The notes beneath the pieces are model-generated. The model was not told the origin of the DNA and ran no database searches. It saw nothing but the letters and a program-made list of their open reading frames with translations. Positions 1-64,000 of a stretch of 64,000 nucleotides of DNA are shown piece by piece. Numbering within the stretch: position 1 is the first letter of the stretch; the number at the start of each line of letters is the position of its first letter. The position numbers were made by a program, and so were the translations under genes. This stretch comes from a virus. Location: IMG/VR virus record IMGVR_UViG_3300044765_000092, positions 94,679 to 158,678 of that record, one strand, 5' to 3'.

Positions 1-304
1 AGTCTGTGTGGCGAGGCTCTTTGATCAACACGTCGATCCATACCTTGCGCATATTGTCAGGCGATGCAACGACCGTATGAGCAAGGTATTCTGATCTATC
101 TGGTAACTGCGTTGGGTACGCGTAGCCAAGAGTCTGTGCCAAGAACACGAACGAGAACAGAGCACCAGCCAACAGAACAGGAATCAAAGCGAACTTGAGT
201 TTGTACCGATTATCTGTCTGCACAAAGACGTAGAGTGTCAAGGCCGATAGCAGACCAAACACAACGATAAGCGGCAGCATCAGCAGGAAAGACTGGATCC
301 ACAT
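1..304 (-). CDS. Membrane protein, partial (runs off left edge)
   Basis: An open frame starts with ATG at 304, two bases before the stop of the upstream gene, and is still open at base 1. The visible 101 residues have two hydrophobic segments (about residues 2-24 and 33-55), separated by a short charged loop, followed by a soluble part. It is the third gene of a set with an ExbB-like and an ExbD-like protein, so it may belong to the same membrane complex. That is inferred from position only. The family is not recognised and the C-terminus is missing. Confidence 0.7.
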   Translation of the reverse strand, partial: MWIQSFLLMLPLIVVFGLLSALTLYVFVQTDNRYKLKFALIPVLLAGALFSFVFLAQTLGYAYPTQLPDRSEYLAHTVVASPDNMRKVWIDVLIKEPRHTD

Positions 305-306
305 GA

Positions 307-939
307 TCAGTTCCCTCCAACCTTTGGGGCCACGAACGGGACATCAGCTTCTTGGTCGATATTGGTAATCGTACCATCAGCGTCGACGTCGAATGCAAAC
401 GCAGTTACTTGTTGTCCAGAATCCTGTAGCTCGACATTCTTCGACACAAGATCGCGTACATCAGGGTTCAAAGCAATGATCTTGACTGTGGCAGTCACTG
501 GCCCATCACTGTTTGGCAACCCAAACTGCTCGCCTGCGAAACGATTGTAGAAGAAGACGTTAACAACGTAGTGACCAGGATAGATAGCGCGAACGGCGAT
601 CACTTCCTTGTTCGATGCAATGATCTGTGTCTTTCCGTCCGGCGTGCGGAACACATCACCAAACGCTCCACGATCATCACGATCTAGGGTCGCAATCCCT
701 GCGTCTTTATGGTTGAACCCTACGGTCTGCCCGTTGGGTAGCAACATCCACAGGTCTAGGTCGTGCGGACTCTGATCTGGCCACGTGAGCTCGACCAGGA
801 ACTCGGCTTTCCGCTCGACCCCCTTGTGGTGTTCGGCTACTGGTCTCATCTGTACGACGGCCAGGGCATAGAGCAGGAGGAACACCAGCAGTAGGTTCAA
901 CAGCATGTCGATGTATGCTGTGCTCGTGCTCTTATTCAT
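307..939 (-). CDS. ExbD/TolR-like membrane protein with YfaP-like domain
   Basis: This 210-residue protein has one N-terminal membrane helix (about residues 9-31) and a periplasmic-type globular part. The helix begins YIDMLLNLLLVF, with an Asp at residue 11 placed like the essential proton-relay Asp of ExbD and TolR. Residues about 45-145 contain a DLDLWMLLPNG segment resembling DUF2135/YfaP-like beta domains. It overlaps the end of the ExbB-like gene by 8 bases, as expected for two subunits of one proton-driven stator. The substrate and purpose are unknown. The ExbD assignment rests on the helix, the Asp and the neighbour, not on overall similarity. Confidence 0.6.
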   Translation of the reverse strand: MNKSTSTAYIDMLLNLLLVFLLLYALAVVQMRPVAEHHKGVERKAEFLVELTWPDQSPHDLDLWMLLPNGQTVGFNHKDAGIATLDRDDRGAFGDVFRTPDGKTQIIASNKEVIAVRAIYPGHYVVNVFFYNRFAGEQFGLPNSDGPVTATVKIIALNPDVRDLVSKNVELQDSGQQVTAFAFDVDADGTITNIDQEADVPFVAPKVGGN

Positions 940-1435
940 GTTCTTGGACCCCAGCTCCGGTCCCAGCTCCAGCCTTGGTCGCTAGCGCGTTTAGATTCAG
1001 TACCTGAATGTTGAGCAGAATGTTGCAGACAAGACCCAACAGAGTATTGACCAGCGCGATTGACACACTCGACGTGATCTTTTGCATGGTGTTAGTGGCG
1101 GCTGCAACATCAGCGGCCCCGGCGTGGGACACTGCGCCCAACAGCAACATGAAACCAACCACTGTGCCGATCAGGCCTAGTTGAGTCATGAGGTTGACTG
1201 AGAAGTCCGCGGCTTGTGATTTGAACAGTTTCCACTGTTCGTATTCGGAGTGCGTGACCTGATAGGTTAGTCGGCCAATATAGGTGCTCAGCACCAAGTA
1301 GACGCCGATGATCACGAATCCGATTTTGAATCGGTCGATATCCCACAGCAGAGTCATCGTACCCGACAGTGCGCAGCCCACAAGAGTAGCGACACTGCAC
1401 ACAAACACAAACCACCATTTCAACATTCCGACCAT
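932..1435 (-). CDS. MotA/TolQ/ExbB-type proton channel protein
   Basis: This 167-residue protein has three predicted membrane segments: about 5-28, 35-55, and a split pair at 85-105 and 122-145. The segment LMTQLGLIGTVVGFMLLL and the later IALVNTLLGLVCNILLN match the conserved helices of the MotA/TolQ/ExbB family, which form proton-driven motors with an ExbD/TolR/MotB partner. The partner gene follows directly. The start at 1435 has an AGGAG seven bases upstream. Family members act in motility, outer-membrane energisation and Zorya defence. Its role in a phage is unknown. Confidence 0.75.
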   Translation of the reverse strand: MVGMLKWWFVFVCSVATLVGCALSGTMTLLWDIDRFKIGFVIIGVYLVLSTYIGRLTYQVTHSEYEQWKLFKSQAADFSVNLMTQLGLIGTVVGFMLLLGAVSHAGAADVAAATNTMQKITSSVSIALVNTLLGLVCNILLNIQVLNLNALATKAGAGTGAGVQEHE

Positions 1436-1465
1436 TTGATACTCCTAGTCAACCACAGTCGTTGT

Positions 1466-1693
1466 TCAACCGTTCAGCGCGTCAATTCGATTCCGGATAT
1501 TGTCAATCTGCTTCTCTATAGCCTCCGTATCAGTTCCCGCGTTCTTACGCTTTTGCATCTCGACTTCCAGTTGTTTGATCTGAAGTTCGAGTTGACCTTT
1601 GAGCGTCTCCCGATCCTTCTTCAACTGGTCCTCGGCGTGTTCGTCAGCCAACTCGATTCGCTTCATTTCACACTCGCCGTGTATGCGTTTCAT
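1466..1693 (-). CDS. Small coiled-coil protein
   Basis: This 75-residue charged protein is almost entirely predicted coiled coil, with heptads running through residues 10-72 and many Glu, Lys and Gln. An internal Met at residue 10 (position 1666) is an alternative start. It lies between the GNAT gene and the ExbB-like gene, in the same direction. No family was recognised. It may be a scaffold or accessory of the membrane complex, but only proximity suggests this. Confidence 0.6.
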   Translation of the reverse strand: MKRIHGECEMKRIELADEHAEDQLKKDRETLKGQLELQIKQLEVEMQKRKNAGTDTEAIEKQIDNIRNRIDALNG

Positions 1694-1706
1694 GATCTAT
1701 CAGTTC

Positions 1707-2366
1707 TCACTTTGCGTATGCTACGTAGTAGCCGTCGGACGCAGCAGTCGGAGAATCCCCGGACCGATCAGGGTCCCACTTCAACAACTGCTTCAGCGTC
1801 TTTGTACTCCCGTCTTGCATCTTGAACACCGGGTACGTCATCTTTCCGATCTTTTCCCAGCCTACGATCTTCACGTCCATCGCCTTTCCATTAGGGCCAA
1901 GACCCTTGGGAAAGTGATAGACAACACGATAGGTCTTGGCCAGAGACGCCCAAAGACTGGACGAGAACTGGCTGAGATTCATGTCGGACGCCAGCTTGCC
2001 CATGTCTTTGATGGCCGCATCATACAGCATACGCCCAAGACCTAGACCCTGGAATTTGGGCGCCACGTATGTTCCAGTCACAGTCAGTTCACCATACTCG
2101 TTCCGTTGTAGAGCCAAGAATCCAGTTGGAAACATTGAACGAGTTGGCGAGCACACCCAATACGTTCTGTCGTACTTAGGGTTCTGACCTTCTACCCATA
2201 CGTGAGAGTCGCTCTTCGAAAGAACAATCTTGGCTCGACCCGGGTTGTCGATCAGGACCTCTACGCGATCGTGGATCGCGTCAACGACCGCCATGAACGA
2301 ACCGGACTTGTCTACACTAGTCGGGTCCCATGCCAATTCAAGTCTAGCTTGTGCTTCGGTCTTCAT
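1707..2366 (-). CDS. GNAT-family N-acetyltransferase-like protein
   Basis: This protein has 219 residues. The segment TYVAPKFQGLGLGRMLYDAAIKD (about 103-125) is the acetyl-CoA-binding Q/RxxGxG/A motif of the GNAT fold, preceded by a beta strand (ELTVTG) as usual. The C-terminal 80 residues are not part of a standard GNAT core. GNAT enzymes move an acetyl group from acetyl-CoA to an amine. Here the acceptor is unknown. It is transcribed with the metallophosphoesterase gene 10 bases upstream. Confidence 0.65.
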   Translation of the reverse strand: MKTEAQARLELAWDPTSVDKSGSFMAVVDAIHDRVEVLIDNPGRAKIVLSKSDSHVWVEGQNPKYDRTYWVCSPTRSMFPTGFLALQRNEYGELTVTGTYVAPKFQGLGLGRMLYDAAIKDMGKLASDMNLSQFSSSLWASLAKTYRVVYHFPKGLGPNGKAMDVKIVGWEKIGKMTYPVFKMQDGSTKTLKQLLKWDPDRSGDSPTAASDGYYVAYAK

Positions 2367-2375
2367 ACAATCCGC

Positions 2376-3608
2376 TCAATAAGGTGTGCGCGGTGCCATA
2401 GTCACGTCCTCGTGATGCGACCAGCGACCCGAGCCATAGTGTTCACGATTGAAGAAGCGCATCATGTCGACCGTACAACGTGTGATGGCCCCGGTATCCG
2501 GATCTTGTACGAGACGGGTAATGCCACCGCCCACGTGGAAGTCCAGCCGCTTCTTACGACCAAACGGGGTTTGATCTTGCGTGCAACCTGTCTGGATAAC
2601 CCACACGTTGCGGATGTTGATGCACTCCATCTTGTGCCAGTGACCCAACAGAACGACAGCCGGTTTCTCACCCCCGTCCAAGCTCTCGATGTACTTTTGC
2701 GGAGCATAGGACGTTGCGTAGCTAGAACCACCACCAGGGTGAGCGACCCGCAATCGGGTCTTGACACCAGACTCTGCGTGGGTCAATGCAATGTCGGCTT
2801 CCATATAGCCAAGGTCGACCCAATCACGTCGTTCCACATCACGGAACTTCATTTCGGCGTAGCGACCAATATCTACACCTTCACGCTGGCTATACCATCC
2901 TTCGTGATCGTCTCCAGTCACGGCGTAGGTAGTGATGCCATCACGTTTCGGCCAGTTTTCAGCCAGATAGCGACACTGCGCGTCCATCCCGTGGACCAGC
3001 AAGTCGTGTTTATTGAAGTGAGCTTCACCGTCAATCCAGTTGCCGGCGTGAAACACACGATCGACGCCCACTTCAGCAAACGCGTCGAACAACTTGTTGA
3101 GCACATCCAGCCGAGAATACTTGGACCCAAGGTGCGTGTCCGACAGCCAGCCAAACACGTAGGAGCCATCGGCACGCGATTTGTATTCGTGCTTATGACC
3201 CAGATCGGTCCCGGATTGCGGCCGAGTGATCAGCCAGTACGAGTCGCCACTCTCTTGAATGGCAAAACCCTCGGCTCTCATTTGCTGAATGGCAGTTACG
3301 ACTTCAGCCGGGGTAGTTTTGAATGTCTGCGCCAATGATTCGACGGTAGTATGGCCCATGCGCAAGATACGGCGCATCGCCAGTCCATCGATCAGAGGTT
3401 TGTCATCCGCTTTTGCAGCCGTCGGTGCTGGAATGGACATATCGAGCCCAAGCCGACGAGCCTTTTCTATACGCGAAGACGCGGCTGTCCGACTGAGACC
3501 CATGATTCGAGCCATTTCAGAGACATTGCCGCCAACCGTCTTCCATACGTTGACTGTTTCTTCGATCTGTTTCGGAGTAAGATCGGTGCTACGCTTAAAG
3601 TGTACCAT
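2376..3608 (-). CDS. HTH-containing metallophosphoesterase
   Basis: This 410-residue protein has two parts. Residues about 10-55 form a helix-turn-helix (VSEMARIMGLSRTAASSRI), and a second winged-helix-like part spans about 75-120. Residues about 150-370 are a calcineurin-type phosphoesterase, with the metal motifs LSDTHLG, AGNWID, TGDDHEG and LGHWHK. In the usual family the second and third motifs read GDxxD and GNHD/E. Here they are GN-WID and GDDHE, so one Asp/Asn pair is swapped. A nuclease or nucleotidase acting on DNA is plausible given the HTH, but the substrate is inferred. Confidence 0.75.
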   Translation of the reverse strand: MVHFKRSTDLTPKQIEETVNVWKTVGGNVSEMARIMGLSRTAASSRIEKARRLGLDMSIPAPTAAKADDKPLIDGLAMRRILRMGHTTVESLAQTFKTTPAEVVTAIQQMRAEGFAIQESGDSYWLITRPQSGTDLGHKHEYKSRADGSYVFGWLSDTHLGSKYSRLDVLNKLFDAFAEVGVDRVFHAGNWIDGEAHFNKHDLLVHGMDAQCRYLAENWPKRDGITTYAVTGDDHEGWYSQREGVDIGRYAEMKFRDVERRDWVDLGYMEADIALTHAESGVKTRLRVAHPGGGSSYATSYAPQKYIESLDGGEKPAVVLLGHWHKMECINIRNVWVIQTGCTQDQTPFGRKKRLDFHVGGGITRLVQDPDTGAITRCTVDMMRFFNREHYGSGRWSHHEDVTMAPRTPY

Positions 3609-3614
3609 TTGTGA

Positions 3615-4034
3615 TCAAGCCTTGAGTTTTTCGATTTGGAGCTCACCGCCTGATTGAGCATCAACCAAGCACGTGATTCGCACTGCTTCAGCCGCATCGT
3701 GTCCAGCTTCCATCAGTGCCATTGCCGCTATGCTACCTGTACCGATAGCATACCAGTCACGTTCAATAGGAACTTCGCCATCAGTTGCGGTCCAATAGGA
3801 CACGCCTTCGGCGCTCAAAATCAGAACGATGCACTCTCCTTTCGGGGCTTTCCCACGTCGATTGTTCAGAAACCACTTACGGACCGCCGTCAGGGGGCCC
3901 ATGTCCCCTGCGAATCCATAAAGTGACCCTCCGATTCGTTCAATCTTCTTCATTGGGTGCCACACAGTTCCATCACTACAGCGACTGTCACTCACCATAG
4001 TGCCGGACCGTGCGTCGGCCACAATAGTCGTCAT
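3615..4034 (-). CDS. Proteasome/HslV-like Ntn-hydrolase
   Basis: This protein has 139 residues. It begins MTTIVADARSGTMVSDSR, closely resembling the start of HslV and proteasome beta subunits. In those, Met is removed and Thr becomes the catalytic nucleophile, followed by the S/GDSR turn. Later GxGS (GTGSIAAMALM) and a long helix with alternating Ala and Glu fit the Ntn fold. At 139 residues it is shorter than HslV (about 175). No ATPase partner is visible in the window. Such short Ntn-hydrolases are known in tailed phages. The peptidase function is an inference. Confidence 0.7.
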   Translation of the reverse strand: MTTIVADARSGTMVSDSRCSDGTVWHPMKKIERIGGSLYGFAGDMGPLTAVRKWFLNNRRGKAPKGECIVLILSAEGVSYWTATDGEVPIERDWYAIGTGSIAAMALMEAGHDAAEAVRITCLVDAQSGGELQIEKLKA

Positions 4035-4056
4035 GAACTACTCACTTGATCAAGAG

Positions 4057-5247
4057 CTACTTGATGAGACCAAACTTGGCGCTGTAACGACCCCAATTTG
4101 TAGCTGGGCTGATAGTGATACCCAACGAACCAGCGGCTCCATAAGCCTGCTGAGTTGGATCCACATTGCCGTCACCGCCAAGAAGGCCCCGCTTGACCAG
4201 GATCGTTTTGAACGCCTTGCATTCGTTGTCCATAACGGCCTGGAGGCTATCTGCCAATCCCTGGAAGTATTGAGTGCGGTCCACATCGAGACTGACGCTT
4301 TGACCGCTGAAGTTGAAGACACGCTCACCTTCCATAAGGAACTGAGCCCGCAACGCTACGATCTCAGAGAATCGCAGCCAATACTCGCGTACTGGACCAG
4401 TAGCATTGAGCATCGTGAAATTGGTCGGTACGCCATACGCACCGTTGAACATATCACGACCACGACGTAGATAGGCCAGCAGCAGAGGGTCTGTGAAATC
4501 GATCTCAGACAACCCGTCGATCGACGCGCTCATCTTATCGATGAGGGCACGCATGTCGGCCAACGCGCTCAAAATGCTTGGGTTGACGACAAACAGTCGA
4601 CCAGTCTGCCGACTGATATTCGACGGTGTAGCCAAGTTCCAACCACTCCACACAACCGTGTACGATTCAAGCGCCGCGCTCAGTGGTGGATTCGGGTTCT
4701 GTGTCGTGCTGTAGTACCATCCATCAGCCGTCTGTTGTGGATTCGGAACAATGACCTGAGGCATTGCCGTGTCGTTCTGGCTGTAGATCGTGACTGCCAC
4801 GTTATCGTACTTGGTGGGTGTCACGTAGTTGAGATTCAGCGGATCAAACGCCAATTCAACTGCGTCCTGTACGCCCTGAGGAACAGAGTACGGTGCAACA
4901 ACTCGCAGCTGTTCAAAACTGTAGAACGATTGACTGCCAATCAGCAACGTCCACCGGATTTGATACGATTGACCGTTCAGTGTTTGAATCGCATCCGATG
5001 GAACGTTGACAATCGCGTGGGACTCGATACGCACCGAGTCCACGGTGTTGTAGATCGCGTAGTCGAAAGCGTCGCCGCTCGACAACGTTGCACCATCCTG
5101 ATTAAGAAGCGCCCAGCTCACAGTTCCGGCGCTGGCGTCAAAACCAGCAGGGAACGTAAAGACGGCAGTGCCGGTTGCACTGTCACCGGCCTGAAGCTCT
5201 CCGACTAGCGCCTGAAACGCATCAGGATTGTTGGTCATATAAGTCAT
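4057..5247 (-). CDS. Probable virion structural protein
   Basis: This 396-residue protein has a beta-rich N-terminal half (about 1-210) resembling Ig-like virion domains. A C-terminal mainly alpha-helical half (about 220-350) contains a stretch rich in Arg and Phe. It is the last of eight consecutive genes (4057-12406) that look like tail, baseplate or capsid-associated proteins, and it starts five bases after the stop of the large repeat protein. The exact role is not recognisable. The call rests on composition and position. Confidence 0.55.
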   Translation of the reverse strand: MTYMTNNPDAFQALVGELQAGDSATGTAVFTFPAGFDASAGTVSWALLNQDGATLSSGDAFDYAIYNTVDSVRIESHAIVNVPSDAIQTLNGQSYQIRWTLLIGSQSFYSFEQLRVVAPYSVPQGVQDAVELAFDPLNLNYVTPTKYDNVAVTIYSQNDTAMPQVIVPNPQQTADGWYYSTTQNPNPPLSAALESYTVVWSGWNLATPSNISRQTGRLFVVNPSILSALADMRALIDKMSASIDGLSEIDFTDPLLLAYLRRGRDMFNGAYGVPTNFTMLNATGPVREYWLRFSEIVALRAQFLMEGERVFNFSGQSVSLDVDRTQYFQGLADSLQAVMDNECKAFKTILVKRGLLGGDGNVDPTQQAYGAAGSLGITISPATNWGRYSAKFGLIK

Positions 5248-5252
5248 TTACC

Positions 5253-8177
5253 TTACCCATGCTGATTTTGATTGATGAGGAATTCTCCAGGTTGGAGAAC
5301 ACGTACCTCATCACCATCCACTACTACTGCTGTACCTGGAACGGTGGTCTGGCCACGGCGTTGCCACAACGCCAGTGTCGAAGGATCCAACACCAACGGA
5401 TACAGACCGGAACTGAACTCGGCATCCGACAGTTCACGCCACGAACCATCGATCCGAACACATACGCCACGAACTGAGTGAGCAACGCCGACGGTGGACC
5501 CGACTATGTCTCGTCCCTCAGTCAGCGCAGTATCACTGTGTAGACCCAGGGTAACGCTGCCGCTGGTCACCACGTCATTGTTCTCAGTGGGTGTAGCCAC
5601 AAGATTTATGTATGTGGTCAGACCACTGCCGCCACCCATAGTGTCATTGAGCTCGATAAACGGACCAGTTCGAGCATGCAACGACACAGAAGCTGATGAC
5701 GCCAGCGTGTCTCGGCCTTCTATAGGTTGGGCCACGCCACTGATCTTCGGACTGGCATTGGCCGTTGCTCGATCCCGACCTTCTGTCGGTAGGGCCGTCC
5801 CACTAATCTTGGGGCTACCACTCATCGAGTACGGAACATCGTTACCCTCAGCCTGCGATAGAACGATGTTGCCTTCGGATGCTGCGCTGAAGATTGTTGT
5901 ATCGTTCCGTTCCCGTGGTGATCCTTGGGCATGCAACGACACTGAGCCGGCAGCCGACACATTGTCGGCTGCACCATGAATCGAGGCGTTAGCGTGCCCC
6001 TTCCACGATGCCGAAGACACCGATGTGTCAGCCCCCTCAATGGGCTGAACCACAATACTGATCTTCGTTGTGTCAGTTACAGCAAGTGTGTCCGGTCCTT
6101 CGGTTGCCGACAGCACTGCCTGAACGATCGAATGGGCTTGCGCTACAATCTGATCGTTCGCTACCTGCAACAGTGCCGAGATTCCAATGTATGTGGTGCC
6201 TGACGACGCTACCGTGTCGTCGGGCAGCAGATTGTTGGACACCGCGTCAACAGTCACTGACCCGTTGACGATCGAACTATCGCCCGTATCGGTGACCGAA
6301 ACAACAAAGATCGAACCATCATCCAGACGAGAACCGACAAAGTCGCCGAGTTCAGTCAGTGTGGCGATGCCGTCCAGTGTTTCGGACGAACCACCAGACA
6401 GCGTATCGGGCGCGCCTACCAGATTGGCAATCGCGTGTACAGACCAATGAGCAGTAGCACTACCGATGAAGTCTGAAGCTTCCTGCACCGAGGTGGTCAG
6501 GTTCGTCGTTATTGTGCCTGACGCAGTATCGGTGTCCGGCGCTTCGACCACTGAGAGACTTGCACTTGGCGACGCCGAACTACCCGACGACTCAGTGTCT
6601 GATGCTTCGGTCATCGAGACCGCTGCATCGATAAGAGTGCTGACCAACACCCCGACAGTATCACCGTCGTCAGTCTTGGTAAGCGTTGCGTCGAGTGGTG
6701 AGTGACTTGTGGTCGAAAGAGTGTCAGGGCCTTCGGTTGGCGAGGCCGCTGCGTGGATACCATCCCACGAAGTGGTGCTCACCACCGTATCGTTAGGTCC
6801 AATCAGAGTGGCAACCGCATCAACCACTAGGCTGGCGGCCGACACATCAGTGTCGTTTGCCTCCAGGATCACCGCGCCGATTAGGATCGCGGTCCCAGCA
6901 GCTGACAGAGTGTCGTTACCCTCGATGACCGACAAATCTGTCGACGTCGGCAGCGAGGCTTCAGCTGCTAGTACGTCGCTGGGCTCGATAGGCGCACCCA
7001 CTGCCTTGTTCACATCGAAGAAGTAGGCATCAACGATCAACAGATCGCTGGCAGTGCCAACCGTCTCGGATGGGAATTCTACGTAAGGTGCTGTTGTCGT
7101 TACCTTGAACTCTTGACCGTGGTATTGAGCACCAGTCGGATCATCGTTCAGCGTAACGAGATAGTCAGAGTTGCCTGTGTACGAAGTCTGGGCCGCAAGA
7201 CTGGCAAACGAAGCGACCACAATACCAGTGCCGAGAATAGGCAAGCTATCGGTCGATGCAGTGGTCGCCGATTCCGCTGTACCCCAATTCTCGGACGCAA
7301 ACGGCAGTGTCAAATCCAAGCCCGAAAGCTCGGTCGACATGATGCTCGCACGATTGACCGGACTGCCGAAATTGACAGTCACAATGTCAGCCGAGTTACC
7401 TACGATGTCCTTGACGTAGAACATCTGCAGATGTAGGGTGTTGACACTCGTGCTACGCTGAGTTAGCGACGTCCAAGTATTGCCTGCCGTGTCGCTAATC
7501 GTAAGCGTAGTGGGCGAACCCTCGTACCGAACGCTCACAACCATCAGATTGTGGTCGAGCGTCAATTGACCATCAGTGCTGATAGTCGACACAGGACCGA
7601 CAGCCCATCCATTGGAGGTGGATTGGATACGGTCTTGTGGGTGAGCGAACGACGATACAATATCGTTCGCTTCAGTTATCGAGGTAGTGGCATCCAGCGC
7701 CACTGAACCCGATGCAGTTCGGCCGTCGTTAGCTTCCTGTTTGGAGAACGTGGCGTCGAGCGCCACTGAACCCAAAGACGAGAGCGTTGTGTTGGCTTCG
7801 ACGATCGACGTGTTGGCGTGCAACGCACTTGACGCCGAGGCCGATACGCTGTCGGACCCTTCGGTTTTCGATACCGTCGCGTGCCCGGTCCACGACACAG
7901 TGGACGAGCCTGTGGCCCCAGCTTCAGTGATAGACGCCAATGCGTCGATCTTTACGGAACCGGACGCAGCTCGTGTGTCGGACGACTCAACCACCGTGAC
8001 GGTAGCACCGTCGGTGGCCGACACGGTAGCCGACACGGTATCCGAACTTGATACAAGAGAGCCCGCCAGCGCATCGATCTTCACGCTGGAAGTCGACGCT
8101 ACCTGATCGCCAGCCTCCGTAACAGACAGAGAACCAAGGACGACAAGGCTTTGTAGATTACTGAAGTAAAGAAGCAT
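5253..8177 (-). CDS. Large repeat protein, probable tail fibre or surface protein
   Basis: This 974-residue protein is poor in Lys and free of Cys-rich segments. About thirty copies of a roughly 25-residue unit are visible, each with the core [TVI]E-x-x-DT followed by Ser/Thr/Ala-rich sequence and a short beta strand such as GSVKIDA or GSVALDA. The array is interrupted at about residues 180-390 by a beta-sandwich-like domain (starting TLDHNLMVVSVRY). It ends in a distinct 80-residue C-terminal domain (from about 890). Repeats of this type build elongated stalks in surface and fibre proteins. SD AAGGGA lies before the ATG at 8177. Receptor binding is possible but unproven. Confidence 0.65.
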   Translation of the reverse strand: MLLYFSNLQSLVVLGSLSVTEAGDQVASTSSVKIDALAGSLVSSSDTVSATVSATDGATVTVVESSDTRAASGSVKIDALASITEAGATGSSTVSWTGHATVSKTEGSDSVSASASSALHANTSIVEANTTLSSLGSVALDATFSKQEANDGRTASGSVALDATTSITEANDIVSSFAHPQDRIQSTSNGWAVGPVSTISTDGQLTLDHNLMVVSVRYEGSPTTLTISDTAGNTWTSLTQRSTSVNTLHLQMFYVKDIVGNSADIVTVNFGSPVNRASIMSTELSGLDLTLPFASENWGTAESATTASTDSLPILGTGIVVASFASLAAQTSYTGNSDYLVTLNDDPTGAQYHGQEFKVTTTAPYVEFPSETVGTASDLLIVDAYFFDVNKAVGAPIEPSDVLAAEASLPTSTDLSVIEGNDTLSAAGTAILIGAVILEANDTDVSAASLVVDAVATLIGPNDTVVSTTSWDGIHAAASPTEGPDTLSTTSHSPLDATLTKTDDGDTVGVLVSTLIDAAVSMTEASDTESSGSSASPSASLSVVEAPDTDTASGTITTNLTTSVQEASDFIGSATAHWSVHAIANLVGAPDTLSGGSSETLDGIATLTELGDFVGSRLDDGSIFVVSVTDTGDSSIVNGSVTVDAVSNNLLPDDTVASSGTTYIGISALLQVANDQIVAQAHSIVQAVLSATEGPDTLAVTDTTKISIVVQPIEGADTSVSSASWKGHANASIHGAADNVSAAGSVSLHAQGSPRERNDTTIFSAASEGNIVLSQAEGNDVPYSMSGSPKISGTALPTEGRDRATANASPKISGVAQPIEGRDTLASSASVSLHARTGPFIELNDTMGGGSGLTTYINLVATPTENNDVVTSGSVTLGLHSDTALTEGRDIVGSTVGVAHSVRGVCVRIDGSWRELSDAEFSSGLYPLVLDPSTLALWQRRGQTTVPGTAVVVDGDEVRVLQPGEFLINQNQHG

Positions 8178-8194
8178 CGCCGTCCCTTATGTGA

Positions 8195-9574
8195 TTAGCG
8201 GTACGAGATCGTGATGTTTGGCGCTGTGCCCGACGATGTTACCACTGCGAACAACCCGTTCGCGAACCAGGTATTGAACTGGAACGAACGAGCAGCACTG
8301 CAGTCGATGATCGCAATTGGAGTCGTAGCTGCCGACGGATTATCGTACAGGCTCAACAGGGAACCAGCGGCACCCCCGTTTGTCACGTTCACAGCATGCA
8401 ACATTCCCTTGTTGCCTTTGATCGCCGTACCCGCGGTCGTCGCACTTATTGCAAAGTACGTGAATTCCAGCGTCACCTTCATGTAGCCGAACAGATCGGT
8501 CAGCACATAACAGATCGATCCGTCGGATACACCAAGAGGATAGTTCAGCGCGTCTTTTGCACGACCGCTGACCATCACTGGGTTGCCAGTTGGCGTACCC
8601 CCGTGACTGTTTTGGCCGTTGATACCCAGATTGACACCTGAGTGAATATCGGCTAGAAATCCAGCGCGACTGGCACTACCAACGATAGTCCAAGGTCCAG
8701 TTCCAGCGGTCGAAACCCGAGCGCGGAAATAGCGCAGACGCCGAGGAAACACCAGAGGGATGGCCGTAGTCGATGTGCCGACCGTGGCGTTTGTGCCGCT
8801 ACCGGGATTCCAGCCCAGAGCATTGTCCCATGTCGTTTGGTCTTCAGACCATTCGTATGAGATAGTGCTTGTGCTGCCGGCCGACGTAACACGCAGACCA
8901 ACCGATTCGTAGCCACCGGCTAGATCGATCATGAACAGGACGTTTGCAGTACCTGTATGACCGCCTGACCCTGCGCTCGTTGTGGCGATAGCCGATCCGC
9001 CCTTGGTGAACGCGATGTTGAAATTGTTGGAATCGACCACCGACTGCACATAGACCGTGTTACCGGCAATCAACGGCGATGGCAGTGTGCCGGCCGTGGT
9101 CAAGACTACAGAGTCACCAACCGAGAGTCCATGTGACGGCCAGTTGACAACCGCAGGACTCGCTTGCGAAATCGTGACCGTCGATGTGCGACTGGAGGTC
9201 AAGCTACCGCTAGCCGACAGCCCGTCGCGCAGATCGACCGGCATACGGGACGAATCGGTAGTCGCAGTGGTAGTCCATTTAGACAACAGGGACGTCCAGT
9301 TCTGTAGCGCGCGTTTGATCAACGCGACCACGCTGAATGTCCCTGTGTCAGTTGTTGCAGCCGAGTCACTGGCTTGACCCACAACCCCGTCCGATGATAG
9401 AACCACCGGCACGGAGTTAGCCATCGTCTGCTGACCAGCCGAAATCAGATGCTCGGTTGAACCTGCACCACCGAGATCGAGCTGAACAACTTGGGTCTTG
9501 ACACCGCTTCCGCGGTCAATATCCCGGATTTGGTCACCGCCGGTGCCCGCGTTTAGAACGGTGTTATCGGACAT
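8195..9574 (-). CDS. Virion-associated protein with beta-rich domains
   Basis: This 459-residue protein begins with a segment (ISAGQQTMANSVPVVLSSD, about 44-62) that is common near the N-terminus of phage tail-associated proteins. It is Ser/Thr/Gly rich with predicted beta structure throughout, including a central part (about 215-300) reminiscent of a jelly-roll. It is co-directional with the repeat protein, which starts 18 bases downstream of its stop. A tail or head-fibre component is likely. The specific role cannot be given. Confidence 0.6.
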   Translation of the reverse strand: MSDNTVLNAGTGGDQIRDIDRGSGVKTQVVQLDLGGAGSTEHLISAGQQTMANSVPVVLSSDGVVGQASDSAATTDTGTFSVVALIKRALQNWTSLLSKWTTTATTDSSRMPVDLRDGLSASGSLTSSRTSTVTISQASPAVVNWPSHGLSVGDSVVLTTAGTLPSPLIAGNTVYVQSVVDSNNFNIAFTKGGSAIATTSAGSGGHTGTANVLFMIDLAGGYESVGLRVTSAGSTSTISYEWSEDQTTWDNALGWNPGSGTNATVGTSTTAIPLVFPRRLRYFRARVSTAGTGPWTIVGSASRAGFLADIHSGVNLGINGQNSHGGTPTGNPVMVSGRAKDALNYPLGVSDGSICYVLTDLFGYMKVTLEFTYFAISATTAGTAIKGNKGMLHAVNVTNGGAAGSLLSLYDNPSAATTPIAIIDCSAARSFQFNTWFANGLFAVVTSSGTAPNITISYR

Positions 9575-9586
9575 AGGATCCTCTTA

Positions 9587-9817
9587 TCAGAAAGGGCCGC
9601 TGCTCGTGGTCATGGTATCGTCGCCACTGGTAGACGGGTCTGTCCCAGTTGCAGTTTCGGCCGATGTGGGCTCGTTTTCAATCCGGTTGATTTCGTTCTC
9701 GATAAAGACCAGAACAGCCTTTAGCTGGTCAACACGCATCGCCACCGGCTGGTCACGATGCGTGCTGATAGAACGGACTGACTGTTGAAGATGTTGAAGT
9801 TTACGTCCGAGATCCAT
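9587..9817 (-). CDS. Small helical protein in the structural cluster
   Basis: This 76-residue protein has an N-terminal amphipathic helical stretch (about 4-48, with leucine and glutamine spacing suggesting coiled coil) and a Ser/Thr-rich tail. It lies 5 bases after the upstream structural gene and 13 bases before the next. It may be a small adaptor or chaperone for the neighbouring fibre proteins. No family was recognised. Confidence 0.5.
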   Translation of the reverse strand: MDLGRKLQHLQQSVRSISTHRDQPVAMRVDQLKAVLVFIENEINRIENEPTSAETATGTDPSTSGDDTMTTSSGPF

Positions 9818-9822
9818 AGTCG

Positions 9823-10239
9823 TTAGTTACCAGCAGTGATGGAGAAGGTGTCGACCGTCAGGGTTTGGCCCGTGGCAATGCTATTGTTGTTCAACGTCAT
9901 GTCACCGCCACCACCAGTAGCCGTCACTGTACCTTGGATGTGGCAGTTCGTGCCCGTCGAATCGTAGATTCGGAAGAACGTGGCAGCCGTGCCGGTGCTG
10001 GCACCTGCTTGACCAGTCAAAGTCCAAGTACCCGACTTGGCTTTAGAACCAGACGAAGCGTTGGCCATCCAGTCGCTCGGCAGAGTGCCTTGTGCGAGCA
10101 GCGTGTTGCTCGACAGAGCAGTGTCGGCGTTGGCCGGAGCCGTGCCGTTGTACAGATTCAGAATCGGACTCGTGCCGATTGTGGTTTCCGTCTGGTCCAG
10201 ACGGGCGTTCTTGACGGTGACGCTGTAGCTAAGAGTCAT
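9823..10239 (-). CDS. Probable virion decoration or tail protein
   Basis: This 138-residue beta-rich protein has no Cys apart from one near residue 100, and many Thr, Ala and Gly. The composition (ILNLYNGTAPANADTAL; FFRIYDSTGTNCHIQG) is typical of small phage structural proteins. The start at 10239 follows GGAGT. It sits between a decoration-like protein upstream and the small helical protein downstream. Confidence 0.55.
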   Translation of the reverse strand: MTLSYSVTVKNARLDQTETTIGTSPILNLYNGTAPANADTALSSNTLLAQGTLPSDWMANASSGSKAKSGTWTLTGQAGASTGTAATFFRIYDSTGTNCHIQGTVTATGGGGDMTLNNNSIATGQTLTVDTFSITAGN

Positions 10240-10254
10240 TTGGTACTCCGTGGA

Positions 10255-10737
10255 TTATGCTAGGAAGACGACTGGCATCGGTGACACCAGGATCTGAGTT
10301 GCGGTGATAGCTACCGCGAGTTGTTTGAGGAACAAAGCCCCGAGTGGAAGCGATTGTGTGAGCGTGCCGTTGGCGCCGACCACAACTGGAAGACCTGGAG
10401 CCCAGGCCCAATTCGAACTGGTCATCAGACTGAGTAGCCTGACCGACACAGGTGACCCAGCGGTAACAGTGTTGACTGCGATACCGATCGAGGTGTATCC
10501 GTGAGCCTGTGTCGTACAACTGGCGGGCACCACTCCACCAGCGACCACCGCGATTGGCTGACCGGCAGTGATTGGTGATAGCGCCGTGAACTGCTGAACG
10601 ACACCAGATTCACCCGGAGCACCGACGGCTGAGGTCTCGATCACCGATGGTGCAGCCACTGACGTAACAATCACCGAGTTCGAGGTCTGGACTACGACAG
10701 TGCTTTGAACGCTGGTTACTGTTGTGTCGTTACTCAT
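10255..10737 (-). CDS. Probable capsid decoration-like protein
   Basis: This protein has 160 residues. The part from about residue 55 onward (ITAGQPIAVVAGGVVPA, then VTAGSPVSVRLLS) resembles the small beta-barrel of phage head decoration proteins. The N-terminal 45 residues are Val/Thr rich and probably extended. The start codon overlaps the stop of the upstream gene (ATGA), so the two are translationally coupled. Confidence 0.5.
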   Translation of the reverse strand: MSNDTTVTSVQSTVVVQTSNSVIVTSVAAPSVIETSAVGAPGESGVVQQFTALSPITAGQPIAVVAGGVVPASCTTQAHGYTSIGIAVNTVTAGSPVSVRLLSLMTSSNWAWAPGLPVVVGANGTLTQSLPLGALFLKQLAVAITATQILVSPMPVVFLA

Positions 10738-11105
10738 GGTGATGGAACATAGCTCAAGTTGGTGACTGCCGGACTGACGGTCACTGTGCCACTCATGATG
10801 CGTGTCACGTCACCTGACGGAGCAACCAAATCTACGTCGTACACCAGCGTAGGTGCTACGATCGCCGCTGATTGCGTTGACGTGATGACCAACGTAAACG
10901 TGCCACTCGGCCCGTCGATCAACACACCACCATTTGCAGTAGTCAGATCAAGCAGAGGCACCGTGTCGGTGATAAGCGCTTTGAACTGACTACGTGCCGT
11001 GTAGTTGGTCAGGTCGACGATCGAACCATTGAGTTTCCAGGTGAACGCTTGTCGTAGCGTTGCTCCCTGATAGAGCGTGAAGTTGAAGGTTCCTGGACTA
11101 GTCAT
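10734..11105 (-). CDS. Phage structural protein, LtfC-like
   Basis: This 123-residue beta-sandwich-type protein contains LYQGATLRQAFTWK and VDLTNYTARSQFK. These features recur in small phage tail proteins, usually next to fibre genes. The sequence is continuous and ends in a Pro-rich tail. It overlaps the next gene by four bases. A role in tail fibre assembly is inferred from the family resemblance and position. Confidence 0.55.
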   Translation of the reverse strand: MTSPGTFNFTLYQGATLRQAFTWKLNGSIVDLTNYTARSQFKALITDTVPLLDLTTANGGVLIDGPSGTFTLVITSTQSAAIVAPTLVYDVDLVAPSGDVTRIMSGTVTVSPAVTNLSYVPSP

Positions 11106-11143
11106 GGTAGATCTCTGTTGTGGTTAGATTAGATCAGATCGGA

Positions 11144-12406
11144 TCAGCCGTTGATGATCCTCGTGACTTGACGCAGCTTCTGGTCGTCAAGGCCATATTG
11201 CTGCTTCAGGAACTCCAGCTCGTGAACATTGATTTGGTTGTCCTTAGCCAGATTAGCGAGCAGGAAGGTGACGGCCGGTTGTCCATCCACTGTCTTCTGT
11301 CGCATCTTGAGCTTGACCTTTGGTGCAGTCTTACGACCATCTGGTCCAACATCGGAGATGCCTGGCACATCGTTCATCAAGCTGCGCACTTCAAGGTACA
11401 GGGCTTTGAACGTGTTCTCGACCACTGCTTCAGTCAGGTTCGGCATAAGCACGAAAGTCAGACTGCCCTCGTCAACTTGGATCTTGTTGATGCGCTTCGC
11501 CACACTGAACTTGCTCTTGGTGATTGCCGCCGGATCCAGGTTATGAGGCAGCGTACCGATGTCGTTTGCCACGTTCTCCAGACTGAGCAACGCGCCAATT
11601 GCGTTGCTTGCCTGAGTCGCGTTCTTGACGTTCTTACCAGGACTGAACTTACCCGGAGTCGCGAACTCGTGCAGCACCGTCACATAGTACGCAGCATCAA
11701 GTTGAGCTTTGGTCTCGCCTGGACGCAGGATACAGGTGAACACCAAGAAGAATTCCGGATGCACGTTACCTGCTTCGTCACGCAGATTCTTCAACTGAAC
11801 CCACACCGTGAACGTCATGTGACCTTCGATGTTTGTGGATGCAGCCGCTCGTGTCGTATAGCTGTCGTATTGCAGTTGATCACCAAGCAGTTCAAGCGTT
11901 TGGACAATCAGCTTCTTGAACGGCTTAGGTGCGTATTCCTTACCCACCTTTTCCAGGAAGTCGAGCGCCTTGCTGATCTGATCCTGAACACGCTTCTGCA
12001 TGTCCTGGATGTTCTTTAGCATCTGTTCGCTACCCTTGACGCCACGGAAGTTGACCGTCACAGAGTTGGACAGCGCTCGTAGCTGATCAAGCTTATCCCA
12101 CAGACTGTTGACTACGTCAAAGTTGCGTTTCAACAGATCAAGGTTTGGTACCGAGAAGCTGTCGATGGTCGTCAGCTTGATCTTTGGATTGGCTGCCCGT
12201 GGAGTTATCTCAAACTCAAGCGACGCAGCCTTCTGAAATGATTTTCCTGCCAGTCGTGCAAACTGCTTCTCGTACGATTGAAGCAAGCTCTCGTCCTGGT
12301 CCAGGTCCTCACCAATCGCATTGAGCATCTTCTCAACATCAACTAGCGAACGGAAGTTCGTTTCACTGATGGCAGAAGTGCTGATCACCAACCGTTTGAG
12401 TGCCAT
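11144..12406 (-). CDS. Unknown protein, probably structural
   Basis: This 420-residue mixed alpha/beta protein is rich in Lys and Leu. It has two long helical stretches (about 15-60 and 120-160, with heptad character) and no membrane segments. I see no catalytic motif and do not recognise the family. It is preceded by an AT-rich motif and hairpin leader, and is followed by the structural genes, so it may be a virion or assembly protein. Confidence 0.55.
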   Translation of the reverse strand: MALKRLVISTSAISETNFRSLVDVEKMLNAIGEDLDQDESLLQSYEKQFARLAGKSFQKAASLEFEITPRAANPKIKLTTIDSFSVPNLDLLKRNFDVVNSLWDKLDQLRALSNSVTVNFRGVKGSEQMLKNIQDMQKRVQDQISKALDFLEKVGKEYAPKPFKKLIVQTLELLGDQLQYDSYTTRAAASTNIEGHMTFTVWVQLKNLRDEAGNVHPEFFLVFTCILRPGETKAQLDAAYYVTVLHEFATPGKFSPGKNVKNATQASNAIGALLSLENVANDIGTLPHNLDPAAITKSKFSVAKRINKIQVDEGSLTFVLMPNLTEAVVENTFKALYLEVRSLMNDVPGISDVGPDGRKTAPKVKLKMRQKTVDGQPAVTFLLANLAKDNQINVHELEFLKQQYGLDDQKLRQVTRIING

Positions 12407-12430
12407 GATGGATCTGTAGTATGTGTTGTA

Positions 12431-12466
12431 GTAGGATTGACCGTTTGGTCTACCCGTTCAAATTAT
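12431..12466 (-). promoter_or_regulatory. Leader element: AT-rich motif plus hairpin
   Basis: Read on the minus strand, ATAATTTGA (12458-12466) is followed a few bases later by an imperfect stem (GACC/GGTC with loop AAAC, extended by GTAG/CTAC), then the start of the 420-residue gene 25 bases on. The same arrangement recurs in front of many genes in this window. Confidence 0.5.
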
Positions 12467-13728
12467 GCTGACTCTGGAGGTACGGCGTTGGACCGTGCAG
12501 GATTACTCGACTGTTGGGCTGTCCGATGTCGACGCGGAAGCACATTCGCCCATTCTTCTGGTTGAACAACGTGAGCGTTGCATTCCCAACCGTAGAAATT
12601 GCGATTACGATCCGACCACGGAGTTACGTCTTCAACCGAGAAGGCTTTGCCGAATACTGATTCGATGATCACGTCGCGTGCTTGAAGCACAGGCACCCGC
12701 GAACTGCAAACCAGCTGAACCGAGTTGGTCTTGTCGAGTTTTGCCCCATCCGCTGACTGCGCGAGCTTCGGAATGTCGACACGAATCGGATTGTTTGTCA
12801 AGTTGATCTGCAGTTCCAAGTGAGTGAAATACGTCAGCTCATCGAATTGCACACTAATAGTGTGCGACCGACCATCACACACAGAACGTAGCACATCCCA
12901 CGAGTACGGAACTTGATCGACAAGCAATGTCTGTGGCGCAACCACATCCATGTTGTTCCACAGACGAATCGTGTCGATGTTGACACACCCAGAGGGCATC
13001 ACTACGTTGAAATCAACTTGTGTGGCAAAGAATGCGTGTGGAACTTGATTTGCTTCGACCGTGCCATTGAGGACTGATATGTTGGCCCACTGAGTGGACA
13101 GACATTGACGCCACGCACCGACCGGCGAGTAACCTCCGACAAAGCCGGTGCCCAAGCAGATCATGCAGCGACTGTCTGACAGATCGATGTTGTCAAACTG
13201 TTCGGTAATGTCGTCGAGCGATACAGCAGTTCCGGGTCCGTTTGCAGAATCAGAAATCGAGGTCTCGATATCCTTTGCATACGTGTCGGTAATGTCGGGA
13301 CTTGCGTTGTCGAACACAAGCACATCCTCGTCGTCGACTTCACCCCACTGCTGATCAGGTTGAATTGGTTCGGGGATGTTTCGCACGCCACGTAGATCCT
13401 CACGGGGTGGCACGCGCTCGGCATACGGAGTAACGGTGAATTCCATGCCACCGGTCAACAGTTCGTTGATCTTACCGATGGGCAGCTTTCCGTCTTCGCC
13501 GAGTTGCGAAGTCAAGACCGAACGGTGAGCTTGACAAGAACACGGGATACCGTGCGCAAGCCGCTTGTACAGAATCACTTCGTACCCGTTGGTCTGAATC
13601 GCATTGTCGTTCTTACGCTGCTGATACGCAGCGAGTTGACCGATCATGCGCTGAGCGATCGTTGTTGTACGATTGTTCTGCGGCAGGATCTGGTTGTTTG
13701 TCCGGCTAGGTGTCGTCTTGATACCCAT
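12463..13728 (-). CDS. Unknown protein, probable virion component
   Basis: This 421-residue protein starts at 13728, chosen because GGAGG lies eight bases upstream. An in-frame ATG at 13773 lacks this and would extend the protein over the divergent control region. The N-terminal region contains a CSCQ motif, and a CMICLGTG motif lies at about residue 200, together suggesting a bound zinc. The C-terminal half is beta-rich. It is the first minus-strand gene left of the divergent control region. No family was recognised. Confidence 0.55.
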   Translation of the reverse strand: MGIKTTPSRTNNQILPQNNRTTTIAQRMIGQLAAYQQRKNDNAIQTNGYEVILYKRLAHGIPCSCQAHRSVLTSQLGEDGKLPIGKINELLTGGMEFTVTPYAERVPPREDLRGVRNIPEPIQPDQQWGEVDDEDVLVFDNASPDITDTYAKDIETSISDSANGPGTAVSLDDITEQFDNIDLSDSRCMICLGTGFVGGYSPVGAWRQCLSTQWANISVLNGTVEANQVPHAFFATQVDFNVVMPSGCVNIDTIRLWNNMDVVAPQTLLVDQVPYSWDVLRSVCDGRSHTISVQFDELTYFTHLELQINLTNNPIRVDIPKLAQSADGAKLDKTNSVQLVCSSRVPVLQARDVIIESVFGKAFSVEDVTPWSDRNRNFYGWECNAHVVQPEEWANVLPRRHRTAQQSSNPARSNAVPPESA

Positions 13729-13750
13729 GCGATGTGCCTCCACACGCGAG

Positions 13751-13782
13751 TAATTTGAGTGCGATAGATGCAATCAAATTAA
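13751..13782. promoter_or_regulatory. Divergent promoter with the AT-rich motif on both strands
   Basis: TAATTTGA at 13751-13758 points toward the plus-strand gene starting at 13803 (45 bases away). TTAATTTGA on the minus strand (13774-13782) points toward the gene starting at 13728 (46 bases away). The two copies form an inverted repeat around a 15-base spacer. The equal distances to the two starts suggest a pair of back-to-back promoters. Confidence 0.55.
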
Positions 13783-13802
13783 CCGGACAGGATGTAAATT
13801 CA

Positions 13803-14405
13803 ATGGTGAGAAAGACAATCTTCGCCCATGATCCAGGCACCAGATCGTACGGATACGCGATCGTGGTGATAGAACGTGATGGTCGAGGCAAGCTCCGGGC
13901 TCAGGTAGTTGAGAACGGGCTGTGTCCGTCGACTATCGTGAACCTCAAGAACCCAAAGGTAATGACGGCCGAACACCGAGCTTACGGTCAGTGGTTGTAT
14001 CAAGTAATGTCGCGCCATAAGATTGACGCGATCTCAGCTGAACGATACATGACACGTGGGATCAAAGGCCCGACAGTCGAGGCCGTGAACATGATGATCG
14101 GAACACTATTGTGTGCCGGAGCAACGTTTGGAATCCCAGTCAAGGTTATGCCCGCGGCTACGTGGAAGAACGCAGTGCGTCGTAGCGGAATTGAATTGGC
14201 TACGATGTACAAAGCAGTGAGAGTAACGCCTCACCAACTAGATAGTTCACTTCAGGGGATTTATACCGGCTGCTCAGGATTCCGCGTGAAAGACTACGGT
14301 GACCTAAACTTGCGGTCGATCGCACGATCGCTAGTGAAGCAGATCGATGCGAGTTCAACCAACCGATTGATTAACAGAAAGACGATTGATGTTCTGTCCT
14401 CTTGA
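13803..14405 (+). CDS. RuvC-like Holliday junction nuclease
   Basis: This 200-residue protein starts with VRKTIFAHDPGTRSYGYAIV, which matches the first strand of the RuvC/RNase H fold with its catalytic Asp (residue 10). A second acidic residue follows in ISAERYM, and the helix and PAATWKN segment fit the RuvC order. The C-terminal acidic pair of RuvC is less clear, so activity is not certain. It would cut branched DNA during replication or packaging. ATG 13803 was chosen because an upstream ATG would read through the divergent control region. It overlaps the next gene by 17 bases. Confidence 0.6.
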   Translation: MVRKTIFAHDPGTRSYGYAIVVIERDGRGKLRAQVVENGLCPSTIVNLKNPKVMTAEHRAYGQWLYQVMSRHKIDAISAERYMTRGIKGPTVEAVNMMIGTLLCAGATFGIPVKVMPAATWKNAVRRSGIELATMYKAVRVTPHQLDSSLQGIYTGCSGFRVKDYGDLNLRSIARSLVKQIDASSTNRLINRKTIDVLSS

Positions 14406-14853
14406 GCTCATAGAACTGAAGACTGAACTGTGTCCGGCACGGAGCTGCATGTACAAGACATCCGTCGGTCAGTGCGCGCACGACCAATTGACAGATCCTG
14501 GTGTCGATGTGCAAGACATTGCGACTGCACGTGGACAGAAAGTGTACATCATCCGTCAGTTAGCTGCACAAGCGAAACAGAGTGTGCAGGCCGGAATTGT
14601 GATCGACAAGTATTCGTCGTTCGTACGAGAGAGCTGGCCAACAAAGACAGGTCAAACTGTAAATGCGAAGGCAACAACGGTCGATGAGAAAGAACAACAC
14701 GAGTCAACCGTTCTCCGCAAAGTTTTTGGACTGTCTGCCGAACAACAAGCTCTCTTCTGGGATACCGAACGGTACGAAGGGTGGCGGACCAGAAACTCAG
14801 TAAGTCTGTCGTTGACGGAACTGCGACAGGCGCTATTGACAGCCAAACTCTGA
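14389..14853 (+). CDS. Unknown protein with Cys-rich N-terminus
   Basis: This 154-residue protein has cysteines in its first 30 residues (FCP, LCPARSCMY, QCAH) that could bind zinc, followed by a helical body. It overlaps the end of the RuvC-like gene, so it is translationally linked and may work with it. No family was recognised. Confidence 0.55.
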   Translation: MFCPLELIELKTELCPARSCMYKTSVGQCAHDQLTDPGVDVQDIATARGQKVYIIRQLAAQAKQSVQAGIVIDKYSSFVRESWPTKTGQTVNAKATTVDEKEQHESTVLRKVFGLSAEQQALFWDTERYEGWRTRNSVSLSLTELRQALLTAKL

Positions 14854-14876
14854 ACCGGAAAAGTATTCACTACATC

Positions 14877-15569
14877 ATGGCAACTGTTAGCAAAACTCAT
14901 TCGTCGGCCACAGCCACACGTCGGATTCGCAAGTGGACAACCCTTGACGAGCTGGAACAAGAAGACAAGGGTCGTGTCTTCGTCATCAATAACTCTGAAG
15001 GCGCGCAGCGCGGGATGATCCTGATCCCGGTGCAGAAGCAGAACGGCAAGTCCGAGCTGGTGCGCGTTCCAAAGACCTACATTCCTGTTGACCTGACTCA
15101 ACAGATCACCAAGAAAGCTCTGCTCGAGAGCTCGGAGTTTCGACGCACGGTCATGCGTGGTCTCATTCAGCTGGTGAGCAGCGAATACGCGACCTATGTG
15201 CTGTCGACCGAGGAAGGCAAAGCTGAGAAGCAGCGCATCGACAACGAGATGAAGGCTGCTCAACAAAGCGTGTTGGCCGCAACCACAATGGAAACGGATG
15301 GCAAGCCAGCGAAAGACGACGATGACGGATTTGTCGAAGTCGAGGACGTCAAGGCCGAACTCAAGACCAAGGCGGTGCAGACAGCTACTGCAGACCAGAA
15401 GGTCAAGCAAATGTGTGCTGACGCAGTCCACGAAGAGTGGGATCAGCTCAAGATTGTCAACTGGATGCGCAGCTATGGCAAGATGACAACGGCTGATCTC
15501 AGGTACGTGAATCAGCGTCTAGGCGACAAACCCAAGGTTGCCAAGTTCATGAAGAGCTTGGCTCAGTAA
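14877..15569 (+). CDS. Unknown protein, last gene of the plus-strand operon
   Basis: This 230-residue protein starts at ATG 14877. An earlier in-frame start at 14781 would overlap the preceding gene by 73 bases and is less likely. The N-terminus is basic and Ser/Thr rich, the middle contains a predicted beta-barrel-like part and a helix, and an acidic stretch (DDDDGFVEVED, about 145-155) precedes a helical C-terminus. It is followed 21 bases later by a strong hairpin terminator. Confidence 0.6.
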   Translation: MATVSKTHSSATATRRIRKWTTLDELEQEDKGRVFVINNSEGAQRGMILIPVQKQNGKSELVRVPKTYIPVDLTQQITKKALLESSEFRRTVMRGLIQLVSSEYATYVLSTEEGKAEKQRIDNEMKAAQQSVLAATTMETDGKPAKDDDDGFVEVEDVKAELKTKAVQTATADQKVKQMCADAVHEEWDQLKIVNWMRSYGKMTTADLRYVNQRLGDKPKVAKFMKSLAQ

Positions 15570-15589
15570 GCGAATCCACCAAGTCAAAA

Positions 15590-15625
15590 GGGGGCGTGTC
15601 CGCAAGGACACGCCCCCTTTCTTTT
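15590..15625. terminator. Strong hairpin terminator between converging operons
   Basis: A perfect 12-base stem (GGGGGCGTGTCC, 15590-15601, with its complement at 15606-15617) is closed by a GCAA tetraloop and followed by TTTCTTTT on the plus strand. On the minus strand it is followed by a short T-rich run (CTTTTGAC). It separates the plus-strand operon ending at 15569 from the minus-strand gene ending at 15647, and probably works in both directions. Confidence 0.9.
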
Positions 15626-15646
15626 GGGCTGACGAATTGTTCGTGC

Positions 15647-15916
15647 TCAGTTGGTGAGGTCAGTGAGGTTGCGGCGCTGAGCTTCAGCCCGAACCATCGC
15701 CAGATGTGCTCGAAGCTGTTCATCGGACATGGACGCTGTGTCAGCACCATTGATCGTTGCCTGGGCAAAGCCAAGCATGTACGCTCCGTTGAGCGCAGCG
15801 CAATAGAACGCGGCGTTCTCGGTCGATTCGGTCTCGAAATCGACCGCAGGTCCCTTGACCTGATAGTTTTTGTGCACGATGTATGGCTGATGATCAGTCA
15901 ACTTAATGGTTGGCAT
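15647..15916 (-). CDS. Small unknown protein
   Basis: This 89-residue protein has a start at 15916 preceded by AGGAGA. It shows a short beta-rich N-terminal half and a helical second half with an SMSDEQLRAHL segment. It is the last gene before the bidirectional terminator and overlaps the upstream gene by 14 bases. No family was recognised. Confidence 0.6.
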   Translation of the reverse strand: MPTIKLTDHQPYIVHKNYQVKGPAVDFETESTENAAFYCAALNGAYMLGFAQATINGADTASMSDEQLRAHLAMVRAEAQRRNLTDLTN

Positions 15917-16133
15917 GGTCTTGGTTCTCCTGTTGTTTGACCCTGGTCTTCTGCACTTGCACTTGAATCTTCTCCAAGAAACGCCGTTGCACATATACTA
16001 CCCGACCGCCCGTCAGGCCATTTCTGGGATCAGGCACAAGTTCCACGACTGGGACCAACGGTTCTAGATACGTGGTCGGCACTCCTATGTCGCATAGTGG
16101 ACACAGTTTAACGGGTGGTCGATCAGTCTTCAC
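15903..16133 (-). CDS. Small protein with one CxxC pair
   Basis: This 76-residue protein has CPLC near residue 11, a Pro/Val-rich middle and a basic C-terminal helix. A single CxxC could bind half a zinc site or form a disulfide. It overlaps the genes on both sides (11 and 14 bases). The function is unknown. Confidence 0.5.
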   Translation of the reverse strand: MKTDRPPVKLCPLCDIGVPTTYLEPLVPVVELVPDPRNGLTGGRVVYVQRRFLEKIQVQVQKTRVKQQENQDHANH

Positions 16134-16419
16134 GCTCTACTCCATCGTCTTCGGCGTCCACAACTTCGGGGCGCGGACGACGTTCAGCATCATTGACCTC
16201 CACAGAACGTAGTTTGGTTCGCAGCAGATGACGCGCCGAGTACGCCGACTCGATGTATCCGCGACGAAACGGGAAGTTCCGCCCGTACTTTGCACGCAAT
16301 GACTTGCATGCTGCTCGATACACTTTGATCATCTGCGTGGCTGCGGACACCGCACCGTCAACACCGTCACGCTGACGGTAGAATTCAAGACGCTGAGCTT
16401 CATAGTCAGGGTTCAGCAT
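16123..16419 (-). CDS. Small unknown helical protein
   Basis: This 98-residue protein starts at ATG 16419, with GGGAGC nine bases upstream. A TTG two codons earlier is less likely. It is Arg and Tyr rich with a helical core and an acidic tail (EDDGVERED). It starts three bases after the stop of the upstream gene. No family was recognised. Confidence 0.55.
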   Translation of the reverse strand: MLNPDYEAQRLEFYRQRDGVDGAVSAATQMIKVYRAACKSLRAKYGRNFPFRRGYIESAYSARHLLRTKLRSVEVNDAERRPRPEVVDAEDDGVERED

Positions 16420-16421
16420 TG

Positions 16422-17000
16422 TCAAGCTCCCATCAGTGGACCCGCAATCGCCAACACTGGATCTGGCATGTCGTCCGCTAGGTCAAGAACCAAATGAGCA
16501 GGCCACTTGACGGGCCGACCGATGGTCTTTCCTTCGTTGAGCGCCTTGTAGTTGCGATATCGCACCCACGACCAGTAGTTATCGGCGTAGCCTTTGTGAT
16601 CGCGTTCACGACGGGCCTTGTCCTCACGTTCCGACCTAAGCCACCACTTGTGATGGCCAAAGGCCCATGCCAGCTTGCGGCTGGACACGTTGATGTTTCG
16701 CCGGGCCCGAAGAAAGAGGTTCTGCCTGCCGTTGCTGGTCTTCAGGTCGTAAGGTATGTTGGGCATCCGCATACACTTGCGATACAGGTAGCCAGCCTTG
16801 ATCTCCAGTGGTGGTCGACCTAACGACTCCCACACATAGTAGGAAGGTTCGTCCTCGTCCAGGAGTTCGACCTTCACGTACTTGTTGCCGTCGTACCCAA
16901 CGACTTTGACGTGACGAATCGGTGCCAGTTGACCCGGCACGTCACCGAGCTCGTCGAACGGATAGTCGGTCCACCCGGTGACGCGTTTGCACTTTTTCAT
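16422..17000 (-). CDS. Unknown protein
   Basis: This 192-residue protein starts at 17000, where GGAGGACTGAG immediately precedes the ATG. There is a KCKRVTG N-terminus, a beta-rich first third, then a very basic stretch (about 90-150) with many Arg, Lys and Trp, which could bind nucleic acid. The C-terminus is hydrophobic. No family was recognised. Confidence 0.55.
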   Translation of the reverse strand: MKKCKRVTGWTDYPFDELGDVPGQLAPIRHVKVVGYDGNKYVKVELLDEDEPSYYVWESLGRPPLEIKAGYLYRKCMRMPNIPYDLKTSNGRQNLFLRARRNINVSSRKLAWAFGHHKWWLRSEREDKARRERDHKGYADNYWSWVRYRNYKALNEGKTIGRPVKWPAHLVLDLADDMPDPVLAIAGPLMGA

Positions 17001-17001
17001 C

Positions 17002-17586
17002 TCAGTCCTCCAGGTCCACGACATCAGCCAGCTTGGCCGCGTAGGCCACGAGCAGCTTCTTGACCGAATCACGGTTCAGGCATTCGTTGCCGCACACCCA
17101 GCCCGTGCCATCGTCCTTCGGACGAACACTCAGCTGACCAAAGCCGACGCCCGACCAACTCCAGCTGAAGTGGATTTTCGCGGCCATGACGTCGTGGGCT
17201 GTAACCTGCGGCTCAAACTTCATTGGTTCGGGCGTCAGGCCAGCCCGATGGACTTCGAGTTGGATGGCCCAACGGTAGAAGGCCTGACAGTAGTCTTCCA
17301 CCTGTTGACGCGACCAGACTGGGGTTTTGGCCCCAAGGCCACGCGCTACGTCTGTTACTTCGAACACCGGCTCCGGCATCCGCGGCTTGAGCAACGGACC
17401 ACGCTGCTCTTCCATGTTGTGGGCTGCCAACGCGATCTCCTGAAGATTGCGCATCTGCTGTGCCAGCTCTTCCAGCCAGATCTGGCATTCGGTCGTCAGG
17501 GCTTCGGCCCCGACCACTTCGACAAAGCGTTCGACCAGACGAGGCAGAATGAACTTCGTGTGGGAAGTGGATTGATCGTTGTTCAT
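17002..17586 (-). CDS. Unknown protein
   Basis: This 194-residue protein has a helical N-terminal half (about 10-60) and a mixed second half containing a CGNEC pair near residue 165. GAGAAACGT precedes the ATG at 17586. Its stop lies immediately before the next gene. The function is not recognised. Confidence 0.55.
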   Translation of the reverse strand: MNNDQSTSHTKFILPRLVERFVEVVGAEALTTECQIWLEELAQQMRNLQEIALAAHNMEEQRGPLLKPRMPEPVFEVTDVARGLGAKTPVWSRQQVEDYCQAFYRWAIQLEVHRAGLTPEPMKFEPQVTAHDVMAAKIHFSWSWSGVGFGQLSVRPKDDGTGWVCGNECLNRDSVKKLLVAYAAKLADVVDLED

Positions 17587-17613
17587 ACGTTTCTCCTTGA
17601 GGGCGGAGTTGAG

Positions 17614-17820
17614 TTAGTCGGGTGAGGGCCCGATGTCAACGGTTTCGAGCTTGATAACCTCGATCGGCGTAGGGTCGTCCCAATCTGTTCTAGCAGTCAT
17701 CACTTCGGGTTCGAGCCTTATTTCATAGAGCTCATTGAAGTGACCGACGACGCCAACAGGTTTCCTGAGATCGTTTGGATTCTGTGACCGGAGCCAGCGA
17801 AGCAAGTCGTATCCAGTCAT
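17614..17820 (-). CDS. Small unknown protein
   Basis: This 68-residue protein starts at ATG 17820, preceded by GAGG. It contains a helical N-terminus (TGYDLLRWLRSQN) and an acidic C-terminal half. A longer reading to 17913 would overlap the upstream small membrane protein and has no ribosome binding site. No family was recognised. Confidence 0.55.
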   Translation of the reverse strand: MTGYDLLRWLRSQNPNDLRKPVGVVGHFNELYEIRLEPEVMTARTDWDDPTPIEVIKLETVDIGPSPD

Positions 17821-17827
17821 ACGGACC

Positions 17828-17953
17828 TCAGTCGTCCAGATCGAACAGGAGGAAGGCCAGAAAACCAAGGACGGTACGTACTCCGTAGACGAGGCCTTCG
17901 CCAAGGAGGACAATACTGTCGCTCCACTCCTCAGCCGTTGGAAGCAGTTTCAT
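17828..17953 (-). CDS. Very small membrane protein
   Basis: This 41-residue protein starts at 17953 with AAGGAG seven bases upstream, inside the end of the preceding gene. Residues about 14-36 (IVLLGEGLVYGVRTVLGFLAFLLF) are one hydrophobic helix followed by DLDD. It is likely a single-pass inner membrane peptide. The role is unknown. Confidence 0.55.
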   Translation of the reverse strand: MKLLPTAEEWSDSIVLLGEGLVYGVRTVLGFLAFLLFDLDD

Positions 17954-18899
17954 CGTTTGCTCCTTGTTCGTTGACGTAGTGTGGCAGCAACAAGGTTGCG
18001 AGCTTGGCGAGTGCGAACTCGTTGAAGTAGGCCGAACCATCGGTTGCACACGTGACGCCACAGTCTTTCAGGGCCCATCGCAGTGCGTCGCCCGGTCCTG
18101 GACACTGGTTCCTGGTCTTGGCCTCGGTAGCTTTGATCTCGTCGGGTGTCGGCGTATGCACTCGTACGTGCTTCGGGTTGTTTCCCAAGTCACAGCCGGG
18201 TTCCCATTTGCCAGGACACTTGTCAGCTGGTCGGTCCTTGCAGGCGCACAGCGCCTGTAGATCGGCTGTAGGTTGAGCGTCCGAGTAAACTGGAATGTGC
18301 TTGATACCCTGTTCCTCCCAGCGCCGCCTCGTTTCCGCCTTGCGGGTCAGGGTGTCTTGGCCACGAACCCAGCCGAATGGTATGCGGTTCGGGGTTTGCA
18401 CCGGGTGACCGATGGGGAAGGCGGCACGAAACGCTTCACGCGCTGCTTCAATTCCTTGCAGTCCGTCATGAGCGCGTCCGTAGGCCATCACCGCGCGGTC
18501 GATCTGCTCATCCGTCAGTCCCTGCGCCACCGCCTCTGCTGCCCCCTGCTGCGCCACGGGAGGGCGGGCGGCGAGAAGGTCGTGGACAGCGCCGAACGCT
18601 CGGCGAGCCGACACATGCCTCGGTCTGCGATCTTCCGGCAGGTCGTCGGAACATTGAATCTCGCCACGGATCAAGGCCCGTATCGCATCAGCGAGCAATT
18701 CCTCACGGTCGGCCGCCACCGGCTCGGCCTGCGGCTGGGCTGTGTGAACAGTGTATAGAGCTTCTCGCGTGAGGTTGTCCGCTAACTCGTAGAGCCTGAC
18801 CTGAAGTGGGTCACAGTCGGCTACGTTTGGCATGCGATCCGCGATCTTTTTCAACTCAGCCGCCAGCGCCTCGGCCGTCTTGGTGGTGGTGTCGGTCAC
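17931..18899 (-). CDS. Modular phage accessory protein
   Basis: This 322-residue protein starts with GTG 18899, which overlaps the stop of the preceding gene. The N-terminal part is helical. A QAEPVA linker, a QGLTDEQID segment and an RIPFGWVRGQDTL segment follow. A Cys cluster (LCACKDRPADKCPG and CDLG) lies at about residues 218-240, which may bind zinc. The linker is shared with the neighbouring 138-residue protein, so the two are built from exchangeable modules, as in Ea22-like accessory proteins of phages. The function is unknown. Confidence 0.6.
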   Translation of the reverse strand: MTDTTTKTAEALAAELKKIADRMPNVADCDPLQVRLYELADNLTREALYTVHTAQPQAEPVAADREELLADAIRALIRGEIQCSDDLPEDRRPRHVSARRAFGAVHDLLAARPPVAQQGAAEAVAQGLTDEQIDRAVMAYGRAHDGLQGIEAAREAFRAAFPIGHPVQTPNRIPFGWVRGQDTLTRKAETRRRWEEQGIKHIPVYSDAQPTADLQALCACKDRPADKCPGKWEPGCDLGNNPKHVRVHTPTPDEIKATEAKTRNQCPGPGDALRWALKDCGVTCATDGSAYFNEFALAKLATLLLPHYVNEQGANDETASNG

Positions 18900-19312
18900 T
18901 TGTGTTCTCCGGTTGAGAGGGCGGCACGGACAGCAGCCCGAAGGCTTTCGTGCTCACTGATGATCGGTTGATCGCCGAAGATCGCCACGACCTCCGTCGT
19001 CTCGTCTGCTCTATTTCGACCGATGGTTACTGAGTCGGCGAGTTCGAGCCAGTCAAGGACCGCCGCATCCGTCAGTCCCTGCGCCACTGGCTCGGCCTGC
19101 GTCTGTGCCATTGTCGCTGCCGCCGTCGCTGCAGCGACAACCGCAAAGATCTCAGGCGCGAGAGTTTCGCGGATATGGATCGCGAAGTAACCGGCCTCAG
19201 TCTTCACAGTAGCCATGCGACCGAAGAGCGCTTCGTGCTTTTGAAGCACGGTCCGTAGGGCCTGAGTCAGGGCCTCGGCAGTCGTAGTGCGAGGTTGTTG
19301 AGCGTTGTCCAT
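18896..19312 (-). CDS. Modular phage accessory protein, paralogous segment
   Basis: This 138-residue helical protein shares a linker (TQAEPVAQGLTD) and an N-terminal TAEAL motif with the 322-residue protein encoded next to it. This suggests duplication and module shuffling. Ala-rich helices fill residues about 60-90. It is translationally coupled to the downstream gene through a stop/GTG overlap. The function is unknown. Confidence 0.55.
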   Translation of the reverse strand: MDNAQQPRTTTAEALTQALRTVLQKHEALFGRMATVKTEAGYFAIHIRETLAPEIFAVVAAATAAATMAQTQAEPVAQGLTDAAVLDWLELADSVTIGRNRADETTEVVAIFGDQPIISEHESLRAAVRAALSTGEHK

Positions 19313-19342
19313 CGTTCGTTGCTCCGTTGGGTTGGACAGTGA

Positions 19343-20455
19343 TTACTGCTGAGTGAAGTGGGACAGCTCGGCCTTTAGCCGGCTGATGAACTTGCGCGCC
19401 TTGTCCACAGGGATGCCCATGAACTCACGCACCTTGTTGGCATATTCGTAGCGCTCCATCCTGTCTGATGCTTCGTCGTTAGGTTGTCCCAGCCATTCGC
19501 TGAATTCCTCATCGAAGTTGCCCATCAGAAGGTGGAGGAATCGAAGGGATCGTGGATTGTGTTTCAGTCGGTTCTCGATCTGTAGCACAACCATCTGCAG
19601 ATCACGACTCCTGTCAACGTCAGACAATCGCTCGCCGTCGATTGTCCGACCGTCCAGTCCGGTCATCAGGTTGTTACCCACCTGACAGTTATCGTCGCTA
19701 AACAGCGCCGCAGGGTCCGACCCCGCAGGATTGAAGTTGAGGCTCAGGACCGTACCGCTGAACGTACCGTCCTCGTTGGCGATCACTCGATTACGCGATT
19801 GAGTGGTCTCGCTCTTGATCTTGTTGACTCCTCGGTTATGTAGCGTGGTGATCGCGATGTTGCGAAGGTGCATCGCGTTCTGAATCTCAGGGTACGCCCG
19901 GTACATGGCGTAGAGGCTAGCCTCGTAGAGTTCCTGCGCCTCGTCGTTGGCGTTGAGCTGTGAGCTCTGGGTCAGGAATTGGAACTTTACGGCCACCATC
20001 TTGCGACATGAAGCCAGCACGTCAGGCGTGACCTTGGCGATGATGTAGTCAAACGCAGCAAGCGATCGAGGTGGAAACCCACGTCGGTTGAATCGCTTGC
20101 AATGCTTGATGAATGCAAGAACCTCTCGGTTAGTAGTCCTGGTCAAGAACCCGCGAACAAATGCTTGATCTTCGCGGCTAATCGTTGGGTCTACATGCGG
20201 CGTACCCATCACAGCCGCATACACGTAGAACTTCAAATGCTTTTGGATGTATCCGGTCTTGATGACCTTACGGAATTCGATGCAGTCCTGGCCCGTCCAT
20301 TCCAGGATTTCTTTAAACTTGTCTCCGAGGTCTGCCGATTCGATGTCTCGAAAGACGTACCTAAGTACGGCAAACGAGAGCTCGAATCGCTGCTCTCTGT
20401 TGAGCAGTAGGAAGTCTGGATCAAACTCTGCGACCTTTGCGGCTATCGTGTGCAT
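19343..20455 (-). CDS. Putative sigma-factor-like protein
   Basis: This 370-residue protein starts at ATG 20455, eight bases after GGAG. A segment at about residues 170-230 contains EASLYAMYRAYPE and a following LRNIAITTLHNRGVNKIK, with the acidic-aromatic pattern of sigma region 2. The C-terminal part (about 290-365) is helical and could form an HTH. Large phages commonly encode divergent sigma factors, and the repeated AT-rich promoter-like motif in this window needs a reader. I cannot confirm the assignment from motifs alone. Confidence 0.4.
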   Translation of the reverse strand: MHTIAAKVAEFDPDFLLLNREQRFELSFAVLRYVFRDIESADLGDKFKEILEWTGQDCIEFRKVIKTGYIQKHLKFYVYAAVMGTPHVDPTISREDQAFVRGFLTRTTNREVLAFIKHCKRFNRRGFPPRSLAAFDYIIAKVTPDVLASCRKMVAVKFQFLTQSSQLNANDEAQELYEASLYAMYRAYPEIQNAMHLRNIAITTLHNRGVNKIKSETTQSRNRVIANEDGTFSGTVLSLNFNPAGSDPAALFSDDNCQVGNNLMTGLDGRTIDGERLSDVDRSRDLQMVVLQIENRLKHNPRSLRFLHLLMGNFDEEFSEWLGQPNDEASDRMERYEYANKVREFMGIPVDKARKFISRLKAELSHFTQQ

Positions 20456-20510
20456 GGTCACAACTCCTAGTCTTCTTGTCTAGCGGGACGGTGGGTCTAC
20501 TCGTTCGGGT

Positions 20511-21281
20511 CTAGCGTCCTTTGGCCTTCCCACCTTGACCGCGGACGGTGAATTCACTGGCCTTGGCCTTGCCCTTGTTGGCCTTTGGCTTGAGCTTGAC
20601 CTTGGGGTCGAACATCTCGCTCACCTTCTTGGGCTTGCGACCACGTTCGGCCTTGGACTCGAACCACTCGGCCGGCACCGTCTCCATCGAGGGCGGTTCA
20701 TAAGCCAGAGGGTCGTCGATCTTGGGTTGAGCAGTCCACAACGGCTTGGGGTCGTTGACCTTCTTGGCCTTTGCCAGTTGTGAACGCTTCTTCTTGAATG
20801 CAGTGATTGTGAACACCGAGTCGCGCATCAACGTCGCGATCAGTGGGCGCTTGCGCTGCGTACCATTAAGATCGGATGTGATGTAAATCTCGTCCTCGTG
20901 CAGACTGACGCCTGCGACAAAGCCACGGAAGTAGTTGGACAGGAAATCTGTGTTGCCGACACGGAAGTAAACCGGCTGGCCGAAGTCCAGGTCCGATTTC
21001 TTGCGTGCGTGAGCCGTCTGTCGAATGGTAGCCAGCAGGATGCGCGCTTCGCTGGGCGTGAAGTCGTGGAGCATCAGGCCAATCTGGTGAAACGCGTGAG
21101 GATTCTTCTTCGACAGGGCGAATACGTTGGGTGTGAAGCAGTCGGGTGCATCGGCGAACGTCTTGGTGCCGAGCTCGGCACAGGGCTTCTCGAACTTGGC
21201 ATGCCCTTTGAAGTGCATGCAGTCGCCGCATTTGAGGTTGAGTGTGTGACGCTGACGGGTTGAAGCGTCTTTTTTCAGCAT
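20511..21281 (-). CDS. Unknown protein with zinc-ribbon-like N-terminus and basic tail
   Basis: This protein has 256 residues. CGDCMHF near residue 18, with later Cys at about 34 and 48, could form a metal site. The middle is alpha/beta. The last 45 residues are Lys/Gly rich (KPKANKGKAKAS) and probably contact nucleic acid. GGAG precedes the start at 21281. No family was recognised. Confidence 0.55.
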   Translation of the reverse strand: MLKKDASTRQRHTLNLKCGDCMHFKGHAKFEKPCAELGTKTFADAPDCFTPNVFALSKKNPHAFHQIGLMLHDFTPSEARILLATIRQTAHARKKSDLDFGQPVYFRVGNTDFLSNYFRGFVAGVSLHEDEIYITSDLNGTQRKRPLIATLMRDSVFTITAFKKKRSQLAKAKKVNDPKPLWTAQPKIDDPLAYEPPSMETVPAEWFESKAERGRKPKKVSEMFDPKVKLKPKANKGKAKASEFTVRGQGGKAKGR

Positions 21282-21291
21282 GTTGTTTCTC

Positions 21292-21795
21292 CTAACGACT
21301 GAATATCCGTTGATAGAGTTGCTTGAGCGCGAGCTTTACGATAGCCTCTCGCGACAGCCGTGAGTGCGCTGATTTGAGCTTGCGGAGTTGCTGGTCTTCT
21401 TCTCCTGTTAGGTTGAGTACTAGGACTACCCGCCTATTGGGATCGTTCTGCACCAGGATACGTGCGTTGCACGCCACGGTCGCCAAGTACAGAATCTTCT
21501 TGTCCTTCTCCCGATCACCCGTCATTAGCTCGCCGTATGGCTTTCTCTTGAACAGGCGAAGGGAAACGTGGTGGACAGTAGTGTGATGCGAGTCACAAAT
21601 ACTGACCTGAGGACCATCAACACCACCATAGGCTCTAGGAATGATGTGATGGTCCTCACGGCGATTGCTCGGGTTAAAGGCTTCGCCACAGATCCAGCAG
21701 TGATCAGAGAGGCAGTGCTGAACCTGTCCCGACTTGACCTGGATCGTGGGTTGCGAACTCCCCGATGAGGTGGAAGGTCTCTTTGTTGTGGACAA
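21292..21795 (-). CDS. HNH endonuclease with C-terminal ribbon-helix-like part
   Basis: This 167-residue protein shows the HNH signature CWICGEAF...DHHIIPRAYGG...CDSHHTTVH (about residues 33-78), with its Cys pairs and His metal ligands. The C-terminal helices (about 125-165) look like an RHH or HTH DNA-binding part. No ATG is available. TTG at 21795 with GGAG seven bases upstream is the best start. It overlaps the previous gene by 92 bases, which could also mean frameshifting. It may be a homing or packaging-linked nuclease. Confidence 0.65.
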   Translation of the reverse strand: MSTTKRPSTSSGSSQPTIQVKSGQVQHCLSDHCWICGEAFNPSNRREDHHIIPRAYGGVDGPQVSICDSHHTTVHHVSLRLFKRKPYGELMTGDREKDKKILYLATVACNARILVQNDPNRRVVLVLNLTGEEDQQLRKLKSAHSRLSREAIVKLALKQLYQRIFSR

Positions 21796-22180
21796 GAGTG
21801 TGCTCCAGGTTGGCCAGGAAGTTCCTGATCGCCGAGCTGAGCGGTGGCATGTCGTTGATGGCGACCATGATGGGCAGGAACTCTCGTGGGTCCGTCCCTG
21901 TTTTGGTCGCCAGTTCTTGGCCGCGCGCCATCACCATAGGCGCTTCGAGTACCGCCAGCCATCGAGTCGCTTGGACTGTCGGATCGTACACGTATTTGCA
22001 GTCGCCGAACTGGAATGGGATGGGGCTTCCCCATTGGGTCAAAAGCGAGGGGTCGGCGTTGCCTGCCAACGGCACCCAGGCGTGCTCCCAATGGATGTAG
22101 ATAGGTGCCGACATACAGGCTTGCCTGAGGCGGGCCACGCTATCGGGATGAAGCTTGAGGATGATGTCGACAGTGTCCAT
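21704..22180 (-). CDS. Unknown protein overlapping the HNH gene
   Basis: This 158-residue alpha/beta protein contains HPDSVARLRQACMSAPIYIHWEHAW in its N-terminal third and a helical middle. The last 30 codons overlap the HNH reading frame in a different frame. No catalytic motif was identified. It has the same direction and close spacing as its neighbours. Confidence 0.5.
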   Translation of the reverse strand: MDTVDIILKLHPDSVARLRQACMSAPIYIHWEHAWVPLAGNADPSLLTQWGSPIPFQFGDCKYVYDPTVQATRWLAVLEAPMVMARGQELATKTGTDPREFLPIMVAINDMPPLSSAIRNFLANLEHTLVHNKETFHLIGEFATHDPGQVGTGSALPL

Positions 22181-22186
22181 GGCAGA

Positions 22187-23128
22187 TCAACCTTCTCGGG
22201 CTTGTCTACGGATGTCTTCGAGCGCACGCGTCTTGCCCGGCCGAACGTCCGACTGGAATGGGAAGGACCAGCGCTCGATGTGCAGATGACCGCCTGGACA
22301 CGCATCGCGGATCTTCTTTAGATCGCGGTTCGGCACAAGCCAGACCCAGAACATGCGTCCACGCTTGAACGCATTGCCCATGACCGTGAAGTTGCGGCCA
22401 CTGCGCTCGTTCAGCTCAGAGACGGCAAAGTCAACGGCGTACCCAAGCGCCTGAACGATGTTGTCAGGCGCGCCCTTTTTGGTGTCACGCTCGAACTCGG
22501 GGTCCTCGGCCATCCGTTCAACCCACGTCTGGTTGATGCCCAGAACGTTCTGGTTCTCGAGGATAGGATAGCCAAACACCGAGTTCTGTGCCAGACCATA
22601 GCGGCTGAGCTTGTCCATGAACATCGGTGGATTGGAGATCGGAACGATTGGGATGCGCAGTCCCACGAACTTCTTGTTCGTCTGTGCCGGGACTAGAGCG
22701 TTGAACTTGTTGTACTTGAGGAAAATGCGCTGAGCGTCGTCGCTGAGGTCAGCGACCTGCACGTCAACACGGGTCATCGTCGATGTGCGCTGTTTTCGTG
22801 CTTCTCGGTCGATGGCGGCCGCTGCCTTGTCCTTGAGTGCAGCGTGGATCGCCTGCATCTCGGTCATGAAGCCACGCACATCGTCTTTCGATGCTTCGTT
22901 GGTCTTGAGGCCCTCGGCCAACGAACGTGTGGAGTTGAAGGCGATCTCAACCGATCGCTTCTGCACAGGTGGCGTGACCTTCGCCAGTTTGGCGAGCGCT
23001 GCCTGCATCGAGGACAGTGCTTTGATCTGTGTCTTGGGTGGAACGGACTGGAGCTTTCGGCTCACAGCCACGAACTTGCTGAACTCGTCGATGACGGTGG
23101 ACGGATTCGCTTTCTGCGTGGTTGCCAT
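22187..23128 (-). CDS. Unknown protein with helical N-terminal domain
   Basis: This 313-residue protein starts at ATG 23128 (AGAGGC upstream), preferred over an upstream in-frame ATG that lies in a terminator-flanking region. Residues about 10-110 are Ala/Lys-rich helices. Residues about 125-290 form a mixed alpha/beta domain containing FKRGRMFWVWLVPNRD. No recognisable enzyme motif is present. It lies directly downstream of a hairpin terminator. Confidence 0.55.
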   Translation of the reverse strand: MATTQKANPSTVIDEFSKFVAVSRKLQSVPPKTQIKALSSMQAALAKLAKVTPPVQKRSVEIAFNSTRSLAEGLKTNEASKDDVRGFMTEMQAIHAALKDKAAAAIDREARKQRTSTMTRVDVQVADLSDDAQRIFLKYNKFNALVPAQTNKKFVGLRIPIVPISNPPMFMDKLSRYGLAQNSVFGYPILENQNVLGINQTWVERMAEDPEFERDTKKGAPDNIVQALGYAVDFAVSELNERSGRNFTVMGNAFKRGRMFWVWLVPNRDLKKIRDACPGGHLHIERWSFPFQSDVRPGKTRALEDIRRQAREG

Positions 23129-23168
23129 CTGTTCGTGCCTCTGTGCGAGCGAACGCATAAACGTGGAA

Positions 23169-23196
23169 ACCCCGGGTAACCGAAGCTACCCGGGGT
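23169..23196 (-). terminator. Hairpin terminator after the histone-like gene
   Basis: A perfect 10-base stem (ACCCCGGGTA with TACCCGGGGT), closed by an 8-base loop containing TTCG, lies 22 bases after the stop of the histone-like gene. On the minus strand it is followed by TTTCC, so termination may be partial. It could also shape the leader of the next gene, whose start lies 41 bases on. Confidence 0.65.
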
Positions 23197-23217
23197 CGAA
23201 TCAGACTGATTTCAGGC

Positions 23218-23700
23218 TCAGTCGTCGAGCCATGCGTCGTCGGCCTTCTTGCTCTTCTTGGCGGGAGCGGCGGAAGCCGCTTCCTTCTTCGGAGTCTTCT
23301 TGGCCGCGGCGGCGGCGGAGCCCGCTTTCTTGGCCGCCGGCCCCTTCTTGGCCAAAGCTGCCTTCTTGGCCGCCGGACCCGTCTTGCCGGCGCCGGCCTT
23401 GGCCTTGCGACCGCGCTGGACCGGGGTCTCGTCCGCGTCGTCCTCGGACGGACGTTGCTTGCGACCCTGGAGCTTCGCTTGCTTGGTCTTGGGACCCTTC
23501 TTGGCCGCGGGACCGGCCTTCTCGGCGCGGATCTTGCGACGACCCGCCGCCCCGTTGCCAGCCGCCTTTTTGGCCGCAGGCTTGGTGGCGCCGCCGCTCA
23601 GGCGTGCGTTCTGCTTCGTCAGCTTCGCGTTCTCACGCTCGAGACGGTTGACTTGGCGCACGAGGGTACGCATTTGACTCGCGATGGTGGCAGTTGCCAT
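23218..23700 (-). CDS. Histone H1-like DNA-binding protein
   Basis: This 160-residue protein has an N-terminal leucine-zipper-like coiled coil (about 8-34) followed by a long tail of Ala, Lys, Pro and Gly with many AKK repeats. The tail is broken by an acidic patch (SEDDADET, about 85-92) and ends in DDAWLDD. Such tails resemble H1 and bacterial histone-like proteins that condense DNA non-specifically. In a phage it could pack DNA, modify the host nucleoid or bind RNA. The upstream 245 bases are its probable control region. Confidence 0.65.
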   Translation of the reverse strand: MATATIASQMRTLVRQVNRLERENAKLTKQNARLSGGATKPAAKKAAGNGAAGRRKIRAEKAGPAAKKGPKTKQAKLQGRKQRPSEDDADETPVQRGRKAKAGAGKTGPAAKKAALAKKGPAAKKAGSAAAAAKKTPKKEAASAAPAKKSKKADDAWLDD

Positions 23701-23945
23701 GATCGGTTCCTTTCGTTGAGGTTGCTGGTTGAACTACGGTCAGGCATCCGCATGTTGGTTTGGGTCGCGCTACTTGCAATGGTGATCGGACCTCTACCGC
23801 GACGGAGCTTTGCCCGTAGTTTATTGTAACACACTTTTGGTGTCACGCGGTAAGAAATTGTAACAAAGTGTAACAGCCCGTTTTGCCTCATTTTGAGGCA
23901 GATGTCACGGACTAGCGTCACACACCCACAGAACTCGTTCTGGTC
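23701..23945 (-). promoter_or_regulatory. Control region of the histone-like gene
   Basis: This stretch has no gene. It holds the 16-base sequence TGTAACAAAGTGTAAC (23859-23874), related to two others in the window. There are two TACAAT boxes on the minus strand (23823-23828 and 23857-23862) that could be -10 elements, though neither has a good -35, and a short inverted repeat TGCCTCA/TGAGGCA (about 23884-23900). A promoter here is likely but its exact position is uncertain. Confidence 0.45.
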
Positions 23946-24191
23946 TTACTTCTTGGCTGCGGAAAACTTCCGATCTTCGTTCACGGCTTTTTGCACCGTA
24001 GCAATGTTCGACCTGACGACGACGATGCCGTCATCAAGACCTGGTTGTTCCGAGTCGAGCACGATGCTCTCGCTATCGAACTCGATCACGCGGCCGATGA
24101 GCCGCACGCCGTTGAACAGATAGACAGCTGCCTTTGTGCCGTCCGCCTTGTATTTGGTCAGACGCTCGGTCATGATTTGCGAGGTTGCCAC
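23946..24191 (-). CDS. Hfq/Sm-like RNA-binding protein
   Basis: This 81-residue protein starts with GTG, with GGAG eight bases upstream. It follows the Hfq pattern: a helix (TERLTKYKADG), then AVYLFNGVRLIGRVIEFDSESIVL corresponding to the Sm1 strands, and VVRSNIATV corresponding to the Sm2 strand YKHAISTV. The His and Lys of the Hfq RNA-binding loop are replaced by Ser and Arg, so RNA specificity may differ. Hfq is a hexameric RNA chaperone. A phage copy could divert host small-RNA control or stabilise phage RNA. It lies just downstream of nrdB. Confidence 0.65.
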   Translation of the reverse strand: MATSQIMTERLTKYKADGTKAAVYLFNGVRLIGRVIEFDSESIVLDSEQPGLDDGIVVVRSNIATVQKAVNEDRKFSAAKK

Positions 24192-24209
24192 TGGAATTCT
24201 CCTTTGTTA

Positions 24210-24226
24210 GAGGCAGCCTCAAATTA
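24210..24226 (-). promoter_or_regulatory. Leader element of the Hfq-like gene
   Basis: On the minus strand TAATTTGA (24219-24226) contains the nrdB stop codon and is followed directly by GAGGC-T-GCCTC, a short hairpin, then AAGGAG and the GTG start. It is a compact version of the leader design seen at many other genes here. Confidence 0.4.
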
Positions 24227-25384
24227 CTGGCTGTCGGCCGAATCTGTAGCCGGAGCAGCTACAGTGTCCTTTCGGACCGGCAGTGACACCGTAGGAATCT
24301 TGTACGGCTCGCCGTTGTTCCCCATCGCCGCCCAGGCACGCAGATCTGGAATGGGCAACGGAGTCGGGCCAAACACCAGACTGTTGTGCTGGTAGGTCAC
24401 GGGTTTGCCCTCGAAGAAATTCTTCTGGCTACCGTTGATGTTCGAGTACTCGTCAAACCACGGGAACGGATTCTTATCGCGTTCGTGCACACCGGTGATG
24501 CCCAGGGCTTCGGCTCTCTTGTTACCCAGACTGCGAATGAACTGAGTCATCGTCCGCTTGTCGGTGCCGGTCACGCCTTCTTCGATCACGTAATGACCCC
24601 ACGCGATCTCCCTTTCCACTGCATCGAGGATGATTTCTCGACACTCGCGGATCAACTGCTGAGTAAACACCTCCGGCATTTCGGCCCTAAGACTGTGCCA
24701 CATATTCGTGAACAGCTTGAGGTGGGTCAACTCGTCGCGCTGGATGTACTTGATCTGATCGACTGTGCCAATGATGTAACCACCGGCGCGGGCAATCGCG
24801 TAGAAGGTAAGAAACCCCGAGAAGAAGTAGATGCCCTCCAGCACCACATTGGACACTATGGCCTTGACAAAGGCTTCGGGGCTGAAGTTGACCCGAACCT
24901 GCTCACCCTGAGAGATGATGAAGTCATTCTTGCTCGCCAGTTGCGGAACATGGCGATACATATCGTAGATGTCCAGTGGGTCTTCCAACACTGTCTCGAC
25001 GATATGCGAATAGGCTTCAACGTGGATCCACTCTTCAGCCGTCTGCTGTGCCACCACCTGTTGGATCGTCGGATCGGTGATGAACTGGTAGATGTTGCCA
25101 CTCAGATTGTCGACCTGAATGGCATCCAGGTTGGAAAGGAATGCGAGCGCTCGACGATACGCAGTTTGCTGACCTTTTGGAAGTCTGCTGAACCCGGCTT
25201 TATCGGTGTTCATCGCCACCTGATTGGGTTCCCAACGATTGTTGATCATGTCACGGTACACTTCCCGGGTCCACGGGTAGCGCGTGGCACTCACGGCCCT
25301 GAGCTTGTCACTCGGCCCCATGATTACCCGCCGTGCATTGACGATGTCTTGGACTGTCCGTTGATTGTCACTACTGCTTGGCAT
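24224..25384 (-). CDS. nrdB: Class Ia ribonucleotide reductase, beta subunit
   Basis: This 386-residue protein is the radical-generating subunit that supplies the tyrosyl radical to NrdA for making deoxynucleotides. The di-iron ligands are visible: Asp in SNLDAIQ, Glu and His in EEWIHVEAYSHI, Glu in VVLEGIYFF, and Glu and His in QRDELTHLKLF. The radical-site Tyr is in EAYSHI. The length is close to that of class Ia proteins. It lies five small genes after nrdA, in the same direction, with its own motif-hairpin leader. Phages carry the enzyme to supply dNTPs for replication. Confidence 0.92.
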   Translation of the reverse strand: MPSSSDNQRTVQDIVNARRVIMGPSDKLRAVSATRYPWTREVYRDMINNRWEPNQVAMNTDKAGFSRLPKGQQTAYRRALAFLSNLDAIQVDNLSGNIYQFITDPTIQQVVAQQTAEEWIHVEAYSHIVETVLEDPLDIYDMYRHVPQLASKNDFIISQGEQVRVNFSPEAFVKAIVSNVVLEGIYFFSGFLTFYAIARAGGYIIGTVDQIKYIQRDELTHLKLFTNMWHSLRAEMPEVFTQQLIRECREIILDAVEREIAWGHYVIEEGVTGTDKRTMTQFIRSLGNKRAEALGITGVHERDKNPFPWFDEYSNINGSQKNFFEGKPVTYQHNSLVFGPTPLPIPDLRAWAAMGNNGEPYKIPTVSLPVRKDTVAAPATDSADSQ

Positions 25385-25398
25385 AAACGAATTGTGTT

Positions 25399-25452
25399 AG
25401 ACAACCGTGATGTGGCCCACGGTCAGGCACTTGTCTCACTTGAATTTACAGC
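25399..25452 (-). promoter_or_regulatory. Leader element of nrdB
   Basis: The motif GCTGTAAATTCA (minus strand, 25441-25452) is followed four bases later by a two-part stem. AGACAA/TTGTCT encloses CCGTG/CACGG across 25399-25436. The nrdB ATG is 15 bases further on. The position matches other leader elements in the window. Confidence 0.5.
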
Positions 25453-25459
25453 ATAGTGG

Positions 25460-25633
25460 TCAGCTGAAGGTCGGTGGCCTGAACACCTGTTCCAAAACTC
25501 CACGTAGTTTGGACCGTTCTTCAGGCGTCCAGGGTTGGATCACATCTCCAGTGCTGATCTCGATGCCTTGTTCACGCATCGACTCCAGCAGAAACTGCCT
25601 GAACCACGGATCGGTTTGTATTGGATTGTCCAT
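25460..25633 (-). CDS. Small unknown protein
   Basis: This 57-residue protein starts at 25633 (AGGAAG upstream), inside the end of the preceding gene in another frame. It is helical with an acidic and aromatic composition (DPWFRQFLLESMREQG). It sits between nrdB and the small membrane protein. The function is unknown. Confidence 0.5.
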   Translation of the reverse strand: MDNPIQTDPWFRQFLLESMREQGIEISTGDVIQPWTPEERSKLRGVLEQVFRPPTFS

Positions 25634-25889
25634 TTCGGATCTCTTCCTGATGCACGCCGCGCCACCATGGTCGGACCTTGAGGCGCTTGACCGGCTTGAC
25701 ACGGGCGATCGTCACCCATTGAGTGTCGTGTGGATGATCAGTATCAGTGAATTTGACGATGCAACGATTCGGTCTACGGCTGTCGTGCTTGAACACGGTG
25801 GCTGGTCGTCCATAGACTATGACCTCCGATCCAAGCGGCATCGTCATGTGTTTCCAGCACGCAAACTTACGACGTTGGTGAGCGTTCAT
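25572..25889 (-). CDS. Small basic beta-rich protein
   Basis: This 105-residue protein begins basic, then shows alternating beta strands (SEVIVYGRPATVFKH, NRCIVKFTDTD, WVTIARVKPVKRLKV). This looks like a small OB- or SH3-type barrel. It overlaps the next gene by 62 bases. No specific family was recognised. Confidence 0.5.
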   Translation of the reverse strand: MNAHQRRKFACWKHMTMPLGSEVIVYGRPATVFKHDSRRPNRCIVKFTDTDHPHDTQWVTIARVKPVKRLKVRPWWRGVHQEEIRNGQSNTNRSVVQAVSAGVDA

Positions 25890-26113
25890 CGTTCGTTCCT
25901 TTCACGCTGATCTACACGTATGTTCCACAACTCAGCTATAGATGCGTACAGACCGACTAACGGCGGCACTGCAAATAGCAGAACCAAGGTCAGGGTCAGC
26001 CGATCTAGTTTGTTGTGGTAGACTGCAGTGGTCTGATACACCGCCCAGGCCAGAACTGCGAGTATCAGCAACTCGATCGTAGCAATTGCGAGCTGTCCCT
26101 TAGCTGCTCTCAT
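25886..26113 (-). CDS. Small two-helix membrane protein
   Basis: This 75-residue protein starts at 26113, where ATGA overlaps the stop of the zinc-ribbon gene. It has two hydrophobic helices (about 10-29 and 39-58) separated by a basic loop, and a charged tail. It is likely inserted in the host inner membrane. The function is unknown. Confidence 0.55.
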   Translation of the reverse strand: MRAAKGQLAIATIELLILAVLAWAVYQTTAVYHNKLDRLTLTLVLLFAVPPLVGLYASIAELWNIRVDQRERNER

Positions 26114-26316
26114 GATTTCTGCCCTGGAATCGGATTTACATACAAAGTGCAGGCACAAGTCGGGCACTTGATGTATCGTAGAACGCCGTTACTTATGCCG
26201 TTCGACGCTTGCGTATCCGATTGCAGACACTCGACCTCCGTCTTACAATTGGTGCAGCGTCCGTTGTATTTGAGGTCTTCGGGCTTGATGCCTTGCTTTG
26301 TGATCTTAATCGCCAT
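26110..26316 (-). CDS. Small zinc-ribbon protein
   Basis: This 68-residue protein has two CxxC pairs, CTNC (about 21) and CPTC (about 51), separated by a polar stretch. This is the usual pattern of a zinc ribbon. AAAGGA precedes the start, which directly follows the stop of the preceding small gene. Such proteins are common near phage nucleotide genes. The binding partner is unknown. Confidence 0.6.
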   Translation of the reverse strand: MAIKITKQGIKPEDLKYNGRCTNCKTEVECLQSDTQASNGISNGVLRYIKCPTCACTLYVNPIPGQKS

Positions 26317-26319
26317 CAT

Positions 26320-26448
26320 TCAGTCCTTTCTAGTTAAGCGAAAACCTACCCACCACAGGTCTAGGCGGAAGAACCAGCGACCACCGTGTAGACCAAAGCC
26401 TACACGCAGCATCCGGTTCTTCGCGTCCAGCGGGAGTCGGGTAATCAC
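26320..26448 (-). CDS. Very small conserved-type protein next to nrdA
   Basis: This 42-residue protein is encoded from GTG 26448, overlapping the nrdA stop (GTGA), so it is translationally coupled to nrdA. It is basic and aromatic (RVGFGLHGGRWFFRLDLWWVGFRL), with alternating hydrophobic residues like two beta strands. Its stop is directly followed by the next start. The coupling and the tight fit make it a likely real gene, though it is very short. Confidence 0.5.
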   Translation of the reverse strand: MITRLPLDAKNRMLRVGFGLHGGRWFFRLDLWWVGFRLTRKD

Positions 26449-28820
26449 TGACAAGCCTCGCAGTCGGGCCCCGCATCAATCGAGCACACTCGACCACCAG
26501 TCCAGTTCTCGCCACCGAGCTGTTCCTCCTGGGTAGGGGCATCGGTCGGTGCTTTCTCGTCGCGTTCTACCCGCTTGTTCAACGTCTGAGGCTCGGATTC
26601 CGACGCACGTGAGTACAGATAGTAGTTGGTCTTGACCCCACAACGCCACGATTCAAAGTAGTTGGCACTGATGCGATCGCCAAGCGAGTCGAAGTCCTCG
26701 TTCGGATCGTAGAACGAATTGAGCGACTGGCTCTGGTCGATCCACACCTGACGGGCGGCTGCACACCAGATAGACCATCGTTGGTCTACGTCCTTGGCAC
26801 ATGGGGTTGGCAGACCATACGGGTTGTCAACCACCGTCGGCGCAATGACCTTGAAGATGCCGCTCAGGTTTTCCTTGTGCGACACAAGTTCCCACGGCAG
26901 TTCGTGTGACTGCAAGACACCTGTGATGTTCGCAATCGTTGCCGTAGGAGCAATGGCCATGAGCTCGCTATTGCGCATCCCACCCTTGACCAGGTCACGC
27001 AGCTCGCTCTCTGTGGCAAACGGAGTATCAAGCTCGATCGCGAGTCCAAAGTCGAGGATACGCTTGGTCGTCAACGTGTCGGGTGGCAACACACCATCAG
27101 CCCACAGCGACTCGCTGAACTTGGGATAAGTTCCACGTTCTCGTGCCAGCAGCGCACTTTCGTGAATGGCGGTCAGGCTGATCTGGCGCCAGACTTCGAA
27201 CGCATACTTGACGTGGTCGACCGAGTCGTATGGGATGCCAAGCATTTGAATGGCCTGTGCTTCGCCCATCGCCCCGAGGCCGATTGCCCGATCCTCGTTT
27301 TGGAACTTAGTTCCACGTTCGTGCGGCACGAACCCAACACTGATCACGCTGTCTAGGTTGCGGACCTTGAGGCGAACTGCCTTTTCGAGATCAGAGTTCC
27401 ACTCGTATCCGCCTTTCTGATTCGGCGTCAGCAAGTGTCGCTGGTGCGCCAAATTGATGGACCCAAGGTTGCAGACGAAACTGATATCGGGCCCGTCTCG
27501 CAATAGGATCTCAGTACAGAGATTTGAGTGATGGACCGTGCCCGAGCGCTTCTGCATATAGCGAGCGTTGCTCGTGTCCTTGAAGCAAGGCCACCATGTT
27601 CCGTGCTGAAACGCGCGGGTCAGGATCTTTTGCCAGAGCTTGACAGCCGGCATCGTGCGCTTGGCCAAGCCAGCTTCTTCGTATTGCTTGTAGAGTTGCG
27701 TGAACTTCTTGTTGCCCGGCTCGTCATAGACTTCGTGCAACATTGGCACGTCTTTGGGGTCGAACAACGACCAGTCGGCCTTGGCTTCGACTCGACGCAT
27801 GAACTCGTCAGGAATCCACAGCGCTGGGAACAGATCGTGAGCACGTCCACGCTCGTCGCCGGGTTCCCGTAGATCGAGGAACGCCTCGATATCAGCGTGC
27901 CACGGCTCCATGTACACGGCGCCGCTGCCCTTGCGCTTACCACTCTGGTCAAAGCCGATCAGAGTGTCGTTGTACATCTTGAGGTATGGGATCGGGCCAC
28001 CAGCTCGACCACCAGTGCTGCTGATCTTACTGCCGTGTGCGCGAATGGGAGTGACCGAAATCGAATCGCCCCCAGCGAACTTGGAGTAGTTCGCGGTCTC
28101 GCGCAGGCAATCGAAGATGGCATCAGTGTCATCGTCCATGAAGTGGCCGAAGCACGAGCTCAGTTGCGGGAACACGGTTCCAGAATTGAACAGCGTTGGC
28201 GTGCTGTTCATGTCACGAAAATCAGAGTATTGGTTGTAGTATTCGAGTGCGTAATGGGTACGCATCTCTTTTGTCGGCTCGTCGAGCGCGACGCCCATTG
28301 CTACTCGCATCCAGAAGAACTGCGGCAACTCGATGACCGTGCCTTCTTTGTTGCGGATAAAGTAACGATCGGCCAAGGTCTGGAGACCTAGATACTGAAA
28401 CTTGAGATCGCGGGACGGGTCGATAGCCTTGTTGATGGCATCCAGGTCAAACTGGTCAGGGTCCATCAACTGTGACGAAAGCCGACCAGCATCGATACCG
28501 CGTTGTAGATAAGTTGAGATGTGAGGGTACTTGACGGACCCTTCGTTGGCGAACTTGTAGATCATCTGCAGAAGCAGACGAGCTGACATGTACGACCATT
28601 CTGGTTCTGTGGCTGAGATCCGCTCGGCAGCGCTGACGATAGTCAGTCGTTGAACTTCTGCCGTCGGCATTTCTTCATACATTGGAATCTGCTCGAGAGC
28701 CTCAAGGCTGGCCTCCGGCAGATTAAGCCCGTGAGCAGCCCACCGGATTGCCCGGCGATGCTTCTCTCCATTAAAGGGCTCGATGGTACCGTCTCTTTTG
28801 GTTACGCGGGTAACAGACAT
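26445..28820 (-). CDS. nrdA: Class Ia ribonucleotide reductase, alpha subunit
   Basis: This 791-residue protein is the catalytic subunit that reduces nucleoside diphosphates. An N-terminal ATP-cone (VTKRDGTIEPFNGEKHRRAI) is followed by the barrel, with the active-site Cys in LSSCFGHFMDD, the NLCTEI motif (Cys and Glu of the radical site), and the C-terminal CEACQ pair that shuttles electrons from thioredoxin or glutaredoxin. ATG 28820 was chosen over an upstream ATG because MSVTRVTK starts the ATP-cone directly. Keeping an ATP-cone suggests normal dATP/ATP control. Confidence 0.93.
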   Translation of the reverse strand: MSVTRVTKRDGTIEPFNGEKHRRAIRWAAHGLNLPEASLEALEQIPMYEEMPTAEVQRLTIVSAAERISATEPEWSYMSARLLLQMIYKFANEGSVKYPHISTYLQRGIDAGRLSSQLMDPDQFDLDAINKAIDPSRDLKFQYLGLQTLADRYFIRNKEGTVIELPQFFWMRVAMGVALDEPTKEMRTHYALEYYNQYSDFRDMNSTPTLFNSGTVFPQLSSCFGHFMDDDTDAIFDCLRETANYSKFAGGDSISVTPIRAHGSKISSTGGRAGGPIPYLKMYNDTLIGFDQSGKRKGSGAVYMEPWHADIEAFLDLREPGDERGRAHDLFPALWIPDEFMRRVEAKADWSLFDPKDVPMLHEVYDEPGNKKFTQLYKQYEEAGLAKRTMPAVKLWQKILTRAFQHGTWWPCFKDTSNARYMQKRSGTVHHSNLCTEILLRDGPDISFVCNLGSINLAHQRHLLTPNQKGGYEWNSDLEKAVRLKVRNLDSVISVGFVPHERGTKFQNEDRAIGLGAMGEAQAIQMLGIPYDSVDHVKYAFEVWRQISLTAIHESALLARERGTYPKFSESLWADGVLPPDTLTTKRILDFGLAIELDTPFATESELRDLVKGGMRNSELMAIAPTATIANITGVLQSHELPWELVSHKENLSGIFKVIAPTVVDNPYGLPTPCAKDVDQRWSIWCAAARQVWIDQSQSLNSFYDPNEDFDSLGDRISANYFESWRCGVKTNYYLYSRASESEPQTLNKRVERDEKAPTDAPTQEEQLGGENWTGGRVCSIDAGPDCEACQ

Positions 28821-28858
28821 CTGTGTTTGCCTTGGCTTGTTAGGAAGTACAGAACGCA

Positions 28859-28904
28859 CAGCGCCACTGACTTAGCCTATCCAGTGGCGGAGCGCTCAAA
28901 TTAA
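28859..28904 (-). promoter_or_regulatory. Leader element of nrdA
   Basis: TTAATTTGA (minus strand, 28896-28904) is followed six bases later by a perfect 8-base stem CGCCACTG/CAGTGGCG (28862-28889) and then a 40-base stretch to the nrdA start. A second motif-like sequence, CTGTAAATTAG, contains the stop codon of the upstream gene (about 28931-28942). Confidence 0.5.
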
Positions 28905-28930
28905 ACTTCCGATTTTCCGTTGTTTGCCGT

Positions 28931-30232
28931 CTAATTTACAGGCTTATCAGGGTCTACCGGCGTAGAGTCGGTACTCGGCTGTGCGTAGAGCTTGGTGACC
29001 TTGTCCTTGAGTTGATCGATGAGCACGCCGATCTGGCCAGCAGTGTCCAACGCCAACCAAGCTTCCTCTATCAGCTTGTTCTCGGTGAGCATGCGCCAGC
29101 GTTGAACGTAGTCCTCACCGTAGAGATGAAGGAATGACACGAAGTCAGGCTTGGCGATCTGACCTCCGAGCATTGCAACGTGAACCTTCTCAGGGTCTTG
29201 CAAGTAGTCCTTGTACTCCTTGAGCTGTCTGGTCAGCGACACGCGCTCAAGCCTCTCTTTCATCGCAGCTTCAGGCCACGGCACTCCATCAGGCCCCTTG
29301 AGTTTGTCTTCCAGCAGATGGATCCTGGCCCACAGCTCAGCTTCGGTGGTCGATACACAGAATGTGTTGAGCGCCTCTCGCAACTCGGCAGGAAACTCAG
29401 TGTTCGATTCTTCAAGGAAGAAGGTGTTGCTGAATTTCCTGAGCTTGAACTCAGGACTTGGTCCACGGATTCGGCCGGCATAGCACACACGACCGCTTGG
29501 ACTGATGCTGATCGACAGCATAGACCCTGTCTGGACGTCCGCCCAATCGAATCCGATATCACCGTCGTCCTCGATACAGGCTTCTGGTTCCTTGGTCTTT
29601 GTGTAGCGACCCGGCAGCTCACCTCGACGAATGTTTTGCGCAGCCTGACGGAGACGACCACCCGGTTCGGGTTCACCGGCGCCGCGCTGCATAATGTGAG
29701 CTAGGTCCTCGCAGAGTTGCGCACATCGCTCGCGTTCTTGCAGAAACGAGGGCGACACTCGCAGCTTTGAAGCCGATATCAGGCGCAGGACCACGGCGTA
29801 ATGGTCCGTTGCTTCGCAATGGTCGACCAGAGCATTGATCTCTTCGTCCGTTGGCATCTGCTTGGCGTCTTCAGCCTTGACCACCTCGATGTCGTACAGG
29901 CCGAGCCCTTGAGCATGGGCTGTCATCTGTTCGAGTGCCATCAGTTGATCACGCGATGGCCGCATCCCAGGCTCACGGTCGGCGTGCGGTTCACCTTCGC
30001 AGGGTTGATCGGCAAGCGTGGTGGCCGCATCGATGATGGCGATGCTTTGAGCCCAGCTCGGGGCTCCGCGCTGCTGGCCGACCCAAGTCTGGAGGAGTTC
30101 ACTGCGTTCGAACATCCAGTCACGACAAGTATCTTCGGGTGGACACTTGCCGGTCAGGAGTTCAATTGCGTGCCGGAATCGAGAAAGCCACGTCGTGCTA
30201 TTGTTAGGATGTTCAGTCTTCGGATAGCTCAC
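28931..30232 (-). CDS. Unknown accessory protein
   Basis: This 433-residue protein is largely helical, with a charged, Glu-rich composition. A possible beta-rich insert (about 225-290, SMLSISISPSGRVCYAGRIRG) lies in the middle, and the C-terminus is acidic and Pro/Thr rich. The segment DEEINALVDHCEATDHYAV resembles linkers in phage accessory proteins. It overlaps the upstream gene by four bases. No family was recognised. Confidence 0.5.
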   Translation of the reverse strand: MSYPKTEHPNNSTTWLSRFRHAIELLTGKCPPEDTCRDWMFERSELLQTWVGQQRGAPSWAQSIAIIDAATTLADQPCEGEPHADREPGMRPSRDQLMALEQMTAHAQGLGLYDIEVVKAEDAKQMPTDEEINALVDHCEATDHYAVVLRLISASKLRVSPSFLQERERCAQLCEDLAHIMQRGAGEPEPGGRLRQAAQNIRRGELPGRYTKTKEPEACIEDDGDIGFDWADVQTGSMLSISISPSGRVCYAGRIRGPSPEFKLRKFSNTFFLEESNTEFPAELREALNTFCVSTTEAELWARIHLLEDKLKGPDGVPWPEAAMKERLERVSLTRQLKEYKDYLQDPEKVHVAMLGGQIAKPDFVSFLHLYGEDYVQRWRMLTENKLIEEAWLALDTAGQIGVLIDQLKDKVTKLYAQPSTDSTPVDPDKPVN

Positions 30233-30762
30233 TTGTGTTCCTTCAGATCAAGCGCGGCGTTGAAGCCAATCCAACTACTGTGCGTGCGACTGTCCGCGTA
30301 GGTGTGTGGCTCGTACGGCGGAGAACGCAGTGTCGCAATCGACAGATTCTCGGATTTACACCACCGTTCGAACAGCACGCGACGCGAGGGCCCAACACGG
30401 TTCCAAGTCTTAGCTTGAACCCGTAGGCCGCAGCAGTCGCAATAGACCGTAGGGCGCCCATCCTTGTAAACGGTGGTCAGGATCGCCAGTCGGTCGTTGT
30501 CACACTCTGGGCAGTTCTGTAGGTGAGCCCATGGATCAGATTCTGTTTCTGGTGCTGCAGACTGGTTCTCTGCCAGACTTTGCATGAGTTCCTGGCCCTG
30601 GTGACGATCAGCCTTCACCAGACTGACCCATCGCTTCAACTGCTTGATATGCTCCTGTACGACAGGCGCATCTCGACAGACCGAAGCTTCGTGGTTTTCG
30701 GTCTGCTCGTTCAGCCAGTTGATCAACGCTTCCCGGTCTTTGGTTAGATCAGCGTCGGCCAT
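30229..30762 (-). CDS. Protein with Lar-like zinc ribbon
   Basis: This 177-residue protein starts at 30762. A CPECDND...CDCCG pattern (about 88-115) has the two Cys pairs and spacing of Lar-type restriction-alleviation and similar zinc ribbons. The N-terminal half is helical. In phages, Lar-like proteins can interfere with host restriction, but only the ribbon is visible here, so this is a weak guide. Confidence 0.5.
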   Translation of the reverse strand: MADADLTKDREALINWLNEQTENHEASVCRDAPVVQEHIKQLKRWVSLVKADRHQGQELMQSLAENQSAAPETESDPWAHLQNCPECDNDRLAILTTVYKDGRPTVYCDCCGLRVQAKTWNRVGPSRRVLFERWCKSENLSIATLRSPPYEPHTYADSRTHSSWIGFNAALDLKEHK

Positions 30763-30955
30763 TGTTGTTCCCCTTGTTGTAGTACGGGCTGCCGGGCAGC
30801 GGAGCACCCGGACCGCTAGGCTCATAACCGTGGGCGCGCATGCGTTCCAACGTGCGCCGATAGTCGCTGTGGCTGCCGATCTCGTCGTAGTGAGCGAGCA
30901 GCGCCTCGTCCATCGACGGGTTGTACGGTCGGTTATTGTCGGTGGTGCTGTTCAT
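30749..30955 (-). CDS. Small unknown protein
   Basis: This 68-residue hydrophilic protein is rich in Asn, Pro and Tyr, and ends in a GNNNGRR tail. It overlaps the genes before (4 bases) and after (14 bases). No motif was recognised. Confidence 0.5.
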   Translation of the reverse strand: MNSTTDNNRPYNPSMDEALLAHYDEIGSHSDYRRTLERMRAHGYEPSGPGAPLPGSPYYNKGNNNGRR

Positions 30956-31275
30956 CGTGACGCTGCCTTGAACACCCAGAAAGCCTCGTAAGTCTCGTTG
31001 TATCCAGGTTTGTCGTATTCGACCTTCCAGCCCTGCTCACGGTACATAGACTCGAAGTTCAGCCAGTTAGGGTCGATGCTCCCACCATCGATACGACCAG
31101 CCATACGGATGGCCGCTTCTACTTCGCTACGGGTGAAGCGAACTGCTGGATACAATCCGATGCCAACCTTCTGCGCTAGCAGCGTGTTGACCGCCTTAAC
31201 CACAAAGCCCGGGATCACGTCGGCGACGGCAGCTTGCGCTTCTGCTGGGGTGAAGGGTTTGACCTTGTCGCTCAT
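30952..31275 (-). CDS. Small unknown protein
   Basis: This 107-residue protein starts at 31275, within the stop of the TelA-like gene (ATGA). The N-terminal half is helical (FTPAEAQAAVADVIPGFVVKAVNTLL) and the C-terminus is aromatic-rich. It is translationally coupled to TelA, so it may be cotranscribed with the Ter genes. No family was recognised. Confidence 0.5.
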   Translation of the reverse strand: MSDKVKPFTPAEAQAAVADVIPGFVVKAVNTLLAQKVGIGLYPAVRFTRSEVEAAIRMAGRIDGGSIDPNWLNFESMYREQGWKVEYDKPGYNETYEAFWVFKAASR

Positions 31276-32369
31276 TGCTGCCCCCACGACCGCATCTCGT
31301 TGCGCAAGGCCTCACGTGAGGCCAGCATCTTCTGCGCGTCGGCCTGACGTTGGGTCCGGCCTTGCTGCTCGATGGCCTTGACCTGCTTGAGGCGATCGAT
31401 CAGCTTGGTCTGCGTGTACTCCAGGGTCTCGGTGTCGGCCACCGACGAACGCTGGCTCAGTTGCGCGGTCTTGATGCTGGCGTCGTGCAGTATATCGGCA
31501 CGACGGCGCATCAGCTCGTTGTTCCGATCGGCGATGGCGTTGCCCAACTCGGCTCGCCGCTGTTGCTTGGCCGCCTGGAGTGCCTCGGCCAGTTGGCGGC
31601 GCCACAGTGGAAGCGTCACCTCGATGATGTCGCGGAACGTCGACTCAGTGTCAACGTTGTTCTTCTGCATGGACCGGATGTCCGGCGCGTCCATCATGCC
31701 GATCTGGACGAAGCGTTCGAGGCGATCGATCTGGCGTTCGATGCGTGTCTGCACGTTCACCTCGTCTTGCACGAGCTGCGCGTGATCCATTGATTGATCG
31801 GACTGCGCCTTGAGTGATTCGACGTAGGCCACTTGCTGAGAAAGGATGGTCTTGAGTTGCTCGACGTTGGCTTGCAGCGCGTGGACTTCCTGCAGGTTGG
31901 CCTGATAGAGGTCGTCTAGCCACTTGTTCTCGTCGCGAATCTTGACCAGCTCGGAGCGCAGGTTGTCGGCGATCTTCTCGACTTGGGTGTTGACGTCCTC
32001 GAATTTTGAGATCATCTGGGTGCGCGTGTACTTGAACTTGCTCACCAGCTTGCCGATCAGGCCATCGCCGTCCTCTGCCGGAATGGTCTTGAGATCCACG
32101 CTCTCGGTCAGCGCCAAGATGTCGGTCACACCCTTGCCCAACGAACCTAGGTCAGAGCCCTTGACCTTGTTGAGCACTTGCTCGGCCAGCTGATTGACCT
32201 TGTCGGTGCTGGACTTCCCGATATCCTCGATCACGGTCGGCAATTGAGGCTTGGTCGCTGTGACCAGTGCCGTCTGGTTGACTTGAACGGTCGGCATTGT
32301 CAGGACCTCCACGCCAGGAGTAGGGGTGGCTGTCTTCTGGCCACCGAACATGCTGTCAAAGTTCTTCAT
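31272..32369 (-). CDS. TelA/KlaA-family toxic anion resistance protein
   Basis: This protein has 365 residues. Its N-terminal linker (about 1-50) is Thr/Pro rich. The rest is a long helical body with the TelA family pattern: VDLKTIPAEDGDG, then YTRTQMISKFEDVNTQVEKIADNLRSEL and ENKWLDDLYQANL. TelA proteins go with tellurite and other stress resistance operons, but their mechanism is not established. The neighbouring TerD, TerC and VWA genes confirm the context. No N-terminal signal is present, so it is cytoplasmic. Confidence 0.8.
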   Translation of the reverse strand: MKNFDSMFGGQKTATPTPGVEVLTMPTVQVNQTALVTATKPQLPTVIEDIGKSSTDKVNQLAEQVLNKVKGSDLGSLGKGVTDILALTESVDLKTIPAEDGDGLIGKLVSKFKYTRTQMISKFEDVNTQVEKIADNLRSELVKIRDENKWLDDLYQANLQEVHALQANVEQLKTILSQQVAYVESLKAQSDQSMDHAQLVQDEVNVQTRIERQIDRLERFVQIGMMDAPDIRSMQKNNVDTESTFRDIIEVTLPLWRRQLAEALQAAKQQRRAELGNAIADRNNELMRRRADILHDASIKTAQLSQRSSVADTETLEYTQTKLIDRLKQVKAIEQQGRTQRQADAQKMLASREALRNEMRSWGQQ

Positions 32370-32392
32370 TCGTTTCTCCTTCGATCCAGTGA

Positions 32393-33112
32393 TCAGGATT
32401 TCATCAGGCTATGGATGAGGCCCACGCACAGATTCTGTTGAGTAGGCAGTTCAACGTTCAGGAACTGGAGGACGTCACGCTCCCAACCAGCCATTGAAGC
32501 CACCAGTTGCTTCATCTGCGGAGCAGAGCTGGCAACCACTTGCTGTTGAGTGAGCAACGTGGCGATCCGCTTGTTCGCGTAATCGATATCCAGAGGGTCC
32601 GTCATCTGCGCTTTGTACGCCTCCAGCTCGGACCCGGCTTTGCCGAGTTGTTCGATCAAGTAGTCAAGCTGACTAAACGCTCGCTGCGCGCGAGTACACA
32701 GGAACAGGTCTGGTCGTTTGGCTGTGTTTACCTTTTGGACGATGCCGTTGATGTGACGCCGGAAGTCGTCCATCAACTCCTGAGGGTCAGGAGCCTTCTT
32801 AAACAGACGAGTCAGTCCGGACGGTGGCTGTGTTTTCTCCTCAACGATCTTGGACAGGTCGATCAGCTCCTGTCGTGCCCGTTCTACAGGATTGGGAGGC
32901 TGCGAAGCGAGTTCAGTGAACAGCTCCGTGTTCTCCCGCATCTTTTCGCTCAGGTCAGCTCGGTAGTCCAAAATGGCAGGCCCGCTCAAGCCTTTCGGCA
33001 GGGCGGGCGTGGTCCGAGTCGGGGCCGAAGCCTTGTCCTGGACAGGCCCAGGACTAGCCTGGGCCTTCTGCTGATTTTGGAACATCCGGCTGAAATCAGC
33101 CGGGGTGGTCAT
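32393..33112 (-). CDS. Unknown protein in the Ter cluster
   Basis: This 239-residue protein starts at 33112, just after the stop of the TerD gene. A longer reading would run into TerD and has a strongly biased N-terminus. It has a Gln/Pro/Ala-rich N-terminal 45 residues and a helical body (about 75-235). It lies between TerD and TelA. In cellular genomes a similar-size protein sometimes sits beside TelA, so a partner role is possible, but I could not assign a family. Confidence 0.55.
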   Translation of the reverse strand: MTTPADFSRMFQNQQKAQASPGPVQDKASAPTRTTPALPKGLSGPAILDYRADLSEKMRENTELFTELASQPPNPVERARQELIDLSKIVEEKTQPPSGLTRLFKKAPDPQELMDDFRRHINGIVQKVNTAKRPDLFLCTRAQRAFSQLDYLIEQLGKAGSELEAYKAQMTDPLDIDYANKRIATLLTQQQVVASSAPQMKQLVASMAGWERDVLQFLNVELPTQQNLCVGLIHSLMKS

Positions 33113-33128
33113 GTTGGCCCTAGATCGA

Positions 33129-33809
33129 TCAGGCCGTCTGAAACCCGTAGAGCTTGAAGAACTCGTCCAGTCCCTTTTGGAAACCCTGGTTGACGGCCGA
33201 CACCGTCCACACGCCGTTCTTCTTGCGGATCTCGACGAACAGCAAGGCTGTCGCGTCCGGCGCATCGTCTTCCAGATCGTAGTTGGCCAGCACTTCGTTG
33301 GTCGCCCCGTTGACCATGCGTGCGAACGAATTGCGCACCTGCCCGAAGTTCTGCTTGCGGTTCACCGCATCGTGAATGGTGACGATGCAGTGCAGGACAT
33401 TGACCTCGGCTGGCAGCCGATCGAAGTGGATTTCGATGGTCTCGTCCGGCTCCTTGTCGCCGGTACCACTGCCGCCCGTCGTGTCGTCACCACTGTGGAT
33501 CAACGCGCAACCCGGTGTCGTGGGCTTGCCACGTTTCGGCACATTGGTGTCAACGAACGTGGTCTTGCCGTCTTCCGTGCGGGTTTGGCTGTTGTAGTAG
33601 AGAACGAAGTCCTCGCTGTAGCCCTTTCCGAACGGATAGGCCGGATCGCCGTTATCGACCAGCGCGACGATCGATGCATCGAGATCGTAGTCGCTGCCGG
33701 TGCCGAACTGCTGCGGTGTCCAGCCGAGCTGGAGAATCATGTGGTTGATGGCCGAGCCGTCGGCCTTTTGCATCTTGAGCTTGGAGCCCTTGGTCATTTG
33801 GAGAGCCAT
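33129..33809 (-). CDS. TerD-family protein
   Basis: This 226-residue protein begins with the TerD core: MTKGSKLKMQKADGS, the calcium-binding type sequence DYDLDASIVALVD, and later DKEPDETIEIHFDRLP and NRKQNFGQV. TerD proteins are cytoplasmic, calcium-binding and often membrane-associated. They occur with TerC in stress and tellurite resistance sets. An insert with Gly/Ser (about 125-140) makes it slightly longer than usual. It is in the same direction as TelA and TerC. Confidence 0.85.
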   Translation of the reverse strand: MALQMTKGSKLKMQKADGSAINHMILQLGWTPQQFGTGSDYDLDASIVALVDNGDPAYPFGKGYSEDFVLYYNSQTRTEDGKTTFVDTNVPKRGKPTTPGCALIHSGDDTTGGSGTGDKEPDETIEIHFDRLPAEVNVLHCIVTIHDAVNRKQNFGQVRNSFARMVNGATNEVLANYDLEDDAPDATALLFVEIRKKNGVWTVSAVNQGFQKGLDEFFKLYGFQTA

Positions 33810-33830
33810 GATCAGATTCCTTTCGTTGGT

Positions 33831-34130
33831 TCAGAGCGGCGTTGTTTCTACGCCGTTGTTTGGAGCGCTGACATTCGGTTCGTCAGCATCGTGGACTACA
33901 CCTGCAGGCCGCTGCTGCGCACCGTAATACTCGTCGTTGTCCACAGCTACTATAGCGACCGCCTTCATCGACTGCCTGAACGCTTCTGTAGCCGGACCTT
34001 GGGTCTTGACGATTGTGCAGGTCGTTTGTTCCCCATTGGCTTTGCGGTTCAGCTTTGACAGCAGGGTTTCGAGATTGCGACGACTGAGGTATACGGTTTG
34101 CACAGCACGGTTACTCCGACTAGAAGACAA
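33831..34130 (-). CDS. Small unknown protein in the Ter cluster
   Basis: This 99-residue protein begins with QTVYLSRRNLETLLSKLNRK, a helix-forming basic segment seen in small phage proteins. This is followed by a short beta strand (CTIVKTQG) and an Asn/Asp/Pro-rich tail. It overlaps the TerC stop by 11 bases. It may be a phage-specific insertion into the Ter operon. Confidence 0.55.
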   Translation of the reverse strand: MSSSRSNRAVQTVYLSRRNLETLLSKLNRKANGEQTTCTIVKTQGPATEAFRQSMKAVAIVAVDNDEYYGAQQRPAGVVHDADEPNVSAPNNGVETTPL

Positions 34131-35157
34131 CTGCTTGTGACTGCGCCTCGTCCTTACGCGCTACCAGCGAGTGAAGGAACGCAGTCCCGATGATCAGCAA
34201 GCTGCCGCCTGCGGTTGCCAATTCACCGATGTCGTGGCCCGCGGCCGACATGAACATGACCACGACTAGGAAGGCGATGGCGTAGAACGCGCCGTGCTCC
34301 AAGTACGCGAACTGTTCGAGCTTGCCGGTGTCCACCAGATAGAGGGTCAGGCTTCGGACGAACATGGCACCGATTCCGAGACCTAGGGCGATGATCAGGA
34401 AGTTGTTGGTGATGGCAAACGCAGCGATCACGCCGTCGAACGAGAAGCTGGCGTCCAGCACTTCCAGATAGAGGAAGCTGGCGATACCGGCTTTGGCGAC
34501 CGCCACACCAGCCTCACCGTCCTCCGCACCGAGGAACGCGCCGATACCGTCGACCAGTATGTAACCGACGATGCCGAGCAATCCTGCTGTGAAGAACTGC
34601 TTGGGGTCCTCCATCAGATTGTAGGTCAGCAGCACAGCCACGATTGCTGCTGCCGCCTGCACGCTTTCGATCTTGCCGATGGACACCAGATGTCGCTCGA
34701 TAAACGCAAGCCAGTGCTCGTCTTTGTTGGCGTCGAGGAAGAACTTGAGCGCCACCATCATCAAGAACGTGCCACCGAACGCCATGATCGACGTGTGTGC
34801 CGACACAATCGATGCCTCGTACTGCTTGGGATCAAACAGCGCCATGTGAACGGCCGCCCACGGATTGATGTGTGAAGCCACGCTCACAATCAGGACCGGG
34901 AACAGGAGTCGCATGCCAAAGACGGCAACGACCATACCCCAGGTCAAAAACCTGTGTCGCCATTCAGGCGACATGGTCTTGAGCGTAGACGAATTGACGA
35001 TCGCGTTGTCGAAGCTGAGACAGGTCTCGATGATGCCGAGCAGAGCGGCGCTCACCAGCGCAGCCAGCGGATTGCCATAGAACATGCCGACGATTGCACT
35101 GACGATGAGTGCAACTATGGCAAAGAGGGCCGACCCTCCAAAGTATTTGGCGAACAT
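34120..35157 (-). CDS. TerC-family membrane protein (DUF475 type)
   Basis: This 345-residue polytopic membrane protein has about eight to nine hydrophobic helices. It carries TerC hallmarks: LGIIETCLSFDNAIVN in the second helix and a matching EVLDASFSFDGVIAAFAITN, each with Asp residues that would face a metal-binding site. The GAMFVRSLTLYL segment is typical as well. TerC-like proteins are thought to handle metal ions, notably manganese, and act with TerD. It is a strong anchor for the Ter identification. Confidence 0.88.
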   Translation of the reverse strand: MFAKYFGGSALFAIVALIVSAIVGMFYGNPLAALVSAALLGIIETCLSFDNAIVNSSTLKTMSPEWRHRFLTWGMVVAVFGMRLLFPVLIVSVASHINPWAAVHMALFDPKQYEASIVSAHTSIMAFGGTFLMMVALKFFLDANKDEHWLAFIERHLVSIGKIESVQAAAAIVAVLLTYNLMEDPKQFFTAGLLGIVGYILVDGIGAFLGAEDGEAGVAVAKAGIASFLYLEVLDASFSFDGVIAAFAITNNFLIIALGLGIGAMFVRSLTLYLVDTGKLEQFAYLEHGAFYAIAFLVVVMFMSAAGHDIGELATAGGSLLIIGTAFLHSLVARKDEAQSQAVVF

Positions 35158-35205
35158 GGCGTTGATGCCTTTCTTGGTCGTTGAGGTTGAGTAGTGACCC
35201 TAGGG

Positions 35206-35970
35206 TTAGGCTTTCGGCTGATGCTTGATCAGCCAGTCGACCGCCTCCTTGGACAGGATTTGGTCGTACATCGTGTCATCGCTGACGCTGAGATCGCTGA
35301 AGTGGCAGAAGCCCACGTGATCGTGACGGTCAGCCACTTCCTTCAGAAGTCCGAAATCGCTTGGGTTGCCGACCCCGATCATCATGAAGTATTGCTCGGG
35401 ATGTGCGGCCAACAGGTCCTTGAAGTGGCCGCGATCACCACGATCGTCACCATCTGTGACGAACAGATGGAACGACGGGTAGTCTGGAGGCGTGACCTGC
35501 TGTTGTTGCGGCTGTTCTTGCTTCGGTTCCTTCTTGGAACCGAACAGGTTGCCGAAGAAGCTCTTCTTTTCTTCTTTCGGGGGTGGTGCCGGCTCGTCAG
35601 CATCGGGGGCCACTGCCGCAAACACGGCAGCCGCGTAGTTGGTGCCGGTCATCCAGGTGCCGCCGGCGCGGGACTGTTGCTGAAAATCATGTGCGATGTA
35701 GCCCGAGATCTGGTCTTCGGTCACGTCACCGTGTTTGTACGCCTTGGACCCAAAGCTGTAGACTTCGAGTTTGCCGTCCGCATCGAGCCGCAGAGCCACG
35801 GCCATCAAGCGTTCGGTCAGTTCCTGCATGTGACCGCGCTTGTAGAGATCCTCAGTCGAGCCGCTGACATCGAGTTCGAACTTGATCTGCGCCTTGATCG
35901 ATGGTGCGGCACCCCGCTTCTCCATCACCAGCTTGACCTTCTCGACACGCTTTTCCATGGTGAGAGCCAT
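35206..35970 (-). CDS. TerF-like VWA-domain protein
   Basis: This 254-residue protein starts at 35970 with ATG and AAAGGA eight bases upstream. A von Willebrand A domain spans about residues 20-245, with the MIDAS motif ELDVSGS. It has a Lys/Glu/Gln-rich insert (about 130-165) and a second acidic motif in FVTDGDDRGD. VWA proteins of Ter operons bind metal and other Ter proteins. The insert is unusual and could be a flexible spacer. It is the first gene of the Ter set. Confidence 0.8.
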   Translation of the reverse strand: MALTMEKRVEKVKLVMEKRGAAPSIKAQIKFELDVSGSTEDLYKRGHMQELTERLMAVALRLDADGKLEVYSFGSKAYKHGDVTEDQISGYIAHDFQQQSRAGGTWMTGTNYAAAVFAAVAPDADEPAPPPKEEKKSFFGNLFGSKKEPKQEQPQQQQVTPPDYPSFHLFVTDGDDRGDRGHFKDLLAAHPEQYFMMIGVGNPSDFGLLKEVADRHDHVGFCHFSDLSVSDDTMYDQILSKEAVDWLIKHQPKA

Positions 35971-36004
35971 TTTCGTTCCTTTCACGGTTTGGCTACAGGT
36001 GGAC

Positions 36005-36051
36005 AAAGAGGGGCGCACGGCCCCTCTTTTACTACAACTTCATTTACAGTT
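36005..36051 (-). promoter_or_regulatory. Leader element upstream of the Ter genes
   Basis: AACTGTAAATGA (minus strand, 36040-36051) also encodes the last three codons and stop of the upstream gene. It is followed ten bases later by a perfect 10-base stem (AAAGAGGGGC/GCCCCTCTTT, 36005-36029). The VWA gene starts 35 bases further on. The hairpin could also stop transcription of the upstream gene. Confidence 0.55.
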
Positions 36052-36249
36052 TGGTCTGGTGGTCTTGACTGACCACGAACGGGCTTCGTTGGCTGCTACT
36101 TCCTGCGGATGTTGGTCTCGAACCTCGTTCCACAGGATGGTTGCCATAACCATCAGTATGTCGGCCTGAACATCGGGCCGCAGATCCAGCAGTTTTGATG
36201 CGCACATCCGAATCCACGGAGTGCGTGGCATGTAGTACGCGATAGCCAT
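36040..36249 (-). CDS. Small unknown protein
   Basis: This 69-residue protein has a helical middle (CASKLLDLRPDVQADILMVMATILW) and a Cys at residue 17 plus one near the end. It begins one base after the stop of the 76-residue protein. No family was recognised. Confidence 0.5.
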   Translation of the reverse strand: MAIAYYMPRTPWIRMCASKLLDLRPDVQADILMVMATILWNEVRDQHPQEVAANEARSWSVKTTRPNCK

Positions 36250-36250
36250 T

Positions 36251-36481
36251 TCATCTCCTTGCTAGCTCGCACCGACGTCTTCGATCTTCGGCTGGTTGCG
36301 CCGACCGGTCGACCTCGAACTCGACACCCACGTTGTTCTGGTTGTTGATCAGCCAGTTGCCGACGGCCTGAAGCATGGTCCGTCCTCGGCCGACGTATGG
36401 CAATCCCGGAGCAGCCGGCTCGTCGACCACGAATTGATCACCCTCCTTGGCGATCTTGAGTTTGCGTTTGCCGTTGGTCAT
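36251..36481 (-). CDS. Small unknown protein downstream of NAMPT
   Basis: This 76-residue protein has a small beta-rich fold: basic strand, FVVDEPAAPGLPYVGRG, a helix TMLQAVGNWLINNQNNV, then a charged tail. Its start overlaps the NAMPT stop (ATGA), so it is translated with it. It may be a small partner of the NAD enzymes or independent. Confidence 0.55.
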   Translation of the reverse strand: MTNGKRKLKIAKEGDQFVVDEPAAPGLPYVGRGRTMLQAVGNWLINNQNNVGVEFEVDRSAQPAEDRRRRCELARR

Positions 36482-38007
36482 GCGGCAAGCCTTTCCCGGA
36501 TAGCCGACAACCTGGGCTCGTTGTACACGATGCCATTCTTGTAGACGAGCTCGTGCTGGTCTTCGTAGTTGTTGGGCATTGTGCCATCTGTCAAGAAGTC
36601 CCAGACCTTGAGTTCGCCGTTGTCCAGGTTGCGAGCCAGGGTCAGCAGACCGGTACGTGACTTCTTGCCTGGATCAGTGACCGGATCCTTGGATGCACCA
36701 ATCCACACTTCCTGGTCGTCGGCGTAGTGATGTTCGCCGTCGAAGAACGAAGTGCCACGAACAACCCACAGGGCACAGATCTTCTGCGCCCACTTGTAAG
36801 TGTCGCGGTTGACCTTCTGCAGCAGAGCACCACCAGAACCGAACACGAAGTTGTCAGGCGCCCACCCAGCGACCATCATGTTGCCGAGGATCGTCTGGAT
36901 GGCCATCGTGTCGATGCCGTCACCCCACAGCACGCCAACACCTTTGAGCGTGCGATAGTGCTTGGCGTTCTCGGTGTAACCGTAGGCCGAAGCCAGTTTG
37001 GTCATCACCTTGGGAATGATCTCCAGCGGATCGCCACTGTCTGGCCGCAGGACCACCTTGAGCGCGTTTAGGCTCTTGACGTACTCGACCATTTCGGGTG
37101 AGCAGAACACGTCGAGCAGACGCCACATGTCGTAGCCATCGCACACGATGGAACAGATGGTGCCGGGTCGGGCGTTGGCCAGACAGGCCATCAGGTAGTC
37201 CTTGTCGGACTGTGGACCCGTGTTCCCATACTGCATCTGGATCGAGTGCTCCGACGCAAACACCGAGAAGGCCGACATCTCCTCGTTAAAGTAGTGGTTG
37301 GCGTGGACCACTCCCTCCACAGTGTCACTTCCCATGAAGTTGAACGTGTGCCGACTACCGCCGATCTCAGCCTGCTCGCCACAGGTGACGCCGCGACCCC
37401 CAAAGTCGTGTAGTGCAAACGGGAGCATGTCGAGCGAACAGCCGGCGAGTTCGTAGAAGTGCTTGATCTTGAGCTTGGCGTCGTAGTCGTTCGTGGCGAT
37501 CGTCGACGGATACCACGCGGCTCTGAGCGTCGGCGTCTCCATACCAGAGGCCATCCAGTGGAGGTCTGGGTCCGTGCAGGTGACCGTGTACATCGGGTCC
37601 TGGCCCCTGGCCTTGAAGCCGCCGGGCAGCGACCTGATGGTCAGCGGCACGTGTCCGTGGTACGTATTGACCACCTTGTTCCAGGCCTCTTCAGCAAACA
37701 GGGGTCGCCCAAAGTGCTTCTGGGCAAACGCCTTGGCACGGAGGACATCGTCGTTGGTGATGCGCTGCTTCACCAGATACTTTTCACAGAAGTCGTGCAT
37801 ATCGCCGGCGACGATCGTCTGCTGAGGACTGACGCGGGCAGTGCCGTAGGCCGACTGGCCGATGACATTGGGGTTTTGGGCGAACGGGTGACCGAACTTG
37901 TAGCTATCGGTCCGCAGGATCATGCTGAGAATCGGGTCGTCCTTGGCGATGTACGGGACATCGTCGTTGGAAGCGCCTTGGATGAATTGGTCGAGAGTGC
38001 GTGCCAT
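36478..38007 (-). CDS. nadV: Nicotinamide phosphoribosyltransferase
   Basis: This 509-residue protein is the first enzyme of the two-step route from nicotinamide plus PRPP to NMN. Recognisable motifs are TDSYKFGH near the N-terminus, ALHDFGGRGVTC and FMGSDTVEG in the ligand-binding middle, SEHSI containing the His whose phosphorylation drives catalysis in the family, VVLRPDSGDP, and FGSGGALLQKVNRD. The length is typical. Together with the nearby NMN adenylyltransferase it can rebuild NAD from its breakdown product. Such pairs in phages counter NAD-depleting defence. Confidence 0.92.
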   Translation of the reverse strand: MARTLDQFIQGASNDDVPYIAKDDPILSMILRTDSYKFGHPFAQNPNVIGQSAYGTARVSPQQTIVAGDMHDFCEKYLVKQRITNDDVLRAKAFAQKHFGRPLFAEEAWNKVVNTYHGHVPLTIRSLPGGFKARGQDPMYTVTCTDPDLHWMASGMETPTLRAAWYPSTIATNDYDAKLKIKHFYELAGCSLDMLPFALHDFGGRGVTCGEQAEIGGSRHTFNFMGSDTVEGVVHANHYFNEEMSAFSVFASEHSIQMQYGNTGPQSDKDYLMACLANARPGTICSIVCDGYDMWRLLDVFCSPEMVEYVKSLNALKVVLRPDSGDPLEIIPKVMTKLASAYGYTENAKHYRTLKGVGVLWGDGIDTMAIQTILGNMMVAGWAPDNFVFGSGGALLQKVNRDTYKWAQKICALWVVRGTSFFDGEHHYADDQEVWIGASKDPVTDPGKKSRTGLLTLARNLDNGELKVWDFLTDGTMPNNYEDQHELVYKNGIVYNEPRLSAIRERLAA

Positions 38008-38058
38008 GATAAGCTCCTTATCGTAGTGGCGGTGTTGAACGGCTGGCCCTTCGTCGGG

Positions 38059-38430
38059 TCAGTCGCGAGAGAATTTGTAGTGACGATCGATGTAGTCGAT
38101 CGGAATGCGCAGTTCCATGGCCAGATTGATTTCGTCGGCCACTCCAGTGGACACAGCGTAACCAGGATATCGGTAAACTATCAGCCGATCGCAACGCCGA
38201 AGCAGGTCACGTGAGTACTCCTTCCAGAAGGGGTAGTCAGCGCCCATCTCGGTGTCAGGAACCTGCTTGAGCACAAAATGGTTAAACAGCGGGCTGACGA
38301 TATGCCATTCTTGGCATTCACCACCTTCGCAGTCTTGGGTGTTTGCATCGCTGATCAACTGCATCAGTTCCTGCATCAGTTCTTCTTTGTTTTCGGCCTT
38401 GCTGTACGGGGCCGCGAGATACACGAGCAT
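38059..38430 (-). CDS. Nucleoside 2-deoxyribosyltransferase-like (DUF1937-type) protein
   Basis: This 123-residue protein shows the fold signature LVYLAAPYS at the start, a central helical region, then CDRLIVYRYPGYAVSTGVADEINLAMELRIPIDYI. In the family that region holds the catalytic Glu (VADEI) and substrate contacts. It sits between NAMPT and the NMN adenylyltransferase, so a role in nucleotide or NAD metabolism is likely. The exact substrate is unknown. The ATG at 38430 fits the conserved start LVYLAAPYS. Confidence 0.65.
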   Translation of the reverse strand: MLVYLAAPYSKAENKEELMQELMQLISDANTQDCEGGECQEWHIVSPLFNHFVLKQVPDTEMGADYPFWKEYSRDLLRRCDRLIVYRYPGYAVSTGVADEINLAMELRIPIDYIDRHYKFSRD

Positions 38431-38459
38431 TATTCGCTCCTTCTTTAGGTTTTGTAAGC

Positions 38460-38576
38460 CTACAGTGGCTTGACGCCGTAGACCTTTGGATCGTTGGTCT
38501 CGCGTGGGCGGATCAAGTACAGGTATGAACCTCCGCCCAAAATCCGAGACCAATATGCGTCGTCTGGTATGTCCAT
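38460..38576 (-). CDS. Very small unknown protein
   Basis: This 38-residue protein starts at ATG 38576 with CGGAG upstream. It has a hydrophilic N-terminus (MDIPDDAYWS), a Gly-rich middle, and ends KVYGVKPL. It fits tightly between the next two genes with a ribosome binding site, so it is probably real. The function is unknown. Confidence 0.45.
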   Translation of the reverse strand: MDIPDDAYWSRILGGGSYLYLIRPRETNDPKVYGVKPL

Positions 38577-38579
38577 GGG

Positions 38580-38660
38580 TTACTCCGTGTAGATGGTTCC
38601 GGGTACTACCTTGAACTCGATTCGAGCGCTTTCGCTGACGTACATGACGCTGACGTACAT
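38580..38660 (-). CDS. Very small unknown protein
   Basis: This is a 26-residue reading frame starting at ATG 38660, three bases after the stop of the NMN adenylyltransferase gene. AAGGAC lies six bases upstream. It holds a repeated MYVS-like start (MYVSVMYVS). At this size it is uncertain, but the ribosome binding site and placement suggest translation. Confidence 0.35.
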   Translation of the reverse strand: MYVSVMYVSESARIEFKVVPGTIYTE

Positions 38661-38663
38661 GAT

Positions 38664-39887
38664 TCAGTCCTTCAGCTTGCTGACCATCGTCCGCAGGATC
38701 GGATCGTGATCCTCGAACCACTCATCTGGCATAGACAGCGCTCTGGCAATCGGGATCCACTGTGCGTCCAGCGTTTCGACCTCGACACCGCCACCCGGTT
38801 CCCCTTCTGGCACCTTTTGGCCGCTGACCACAGGCAGAGGCTTGGTGTCGTCGAGCTTGAACATGAAGCAGATTGTGAGTGTTCGTCCTCGGTTGCTACG
38901 TTCCGGATCGTCAAAGTATTCCCAGCAGACGACACTACCTCGGAGGATATCCTTGGTGATGTCGAGGGACCGCTTGCCGTCTGCTAGACGGATGCCAGTC
39001 TCTTCGGTGAGTTCTGCCAAAGCAGCTTCAAGCAGTCGCTGCTTGCCCTTGACAAATCCACCAGGGAGAGCCCACAGGCCACGCCCAGGATAATTGTTGC
39101 GTTGGACCGCGAGAATATGCCCAGACTGGACTACCACGCAGTCAACAGTAATGTACTGCGCCTCGTGATCAGGAGCACCAATGAATTGGTGCTTCGCCCG
39201 GTAGTCTTCGATGAACGCCCACTCAGCACACAGATCCTTGTACGAGTTGCGGTCACTGACGTGCAACGTACCGTGGACGTACTCCTGCAAGAACTGCAGA
39301 GTCGTTGGTGGAACATCCAGCCAGTCATCGGTTGCAAGATTCGGCGTCGCAGATGTGAACAGGCGGCGACGTAGGGCTGTGGCGTTTAAGTCCTTGCCAG
39401 CCGGAACCGGCGGTTTGAGTTCGAGCTTCCACCCAGGAAAAGCATGGAGGTACCACGTACTGTGATCGCGGTCACTGCCGACCAAAATGATCTCAGGGTC
39501 GTCCCAGTCCAGCGGGTTATTGGCGTCCTCTTCGACGTTCGATAGGCCAGTGCGAACAGCTTCTTGGACCGATTGGATCCACGCAGTGTCGTTGTACGGA
39601 TGATCTTGAAGTGGAAGTACTGACCACTCTTTCGTGCGAAAGGTGTCGTGCGCAGCAATCCAACGAAGAATCATGTCCTTGCGTTCGTCGAACGTGAACG
39701 GATTCTTGATGTTGCGCGATCTGAAAGATGAGCCCACTAGGATGATGACTGCGTCACCCTTGCGGAAAGCGTGCTGAAGATTCTCGACGTGTCCGTTGTG
39801 CAGGATCTGCATACGTCCAATATAGACGTAGACCTTGGGTCTACGCAGCGTCGGTTTGCTGAGCGTGATGGTCTTGCTGGTTGCCAT
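38664..39887 (-). CDS. nadM: NMN adenylyltransferase-Nudix hydrolase fusion
   Basis: This 407-residue bifunctional protein starts at 39887. Residues about 17-190 are a nucleotidyltransferase, with the HxGH motif (ILHNGH) and the late NATALRRR motif that binds ATP. It makes NAD from NMN. Residues about 255-370 are a Nudix domain, with box GGFVKGKQ...AELTEETGI. One Arg of the standard box is replaced by Ala, so hydrolysis may be weak or altered. The Nudix part may remove ADP-ribose. NAMPT lies 657 bases downstream. Confidence 0.88.
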   Translation of the reverse strand: MATSKTITLSKPTLRRPKVYVYIGRMQILHNGHVENLQHAFRKGDAVIILVGSSFRSRNIKNPFTFDERKDMILRWIAAHDTFRTKEWSVLPLQDHPYNDTAWIQSVQEAVRTGLSNVEEDANNPLDWDDPEIILVGSDRDHSTWYLHAFPGWKLELKPPVPAGKDLNATALRRRLFTSATPNLATDDWLDVPPTTLQFLQEYVHGTLHVSDRNSYKDLCAEWAFIEDYRAKHQFIGAPDHEAQYITVDCVVVQSGHILAVQRNNYPGRGLWALPGGFVKGKQRLLEAALAELTEETGIRLADGKRSLDITKDILRGSVVCWEYFDDPERSNRGRTLTICFMFKLDDTKPLPVVSGQKVPEGEPGGGVEVETLDAQWIPIARALSMPDEWFEDHDPILRTMVSKLKD

Positions 39888-39915
39888 GATAGCTCCTATC
39901 GTTGGCGGGTTAAAG

Positions 39916-39958
39916 GTGTAGAGCACTTCGGCGTGCCCTACACTGGTCATTTACAGTT
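39916..39958 (-). promoter_or_regulatory. Leader element of the NMN adenylyltransferase gene
   Basis: AACTGTAAATGA (minus strand, 39947-39958) is followed three bases later by an 11-base stem with one mismatch (GTGTAGGGCAC/GTGCTCTACAC, 39916-39943). The ATG is 29 bases further on, with TAGGAG ahead of it. The downstream NAD genes probably depend on it. Confidence 0.55.
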
Positions 39959-39970
39959 CGTGGTGTGTGG

Positions 39971-40306
39971 TCAAGGACCAGACTTCACGATAGTGATCGG
40001 CTTGGACCCGATTGGGGCCGGGGCCGGTGTGGCAGCAGGAGCCGCCGGAGACGGGGCTGCTGGTGCTGGTGCTGTGACTGGAGTTGGAGCAGCTACCACG
40101 GTCTGCTCAACAGTGGTCGGAACGTTTTCCCAGTCGGTGTAGGCGGAGATCAGCGCATTGCCCATTTGAGCGTTGCACATGAGCTTTCGCACCTGAAGCA
40201 CGGGTTGACCCGTTGACACAACGACTCCAGTGGCTGTCACCGACTGCTGTGTCACGTAGCGAAAATCGAGATCCTGAAGGAACGGCAATACTGCTTGGCT
40301 GTTCAT
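39971..40306 (-). CDS. Small protein with Pro/Ala-rich tail
   Basis: This 111-residue protein has a beta-rich first 60 residues (FRYVTQQSVTATGVVVS, VLQVRKLMC) and a Pro/Ala/Thr-rich C-terminal tail (about 70-100) that is probably disordered. It lies between topoisomerase A and the NMN adenylyltransferase gene, and has its own motif-hairpin leader. The function is unknown. Confidence 0.5.
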   Translation of the reverse strand: MNSQAVLPFLQDLDFRYVTQQSVTATGVVVSTGQPVLQVRKLMCNAQMGNALISAYTDWENVPTTVEQTVVAAPTPVTAPAPAAPSPAAPAATPAPAPIGSKPITIVKSGP

Positions 40307-40332
40307 CTGTAGTCCTACGAGTTAACTCCCTC

Positions 40333-40362
40333 GATCGTTGTTCTTAAGCACGATCAAATTAA
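40333..40362 (-). promoter_or_regulatory. Leader element upstream of the 111-residue protein
   Basis: TTAATTTGA (minus strand, 40354-40362), which includes the topoisomerase A stop codon, merges into a perfect stem GATCGT/ACGATC with an 11-base loop (40333-40355). The start is 27 bases further on. The motif overlaps the stem, so it could also help end the upstream transcript. Confidence 0.5.
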
Positions 40363-41891
40363 CCCGTAGCTTTGACAAAGACCTCGCGCAGTGACTCCAA
40401 GTCAGCTGCGACTTTACGCACTGGCTTTTCCAGCCACGTCTGCAGTTCTTTCAGTTGGGCCTTTTGCTTCTTCAGTGTTTCCTGCTGCGCGGCCTTGTTC
40501 AGCGCGCTGAGTGTCCGCACCTGCCGATCGAGGATGATGTTGGCGTCGTCAACTGAGATCTTCAGCCCTTTTGCGATATGGGCTGCCGGATCCTTGGTCT
40601 TCAACGCATCGAAGATGACCTTGAGGTTGTCGGCCGCTAGGATCATCAGCTCGGTGAAGCGGATAGCCTTGTTCTGTTCACCGATGCGGTACTGAAGCGC
40701 TTTGGCCTCTGTCTTGCAGCGCCATTTGAGCCACTGGATCAGCAGCTGTGGTACGGTCCACGAGTGGAACTTCACGTTGATGGTGCCGGGTTCTTTCGGG
40801 TCCTTCGGGTGTGGAACGTACACACGTTCGGTCACATTCATCACGTAGGACATGGAACCCGACAGCAGCTTGCGGATCTTTTCGACGGCAGCTTTGAGCT
40901 GGACGTCAGGCAGCTTCTTGAGCGTAATCTCGAAGCTTATACCGTAAGCGTCTTTCTTGCTCGATGTGTTGTCTACTCGTTGTACGGCCGCCATTTCGCG
41001 CAGGCGATCAAACAGTTTCTCTGGCTTGGTTGTCCCGTCGGCAAACGTATCCCACCGAATAGTCCGCTTCTCCATGTTGATCTGGAGGTTTGGCTCGAAT
41101 TCGACGCGGCCGCGACCGGTCTTGTAGAACTCGACGATCGATCGGCGATTTTCTTTTGTGCGCTTGGCCACTCCACCATAGCGGTTCTTGAACACCAAAG
41201 CGTCGGCGAAGTCTTTGGCTTCCAGCTTCTCGTTCTTGAGCAAGCGTATGCACGTCTCGATGACGGACAGAGGCTCGTAGCTTGGAATGATGGCCGTGGT
41301 ACCGACCCCAATGCCAGCTTGCTCGCCTAACAGAAGGATGTTTGGCAGCGGCGTTGGGATCACGACGGGTTCTTGGTCTTTGTCGTCGTAGTTGGGCACA
41401 AAGTCCGTGATCGCCATGTAGGCTTTCTGGAACTGAAGTGCACCGATCTTCGATTGACGGACCTTGGTGTAGCGCATTGCCGCCGGCCCGTCGATAGGCG
41501 TACCCCAATTGCCATCGCCATCGATGAACGGAGTTGGCGCGTTGACCAGCGTGTCAATCGCTCCGTATACCGACGAGTCTCCGTGAGGGTGGAATCGGCC
41601 CAGAACGTCCCCTACCAGACGAGCGGCGGTGTGCCATCCGGTCTGGGGGAATTGCGACATCGAGTACATGATGCGACGGGCCACAGGTCGATAGCCATCG
41701 CGGTAGTCGGGCATTGCCCGGTTTTCGTTGACCTCGGAGCCATAGATCTTCATGGCCCATCTGGCGTAAGTCAACAGACTCTCAGGCCGAATGTTCTTTT
41801 TGTTGTTGGCCGTGCTGTTGTTGCTGCTTCCACCCACAGACTTGGTCGCAGTGCCAGATGTGTTGCGGTTCTTGGTCTTTGGCTTTGGCAT
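40359..41891 (-). CDS. Type II DNA topoisomerase, subunit A
   Basis: This 510-residue protein matches GyrA/ParC breakage-reunion cores: YRDGYRPVARRIMYSM, FHPHGDSSVYGA, and the active-site Tyr in AMRYTKVR. A long coiled coil and final helices (about 400-505) follow. A Ser/Asn-rich N-terminal 30 residues precede the core. At 510 residues it lacks the beta-pinwheel C-terminal domain of cellular GyrA, as in T4-type phage topoisomerases. It cuts and rejoins DNA to relieve supercoiling or untangle replicated DNA, together with subunit B two genes downstream of its neighbours. Confidence 0.9.
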   Translation of the reverse strand: MPKPKTKNRNTSGTATKSVGGSSNNSTANNKKNIRPESLLTYARWAMKIYGSEVNENRAMPDYRDGYRPVARRIMYSMSQFPQTGWHTAARLVGDVLGRFHPHGDSSVYGAIDTLVNAPTPFIDGDGNWGTPIDGPAAMRYTKVRQSKIGALQFQKAYMAITDFVPNYDDKDQEPVVIPTPLPNILLLGEQAGIGVGTTAIIPSYEPLSVIETCIRLLKNEKLEAKDFADALVFKNRYGGVAKRTKENRRSIVEFYKTGRGRVEFEPNLQINMEKRTIRWDTFADGTTKPEKLFDRLREMAAVQRVDNTSSKKDAYGISFEITLKKLPDVQLKAAVEKIRKLLSGSMSYVMNVTERVYVPHPKDPKEPGTINVKFHSWTVPQLLIQWLKWRCKTEAKALQYRIGEQNKAIRFTELMILAADNLKVIFDALKTKDPAAHIAKGLKISVDDANIILDRQVRTLSALNKAAQQETLKKQKAQLKELQTWLEKPVRKVAADLESLREVFVKATG

Positions 41892-41899
41892 GATCTCTG

Positions 41900-42178
41900 T
41901 CAGAGAGTGGCACGGACCACGAATCCACGCTCGTTCACTTCAGCGTTGTAGATCTGCTGGTTCATGCGCAAGTCGTTGCAGTTGATGCCCTGTGTGTCCT
42001 CGTTGACGAGGAAGCGCTCCTGATCATAGACCGACAGGTCCACGACATAGGCGGTGCCAAACCCAGGATAGACTTCGGTCACGACCAAGGTCTTGATCCT
42101 GCGTGGTTCGCCCGGCGAGTGCGGTTGTTGGATCGCGGGCAGCGGCTTTTGTTGCTGCGGATGGTCGTCGTTCATCAT
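41900..42178 (-). CDS. Small unknown protein between topoisomerase genes
   Basis: This 92-residue protein has a Gln/Pro/His-rich N-terminus, followed by a beta-rich part (IKTLVVTEVYPGFGTAYVVDLSVYDQ). It starts within the stop of the 125-residue protein (overlap of four bases). No family was recognised. Confidence 0.5.
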   Translation of the reverse strand: MMNDDHPQQQKPLPAIQQPHSPGEPRRIKTLVVTEVYPGFGTAYVVDLSVYDQERFLVNEDTQGINCNDLRMNQQIYNAEVNERGFVVRATL

Positions 42179-42552
42179 GTTGCCTTTACAGGTGTGTCAG
42201 CGTGGTTGTGTATTGCCATAGCCTCGATGAAGGCTGACAGCAGGGCTTCTTGGATTGCGCGAAGGCCAGACGTGCGACGCAGCTCGATCTTGACGGTGCC
42301 AATGTTGATCTGCAGGCTGATGTAGATGTCCTTTGCCTTGAAGTCCCGGGCCAGTGTAGTTGGCAGACGCAGAAACGCAGTGTGCAGCCATTCGGCTACC
42401 GCGCGAGTCCCTCCCGGAAACTTGGCGATCGACGGCATGGTCACGCCGCCGGGCTTTTCAGCATAGATCTGGTACTCCGAAATGTTTTTGACCGCCGGCG
42501 TCGTGTACAAGACTACCAACTTACCGATCTCTACCTTGACGTGGTTTGTCAT
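42175..42552 (-). CDS. Unknown protein between topoisomerase genes
   Basis: This 125-residue protein has a beta-rich start (KVEIGKLVVLYTTP) and a helical core (TRAVAEWLHTAFLRLP), ending in a short His/Asp-rich tail. It lies between topoisomerase subunits B and A, so it may be cotranscribed with them. It has no resemblance to known topoisomerase parts. Confidence 0.5.
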   Translation of the reverse strand: MTNHVKVEIGKLVVLYTTPAVKNISEYQIYAEKPGGVTMPSIAKFPGGTRAVAEWLHTAFLRLPTTLARDFKAKDIYISLQINIGTVKIELRRTSGLRAIQEALLSAFIEAMAIHNHADTPVKAT

Positions 42553-42570
42553 CGTTGTCTCCTACTTGGG

Positions 42571-44493
42571 TCAAACACCCAGCAGCTCTCTACGGTACTC
42601 GGGGTCTTCACCCATGAGTTTGACGAACTCCACCTGATCGCCCTGTTTGATCGCCTGCAACTGCACCAGTCGCCGAGTCGCTGGATTAAAGGCCAGCGGC
42701 TCAAGCACGTCGGCATTGATTTGCCCCCAGCCCTTTATGTGCTGGATGTCCGTACCTTTGGGAACCTGTGCTCGCACTTCTTCCAGGGTGTCTCCAGTTA
42801 TGACCGCACCCTTGACCCGGGCGTAATATTCTGGTGCATCAACCACATAGACCATGCCGCGTTCGAACAGTTCGGGCAGGTACTTGTAGATCAAGGTGCA
42901 GTTCAACGAGTTGATGTGTTTACCGTCTGGGTCGGGGTCGGCCAACATCATGATCGCGCCTGTACGCAGGTTCTGCATCGGATCGCGTGCCTTGGGATCG
43001 TAGCCGATTGCGGCAAGAATGCCTATCACTTCCTCTGATGCCAGTGCCTTTTCTGGCGTTGCACGCATCGTGTTGATGATCTTGCCCTTGAGGGGTAGAA
43101 CTTCCTGGAAGCCCTTGTCACGCGCTTGCTTGGCCGTGCCGCCCGCCGAGTCACCCTCAACCAAGTAGGTCTCGCGCTCGTGAGGCTTTGCCCGTGGTGC
43201 CGATGCAAACTTTGCGCTCAGGCCCATAGTCTTTGCTCGGTTGAGCTCGCGCATCGCCGCCTTGTTCTTGGCGAACTGCTCTTTCAGGCCCTTGAGCTTC
43301 ATGGCTTGCTCACACAATGTGGCTGCCAGCTTCTTGTTCTTGTCGAAGAAGGTCTTGAAGGCAACGAGCAGTTCCTCGTACAGAGGTACCTTGGCTCGCT
43401 CGTCGACCAGCTTTTCCTTGGTCTGGCCCCCGAATTTCGGGCTGCTGAGTTTGCAGTTCAGCACGCCAACGATGCCTTCCTTCAAGTCGTGAACCGTGAA
43501 CTCCGCCTTCTTCTTGCCTCGACCCTTGGCGTAGGGCTTAATGGCGTGGGCCAATGCCTTGAACATCGACTCGGAGTGTGAACCGCCTCCGCTGTTCTTC
43601 AGACCATTCGTGTAGAACGAGGTCGCGTTGTCTGTGTAGTTGGTGAACACCAGCGCCAGATCGACGAGCGGGCTCGTGTGGAAGAACGGCTTGCCCAACG
43701 GAGTCGCACCCAGCGACTTGATCTGGTCCTCGATGTAGTCCTTTGGACCGTTCTCGTAGTAGAACTCACGCGATTTGACATCACCCTTTGGCGTCCTGGC
43801 CTCGACCAAGACCCGAAACTTCGGCAGCATGTAGGCCGTGAGCTTCGACCACTCGAACACCACACTGGCCGGGAATCCGTTGTTGCCAAGGAGCGTCGGG
43901 TCCTGCTTGAAATGGATGACGGTGCCACGTTTCGGGTGTTTGCCGTTTGGCAGCTTTGGGGCCTTGCACTTCTTGATGGCCTCAACTTCCTTACCCTTTT
44001 CATAGGCCGTCGTGTACCATTGACCCTGATAGCAGGTCCATACCTGGAAGCGCGAGCTCAGTGCGTTTGTCGCCTTGATGCCCACACCGTGCGTGCCACG
44101 ACTTGTAGCATACGCTTTGTTGTCGAACTTGGCACCAGCGTGAGTCAGACTGACCACCGCCTTGAGGGCTGTCACCTTGTGGATCTTGTGAGTGACCGGG
44201 TCTTCGACCTTGATGTCACCGACAGGGATACCTTGACCGTTGTCTGCCACCCAATGACCAAGACGTTGATCGATGTGAATGTAGCAAAGGTTGTTTCGCC
44301 CGGCCAACGCTTCGTCCACCGTGTTGTCGGCAGCTTCACGCAGGATGGTCCATGGCGCGAGATCAGCGTCCCCGACGTACATTTCGAACTTCGAGCGAAT
44401 CGCCGAAAGGCCCGACAGAGCCTTGACTTGTTTCTCGCTGTAGCCTTTGGCTGTGGGGCTGCCACTTCTGGTAGCCAGTGTTTTCTCAGCCAT
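42571..44493 (-). CDS. Type II DNA topoisomerase, subunit B
   Basis: This 640-residue protein starts at ATG 44493. The N-terminal GHKL ATPase domain shows LREAADNTVDEALAG (catalytic Glu and Mg-binding Asn region), DNGQGIPVG, and GTHGVGIKATNALSS. The C-terminal TOPRIM domain shows LVEGDSAGGTAKQ and LADPDPDGKHI, the acidic Mg-binding triad. The length fits GyrB/ParE without inserts. It supplies ATP-driven strand passage with the subunit A encoded downstream. It is preceded by a motif-hairpin leader. Confidence 0.92.
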   Translation of the reverse strand: MAEKTLATRSGSPTAKGYSEKQVKALSGLSAIRSKFEMYVGDADLAPWTILREAADNTVDEALAGRNNLCYIHIDQRLGHWVADNGQGIPVGDIKVEDPVTHKIHKVTALKAVVSLTHAGAKFDNKAYATSRGTHGVGIKATNALSSRFQVWTCYQGQWYTTAYEKGKEVEAIKKCKAPKLPNGKHPKRGTVIHFKQDPTLLGNNGFPASVVFEWSKLTAYMLPKFRVLVEARTPKGDVKSREFYYENGPKDYIEDQIKSLGATPLGKPFFHTSPLVDLALVFTNYTDNATSFYTNGLKNSGGGSHSESMFKALAHAIKPYAKGRGKKKAEFTVHDLKEGIVGVLNCKLSSPKFGGQTKEKLVDERAKVPLYEELLVAFKTFFDKNKKLAATLCEQAMKLKGLKEQFAKNKAAMRELNRAKTMGLSAKFASAPRAKPHERETYLVEGDSAGGTAKQARDKGFQEVLPLKGKIINTMRATPEKALASEEVIGILAAIGYDPKARDPMQNLRTGAIMMLADPDPDGKHINSLNCTLIYKYLPELFERGMVYVVDAPEYYARVKGAVITGDTLEEVRAQVPKGTDIQHIKGWGQINADVLEPLAFNPATRRLVQLQAIKQGDQVEFVKLMGEDPEYRRELLGV

Positions 44494-44505
44494 GTGTGTG
44501 TCTCT

Positions 44506-44534
44506 TGTAGTGAATCTACAGGTCATTTACAGTT
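44506..44534 (-). promoter_or_regulatory. Leader element of topoisomerase B
   Basis: AACTGTAAATGA (minus strand, 44523-44534) is followed two bases later by a five-base stem TGTAG/CTACA with an ATTCA loop (44506-44520). The start codon is 13 bases further on. It is shorter than the other leader hairpins. Confidence 0.45.
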
Positions 44535-44542
44535 GGAACCGG

Positions 44543-44965
44543 TCAGGACTCGTAGGCTTTGAGGAACGTGAGTGTCATGTTCTTGGTATGCCGGCGAACT
44601 GAAATCTCAACTGCGATGTTGTGCGCCCTGTACCAAGAGGTCAACTGGTCTCGTAGCTTTTGAATCCGGTCTTCAGCAGTGTCACGTGGGAAGGTGAAGG
44701 ACAGACTGTTGGCAGTGCGACTCGACGTGCCGATTTTCCATAGGACGGTCGTCACCTTGTGAACCATCTCTTCTTCCAGGGCCTCGAAATCCAGAATCTG
44801 GACTCGCACATTGTGCTTCTTGGCCAAACCGTAGAGCAATGGTCCGTAGTCTGCACTGATCTCTTGGTTGTGAACCCCCATCGCGTGTAGGATGCCATAG
44901 TCATCGTCGCTCTTGGGGTATAGCTTCCCCGAACGACGCACCATCTTGAGAGTTGAGTTCGTGGC
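44543..44965 (-). CDS. Unknown protein upstream of topoisomerase B
   Basis: This 140-residue protein starts at ATG 44965. An in-frame ATG at 44986 lies inside the leader hairpin. It is alpha/beta, with a helical middle (FEALEEEMVHKVTTVLW) and a C-terminal half of alternating strands (SLSFTFPRDTAEDRIQ and RRHTKNMTLTFLKA). No recognisable motif. It is separated from topoisomerase B by 49 bases. Confidence 0.5.
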   Translation of the reverse strand, partial: ATNSTLKMVRRSGKLYPKSDDDYGILHAMGVHNQEISADYGPLLYGLAKKHNVRVQILDFEALEEEMVHKVTTVLWKIGTSSRTANSLSFTFPRDTAEDRIQKLRDQLTSWYRAHNIAVEISVRRHTKNMTLTFLKAYES

Positions 44966-44976
44966 CATAATGGGGA

Positions 44977-44998
44977 ACAGCCCCATGAGGGGCTGTTC
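44977..44998 (-). promoter_or_regulatory. Leader hairpin of the 140-residue gene
   Basis: A perfect nine-base stem AACAGCCCC/GGGGCTGTT with a TCAT loop lies 11 bases before the chosen start. It has no T-run, so it is probably not a terminator. It could control ribosome access or protect the 5' end of the message. GTACCACA and TCAAC, upstream, recur ahead of the hairpin at 45661. Confidence 0.5.
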
Positions 44999-45040
44999 AG
45001 TTCAGTTGAGTTGTGTGGTACAACACACGCGCGTTCGCCG

Positions 45041-45652
45041 TCAGGCGGACCCACGTGCGAGCCGAAGCTGGATCTCAGCCATCACGCGCTGCTGAACCCA
45101 TTCCGGCTTGGTGGACAGCTTCTGGTACTTGCGAGCAAGTCCCATCGTGTCCTGTTCGTTCATCGACTTCATGATCCCGCGAACGATGCGGTCGGTGTCG
45201 ACCCCGATGACGATCTGGATCTCGGCAGCCGGACACTTGGTGTTGCCCTTGCTGTAGTGGCACTGCTTGAACGATTGCTGCGCATGCGGCACCAGATGCT
45301 TGCATTGCAGACAGTTCTCGCAGAAGATCTCGACCATGCCGGTGGTGTCTGTGAGCGCGGCGCTGGTTTCGTCCAGAATCTCGCTCAGGTCCATCAGCTC
45401 GGGATTGCGGGCGATTTCGATCGTGTCGTCCGAGGTTGCGGAATCGTTGGCAGCTTGATGGCCTGATCCCGGCACCGACTCGTCGATGATGACTTCATCA
45501 GCTCCGTCATCATCGAGGAAATTGGGCACCGCGTCGTCACCGTCGCTGTCGACCTCTTCCGGTTCCGGGGCTACCATCGTGTCCGGGTCTGTTTGCACCG
45601 GAGCACTGGTCGCCACCGCGATACTGGCTTGGTGGGTGGTCGTCTGAGACAT
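45041..45652 (-). CDS. Unknown protein with acidic N-terminus and Cys cluster
   Basis: This protein has 203 residues. The first 100 are acidic and Ser/Thr rich (probably disordered). Residues about 105-145 have six Cys and His (FCENCLQCKHLVPHAQQ and CHYSKGNTKCP), suggesting one or two zinc sites, and the C-terminal part is helical. It lies between the basic-acidic protein and the 140-residue gene. No family was recognised. Confidence 0.55.
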   Translation of the reverse strand: MSQTTTHQASIAVATSAPVQTDPDTMVAPEPEEVDSDGDDAVPNFLDDDGADEVIIDESVPGSGHQAANDSATSDDTIEIARNPELMDLSEILDETSAALTDTTGMVEIFCENCLQCKHLVPHAQQSFKQCHYSKGNTKCPAAEIQIVIGVDTDRIVRGIMKSMNEQDTMGLARKYQKLSTKPEWVQQRVMAEIQLRLARGSA

Positions 45653-45660
45653 CTTGTTTC

Positions 45661-45687
45661 GCCCGGTCAGTTATTAGCCGACCGGGC
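45661..45687 (-). promoter_or_regulatory. Leader hairpin of the zinc-cluster gene
   Basis: A perfect eight-base stem GCCCGGTC/GACCGGGC with an 11-base loop lies eight bases before the ATG at 45652, hiding much of the upstream ribosome-entry region. No AT-rich motif of the GTAAATGA type is present, unlike most other leaders here. Confidence 0.5.
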
Positions 45688-45736
45688 CTGTTGGTTGACT
45701 TGTGGTACTGTGCGTAGTGATTAGCTCACCCGCTGA

Positions 45737-46801
45737 TCACAGATCCCACTCATCGTCATCGTCTTCGTCGCTCGACTTCTTGCCACCCTTCTTGCCCTTC
45801 TTGGGGGCGGGTTCGTCTTCATCGTCGGACTCGTCTTCGTCGTCAGAGTCCTCGTCAGAGTCATCCTCGTCCTCGTCTTCATCGCGGGCCTTCTTGCCCT
45901 TCTTGGCGACCTTGCCCTTCTTGCCCTTGGGGGCCGGCTCGTCGTCCTCGTCATCGTCGTCGGACTCGTCGTCACCATCCTCATCGCCGTCTTCGTCGCC
46001 GTCCTCGTCGTCTTCGTCACCGTCTTCATCGGAGTCTTCGTCCGAATCGTCGTCGCCGTCCTCGTCGTCGGACTCGTCTTCGTCTTCGTCGTCTGCGGGC
46101 TTGCTCTTCTTGCCGCCCTTCTTGCCCTTCTTGGGCGCCGGCTCGTCTTCGTCGTCTTCGACGTCACCGAACTCACCGTCTTCCAGGTCGTCGCCGTCTT
46201 CGGCATCGGCCTCGTCTTCGCTGTCGGAGTCAGACCCAGAACCGGACTTCAGCATCTCGGCCGTGACCGTGGCATTGGCACCGTTGATCAGGTGCTTCTG
46301 GCCGTCGGTGTCGACCACCGTGTAGATGCCGTCCTTTTCGGACACGCTCTTAGCGAAGAACTCCGCGATCACGCGGTTGCCGCGGACATGGACGCCGGCC
46401 GCGTTCTTCATGACCACGCTGCTCATCGGTTCCAGCGTGCTGATGGTCTTGCCATTGCGCTTGTACTCGATGGTGAGCATCGTGCCGTCTTGTGCAGTGA
46501 CCTTGCCACCGACCAGACAGTGAACGGCCTGGGTCACCACGGTGACAAAGTAAGCGCCACCCTTGAGGGCACGCGGACTGCGAACTTGTTGGCCTTGTTC
46601 CTTCGCTGCTGCACGACCAGCCTTGGGACCACGCTTGTTCACCTTTTCTTCACGAGCTGCGCGACCACCGCGCGGAGCACGTTCTTTTGCGGCCGCACCA
46701 CGACCACCGGCACGAGCGCCTGCACCGCGACCGGCCTTCTTGGCAGCGGGCTTGTTGCGAGCGTTCTTCGGGGCCTTCTTGGCTGCTGCTTGACGAGGCA
46801 T
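45737..46801 (-). CDS. Basic-acidic nucleolin-like protein
   Basis: This 354-residue protein has three parts. Residues 1-80 are strongly basic (Lys, Arg, Ala and Gly), with RGG-like groups (GRGAGARAGGRG). Residues about 80-170 form a compact beta-rich domain (AYFVTVVTQAVHCLVGGKVTAQDG), perhaps Sm-like. Residues 185-354 are an acidic tail of Asp/Glu/Ser runs broken by three repeats of EPAPKKGKKGGKKS type. This arrangement resembles histone chaperones and nucleolin. It could bind the basic histone-like protein or RNA. The function is inferred from composition only. Confidence 0.6.
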   Translation of the reverse strand: MPRQAAAKKAPKNARNKPAAKKAGRGAGARAGGRGAAAKERAPRGGRAAREEKVNKRGPKAGRAAAKEQGQQVRSPRALKGGAYFVTVVTQAVHCLVGGKVTAQDGTMLTIEYKRNGKTISTLEPMSSVVMKNAAGVHVRGNRVIAEFFAKSVSEKDGIYTVVDTDGQKHLINGANATVTAEMLKSGSGSDSDSEDEADAEDGDDLEDGEFGDVEDDEDEPAPKKGKKGGKKSKPADDEDEDESDDEDGDDDSDEDSDEDGDEDDEDGDEDGDEDGDDESDDDDEDDEPAPKGKKGKVAKKGKKARDEDEDEDDSDEDSDDEDESDDEDEPAPKKGKKGGKKSSDEDDDDEWDL

Positions 46802-46838
46802 GTGAAACTCCTATAGGATTGATGCTGTGTGAATTGCA

Positions 46839-46876
46839 GTACGCGACGTCTTTGCGTACATGGCTCATTTACAGTT
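46839..46876 (-). promoter_or_regulatory. Leader element of the basic-acidic gene
   Basis: AACTGTAAATGA (minus strand, 46865-46876) is followed five bases later by a stem GTACGC/GCGTAC with a nine-base loop (46839-46859). The ATG at 46801 lies 38 bases further on, with TAGGAG before it. It is one of the clearest copies of the motif. Confidence 0.55.
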
Positions 46877-46933
46877 TGACTTTTGTCAAACCGCAGCATC
46901 AAAACTAATGGAGTTTTGGCACACCACAAATGC

Positions 46934-46963
46934 AAAAGCGGATGTCTCGTTAGAAACATCCGC
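46934..46963 (-). terminator. Hairpin terminator after the 99-residue gene
   Basis: On the minus strand, GCGGATGT and ACATCCGC form a perfect eight-base stem with a ten-base loop, followed by TTTTGC. It lies 7 bases after the stop of the 99-residue gene and just before the leader motif of the basic-acidic gene, consistent with a transcript end there. Confidence 0.7.
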
Positions 46964-46969
46964 TTCTGT

Positions 46970-47269
46970 TTAGCGAGTTGTAGGAATCGTCCGGCTCACG
47001 CGATGCGCGATGATCTTTGATCGGGCTGACTGAGAAGAACTGGTCGCCACCTTGATACTGTGCAGCGCGTGCAACACGTTGCTGCGAGCAGCCTCCAGCT
47101 CACTGATGACGAGCAGAACGGCCAACTCGGCTCGTCGCTGCTCGTTCGTTAGTTCGCTGTAAGGCAATTTCGGCATCTTCTGCCACCTATTGCGCAGTTC
47201 GTTGACGCGCTGTTCGATCCGCGCCACTTTGTCGAGCGCTGGATGGTGGAGGAAGTGTGACTCAGTCAT
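46970..47269 (-). CDS. Small helical unknown protein
   Basis: This 99-residue protein is predicted helical through residues 12-75 (KVARIEQRVNELRNRWQKM and TNEQRRAELAVLLVISELEAARS), followed by a basic Ser-rich tail. It could be a coiled-coil binding protein. It is the last gene before a terminator. No family was recognised. Confidence 0.5.
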   Translation of the reverse strand: MTESHFLHHPALDKVARIEQRVNELRNRWQKMPKLPYSELTNEQRRAELAVLLVISELEAARSNVLHALHSIKVATSSSQSARSKIIAHRVSRTIPTTR

Positions 47270-47321
47270 GGCTATGTTCTCCTCAGTACAACTATTGACA
47301 GCACATTCAGCTCAAATCGGA

Positions 47322-47945
47322 TCAACGCATCGGGAACGTGGTGGTCTCCGGCGACGTAGGTGACGTCGTGTCCACGGAGTATCGCCGTTTGCCCAACGCA
47401 GGGCCTTCCTGTCCACGCGGACGTCGCTCGCCCCAAAACATCTTCTGTTCAGTGGGGATCGTCAACGCCTTGACGCACGCAGTCTTGAGCATGTCACGGA
47501 TCAAAGCGCCGTAGCCTAGAGCGGTGATCTGCGTGTAGTTGCCGTCGATCGCGGGTTCAAGCCCCTCGCGGGTATGCTGACCCCGGTAGACCCACAGGGG
47601 TTCCAGATTGGCAGAACCCGCGATCTTGCCTTGGATCGGTGTGGTAACCAGCTCGTTGACCCGGCTGACACTGAGCGTGACCTCAAATTCTTGCGCCGGA
47701 TCACCAGTGTCCGGTTGCTTGTTGGCTGTCCTGAAGAATGCTTCGACGATGATCTGTCCGACCGCGCCGAAAAACGCGGCCTGCACCTGCGTCTTGTTGT
47801 GTGACACAAACGCAGCAGTCTGCTTTTCACCCTGAGGGCCACCGACCAGAACTGCGTCACCAAATCCGGTGCCTGGTATGTACTTGCCGCTTTCATAGAT
47901 GACGAAGTTGCGTTTGTCCGTCAGCTTAACCTGAACGTTGCTCAT
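47322..47945 (-). CDS. Unknown protein
   Basis: This 207-residue protein starts at ATG 47945 with AGGAG upstream; a longer in-frame reading is less likely. Beta-rich N-terminal half (VKLTDKRNFVIYESGKY, GFGDAVLVGGP), helical middle and a Pro/Ser/Thr-rich C-terminal tail. No catalytic motif was recognised. It may be structural or regulatory. Confidence 0.5.
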   Translation of the reverse strand: MSNVQVKLTDKRNFVIYESGKYIPGTGFGDAVLVGGPQGEKQTAAFVSHNKTQVQAAFFGAVGQIIVEAFFRTANKQPDTGDPAQEFEVTLSVSRVNELVTTPIQGKIAGSANLEPLWVYRGQHTREGLEPAIDGNYTQITALGYGALIRDMLKTACVKALTIPTEQKMFWGERRPRGQEGPALGKRRYSVDTTSPTSPETTTFPMR

Positions 47946-47967
47946 GTTGAGTTCTCCTGCGCTGGTA

Positions 47968-48264
47968 CTAATGTACTGAAATGAGTTTCCTCGCAACCTG
48001 CTGAAGCAGATCGTCAAAGGTAGTCGCCTGATTTATCGAAAGGTCCAGATCACAACCCGGGAAGACATGTGAGAGAGCTGCGCACAACTCTCTGAGATCT
48101 CTTTCCGAGAACCCAAAGTGTTGCGACAGCGAATCTGCGTACATCACTTCTTGAGCTAGATCACCTGATGCCATCCCCGCTAAGGCCGAGCGTACTTCGT
48201 ACTCGATCCGTGACAATCTGAGTGTCCCGTCGTCGTCAGATCCGTCTGTCGCAGCCACGATCAC
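47968..48264 (-). CDS. Acyl-carrier-like protein lacking the pantetheine serine
   Basis: This 98-residue protein uses a GTG start with GGAGG nine bases upstream. The four-helix pattern and the segment FGFSERDLRELCAALSHVF...ATTFDDLLQQVARKL align with the acyl carrier protein fold. However, the Asp-Ser-Leu attachment site for phosphopantetheine is not in the expected place. A second such protein is encoded at 61459. Non-acylated ACP-like folds usually work as protein-protein docking parts. The role here is unknown. Confidence 0.4.
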   Translation of the reverse strand: MIVAATDGSDDDGTLRLSRIEYEVRSALAGMASGDLAQEVMYADSLSQHFGFSERDLRELCAALSHVFPGCDLDLSINQATTFDDLLQQVARKLISVH

Positions 48265-48693
48265 TTACTTGGACCTCCGGGCCTTCATCTGGACGACTTG
48301 GTGTTGCTTCTGTTCGTCTGGCGCGGGTAGGGCCAGTGGTGGCTGAACCTCGGCCGGCGGCTGCTGCGGCAGGGCCTTCTTGTCGGTAGTACGACGAATC
48401 GGTTTCTTGGCCGCCATACGCTTGGCGAACTTGGTCCATGCTTCGGGGTCATTTGCGACCTTCTCCGCGAGCTCCCACAGATCGGGCGGCACAAAGGCTT
48501 TGATGACCGCGTCCTTGGCTGCGGACACAGCACTGCCGTGGGTCGTCGTATCGTAGTGGAAGCGCAGCGTCGGATGTTGGCGCGGCACCGGCTGCATGAG
48601 CATGGCGAGGGCAAACAAATGCTCCTCGTTCGTCGGGTCGAACGCCACCGCTGTGTGCGTTCGCAAGCTCTTGGACAACGAGTTTCCGTTCAT
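48265..48693 (-). CDS. Unknown protein
   Basis: This 142-residue protein has a helical core (about 55-90) and a Pro/Gln-rich, basic C-terminal 50 residues that are probably disordered. Its stop abuts the start of the ACP-like gene. The gene has a motif-hairpin leader. No family was recognised. Confidence 0.5.
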   Translation of the reverse strand: MNGNSLSKSLRTHTAVAFDPTNEEHLFALAMLMQPVPRQHPTLRFHYDTTTHGSAVSAAKDAVIKAFVPPDLWELAEKVANDPEAWTKFAKRMAAKKPIRRTTDKKALPQQPPAEVQPPLALPAPDEQKQHQVVQMKARRSK

Positions 48694-48723
48694 AGACTCC
48701 TCTACTGGTTGATTCTGAAAGAT

Positions 48724-48760
48724 GGAGGGCCAGTGTCGGCGCCAGCCCTCCCATTTACAC
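48724..48760 (-). promoter_or_regulatory. Leader element upstream of the 142-residue gene
   Basis: GTGTAAATGG (minus strand, 48751-48760) runs into a seven-base stem GGAGGGC/GCCCTCC with a 14-base loop (48724-48751). The start at 48693 is 31 bases further on with GAGGAG ahead. It is a degenerate but clear version of the recurring element. Confidence 0.45.
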
Positions 48761-48778
48761 GATGGTGGGTCGGTCAGG

Positions 48779-49348
48779 TCAGGCAGTCGGGTTGCTGGCC
48801 GACAGCTGAATGTCAGGCCCCGGCCCGCGATTCACGTAGGTCTTCGGAACCTTTGCCAGTTTGCTGGCCTTGACCTTCTTGCTGGTCTTCGACGTGGACT
48901 TTGTCGGTGGCGTGACCAAGGCGCCGGTGCCGCTGTCCTTGGCCTTCTTGGTCTTGGCCTTGGTCTTGGGCTTGATGTCCTTCGGCGGCAGATGAGCCTT
49001 GCTTGGATCGCATGCAGTGATCGGGGCGTTGCCAGACGGGAACATCAGGGTCGCCGAGTTGACGAGATGATTTCTCTTGTACTCGATCCGCTGACCTTCC
49101 AGTTCGCGCGGGCAGGAAGACCCCGGAACCACGAGCGGAAGGGCTTCGTGGTCGTTGACCTTGACCATCAGGACCGCCGGATAGCGCCCGATTCCGTAGA
49201 AACAGCCACCAGTGTCGATGTGCTTGAAGGAGGTGTGCACCGGAGTGGTGTGCTCGCCGACACCTGACACTTGCCCGCAGATGGTCACTGGTCCGTGCAC
49301 CATCGACTGCGATGCGTTGAGATGGCTGGAGAGTTCGTCGAACTTCAT
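48779..49348 (-). CDS. Unknown protein, possibly the C-terminal remnant of a phosphatase
   Basis: This protein has 189 residues. Residues about 17-70 (MVHGPVTICGQVSG, EHTTPVH, HIDTGGCFYG, AVLMVKV) resemble the last third of lambda-type metallophosphatases. There, a GHTP motif is followed by IDTG and a final beta strand. The N-terminal metal-binding part is missing, so catalysis is unlikely. The C-terminal half is a Lys/Ala/Thr-rich basic tail. It may be a domain reused for binding. The similarity is modest. Confidence 0.4.
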   Translation of the reverse strand: MKFDELSSHLNASQSMVHGPVTICGQVSGVGEHTTPVHTSFKHIDTGGCFYGIGRYPAVLMVKVNDHEALPLVVPGSSCPRELEGQRIEYKRNHLVNSATLMFPSGNAPITACDPSKAHLPPKDIKPKTKAKTKKAKDSGTGALVTPPTKSTSKTSKKVKASKLAKVPKTYVNRGPGPDIQLSASNPTA

Positions 49349-49419
49349 GATGAGATTGCCTTTCTGACCCTATAGTGGTGTGGGTCGTACTTTCGCATGT
49401 GGACCTGAGAACGGGCAGG

Positions 49420-49725
49420 TCACTTACCCGTGAACTTGAGCGAGCCAGAAGCCTGCATCTGTTCAAGTTGCAGAGCCGTCTGCTTCCAGTTGTAGACCGA
49501 CAGCGACCGCCGTGCGTTGGCACTGGCTTCGATCCTTTGAGCCTCTAAATCTTTGGCCTGCGGTGATGCCCACCAGTCGCGGTCGCCGGACTCAATGGCG
49601 TCGTTCAGTAGTCGACCGTATCTGGACTGGGCAGCCATCCAACTAGCCATCGCATCCATGTAGTTTTCCCATAGCTGGTCGAGACTCAGCTCGAGGTTCG
49701 GATCGTCCTTGATGTCGATGGTCAT
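49420..49725 (-). CDS. Small helical unknown protein
   Basis: This 101-residue protein is acidic at the start, then amphipathic helices (about 15-40 and 55-90), with Trp and Tyr residues. Its start overlaps the stop of the 185-residue protein by four bases, so both are translated together. No family was recognised. Confidence 0.5.
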   Translation of the reverse strand: MTIDIKDDPNLELSLDQLWENYMDAMASWMAAQSRYGRLLNDAIESGDRDWWASPQAKDLEAQRIEASANARRSLSVYNWKQTALQLEQMQASGSLKFTGK

Positions 49726-50279
49726 GCTATCTCCTTGCCGGTCTTGGCTTGCTTCAAATGACCGTACCGAGAGTTGATCGAAGCCTGGAGCAGAGCGATC
49801 CGCGCGTTGAGCTCAGCAGCTTCGCGTTCCGTCTGATAGGGCCGAACGATTGGGGCGCCCACAACACGATGAGCGATCAGTCTCGACGGCTGCACAGGAG
49901 TGGCAACCACACGGCCAGCTTGCACCACGAGCTTGGCTTCACGGACCAGACTCTGGTCTTGTACCTTGGCCGCCCTTCGCAAGAAGAAGCGGTTCATGCG
50001 GGCAACGAACTTGAGCACCAGCGATTGGGTCAACGGGTTCGTGGAGAACACGTGATACCAGCCGCGACCCTGTTCGCAGATGCTGATCTGCGAAATCACA
50101 TGCTGGAACACCGGGCCGATGGTGGTCATGAACGCCTGGAACAGTTCGCGGGGGATTTGCAGCTTGACCGTGACTTCGCCGGATTGGCGGTCACGGAGCA
50201 CCGTGTACTGATAACCGGGGCCGTCATAGACGAATTCGTGGTCGTCCGACATGATGGCGCGGGAAACAAACTGAGTCAT
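49722..50279 (-). CDS. Unknown protein downstream of the ubiquitin-like gene
   Basis: This 185-residue protein is beta-rich in the first 90 residues (YTVLRDRQSGEVTVKLQIPREL), with a helical, basic C-terminus (about 150-185, AELNARIALLQASINSRYGHLK). It is the first gene after the ubiquitin-like cassette. A direct role in that system is possible but not supported by any motif. A 12-base-stem hairpin lies in the 128 bases before it. Confidence 0.5.
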   Translation of the reverse strand: MTQFVSRAIMSDDHEFVYDGPGYQYTVLRDRQSGEVTVKLQIPRELFQAFMTTIGPVFQHVISQISICEQGRGWYHVFSTNPLTQSLVLKFVARMNRFFLRRAAKVQDQSLVREAKLVVQAGRVVATPVQPSRLIAHRVVGAPIVRPYQTEREAAELNARIALLQASINSRYGHLKQAKTGKEIA

Positions 50280-50336
50280 GGTGGTTGCTCCTTGGAGCCG
50301 CAGTTGAGTAAGTCGATTGTGGAACGGAAATTGAGG

Positions 50337-50371
50337 ACAAGCGTCTAGCTCCGGCCTGGCTAGACGCTTGT
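50337..50371 (-). promoter_or_regulatory. Long hairpin between the ubiquitin-like gene and the next gene
   Basis: A perfect 12-base stem (ACAAGCGTCTAG/CTAGACGCTTGT) with an 11-base loop lies 37 bases after the stop of the ubiquitin-like gene and 58 before the next ATG. There is no T-run on the minus strand, so it may act as an RNA-processing or stability element more than as a classical terminator. Confidence 0.65.
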
Positions 50372-50407
50372 ATCCCTCAGGTACTGCTCAGAATGTTGAA
50401 GCGGTGG

Positions 50408-50671
50408 TCAGCCGCCGCTGGCGTTGCGCGTGGCCGTGATCGTCAGATCGGTGCGGACGTTGCGGTCCAGGCTGACGACCTTGCCCGCTGCGTCGCGCAG
50501 CGCCAGACCCAGGGTGGCGACGTCCTCGCGGATCTTCTTCAGCGCGGCACGCACCGTGGTGCCGACCGGGACCTTGACCTCGCCGCTAATCTGGCCGCTG
50601 ACCTTCAGCTTCACTTCCTGCGTGGTGTTGTTGTCGTTGGTGTTGTTGCTGCCGTTGGTGTTGTCGTTCAT
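50408..50671 (-). CDS. Ubiquitin-like beta-grasp protein ending in Gly-Gly
   Basis: This 87-residue protein starts at ATG 50671 with AGAGG upstream. After a disordered Asn/Thr-rich N-terminus (1-17), residues 18-83 follow the beta-grasp order: strand (EVKLKVSG), strand (GEVKVPVGTTV), helix (RAALKKIRED), then strands through LALRD, KVVSLDR and DLTITATR. The chain ends exactly at Gly86-Gly87, the free carboxyl-terminal pair that E1 enzymes activate in ubiquitin, ThiS and MoaD. It lies just downstream of E1-like and E2-like genes. PRTRC protein C and other bacterial ubiquitin-like modifiers are the closest known type. Targets are unknown. Confidence 0.72.
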   Translation of the reverse strand: MNDNTNGSNNTNDNNTTQEVKLKVSGQISGEVKVPVGTTVRAALKKIREDVATLGLALRDAAGKVVSLDRNVRTDLTITATRNASGG

Positions 50672-50801
50672 GGTAAACCTCTGAGGTTGAGTTGAGGGTT
50701 TCAGCAATGGACCTGTTGCTGAGCCAGGATCGCAGCACTGTCGCTGCGGATTCTGTTGATACTGAGCCGGTGGAACGGGAGGACTGTCGTCCTACCTACG
50801 T

Positions 50802-51521
50802 CTACATTTCCAGATCGAGTGCAGTCTTGAACTGCCTGCTCGTCATGGTCCATGGATCGACGCTGAACATAACTTCGTTCGGCGTCGCTGCTGGCCCCTG
50901 CATCACAAATGTAACAAACTGTAACGCAAGGTGCGCGGCCAGCATTTGGGCTGTGGGTCCCACCGACTGTATTGTACCACACGCCGCACGGTCGTGGGTA
51001 ACCTCGTCGTCAGAGTACAGCTCAGCTTGGTACTCGCGACGCTGCATCGGATCACGTGGTTCCAGGTAGTAGGAGGCACCGTTTTTCGAACCCATCCTGG
51101 CTTCGCCGTAAAAGTCCTGGTGGACCCGACACGAACCGAAGATGGCGGAACGCGCAGCCATGGAGTCCACGCAGACAAACACGTAGCTCTCGAACAAACG
51201 CTGCACCGACTTTTCGGGTTCGATACCATTGACGTACTTGGGCACCGCATTGACGACGATGGATTCGCCAACCTGCTCGGCAACGCGGGCGGCCGCGGCT
51301 TCGACCTTGAACCTACCCACGTCATTTACAGTATAGAGGTACTGGTTCGGCAGGTTGTGGAACTCCAGCACGTCAGGGTCGTACAGGTTGATGTTCTTGC
51401 AGCCGAGGCGTGCGAGATTCTGTAAAACCGCGCAGCCCAGGGCACCGACGCCGACGACAGCGATGAACTTGTCGTTCAGTTTGGTGGGGTCGAAAATGGT
51501 TCTGTGTTTGATCAGGTCCAT
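50802..51521 (-). CDS. E1/ThiF-family ubiquitin-activating-like enzyme
   Basis: This 239-residue protein has the adenylation fold of ThiF, MoeB and E1. The nucleotide motif is GVGALG (24-29), followed by YDPDVLEFHNLPNQYL with the Asp, Asn and Gln of the ATP and metal site, and Lys72 in RFKVE. VCVDSMAAR carries the next conserved Asp (119). Cys181 in RAACGTIQSVGP is well placed to form the thioester with the modifier. It should adenylate the Gly-Gly carboxyl group of the small beta-grasp protein and pass it on. It lies between the E2-like gene and the modifier gene, in one direction. Confidence 0.82.
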   Translation of the reverse strand: MDLIKHRTIFDPTKLNDKFIAVVGVGALGCAVLQNLARLGCKNINLYDPDVLEFHNLPNQYLYTVNDVGRFKVEAAAARVAEQVGESIVVNAVPKYVNGIEPEKSVQRLFESYVFVCVDSMAARSAIFGSCRVHQDFYGEARMGSKNGASYYLEPRDPMQRREYQAELYSDDEVTHDRAACGTIQSVGPTAQMLAAHLALQFVTFVMQGPAATPNEVMFSVDPWTMTSRQFKTALDLEM

Positions 51522-51567
51522 TGAGATCTCCTAGTCTGGTGAACACGCGCGTGATCACTGCCGTTGT

Positions 51568-53331
51568 TTATTCGTCAGATTCGTCGTCCTCGCCTTCCCC
51601 GTCCTCCTCGTCTTCGTCAGCGAGTTCGTTGCCAATGTCATTGGACAACGCAGCACCGACCGAGTTGAACTCGAAGATGTGAACACGTTTGCTCTTCACC
51701 GGGTTCTCGGGCTTGCGCTCAGGGAACTTTGTGTTGAACTTGCTGACTGCGCCGCTGTCGTTCGGGTTGACCGTCTGCAGGAATTCCAGCACGGTTAGGA
51801 ACGCCGTGTAGAAGTCGAAGGACGTCAACGCCATTGTCAGCGCATCGTGATATGAGCCCAAACACACATCAGTGTTCCACCCATGCGGATGGATAGCTTT
51901 GTCTGGGTTGTACGTCGGGTCGAGCGCCAAGTTGCGAATGTAAAAGCCGCTGCGCAGATCGTAAGTCACCTCGTAACAACCGAGATAACGATGAACCAGC
52001 TTTTGGTCCACGAACTCGATGTCCTTGGTGACCATCACAATGGAATTTTGGGTCACTCGCAATTGTTGCGCCAGCGGATACGCCCGTAGCTCGTCCAGCA
52101 CCTTACGGAGCTTACGGCGAAGCCCCGCCTTGATAGTTTGTTGAATGAAGGTCTGCTTGCCGAAGTCTTCGGCAGCCTTTGCCAGCTCGACGCGCAATTC
52201 GCGGATTCGCTCCTGGAGTTGCATCCGCTGACGCTGGGTTTCAGCAGCCAACACAGACACCCAGCCCTTGGCCACCGTGTCGAAGTCCAGATCGGTCTGT
52301 CCGACCGTCAGGTTGTGATCCTCGGTCAGATCGTGCTCCACGAAGTAGACCGTGCATTTGTGCCACGAATCGTGGATCTTCCACACGCCAGGGATCGAAT
52401 CGTGTTTGCGGTGCTCGCTGTTCCAGAAGTTCTGGAGGTCCCTTCCAAGGAGGCCTTCCGTACCATAATGGATGCCACGGATACGGACGTTGTAGAGCAC
52501 GTAACTGCGCGCCTTGCCTGAGTTCAGGTCCTCGAGCCAGAAATCACGCGCAGTATTGCTCTTTGCTTGTCCGCTGTTTGTGTGGGAACGAATCTGGTCG
52601 GCGATGTCACGAAGTGCATATCGCTCGGCTTCGCCTAAGCGATCGGAGACATCGATCATGAGGCCGAACGCGTCAAACGCCGGATAATCATCGCCGTCGA
52701 TGACCAACGACTCGATATACGAGTCGTAAAAGAACGGTATCTCGATATTCGACATCGGCCCGTCGGGACCAGCACGGTTGTAGCCGAATCCGTGTTCCCA
52801 CGTCCATTCGGAACGCGGTTTGTCTGCGTACCGGTCTTTCATGGCATTGAGTGCGTGCTCAGCCATCATCGATGTCGGAAACCAGAAGTACAGATGCGGA
52901 GGCCAGTCGCCGTCTTCCATCAAGCGGGTCGGCCCGATCACCGGGTCGGAGTCGTCACTGCCCTCGTCGTCCTCTTCGGCTTCTGCTTCGGGGTCCACGT
53001 CGGAAGGACGCAGTTCGCGTGTCGTATCTTGACGAGCAGCGGCCTCGGCTTCCAACAGTGACTCCAATGACGGCAGTTCTTCAAACTTCCAAATGCCCTT
53101 GGGTCGCTTGGTCAGCCCAAAGAGGGGCTTGATCTGTGTGAGGACCGCAAACGTCGGCCAGTTGTAGTAGAGGTCGCGACCGCGGAAGTCTCCCTTGCAC
53201 AGGGCGATCATGTCGCCGACAAAAATGTTCTTGGGACCGAGGGGTGCTCCGTACGGGTGAACGGCGGCCGGAGACGGTTGTTCTGCCGATTGTTGGGCCT
53301 GGGCCTGTTCGATGGTCGATTGATCCGCCAT
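51568..53331 (-). CDS. E2-like ubiquitin-conjugating protein, multidomain
   Basis: This protein has 587 residues. The E2-like part is at about residues 440-530, where YEVTYDLRSGFYIRNLAL leads to HPHGWNTDVCLGSY, the His-Pro-His...Cys motif (H481, P482, H483, Cys490) of E2-type conjugating folds in bacterial ubiquitin-like systems. The first 330 residues are unusual: a Pro/Gln-rich start, a globular part (about 30-90), an acidic patch (about 110-130) and a second globular region to 335. A coiled coil (about 365-415) joins this to the E2 part. The extra parts may choose targets. The tail is acidic. Confidence 0.7.
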   Translation of the reverse strand: MADQSTIEQAQAQQSAEQPSPAAVHPYGAPLGPKNIFVGDMIALCKGDFRGRDLYYNWPTFAVLTQIKPLFGLTKRPKGIWKFEELPSLESLLEAEAAARQDTTRELRPSDVDPEAEAEEDDEGSDDSDPVIGPTRLMEDGDWPPHLYFWFPTSMMAEHALNAMKDRYADKPRSEWTWEHGFGYNRAGPDGPMSNIEIPFFYDSYIESLVIDGDDYPAFDAFGLMIDVSDRLGEAERYALRDIADQIRSHTNSGQAKSNTARDFWLEDLNSGKARSYVLYNVRIRGIHYGTEGLLGRDLQNFWNSEHRKHDSIPGVWKIHDSWHKCTVYFVEHDLTEDHNLTVGQTDLDFDTVAKGWVSVLAAETQRQRMQLQERIRELRVELAKAAEDFGKQTFIQQTIKAGLRRKLRKVLDELRAYPLAQQLRVTQNSIVMVTKDIEFVDQKLVHRYLGCYEVTYDLRSGFYIRNLALDPTYNPDKAIHPHGWNTDVCLGSYHDALTMALTSFDFYTAFLTVLEFLQTVNPNDSGAVSKFNTKFPERKPENPVKSKRVHIFEFNSVGAALSNDIGNELADEDEEDGEGEDDESDE

Positions 53332-53355
53332 GAGGAAATCTCCGTAGTGGTTGAG

Positions 53356-53502
53356 TTAGCGTCGGCCACGGGTTCGTGTGTGAACCTTGAGGCCGAACAG
53401 GAAGTAGCCGAGTCGTAAGCGATTATTTACGCGAACGGGTTCGATGTGGAAGAAACGATAGGCGATGCGGCCGAGGAAAGTGCGATGAGTGCGAATAACC
53501 AT
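53356..53502 (-). CDS. Very small basic protein
   Basis: This 48-residue protein starts at ATG 53502. It is rich in Arg, Phe and Tyr (RIAYRFFHIEPVRVNNRLRLGYFLFGLKV), with alternating pattern suggesting two or three beta strands, and ends in RTRGRR. It is the gene directly upstream of the E2-like gene. The function is unknown. Confidence 0.5.
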   Translation of the reverse strand: MVIRTHRTFLGRIAYRFFHIEPVRVNNRLRLGYFLFGLKVHTRTRGRR

Positions 53503-53517
53503 GCTGAGTGCTCCCAA

Positions 53518-53564
53518 GTAGGGAGCAAACTGCTTGCGACCCCCTACACCCATCATTTACAGTT
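53518..53564 (-). promoter_or_regulatory. Leader element upstream of the cassette
   Basis: AACTGTAAATGA (minus strand, 53553-53564) is followed five bases later by a stem GTAGGG/CCCTAC with inner pairing (53518-53547). The small gene starts 15 bases further on and the E2-like gene 171 bases beyond that. It is the nearest visible promoter-like element for the ubiquitin-like operon. Confidence 0.5.
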
Positions 53565-53571
53565 CGAGTAG

Positions 53572-53916
53572 TTATCTGCGCATCTTCGCCTGATCTTTTG
53601 CGTCCTCATCAGAGAACACTGGAACAGCGTTGGACTTGTGAAGTACGCCGATACCGATCATCTTGGTTCCTGTGTACTTCTTGTCCCGAGGTTTGGCCGT
53701 CGACCCTGCGTCCAAGCGCAGTTTCTTGGCCTTCTTGGTCTTGACAGTGACCGGAGGCAATCCCACTGGACCACGGACCACTGGATCTATGATCTTGGTC
53801 GGTGGCTTGATCTGCTGTGCCGGGTATTTCTGCATCAGCTTGTTCCAACTTGCCTCCAGTTCGCGTGCCTGCTTGGCGGCTTCAGCGCTTCGAAACTTTG
53901 GCTTCCGCTTCGGCAT
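53572..53916 (-). CDS. Small basic phage protein
   Basis: This 114-residue protein starts at ATG 53916. It has a basic N-terminus (MPKRKPKFRSAEAAKQARELE), a helix, a Pro-rich middle (PPTKIIDPVVRGPVGLPPVTVK), then a C-terminal segment GTKMIGIGVLHKSNAVPVFS. The final part resembles small proteins common in phages. It overlaps the upstream gene by 35 bases. The function is unknown. Confidence 0.55.
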   Translation of the reverse strand: MPKRKPKFRSAEAAKQARELEASWNKLMQKYPAQQIKPPTKIIDPVVRGPVGLPPVTVKTKKAKKLRLDAGSTAKPRDKKYTGTKMIGIGVLHKSNAVPVFSDEDAKDQAKMRR

Positions 53917-54493
53917 CGTCGAGCATCTTGTTGAATTCAGCGTTCCGCTCTTCGCGGGTCTTCCACCGATACTGCGTCTTAGCAGTCTCGACGCCGAGGA
54001 TACGTACCGCCCACTCAGTGGTATCGTTCCACCAGCTGGAGAGCGCGAGGTAGACGAGGAAACCGAGATCCTGGCAACCGTGTTGCTTGGCTGCCAGCTC
54101 GCAGGCTTCCTGCAGGTCGAGCCGGTAGAAACGACTGTAGTCGATACAGCTCGGGTAGACGAATTTCGGGTGTGCTTGTTCCCAGGCCACACGCTCCTTC
54201 TGGTCACGCGCAGTGGCTGCATCGGCCGCTGCGTGGTCGTAAGAGTCCTCGCGGATGATGGTAGCCGTCAGCACGATGTGCGCAGCCCGGAACACCACAT
54301 CATCGTCGTTGGAGGTCTGGCGTTCCAATCGCTCGGTCCACAGACTACGTAGGAACGGCAGGAGCTTGCTTTCGGGCATCGTGCCGGTCTCAGTAATGGG
54401 GCCGTGGAACGAGCCTCCCATAGCGCGCCAGACACCGCGCAGGTAGTCATCGGTCGGGGGCTGGACTTCAATGGGTGTGGTCTTGGTGGTCAT
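53882..54493 (-). CDS. Unknown protein
   Basis: This protein has 203 residues. N-terminal helices (about 5-80) precede a region rich in aromatic residues and Asp (HPKFVYPSCIDYSRFYRLDLQEACELAAKQHGC). The C-terminus is charged helix. It is coupled to the next gene through a four-base overlap. No motif was recognised. Confidence 0.5.
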   Translation of the reverse strand: MTTKTTPIEVQPPTDDYLRGVWRAMGGSFHGPITETGTMPESKLLPFLRSLWTERLERQTSNDDDVVFRAAHIVLTATIIREDSYDHAAADAATARDQKERVAWEQAHPKFVYPSCIDYSRFYRLDLQEACELAAKQHGCQDLGFLVYLALSSWWNDTTEWAVRILGVETAKTQYRWKTREERNAEFNKMLDDAEAEAKVSKR

Positions 54494-54921
54494 GATTTCC
54501 TCACATGAGGACTACGGGTAGAACGAGTGAAAGCCGGAACGAGAACTGATACGTAGAGGCGAGTGCCCGTCGCATCAGGCGTCATTCGGACTTCCTTGGT
54601 GGAAAAGGCTGAAGGATCGGTGGCAGGTCCGTGCTCGAATCTGCTAGGTTCCAACTGTGTGAACCCCATGTGGACTAACGCACGCGCGATCAGTTCGCTG
54701 GACTCCACGGGAAACGTGAGCTTGCCTTTGGTTGCCTCGCTCATCTGTTTGCCGGTGTACGAGAACTGTGGAACGTGGAGGTACGGTTTGTTGGTCTCGC
54801 GGTCCAGATGAAGCGTTGGCACGAACAGCTTTCCATCGAAACTCAGCTTCTCGGTCAGAATGCGCAGCAACACAAGCAGGTCTTGCTTCAAGCTCATGTT
54901 GTCAATGACGACAAAGCACAT
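54490..54921 (-). CDS. Unknown protein
   Basis: This 143-residue protein has GGAG seven bases ahead of the ATG at 54921. It starts with a helical part (MSLKQDLLVLLRILTEKLS is within the first 25 residues) and is then beta-rich with a Ser/Thr-rich C-terminal half. Its stop overlaps the next start (ATGA). The function is unknown. Confidence 0.5.
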   Translation of the reverse strand: MCFVVIDNMSLKQDLLVLLRILTEKLSFDGKLFVPTLHLDRETNKPYLHVPQFSYTGKQMSEATKGKLTFPVESSELIARALVHMGFTQLEPSRFEHGPATDPSAFSTKEVRMTPDATGTRLYVSVLVPAFTRSTRSPHVRKS

Positions 54922-54922
54922 G

Positions 54923-55765
54923 TCACTTCTCCTTCTTGGGCGTGATGCCCGCTGCTACGAACGAAAGCTCTTTGAACACGTCAGCAGACTGCGCATTCTG
55001 CCGGGCACGAAACCCGAGCTGCTGCCGTTTGCCCTGCACCTTCTCGCGTTTGTGCTGGATCTCGTCCTCGGACAGGATGAGGGCTTCGTGCTCCACGGAC
55101 TCAACGTGACGCCCAACCCGCTTGGACCGAGCGCGTAGGGCCACCGTCTCTTTGAAGTGCCCCTTGCGCAGAGGCGCATGCAATTGCTGAAGGGCCTTGC
55201 TGTAGAGGTCCTTCTTGATGACGTTAGCGGTCTGGCAGATGGTCGCCTGCTTCTTGCAGGTAAAGTCGACCAGCCACTGGAGCACCGAACGGGCTTCCCA
55301 CTTAGGCGCAGGCAGTTCGTACTCGTTGCGAAACTTGATGGCCTCCTTGGAGGGCTTGCTGGTCAAGCACTTGAGACGGGCTTTGCGCTCGTCTACGACC
55401 TTGACCTCGAGACCGAGTTCGCGGAACCACTTGTTGAGGTCCTCTTCACGACCGATGTTGTACAGGAGCCGAAAGGCTTGCGCTGCACGTTTGCCCAAGA
55501 CTTCGGCCTTGGGTCTTGACGATGGGAGTGGATAGCCGCCCTGATAGTAGACCATGTCGGAGAGCAGCTTCATGTTCGCAGCCCGTTCGCCGAACGTGGC
55601 CTTGAACACCTTGTACGCGGCCCGGAACTCGGGCCATAGGGTTTCGTCGAGATGGAGGCGGAGATCCGCACCCTGCTCCAGCAGTTCCTCGACGTCAGCG
55701 ACGGGGACGTGGTTCTCAGGTGGGTCGGCCTCAAGTTGAGTAGGGGTCTTGGCTTTACGCGCCAT
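54923..55765 (-). CDS. Unknown basic protein
   Basis: This 280-residue protein has a helical middle and a Lys/Arg-rich C-terminal 90 residues (LRKGHFKETVALRARSKRVG, HKREKVQGKRQQLGFRARQN), which suggests nucleic acid binding. Two Cys (about 159, 165) are isolated. The gene has a motif-hairpin leader. No family was recognised. Confidence 0.5.
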   Translation of the reverse strand: MARKAKTPTQLEADPPENHVPVADVEELLEQGADLRLHLDETLWPEFRAAYKVFKATFGERAANMKLLSDMVYYQGGYPLPSSRPKAEVLGKRAAQAFRLLYNIGREEDLNKWFRELGLEVKVVDERKARLKCLTSKPSKEAIKFRNEYELPAPKWEARSVLQWLVDFTCKKQATICQTANVIKKDLYSKALQQLHAPLRKGHFKETVALRARSKRVGRHVESVEHEALILSEDEIQHKREKVQGKRQQLGFRARQNAQSADVFKELSFVAAGITPKKEK

Positions 55766-55788
55766 GATGGTGTGACCTTTGTGTGCAA

Positions 55789-55843
55789 AAGGGAACGGGC
55801 ATGCCCACCATAGACACGCCCGCCCTTACCCATATTTTACAGC
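55789..55843 (-). promoter_or_regulatory. Leader element upstream of the 280-residue gene
   Basis: GCTGTAAAATATG (minus strand, 55831-55843) is followed three bases later by a two-part stem (AAGGG/CCCTT and CGGGC/GCCCG, 55789-55827). The start at 55765 is 24 bases further on. It is a variant of the recurring motif. Confidence 0.45.
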
Positions 55844-55875
55844 CTAGACTTTGGCCTGGGTATTAGGGCTTACCC

Positions 55876-56511
55876 TTACGTGGATGCGGCCTCGGTGCCC
55901 GGCACCGGCGCCGTGGGCAGCGGCGTGTTGAACGCGATGTCGAGCACGGCATGAGCGATCTCGAGCATCTGCGTGCGTTGCGGGTGGAGAGCCAGATAGC
56001 GGCGGCAGAACTCGTCGGTGTCACCGCACACGAACTCGTCGCGTTCCTCGCCGGTCATGCACCCGATGATCAGATTCGCAGTCGAAAGCCAGTGCGGGCT
56101 CACTTGAGAGGTCAGCACACTGAACCAGTGTGCTACCAGCTGATCGATGGTCGGACCACCTTGATGACACATCCCGTTGTCAAACGCCATGTCGACCAGG
56201 GCTCCACGCAGATTCGCGAACTCGTGCTCGTAGTCGCCGTGGAGGTTGACGAGGCACAGATTGTGGTTCGGCACTTTGCCGTCCAGCGGGTAGGCGACCA
56301 TGAACTCGCTGTGACCGGCGTCCGATCGCATGTCTGGGTTTACTTCGACCGCGACGATCATGGGGTTCGGTGCCATGTCGACGAAGCCGAGCAGTCGGGC
56401 GTGACGGCCGTCCTTGGTGCGGAACGGCAGCATGTGGGTGAACTTGCCGTCGAGACCGGGGGCCGGGGATTCTTGGACCGGGGTCTGGTCCGTGGTTTGG
56501 TCTTGGTTCAT
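55876..56511 (-). CDS. Unknown protein
   Basis: This 211-residue protein starts at ATG 56511 with GGAG upstream. It has a Gln/Thr-rich N-terminus (1-25), a beta-rich part (about 28-90) and a helical second half with Cys and His at irregular spacing. I found no metal or catalytic signature. It ends at the 111-base gap before the 280-residue gene. Confidence 0.5.
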   Translation of the reverse strand: MNQDQTTDQTPVQESPAPGLDGKFTHMLPFRTKDGRHARLLGFVDMAPNPMIVAVEVNPDMRSDAGHSEFMVAYPLDGKVPNHNLCLVNLHGDYEHEFANLRGALVDMAFDNGMCHQGGPTIDQLVAHWFSVLTSQVSPHWLSTANLIIGCMTGEERDEFVCGDTDEFCRRYLALHPQRTQMLEIAHAVLDIAFNTPLPTAPVPGTEAAST

Positions 56512-56542
56512 GTGGTTCTCCTCGGAGTTGAACGGGTGTTGA

Positions 56543-56920
56543 TCAGTTGGTGTAGCGGTTGAAGGAAAGGACCGTGTGCGGCGTGTGAACACGTCCGGCG
56601 ATCTGAATCCCCTCCAACGTTGGAACGCTGAACGAGGTGAGAATCGCCACATCGCGCCGGATCGCGTAGCCCGTGATGTTGTCGCGAGTGGTGATCAGGG
56701 TCGGACCATACATCAGGTCCGCGACGTTGAAGCGGTTCAGGATTTCAGCGTCCGGGTGACCAGGCACCAGCGCGTAGAACTTGCGCCGGTGTTTGAGGAT
56801 TTCGGTGACCGAGACCGCGAGGTCGAAGGTGCCGACGACGATGAACATCGGGACGATGGCCCATCGAGCAGCGGCTTCCAGCACCTGGATGATCTTGTTG
56901 TCTTGTTCGAGATTGATCAT
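56543..56920 (-). CDS. Small membrane-associated unknown protein
   Basis: This 125-residue protein has one hydrophobic segment (about 18-40, AARWAIVPMFIVVGTFDLAV) near the N-terminus and a soluble C-terminal part with alternating strands. It starts one base inside the stop of the upstream gene. A single-pass membrane protein is likely. The function is unknown. Confidence 0.5.
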   Translation of the reverse strand: MINLEQDNKIIQVLEAAARWAIVPMFIVVGTFDLAVSVTEILKHRRKFYALVPGHPDAEILNRFNVADLMYGPTLITTRDNITGYAIRRDVAILTSFSVPTLEGIQIAGRVHTPHTVLSFNRYTN

Positions 56921-57126
56921 CAACCTTCTCCATGCTCTGAAGAGCAAAAGAAACTGGTGAGAAAGCCGAAGTCATCCATTACCCAACGGATGTGTTCGTA
57001 GCGCTCAATGGAACGCCAGTGCCGGCGATCTTCCGTTCGCACCAGGGTAGCGCCCGCGTACCGGGTGTAGCCTTGGCCGGGAGGCGGCTGGTAGGCCTCC
57101 AAGTAGTCGAAAGGTTGCTCTGGCAT
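56920..57126 (-). CDS. Small unknown protein
   Basis: This 68-residue protein is rich in Pro, Tyr, Arg and Glu (MPEQPFDYLEAYQPPPGQGY), with a helix near the end. Its stop overlaps the next gene. No motif was recognised. Confidence 0.5.
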   Translation of the reverse strand: MPEQPFDYLEAYQPPPGQGYTRYAGATLVRTEDRRHWRSIERYEHIRWVMDDFGFLTSFFCSSEHGEG

Positions 57127-57139
57127 AGGGCCCTCCGGA

Positions 57140-57343
57140 TCAGTTGCGCTGAACGTATGTGTTCAGCAGTTCGGGTATGTTGTTGGTGCCCTGTCGTGTG
57201 ATCTCCTGTTCTTCACGTTCACCACATGGTTCGCACAGGAGATATTGCACAGGCGAATACAGGGCCGATTCGTATTCGGTGGCTGGAAAGCGGATGGTGG
57301 TGCCGCACGCGCAGCAGCGAGTCACCGGGTTCGTTGTGTACAT
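57140..57343 (-). CDS. Small zinc-ribbon protein
   Basis: This 67-residue protein has pairs CCAC (about 10-13) and CEPC (about 37-40), 24 residues apart, as in zinc ribbons. The C-terminal helix is charged. It starts at ATG 57343 in a cluster of very small genes. A nucleic-acid or protein binding role is possible. Confidence 0.6.
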   Translation of the reverse strand: MYTTNPVTRCCACGTTIRFPATEYESALYSPVQYLLCEPCGEREEQEITRQGTNNIPELLNTYVQRN

Positions 57344-57351
57344 GCTGCCCC

Positions 57352-57648
57352 CTACCCGAGAAGACCAGTGATGGGCGTGATGCGGACGCGCAGATGCTTG
57401 CTCGTGCGCTGACACTTCTTGTACTGCGCGGCCGTCAAGTATTTCTTGGCCACAGACGACAGGAAGGCCGTGTGCTTCTGTTCGAAGATCGTGGCCTTGT
57501 TCTCGAGACCGATCACGGTCTTGCCCTTGAACTTCTTGAACTTCTTGATCAGCCGTTCCTCCTCCTCGGCGAGGGCCTTCTTGTCCTCTTGGATTTCGAC
57601 CCAACGCTCGACGTCGAGCTGAATCTGTGAGGGAATGAATTTGGGCAT
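57352..57648 (-). CDS. Small helical basic protein
   Basis: This 98-residue protein has a long amphipathic charged helix (about 15-45, EIQEDKKALAEEEERLIKKF) that may coil, followed by a Lys-rich strand region. It is a likely small binding protein. No family was recognised. Confidence 0.5.
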   Translation of the reverse strand: MPKFIPSQIQLDVERWVEIQEDKKALAEEEERLIKKFKKFKGKTVIGLENKATIFEQKHTAFLSSVAKKYLTAAQYKKCQRTSKHLRVRITPITGLLG

Positions 57649-57660
57649 GATGTGCTGCTC

Positions 57661-57774
57661 CTAGAACAGGATGTAGAAGAAAACGACGACGCCGATAATG
57701 CGGGACCTGCAGATCCAGCCGATCAGCAAAGCCCAGAACAGCGCCGCCACCATGCGATCGATTGGATGGAACAT
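57661..57774 (-). CDS. Very small membrane protein
   Basis: This 37-residue protein is almost entirely hydrophobic (MFHPIDRMVAALFWALLIGW then IIGVVVFFYILF). It would form one or two membrane helices. It lies between other small genes in the same direction. It is too short for a family call, but the composition strongly suggests a real membrane peptide. Confidence 0.5.
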   Translation of the reverse strand: MFHPIDRMVAALFWALLIGWICRSRIIGVVVFFYILF

Positions 57775-57786
57775 GGTTCGCTGGTC

Positions 57787-57915
57787 CTAGTTGTGCTTGA
57801 CCGCCAGAATGTGGGACATCAGGTCGGGTGCCACGTTCACCAGAACGGAGACCACAAAGGCCACCAGAACGATGCCGGCGATCAGGACGATGGTGAAGCC
57901 ACGATTGTTGTCCAT
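57787..57915 (-). CDS. Very small membrane protein
   Basis: This 42-residue protein has one clear membrane helix (about 8-28, TIVLIAGIVLVAFVVSVLV) and a polar tail ending in HN. It starts at ATG 57915, preceded by AGGAGTGATCG. It resembles small phage membrane peptides. The function is unknown. Confidence 0.5.
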   Translation of the reverse strand: MDNNRGFTIVLIAGIVLVAFVVSVLVNVAPDLMSHILAVKHN

Positions 57916-57921
57916 GATCGA

Positions 57922-58266
57922 TCACTCCTGGTAAGTGAAGCAGAATTCGTAGTAGGTGCTGCGCTCGTCGCCGCCCGCTTCCTTGAAGAGGACGAACTTA
58001 GCACCATGCACCTGCGCGACGTGCGAAGCCAGGGCGAACAGACGTTGGCCCAACGACACCGGCACCATGCAGAATTCGGCCACCGACTCGTCGTTGGCCT
58101 TGTCGAAGTCGATCTCGATGTAGACGCTGATGGTGGTCTCGTCGATCGGGCAATCGTCCATCACGGTGCAGGCACCGAGATATTGCGGATTGGTGGACAG
58201 CGTCTCGCGCAGCATGTTGTAGATGGCGCCGGCAGCGGTCTTGCGTAGGTCGATGGTGGTGTTCAT
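57922..58266 (-). CDS. Unknown protein
   Basis: This 114-residue protein starts at ATG 58266. It is alpha/beta with acidic patches (DDCPIDETTISVYIEIDFDKANDE) and several Cys. A sigma70-like promoter lies 82-110 bases upstream of the start. No family was recognised. Confidence 0.55.
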   Translation of the reverse strand: MNTTIDLRKTAAGAIYNMLRETLSTNPQYLGACTVMDDCPIDETTISVYIEIDFDKANDESVAEFCMVPVSLGQRLFALASHVAQVHGAKFVLFKEAGGDERSTYYEFCFTYQE

Positions 58267-58347
58267 GGCAGTGTGCCTTTGCAGTTGGGTAGGTGGGTAG
58301 CTGAGTTGTAACAAAATGTTACGGAGGGTGCGGGCTGGCCGCAGCCC

Positions 58348-58376
58348 ATTATAGCACGGAATTTGTGGTCGTGCAA
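58348..58376 (-). promoter_or_regulatory. Sigma70-type promoter
   Basis: On the minus strand TTGCAC (-35) and TATAAT (-10) are separated by 17 bases. Transcription would start near 58340 and read the genes from 58266 leftward. A perfect inverted repeat GTAACA-AAA-TGTTAC lies about 20 bases into the transcript and could be an operator or 5' hairpin. Confidence 0.75.
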
Positions 58377-58390
58377 CCAGTAGGTGAAAC

Positions 58391-58627
58391 CTAGTGGTTC
58401 CAGCCCGTGCCCGGCAAGATCGGGCAGTGCAGATCGGCTTGGCCGACCAGAAAGTACACCCCGAGCATGATGCACTTGTTCTTGACTCCTGCATGAACTT
58501 TCCCGTGCCGCTCGACAAACACCACTTCGTCACCGGGCCGCACGTACAGTGAGTCACGACAGTTCTGCTCCCATTGTTCGCGGCTGATGGGTGTTTGGCG
58601 CCACGCCATTCGGTCGGATGGACTCAT
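58391..58627 (-). CDS. Small unknown protein
   Basis: This 78-residue protein starts at 58627 in the stop of the preceding gene. It has a helical start, then a beta-rich part (PGDEVVFVERHGKVHAGV and CIMLGVYFLVG), with Cys and His near the end. No clear metal pattern was seen. The function is unknown. Confidence 0.5.
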   Translation of the reverse strand: MSPSDRMAWRQTPISREQWEQNCRDSLYVRPGDEVVFVERHGKVHAGVKNKCIMLGVYFLVGQADLHCPILPGTGWNH

Positions 58628-58827
58628 TGCCATGCTCCTCGATCGTAAAAGCCATCGAAATACGCCTTGTACTCCGGACTGCCTTTGACGTAGTCCTTGG
58701 GGTCATCGGCACTGCGTTGACTGTGCCCTTCCTCGTAGGCTTGGGCTTCGGCGCGTGTCGCGTACACGCGACTCTTGCGCCCACACTGAGGATGGAACAC
58801 CTGGCTGAGTGGTTCGGTTGAGTTCAT
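58624..58827 (-). CDS. Small unknown protein
   Basis: This 67-residue hydrophilic protein starts at ATG 58827. It has a Cys/Gly/Arg-rich middle (HPQCGRKSRVYATRAEAQAYEEG) and an aromatic C-terminus (KAYFDGFYDRGAWQ). It overlaps the next gene by four bases. No family was recognised. Confidence 0.5.
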   Translation of the reverse strand: MNSTEPLSQVFHPQCGRKSRVYATRAEAQAYEEGHSQRSADDPKDYVKGSPEYKAYFDGFYDRGAWQ

Positions 58828-58882
58828 GTACTGCTCTCCAATGTGGAACTGGAACTGTAACTGGGACCGGGACTGGGACGGG

Positions 58883-60016
58883 TCAGACCACGACGTTGTG
58901 TGTGCGCTGAGCGATCTCGCGAAGCACAGCCGACTGGCTGCCATCAACCGGGATCACTTCCGGGTAATAGGGCTTGAGCAGCTTCACGCCGTTCTGCGCC
59001 CATCGAGTGAGGACCAACACCAGATCGAACTTGCCGAGGTGGTCGAGACCGTGCGTCTGCTTCGACACCACGATCTCGGCGTTGGGGCAACGACGCTGGT
59101 ATTCAACCAGATGACTGTCCAAAGCGCCGTAGATCAGGATGCGAGGGCGTGCCTTGTTGTGGCTTTGCGGGTGTTGACTCTGTTGGTGTTCCAGCATCTG
59201 GGCCTTGTCCTCGGGTGTTGCCGAGGGCCCGGTCCAGAACTCGAACAGCTCCTTGCGGTGATGGTCGAGCATCGCCGCCACTCGCTTCTCGCTGGCTTCC
59301 AGCATCGAACCGATGCGCTCCAACAACGTCACGTGAGCGGTCGACAGTTCGTGCTGCACGATGTGCTTGACCACCAGATCGATAGTGGTCTTGGCCCCTT
59401 CGACCTTGAACGCAGCAAGCGGATCCTCGATCTCGACCGGCTTAGGTGCCGGAACCTTGATGGCAGGCGGCAGGTTGTGGACCGCGCGCTGAGTCGGGAA
59501 CGAATAGTCAACCTTGGCTGGGACCTTTGGTGTCGGGGGCACGACTGCTACTGGCGCGGGCTCGGATTCCGACTTGGTCCCGAACATTCCACCGGCGGCA
59601 CGCACAGCGGACGGAAGTTTGATCGCTGCTTTGACGGTCCCCGACGGGGCTGCCTTTGACGTGGTCGTTGTCGACGCCGCCTGTGCTGCGGCCAGCGCCT
59701 CGACTTCGGCTGTCGTCTCGGCGATAGCGTTCATCACCTCGCTCGACGGGATGGTCTTGATCAGCTCGATCAGAGAGTGATGCATGTGATGGATGGAGCA
59801 CGGATTGTTGACCCGACGGCGCCGGTCCGCGTTGAGGACGAGCATGGCAGCTTCGAGCTCGACCTTGCGCCGAGACTTGCTGCCCTCGAATGCGTTGGAT
59901 GCGAGAACTACGCTGTAGCGCAGCGCCACCGATCGCCACTCGTTGGGCTTCCAGATGACACGACCATCGGTCGTCGATTGGGGGTTGTTGGGCATCAAGG
60001 TCTGTGCATTGTTCAT
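58883..60016 (-). CDS. Unknown protein with DUF2325-like C-terminal domain
   Basis: This 377-residue protein has helices at the start and Ala/Pro-rich linkers (about 100-200). A helical domain (about 210-265) is followed by a Rossmann-like C-terminal domain (about 288-375, RILIYGALDSHLVEY and FDLVLVLTRWAQN) resembling DUF2325 proteins. It is read from a good sigma70-type promoter 87-115 bases upstream of its start. The function is unknown. Confidence 0.5.
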   Translation of the reverse strand: MNNAQTLMPNNPQSTTDGRVIWKPNEWRSVALRYSVVLASNAFEGSKSRRKVELEAAMLVLNADRRRRVNNPCSIHHMHHSLIELIKTIPSSEVMNAIAETTAEVEALAAAQAASTTTTSKAAPSGTVKAAIKLPSAVRAAGGMFGTKSESEPAPVAVVPPTPKVPAKVDYSFPTQRAVHNLPPAIKVPAPKPVEIEDPLAAFKVEGAKTTIDLVVKHIVQHELSTAHVTLLERIGSMLEASEKRVAAMLDHHRKELFEFWTGPSATPEDKAQMLEHQQSQHPQSHNKARPRILIYGALDSHLVEYQRRCPNAEIVVSKQTHGLDHLGKFDLVLVLTRWAQNGVKLLKPYYPEVIPVDGSQSAVLREIAQRTHNVVV

Positions 60017-60102
60017 GGTATATGCGTCCTCGGGCGTAGTGTGGTGAGTTAAAGGTTAGGCTGAGTTTGCCGGGCCGGCCCTAGAGCGAGCCCGCGCGCC
60101 CT

Positions 60103-60131
60103 ATTGTACCACGGATCTGGCCCGGGCGCAA
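60103..60131 (-). promoter_or_regulatory. Sigma70-type promoter
   Basis: TTGCGC (-35) and TACAAT (-10) lie on the minus strand with a 17-base spacer. Transcription would start about 85 bases before the gene at 60016. This promoter and the one at 58348 are the two best sigma70-like sites in the window. Confidence 0.75.
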
Positions 60132-60163
60132 TGGGTGCGGGCGCGCACGCACTAGGGTTTACC

Positions 60164-60619
60164 CTAAGTGGCTGAGAAATTGAAAACACCGTGCTGATCG
60201 AGCACGTACAAGATTCGTTGGACCATCGCAGCATATCGCGGGTCTGACTTTGCACCCTGACTCAGGCGCACGAGCGTGGCTAGCCTGAGACACAGGATCC
60301 ACATACGTGGGGACGGCACTTCAGAGTACATGAACATGTGAATCGCCGTCAACACACCAGTCGCCAATACGGTGAACCATAGGGCAGGGTGCGGTGAAGC
60401 ACACACATAGATCAAAAGTGCAATACCCAACAACCACTTGAGCATCCAGATCGTGCCATCGCAGATAGTGCGCAACACGAACTGACCTAGCACGTACCAC
60501 AACTGTTCCAGTTCTGGGCTCATCTGTAGCTCGTGTAGCGGACTCTCCAAGTCCACGAGGTTCGGATGTAGCTCGCCTTCGTGATCGGGTACGAGCTCAG
60601 TGCAAGGTTCAACTATCAC
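60164..60619 (-). CDS. Two-helix membrane protein
   Basis: This protein has 151 residues. Hydrophobic segments at about residues 52-72 and 74-98 (IALLIYVCASPHPALWFTVLATGVLTAI) predict two membrane helices, with soluble ends. It overlaps the upstream gene by 11 bases. No family was recognised. Confidence 0.55.
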   Translation of the reverse strand: MIVEPCTELVPDHEGELHPNLVDLESPLHELQMSPELEQLWYVLGQFVLRTICDGTIWMLKWLLGIALLIYVCASPHPALWFTVLATGVLTAIHMFMYSEVPSPRMWILCLRLATLVRLSQGAKSDPRYAAMVQRILYVLDQHGVFNFSAT

Positions 60620-60857
60620 GATCTAACCCTCGGTTCTTGCGGTCCTTCCACGTACGATGCAGCTTGTAGGCTTCGAGCCACATCTGGTGTTCGCGGATAG
60701 CCGCCTCGTTTGGCGGCTCGAGACCGTTGGTTTCGTCATACAAGATATTCGCCACATGGATAAGAACTACGCTCGGCACATCGGGCCGGAGCTTGTGCAG
60801 CGTCAGCGCACACATATTCTTCCAGGCTGAGGCGCGTAAAGGAGTACTCGTGTTCAT
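60609..60857 (-). CDS. Small unknown protein
   Basis: This 82-residue helical protein starts at ATG 60857. A helix at about residues 14-40 (LHKLRPDVPSVVLIHVANILY) resembles the middle of the 69-residue protein near 36040, which may mean a small family of repeats. A Glu/Arg-rich tail follows. The function is unknown. Confidence 0.5.
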   Translation of the reverse strand: MNTSTPLRASAWKNMCALTLHKLRPDVPSVVLIHVANILYDETNGLEPPNEAAIREHQMWLEAYKLHRTWKDRKNRGLDRDS

Positions 60858-60929
60858 TCGCCGTTTCTCCGTTGGCAGTTGACTGGCGCGCACACGGAGA
60901 ACTGCATACGAGCTGGTGTGACTCGCGTG

Positions 60930-61388
60930 TCACCCAGGTAGTCGAATGCCGAGCTCCGTCTTCATCGCGGTCTTTTGCCGCATCTTTGCAAGGTTCACCG
61001 GGTCCTGGGCTTGGAACACCCGATCGCTCATGTATTCCAGAGCAGACCCAGTCAGGGAATCATGCTGCCGAAATGGCAGCGTCGCGGTCAAACACGCGAG
61101 CATGATTCGCACGTCCCGCAGCTCATTAAAGAACTTGTGCGGGTCGGCAAACACCACGTTAGGACTGCGATCGTGTAGGGGGATCGAAACTCCGCTCGGC
61201 TTTGACCACGTATGTTTGACCATGCGTGTGGCAAAGCCGATGACTTCCTCCTCAGTGAACTCTCCGCTTGCGTGAAGCACTTCAAGCGTCTCTTCCAGAA
61301 GGCCGAGCATCTTGTTGGCCTTGGATTCTGGCCACAGGGCTTCGCACATGGTTGCGATAGCAACTTCTACGCTTTGTTCGATGTTCAT
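60930..61388 (-). CDS. Unknown helical protein, weakly MazG-like
   Basis: This 152-residue helical protein contains LLEETLEVLH (about 29-38) with closely spaced Glu residues and a second acidic helix. This suggests the metal-binding helices of the MazG nucleotide pyrophosphatase family, but the fit is weak. It is preceded by a motif-hairpin leader. Treat the enzyme idea as tentative. Confidence 0.45.
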   Translation of the reverse strand: MNIEQSVEVAIATMCEALWPESKANKMLGLLEETLEVLHASGEFTEEEVIGFATRMVKHTWSKPSGVSIPLHDRSPNVVFADPHKFFNELRDVRIMLACLTATLPFRQHDSLTGSALEYMSDRVFQAQDPVNLAKMRQKTAMKTELGIRLPG

Positions 61389-61410
61389 TTCGTGATCCTT
61401 TGAGCAACAG

Positions 61411-61466
61411 AGGTTAGGCGGACAGACCTGTATGGCCCATCCGCGTACCTTAGCTCATTTACCGTT
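61411..61466 (-). promoter_or_regulatory. Leader element of the MazG-like gene
   Basis: AACGGTAAATGA (minus strand, 61455-61466), which includes the stop of the upstream gene, is followed four bases later by a stem GCGGA/TCCGC with outer AGGT/ACCT pairing (61411-61450). The start is 23 bases further on. It is a close match to the recurring element. Confidence 0.5.
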
Positions 61467-62049
61467 TGCGACGGTTCGGATCAACGCCCGACCGCAGGAT
61501 CAACGCGACGAGTTGGCCGACGGTCAGCACACCAGACCAGTCATCCTGGTTGATGTCAAACTCAAATCCAGTCTGCGTCAAGAGCCGCAGTTCCTCCATG
61601 TCGTGTTCGTCGGCGCCCAGATCGTGGAACGTGGTCATCAGCGTGACCGACACCTTGGAGTCGAGAACTGTTTGGATCAGTTCCTGGACGCGAGCAAGCG
61701 CCACGTTCTGCTTGTCGATCGGGAAATCAGGGTCGAGTATCAGGCTTTGCACCGACTCGTGATTCTCGACCCGTACTTGATTGCGGAACGCAGCGGTCAC
61801 CGTGTAGAACACGATCGGCTCATGCTCGGTAGTGGCCGAGAACTGACCGTTGCCGGTTCGGCTGTCGAACCGCAGCTGAAGGTACTTGGTACGATCGTCC
61901 TCCATCCAGGCTGAGGGGTTGCTGTTACGGAACTCCAGGACGGCCATCACGATCTCGAACGGCAACCACACGGGTGTGGCGGACACCTGAAGTACATCCT
62001 TCACGTATCGGTTTCGCTCTTGCGGACGAAACGTTGTCACGGGATTCAT
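61459..62049 (-). CDS. Protein with acyl-carrier-like C-terminal domain
   Basis: This 196-residue protein starts at ATG 62049, five bases after AGGAG. An in-frame ATG at 62088 is also possible. The last 80 residues resemble an acyl carrier protein: a helix (RVQELIQTVLD), then FHDLGADEHDMEELRLL, and DINQDDWSGVLTVGQLVALIL. The DSLD motif is replaced by DEHD, so the Ser that carries phosphopantetheine is absent. The N-terminal 110 residues are beta-rich. It is likely a docking fold and not a carrier. Confidence 0.55.
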   Translation of the reverse strand: MNPVTTFRPQERNRYVKDVLQVSATPVWLPFEIVMAVLEFRNSNPSAWMEDDRTKYLQLRFDSRTGNGQFSATTEHEPIVFYTVTAAFRNQVRVENHESVQSLILDPDFPIDKQNVALARVQELIQTVLDSKVSVTLMTTFHDLGADEHDMEELRLLTQTGFEFDINQDDWSGVLTVGQLVALILRSGVDPNRRKR

Positions 62050-62200
62050 TTCATCTCCTGTCCAGATTCGCATTTCCAATGCCTTCATGTTGATCTCCCG
62101 GTGGCTGAGAAGCCGCGTTCGCTTCGTCTTGTTGTGGCTACGCGAACACGGTTGTAGCTGAGTTACCGCTCTTTACGATTTGCGAGCAGGACCGTGTTGG

Positions 62201-62464
62201 TCACGGCCTGTTATTGGTCTTGTCCTTCTTGATCCGAGCTTCGCGCTCGAGAATGGCCCTCCACGCTTTTAGCGGTGGCCACAGGATGATGGCGCTGAGG
62301 ACTGCGAACATGATCCACATGATCAGCAATCCTTTGTGAACATTGAACATGGCGATGGCGAACCCCAGAAACAGGAGCATGCCAACCACGTAGAGTACCA
62401 GCGCGACGACCGGCACTCCACCCATGAACACTTGCTTCAACTCTTCTTTGGTGATGATCCGCAT
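62201..62464 (-). CDS. Two-helix membrane protein
   Basis: This 87-residue protein has two predicted helices (about 15-38 and 42-66) and a Lys-rich C-terminus. It follows the 81-residue protein by overlap. Likely an inner membrane protein of unknown role. Confidence 0.55.
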   Translation of the reverse strand: MRIITKEELKQVFMGGVPVVALVLYVVGMLLFLGFAIAMFNVHKGLLIMWIMFAVLSAIILWPPLKAWRAILEREARIKKDKTNNRP

Positions 62465-62682
62465 TTCGATCTCCTCTCTTCAAAAGTGTTTATCGTATGA
62501 AAGGCTGAGTATCCAAGAGTGCGGCTCTTTGATCCGATAGGGCAGTTAAGAGTTACAGCCTTGTGGTCCCAACGACTTTTCTTGCAGTGGATGCACTTGG
62601 GGTCTGGCGGTCGAGTGCCAGCCAACAAGTGATCCACCCAGTCTTTGACTGGCCCTTTATGAACCGGAAGTTTTCGCACCAT
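62437..62682 (-). CDS. Small protein with CxxC pair
   Basis: This 81-residue protein has a CIHCKKS segment (about 30) and another Cys (about 47), plus a basic tail. It may bind zinc with help from His residues. It overlaps the next gene by 28 bases. The function is unknown. Confidence 0.5.
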   Translation of the reverse strand: MVRKLPVHKGPVKDWVDHLLAGTRPPDPKCIHCKKSRWDHKAVTLNCPIGSKSRTLGYSAFHTINTFEERRSKCGSSPKKS

Positions 62683-62689
62683 GACTGAG

Positions 62690-63013
62690 TCATCCGTAAA
62701 GGATGTCGCCCTTGGAAGTGGGGATCACACCCGACAACCAGCCGAAACTGTCGCCCGAACCACGGCGTACATGAACACCCTGGAGAGCAAGCCACTGGAT
62801 GTTAGCCCAATCACAGTCACCTTTCTCAGTGATGAGCACCGAGTCAGCAAGCATCTGGACCCGCTGGACCAACGGATGAAGTAACGACGGGTCGTACGAC
62901 CCGTCTTCAGCCTTGATGTGATCGGGCACTATCTTGGTGATAGCCGCGCACCGCTCGACGGCTTTGATGGCACGCAACAGATCCTGGGCCGTAGCCGTCT
63001 CTTCCTTGGTCAT
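62690..63013 (-). CDS. Unknown protein
   Basis: This 107-residue helical protein contains TAQDLLRAIKAVERCAAITK and ends in a Gly-rich segment (SFGWLSGVIPTSKGD). It starts at ATG 63013 with AGAGG upstream. No family was recognised. Confidence 0.5.
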   Translation of the reverse strand: MTKEETATAQDLLRAIKAVERCAAITKIVPDHIKAEDGSYDPSLLHPLVQRVQMLADSVLITEKGDCDWANIQWLALQGVHVRRGSGDSFGWLSGVIPTSKGDILYG

Positions 63014-63044
63014 TTCCCTCTCCAGTGTGTAGTGAAGGCCGGTA

Positions 63045-63521
63045 TCAGCCCTGAGGTTTCTTGGCGATCAAGTCTTTGATCATGTTCATAGCCGCCTCGT
63101 ATTTCTCAGCCGGCGGGTACCGCTTGATGCCACCCTCGCGCGAATACTCAAACTGGTTCAGCACATCGTACGCGCGCTCCAAAGGTGGTTGATGCTGGCG
63201 CATCAGGTCAACACAGCGCGCGGCCAGTGCGCCGGCACCAAGGGGTAGGTGAAAGTCTATTCCTGGATGCGTTTCAGGGCGAGTGAACTTGAGTTCCAGC
63301 GGGGTGATGAGAGAGTCATCGGGTACGCATTGTGCGACGTCCTCAGCACACGAGGCCTGCACCCACAGGATCAAATCGTCGGTGGCGTCGTCGGTGGCGT
63401 CGTCGGCGGCGTCGTAGCCGGGCAGCGTGACTTCGAATATTCGCTGCATCATGGTCTGTTTAAGGACTGCGCCAGTGACCGACACTTGACGCGTAGTACT
63501 TTCTTGAATCGGCTTCTTCAT
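63045..63521 (-). CDS. Unknown protein with acidic repeat
   Basis: This 158-residue protein starts at ATG 63521 with GGAG upstream. It has a beta-rich start, then an acidic block of repeated DDAT/DDAA units (about residues 37-50) encoded by tandem repeats, and a helical second half. No family was recognised. The repeat may vary in copy number. Confidence 0.5.
   Translation of the reverse strand: MKKPIQESTTRQVSVTGAVLKQTMMQRIFEVTLPGYDAADDATDDATDDLILWVQASCAEDVAQCVPDDSLITPLELKFTRPETHPGIDFHLPLGAGALAARCVDLMRQHQPPLERAYDVLNQFEYSREGGIKRYPPAEKYEAAMNMIKDLIAKKPQG
63376..63411. repeat. Tandem 12-base repeat
   Basis: Three consecutive copies of TCGTCGGTGGCG, the last with one change, lie inside the 158-residue gene. 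They encode alternating Asp-Asp and Ala-Thr-type residues. Length change by slippage is possible, in units of four codons, without breaking the frame. Confidence 0.8.
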
Positions 63522-63534
63522 AGTTCCTCCAAAT

Positions 63535-64000
63535 TCAGTTGAACTTCTTGGCAGTGGCTTCGATGTACGAAGAGCGGGCGTTCCACGATCTGAGGACAGA
63601 CACCGCGTCGCGCCGTTCGGTTGGTACCAGACCCAAGACGTGCCGAAGGTAGGCATAGCGTGTAGGCGCCACCGCCTCCAGCAGATGCGGGTTCAAGATG
63701 AACAGGCGCATCGTCTCGGCAAAGGCCTCCTCAGGGCAGGGCTCGTAGCTGCTGACCCGGTCCCGGCTCATAGCCCGCCAGTCCGCGCGGCCACCGTGTT
63801 CCATCACCCCGAGCATGAAGTCGACGTGATGACCAATCTCGTGGGCTACGACACCGACTGGCGTTCGGTCGGTCTTGTAGGTGGGGAACGACCACGCGAG
63901 GGCTACCCCTGGTGCGGGCTTGGCGCACAGCGAAGGCACGACCGACACGATCATTCGGCGGCGACCACGGTAATCGCGTTCATGCGAATACAGTCCGCAG
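63535..64000 (-). CDS. Zinc metalloprotease-like protein, partial at right edge
   Basis: The frame is open to base 64000, so the N-terminus is missing. The first internal ATG is at 63954. The motif HEIGHHVDF and a downstream EEAFAE (the third ligand, Glu) form a gluzincin-type zinc site. The C-terminus is helical. Enzyme activity is likely but its substrate is unknown; toxin-like or cell-wall-directed peptidases have similar cores. Confidence 0.7.
   Translation of the reverse strand, partial: CGLYSHERDYRGRRRMIVSVVPSLCAKPAPGVALAWSFPTYKTDRTPVGVVAHEIGHHVDFMLGVMEHGGRADWRAMSRDRVSSYEPCPEEAFAETMRLFILNPHLLEAVAPTRYAYLRHVLGLVPTERRDAVSVLRSWNARSSYIEATAKKFN

Follow-up and report, generated by a model that had tools for sequence, protein, structure and literature searches.

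Conjugation of ubiquitin-like proteins in bacteria is known mainly as a form of anti-phage immunity, and the locus described here raises the question as to whether phages own such a pathway themselves. The window, i.e., the whole stretch of 64,000 nucleotides that was analyzed, is part of a viral record of 238,018 bases (IMG/VR record IMGVR_UViG_3300044765_000092). A first-pass annotation, made from the DNA letters alone, had proposed a phage cassette of three co-directional genes at 50408-53331, encoding an E2-like protein, an E1-like protein and a ubiquitin-like modifier (Ubl). All three genes lie on the minus strand in the order E2-like, E1, Ubl and occupy exactly this span (Table 1). A Shine-Dalgarno-like purine-rich stretch is found at each gene start (GGAG, AGGAG and AGAGG), and because of this stretch the 87-aa ATG start of the Ubl was favored over a 99-aa TTG start. 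The features that had been read from the individual proteins were also recovered, namely HPH and Cys490 in the 587-residue protein (H483, C490), GVGALG and Cys181 in the 239-residue ThiF/E1 protein, and a modifier that stops exactly at Gly-Gly (...NASGG, codons GGC GGC TGA).

Table 1. Positions of the cassette genes and their predicted functional sites in the window
Feature	Position	Strand	Basis or remarks
E2-like protein, 587 aa	53331-51568	-	Long, poorly conserved N-terminal part; helix and E2-like core; acidic tail
E2-like core domain, about residues 345-540	51712..52299	-	Most of the core at an AlphaFold2 pLDDT of about 75-97; leave-out HMM match to residues 378-534
Predicted catalytic HPHGWNTDVC, residues 481-490 (H483, C490)	51862..51891	-	Invariance among 51 relatives
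E1-like adenylating enzyme, ThiF family, 239 aa	50802..51521	-	Pfam ThiF 6e-34; clade in E1 tree
E1 nucleotide-binding GVGALG, residues 24-29	51435..51452	-	G24 and G26 in 92/92, G29 in 91/92 relatives
E1 predicted catalytic Cys181	50979..50981	-	Cys in 90/92 relatives
Ubl modifier, 87 aa (ATG at 50671, stop at 50408)	50408..50671	-	AlphaFold2 model, Foldseek, homologous Ubls
Ubl C-terminal Gly-Gly codons, stop codon directly after	50411..50416	-	Identical exact ending in 4/4 branch members

Beyond the Pfam match, the E1 profile matches the structures of eukaryotic E1, ThiF, MoeB and Cap2. The best equivalog model is ThiF (8e-25), although the 87 bits reached fall short of the 275-bit cut-off. 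Alignment of 92 relatives revealed that the adenylation residues G24, G26, D48, K72 and D119 are invariant. Classical ThiF/E1 enzymes carry an NLxRQ-type motif; the present family reads HNLPNQ, with Asn at the Arg position in 89 of the 92 sequences. In the E1 tree, the window protein falls with the HNLPNQ/Cys-type E1s of a phage family in which E1, E2 and Ubl genes occur together, with or without a JAB peptidase.

For the Ubl and the E2-like protein, no convincing match to a Pfam family was obtained. The AlphaFold2 model of the Ubl has a beta-grasp-like order of elements (pLDDT 77), and its top Foldseek match was 8tyx_A, from a bacterial Ubl-deubiquitinase complex (E 9e-4), followed by 8tyz_B, from a bacterial E1-E2-Ubl complex (E 2e-3). 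The window Ubl is homologous to that of the Xanthomonas phage PhiXhv (E 1e-7) and to that of a large viral contig, L004 (2e-6). When the profile of the wider Ubl family was built without the window's own branch, it scored the window Ubl at E 0.004, whereas the best score among 1000 shuffles was 0.08, and we therefore regard this protein as a divergent family member. In the family, 17 of 35 members match Pfam ThiS (best 1.3e-7), while the family profile matched SAMP2-type Ubls (SAMP2/PF1061) in the PDB at 1.9e-9.

An E2 family profile from which the window's branch had been left out matched the window protein at 3.4e-16, with none of 600 shuffled controls scoring better than 12; with the active-site motif HPHGWNTDVCLG masked, the match was still 4.8e-6. 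The segment IHPHGWNTDVCLG includes H483 and C490, and P482, H483, C490 and G492 are invariant among 51 relatives. Among the window ORFs, the E2-like gene is the sole carrier of the motif HP[HN]-x(3-28)-C[LW]G. AlphaFold2 modeled the core, at roughly residues 345-535, with high confidence as a long helix, a beta-meander, the HPH/Cys region and three helices, and this predicted order of elements fits that of the UBC fold. The N-terminal 320 residues are loosely conserved and mostly of low confidence or disordered in the model. The first-pass annotation had suggested a structural match as a check on all three proteins; it was obtained for the E1, through the profile matches to E1 structures, and for the Ubl with Foldseek, whereas the whole E2-like chain had no significant Foldseek match in the PDB. 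The best E2 in that search was the CBASS E2 8yjy_B, at rank 7 (E 0.87), and the one viral match below 0.001 was a 1146-aa uncharacterized phage protein. The E2 family profile likewise found no E2 among its matches to PDB sequences, and no Pfam or PHROGs family was matched. Profile comparison with hhalign against eight bacterial E2s (three CBASS E2 and five Prok-E2_B) gave a nominal P of 0.0024 with the catalytic Cys in register, compared with P values of 0.2-0.56 for JAB, Ubl and reversed profiles and 0.11 for a single PRTRC-B sequence. Support for the window protein being E2-like is good but not final. Matches of this protein to Pfam Apolipoprotein (0.017) and PADLOC PglZ (0.007) were rejected, as they look like coiled-coil or composition noise. 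Weak matches to the PADLOC E2 models were also set aside, because in bacterial genomes those models score mostly on a short C-terminal stretch, which is probably a zinc-binding tail.

Single-sequence scans of IMG/VR with the window E1 or E2 gave no matches, and alignments were required; a search with an E1 alignment retrieved 80 viral (IMG/VR) loci and 21 loci from bacterial MAGs. A neighborhood survey, the E2 profile and an iterative Ubl profile, covering about 100 loci, revealed a recurrent set of E1, E2-like protein and ThiS-like Ubl, mostly together with a JAB. The family motifs are HPH-x(3-28)-C[LWV]G for the E2-like proteins and HSH-x-M...SxxD for the JABs. Our cassette is a member of a large and broad, apparently undescribed, phage-borne family of Ubl kits. 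The grouping of the three genes is not accidental: four isolated jumbo phages (Xanthomonas PhiXhv-12, PhiXhv-15 and PhiXhv-16, and Erwinia Ep032) and two large viral contigs, L004 (141 kb) and L013 (178 kb), also contain the trio. Like the window, the PhiXhv/Ep032 phages encode an E1 (40% identical to the window E1 over its full length), a Ubl with an ...ASGG end, and a homologous E2-like protein in which IHPH...CLGSFH aligns with IHPH...CLGSYH of the window; the same two topoisomerase II genes adjoin the cassette in the window and in PhiXhv. Unlike in the window, the Ubl lies upstream of the E2 (order Ubl-E2-E1), and the E2-like protein has 892 aa with Cys-rich ends. In the annotation of these phages, the genes bear no label other than hypothetical or thiamine biosynthesis protein. 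Both L004 and L013 share the window order E2-E1-Ubl, and the E2 region of L013 reads TPHLKISGNSCW. In crAss-like phages (L009, L010) and Flavobacterium phages (L011), an E1 and a JAB, the latter annotated as 'metalloprotease', adjoin genes that, judged by eye, are likely E2 and Ubl genes; these E1s are mostly labeled as thiamine biosynthesis proteins and their neighbors as hypothetical.

Several arrangements within the wider family were noted in passing. Tandem head-to-tail Ubls, in 2-3 copies each ending in GSVKGN, occur beside E1/E2/JAB genes on four phage contigs (L057:8155-8904, L070:5290-5940, L066:7891-8424 and L069:8266-8697), an arrangement that resembles polyubiquitin. Two adjoining E2-like genes lie upstream of the E1 in L033, L047, L048, L051, L058, L063, L092-L094 and L107, possibly as one active and one inactive E2. 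The E2-like proteins at L007:90-1700 and L002:5196-7874 have long Cys-rich C-terminal regions, and in PhiXhv the N-terminal region is Cys-rich as well; these ends resemble treble-clef/RING-type zinc sites, and an E2-E3 fusion is possible.

The window, PhiXhv/Ep032, L004 and L013 form one clade of the E1 tree (99% SH-aLRT), and the absence of a JAB, which had been noted for the window, proved to be a trait of this whole branch. Neither Pfam nor the family's own JAB profile detected a JAB anywhere in the 238-kb record, the window included, and the profile found none in four whole clade records, of which PhiXhv-12 is complete and the others are perhaps incomplete. As a control, the same profile finds the JAB at 1e-98 in two relatives. 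The four distinct Ubls of the clade all end exactly at GG (ASGG, ASGG, GRGG and SSGG), in contrast to only 1 of 69 distinct JAB-bearing loci (L077, RGG), among which KGN or a longer tail is the usual ending. Fisher's test of tail against JAB gave p 6e-5 on raw counts, in which the clade represents about a single event; since the pattern is confined to one clade, it corresponds to roughly one evolutionary event. Bacterial operons with E1, E2, JAB and Ubl were predicted by Iyer, Burroughs and Aravind in 2006 (types 6a-6e), with the JAB expected to process the Ubl and to remove it from targets (PMC1779556). A simple reading, consistent with that prediction, suggests that the window branch dispensed with the JAB and fixed a ready-made tail.

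The host record of the cassette encodes a phage ribonucleotide reductase, topoisomerase II and a head-tail connector, the last being closest to those of the jumbo phages Achromobacter phage Motura and Burkholderia BcepSauron and BcepSaruman. At tblastn sensitivity the cassette was not found in Motura or BcepSauron, and for this reason it is probably an accessory element of this jumbo-phage group. A Cys/His-rich neighbor at 45041-45652, common to the window and PhiXhv, was considered as an E3 or adaptor and rejected, as it is a general jumbo-phage gene that also occurs in Motura and in Burkholderia, Pseudomonas putida and Vibrio phages.

As a concept, operons of E1, E2, JAB and Ubl genes in prokaryotes date from earlier work (PMC1779556); new here is the JAB-less E1 branch whose Ubls all end exactly at GG. 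As in the window, each predicted operon of Iyer and colleagues groups an E1-like gene with a gene for an E2-like protein whose Cys is conserved and with a free-standing Ubl gene, and like the phage family these operons show a patchy distribution and tandem Ubls in some members (PMC1779556). Those operons are bacterial, and their JAB is always fused or adjacent, whereas the window branch lacks a JAB and its E2 has an HPH upstream of the Cys; the only phage example in that work is the tail protein TAPI with a JAB (TAPK), which has neither E1 nor E2 (PMC1779556). The Bil system (BilABCD) resembles the wider phage family in encoding Ubl, E2, E1 and JAB as separate genes. However, BilB has a CEHH with the His downstream of the Cys, unlike the upstream HPH of the window E2; BilD combines an inactive and an active adenylation domain, where the window E1 is a single 239-aa domain; and BilA contains two Ubl domains instead of one (PMC11354881). 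The Bub (bacterial ubiquitination-like) operons encode, as does the window, a pathway of E1/E2/Ubl type (PMC13373217); the Bub and window proteins appear to be similar only at the level of fold. The plasmid-borne PRTRC systems also have ThiF, E2-like and Ubl genes as separate units, but the window E1 scores 33.3 bits with the PRTRC_ThiF model against a cut-off of 144.75, and the one PRTRC-B sequence compared is without HPH and gave no significant alignment to the E2 family. In CBASS Cap2, E1 and E2 are fused, in contrast to the separate window genes, and the PADLOC E1-E2 models match the E1 part only. The first-pass annotation had referred to PRTRC or CBASS-type systems, and the conjugation logic that it drew from them is the best-supported reading, whereas membership in PRTRC, CBASS or Bil does not: identity with PRTRC, CBASS Cap2 or Bil is excluded by the PRTRC_ThiF score, the unfused E1 and E2, the single-domain E1, the HPH position and the lack of a JAB. 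No phage cassette of E1, E2 and Ubl was described in the literature searched, a set that covered the Bil and Bub papers and preprints only in part.

The ThiF match, the leave-out E2 profile, the Ubl fold and the co-occurrence of the three genes make a conjugation cassette in a phage, as first proposed, the best-supported reading, and we consider it quite probable that the trio is a phage-owned Ubl conjugation system that has shed both the JAB and the need for one. We infer its chemical steps, targets and purpose as follows. The E1 would adenylate the C-terminal glycine of the Ubl (Gly87) and take the Ubl on Cys181, from which Cys490 of the E2 would receive it; the final step would attach the Ubl to amino groups on proteins of the host or the phage. 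The extra N-terminal part of the E2 and its acidic C-terminal part may dock targets or replace an E3. In the wider family, the JAB, a metallopeptidase, would cut the Ubl tail behind the glycine and remove conjugates; in the window branch the JAB is gone and the Ubl is encoded in its mature form, ending at GG, so that tags would be attached without prior processing and may persist for long. A broader claim, which we hold tentatively and would place somewhat short of an even chance, is that a wide variety of phages operate a Ubl modification of proteins in their own right and that the window branch runs it one-way, with the JAB lost, the Ubl pre-trimmed to GG and the E2 enlarged by N-terminal and charged or Cys-rich parts that act as an E3.

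A narrower version of the conjugation reading, compatible with it, would have the Ubl joined to one dedicated partner, e.g., a protein of the virion or of replication, with a role in assembly or regulation. The topoisomerase II genes beside the cassette in the window and PhiXhv are in line with this, as is the reported interference of Bil with phage assembly through Ubl conjugation (Hor et al. 2024, cited in PMC13373217). No single neighbor was found to be conserved across the whole family, however, and the zinc-finger-like gene at 45041-45652 is present in cassette-free jumbo phages as well, and we regard a single dedicated partner as rather unlikely.

Two further readings dispense with conjugation by the phage. 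If the E1 gave the Ubl a thiocarboxylate, as in ThiF/ThiS or MoeB/MoaD, the genes could form a sulfur-carrier system for cofactor, nucleotide or tRNA thiolation; ThiF is the best equivalog of the E1, albeit below its cut-off, the Ubl family resembles ThiS, and public records call the E1 gene a 'thiamine biosynthesis protein'. This is quite improbable, given that ThiG and MoaE were both sought in the 238-kb record and neither was found, with positive controls, and that the partner found throughout the family is an E2-like protein whose Cys is conserved, usually along with a JAB, neither of which a sulfur carrier needs. Alternatively, the proteins could be decoys or inhibitors, homologs of host Bil, Bub or CBASS machinery that jam conjugation-based immunity. 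Homologs of defense parts do occur in phages, and Bil and CBASS are anti-phage systems of Ubl type (PMC13373217, PMC10097602). Against this stand the sequence distinctness of the family from CBASS, Bil and PRTRC and the retention of catalytic residues in 90-92 of the 92 E1s and in every aligned E2; as these residues are conserved, active enzymes rather than binding surfaces alone appear to be under selection, and a decoy role is very improbable.

If the preferred reading of an active phage conjugation cassette is true, phages tag proteins too, which could serve host takeover, virion building or the countering of immunity. The genes have gone unnoticed as 'hypothetical' or 'thiamine biosynthesis' because neither Pfam nor PHROGs has an entry for the E2 family. 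Named hosts were used to isolate the PhiXhv and Flavobacterium phages, which makes the idea directly testable, and the wider cassette is also on record in Bacteroides crAss-like phages. The JAB-less, GG-ended branch offers a natural comparison for the role of the peptidase.

Other genes of the window were recorded as separate observations. A nicotinamide phosphoribosyltransferase (36478-38007) and a cytidyltransferase/Nudix protein (38664-39950) are probably a phage NAD salvage pair and may counter NAD-depleting immunity. The ARAGORN tRNA-Arg at 6241-6332 lies inside a long ORF on the same strand (5253-8177) and is probably a false positive. The gene at 45737-46801 encodes a 354-aa protein with a Lys/Arg-rich start and a long tail rich in Asp/Glu and KGKKGGKK, which by eye resembles the product of L002:2645-3418, near the PhiXhv cassette.
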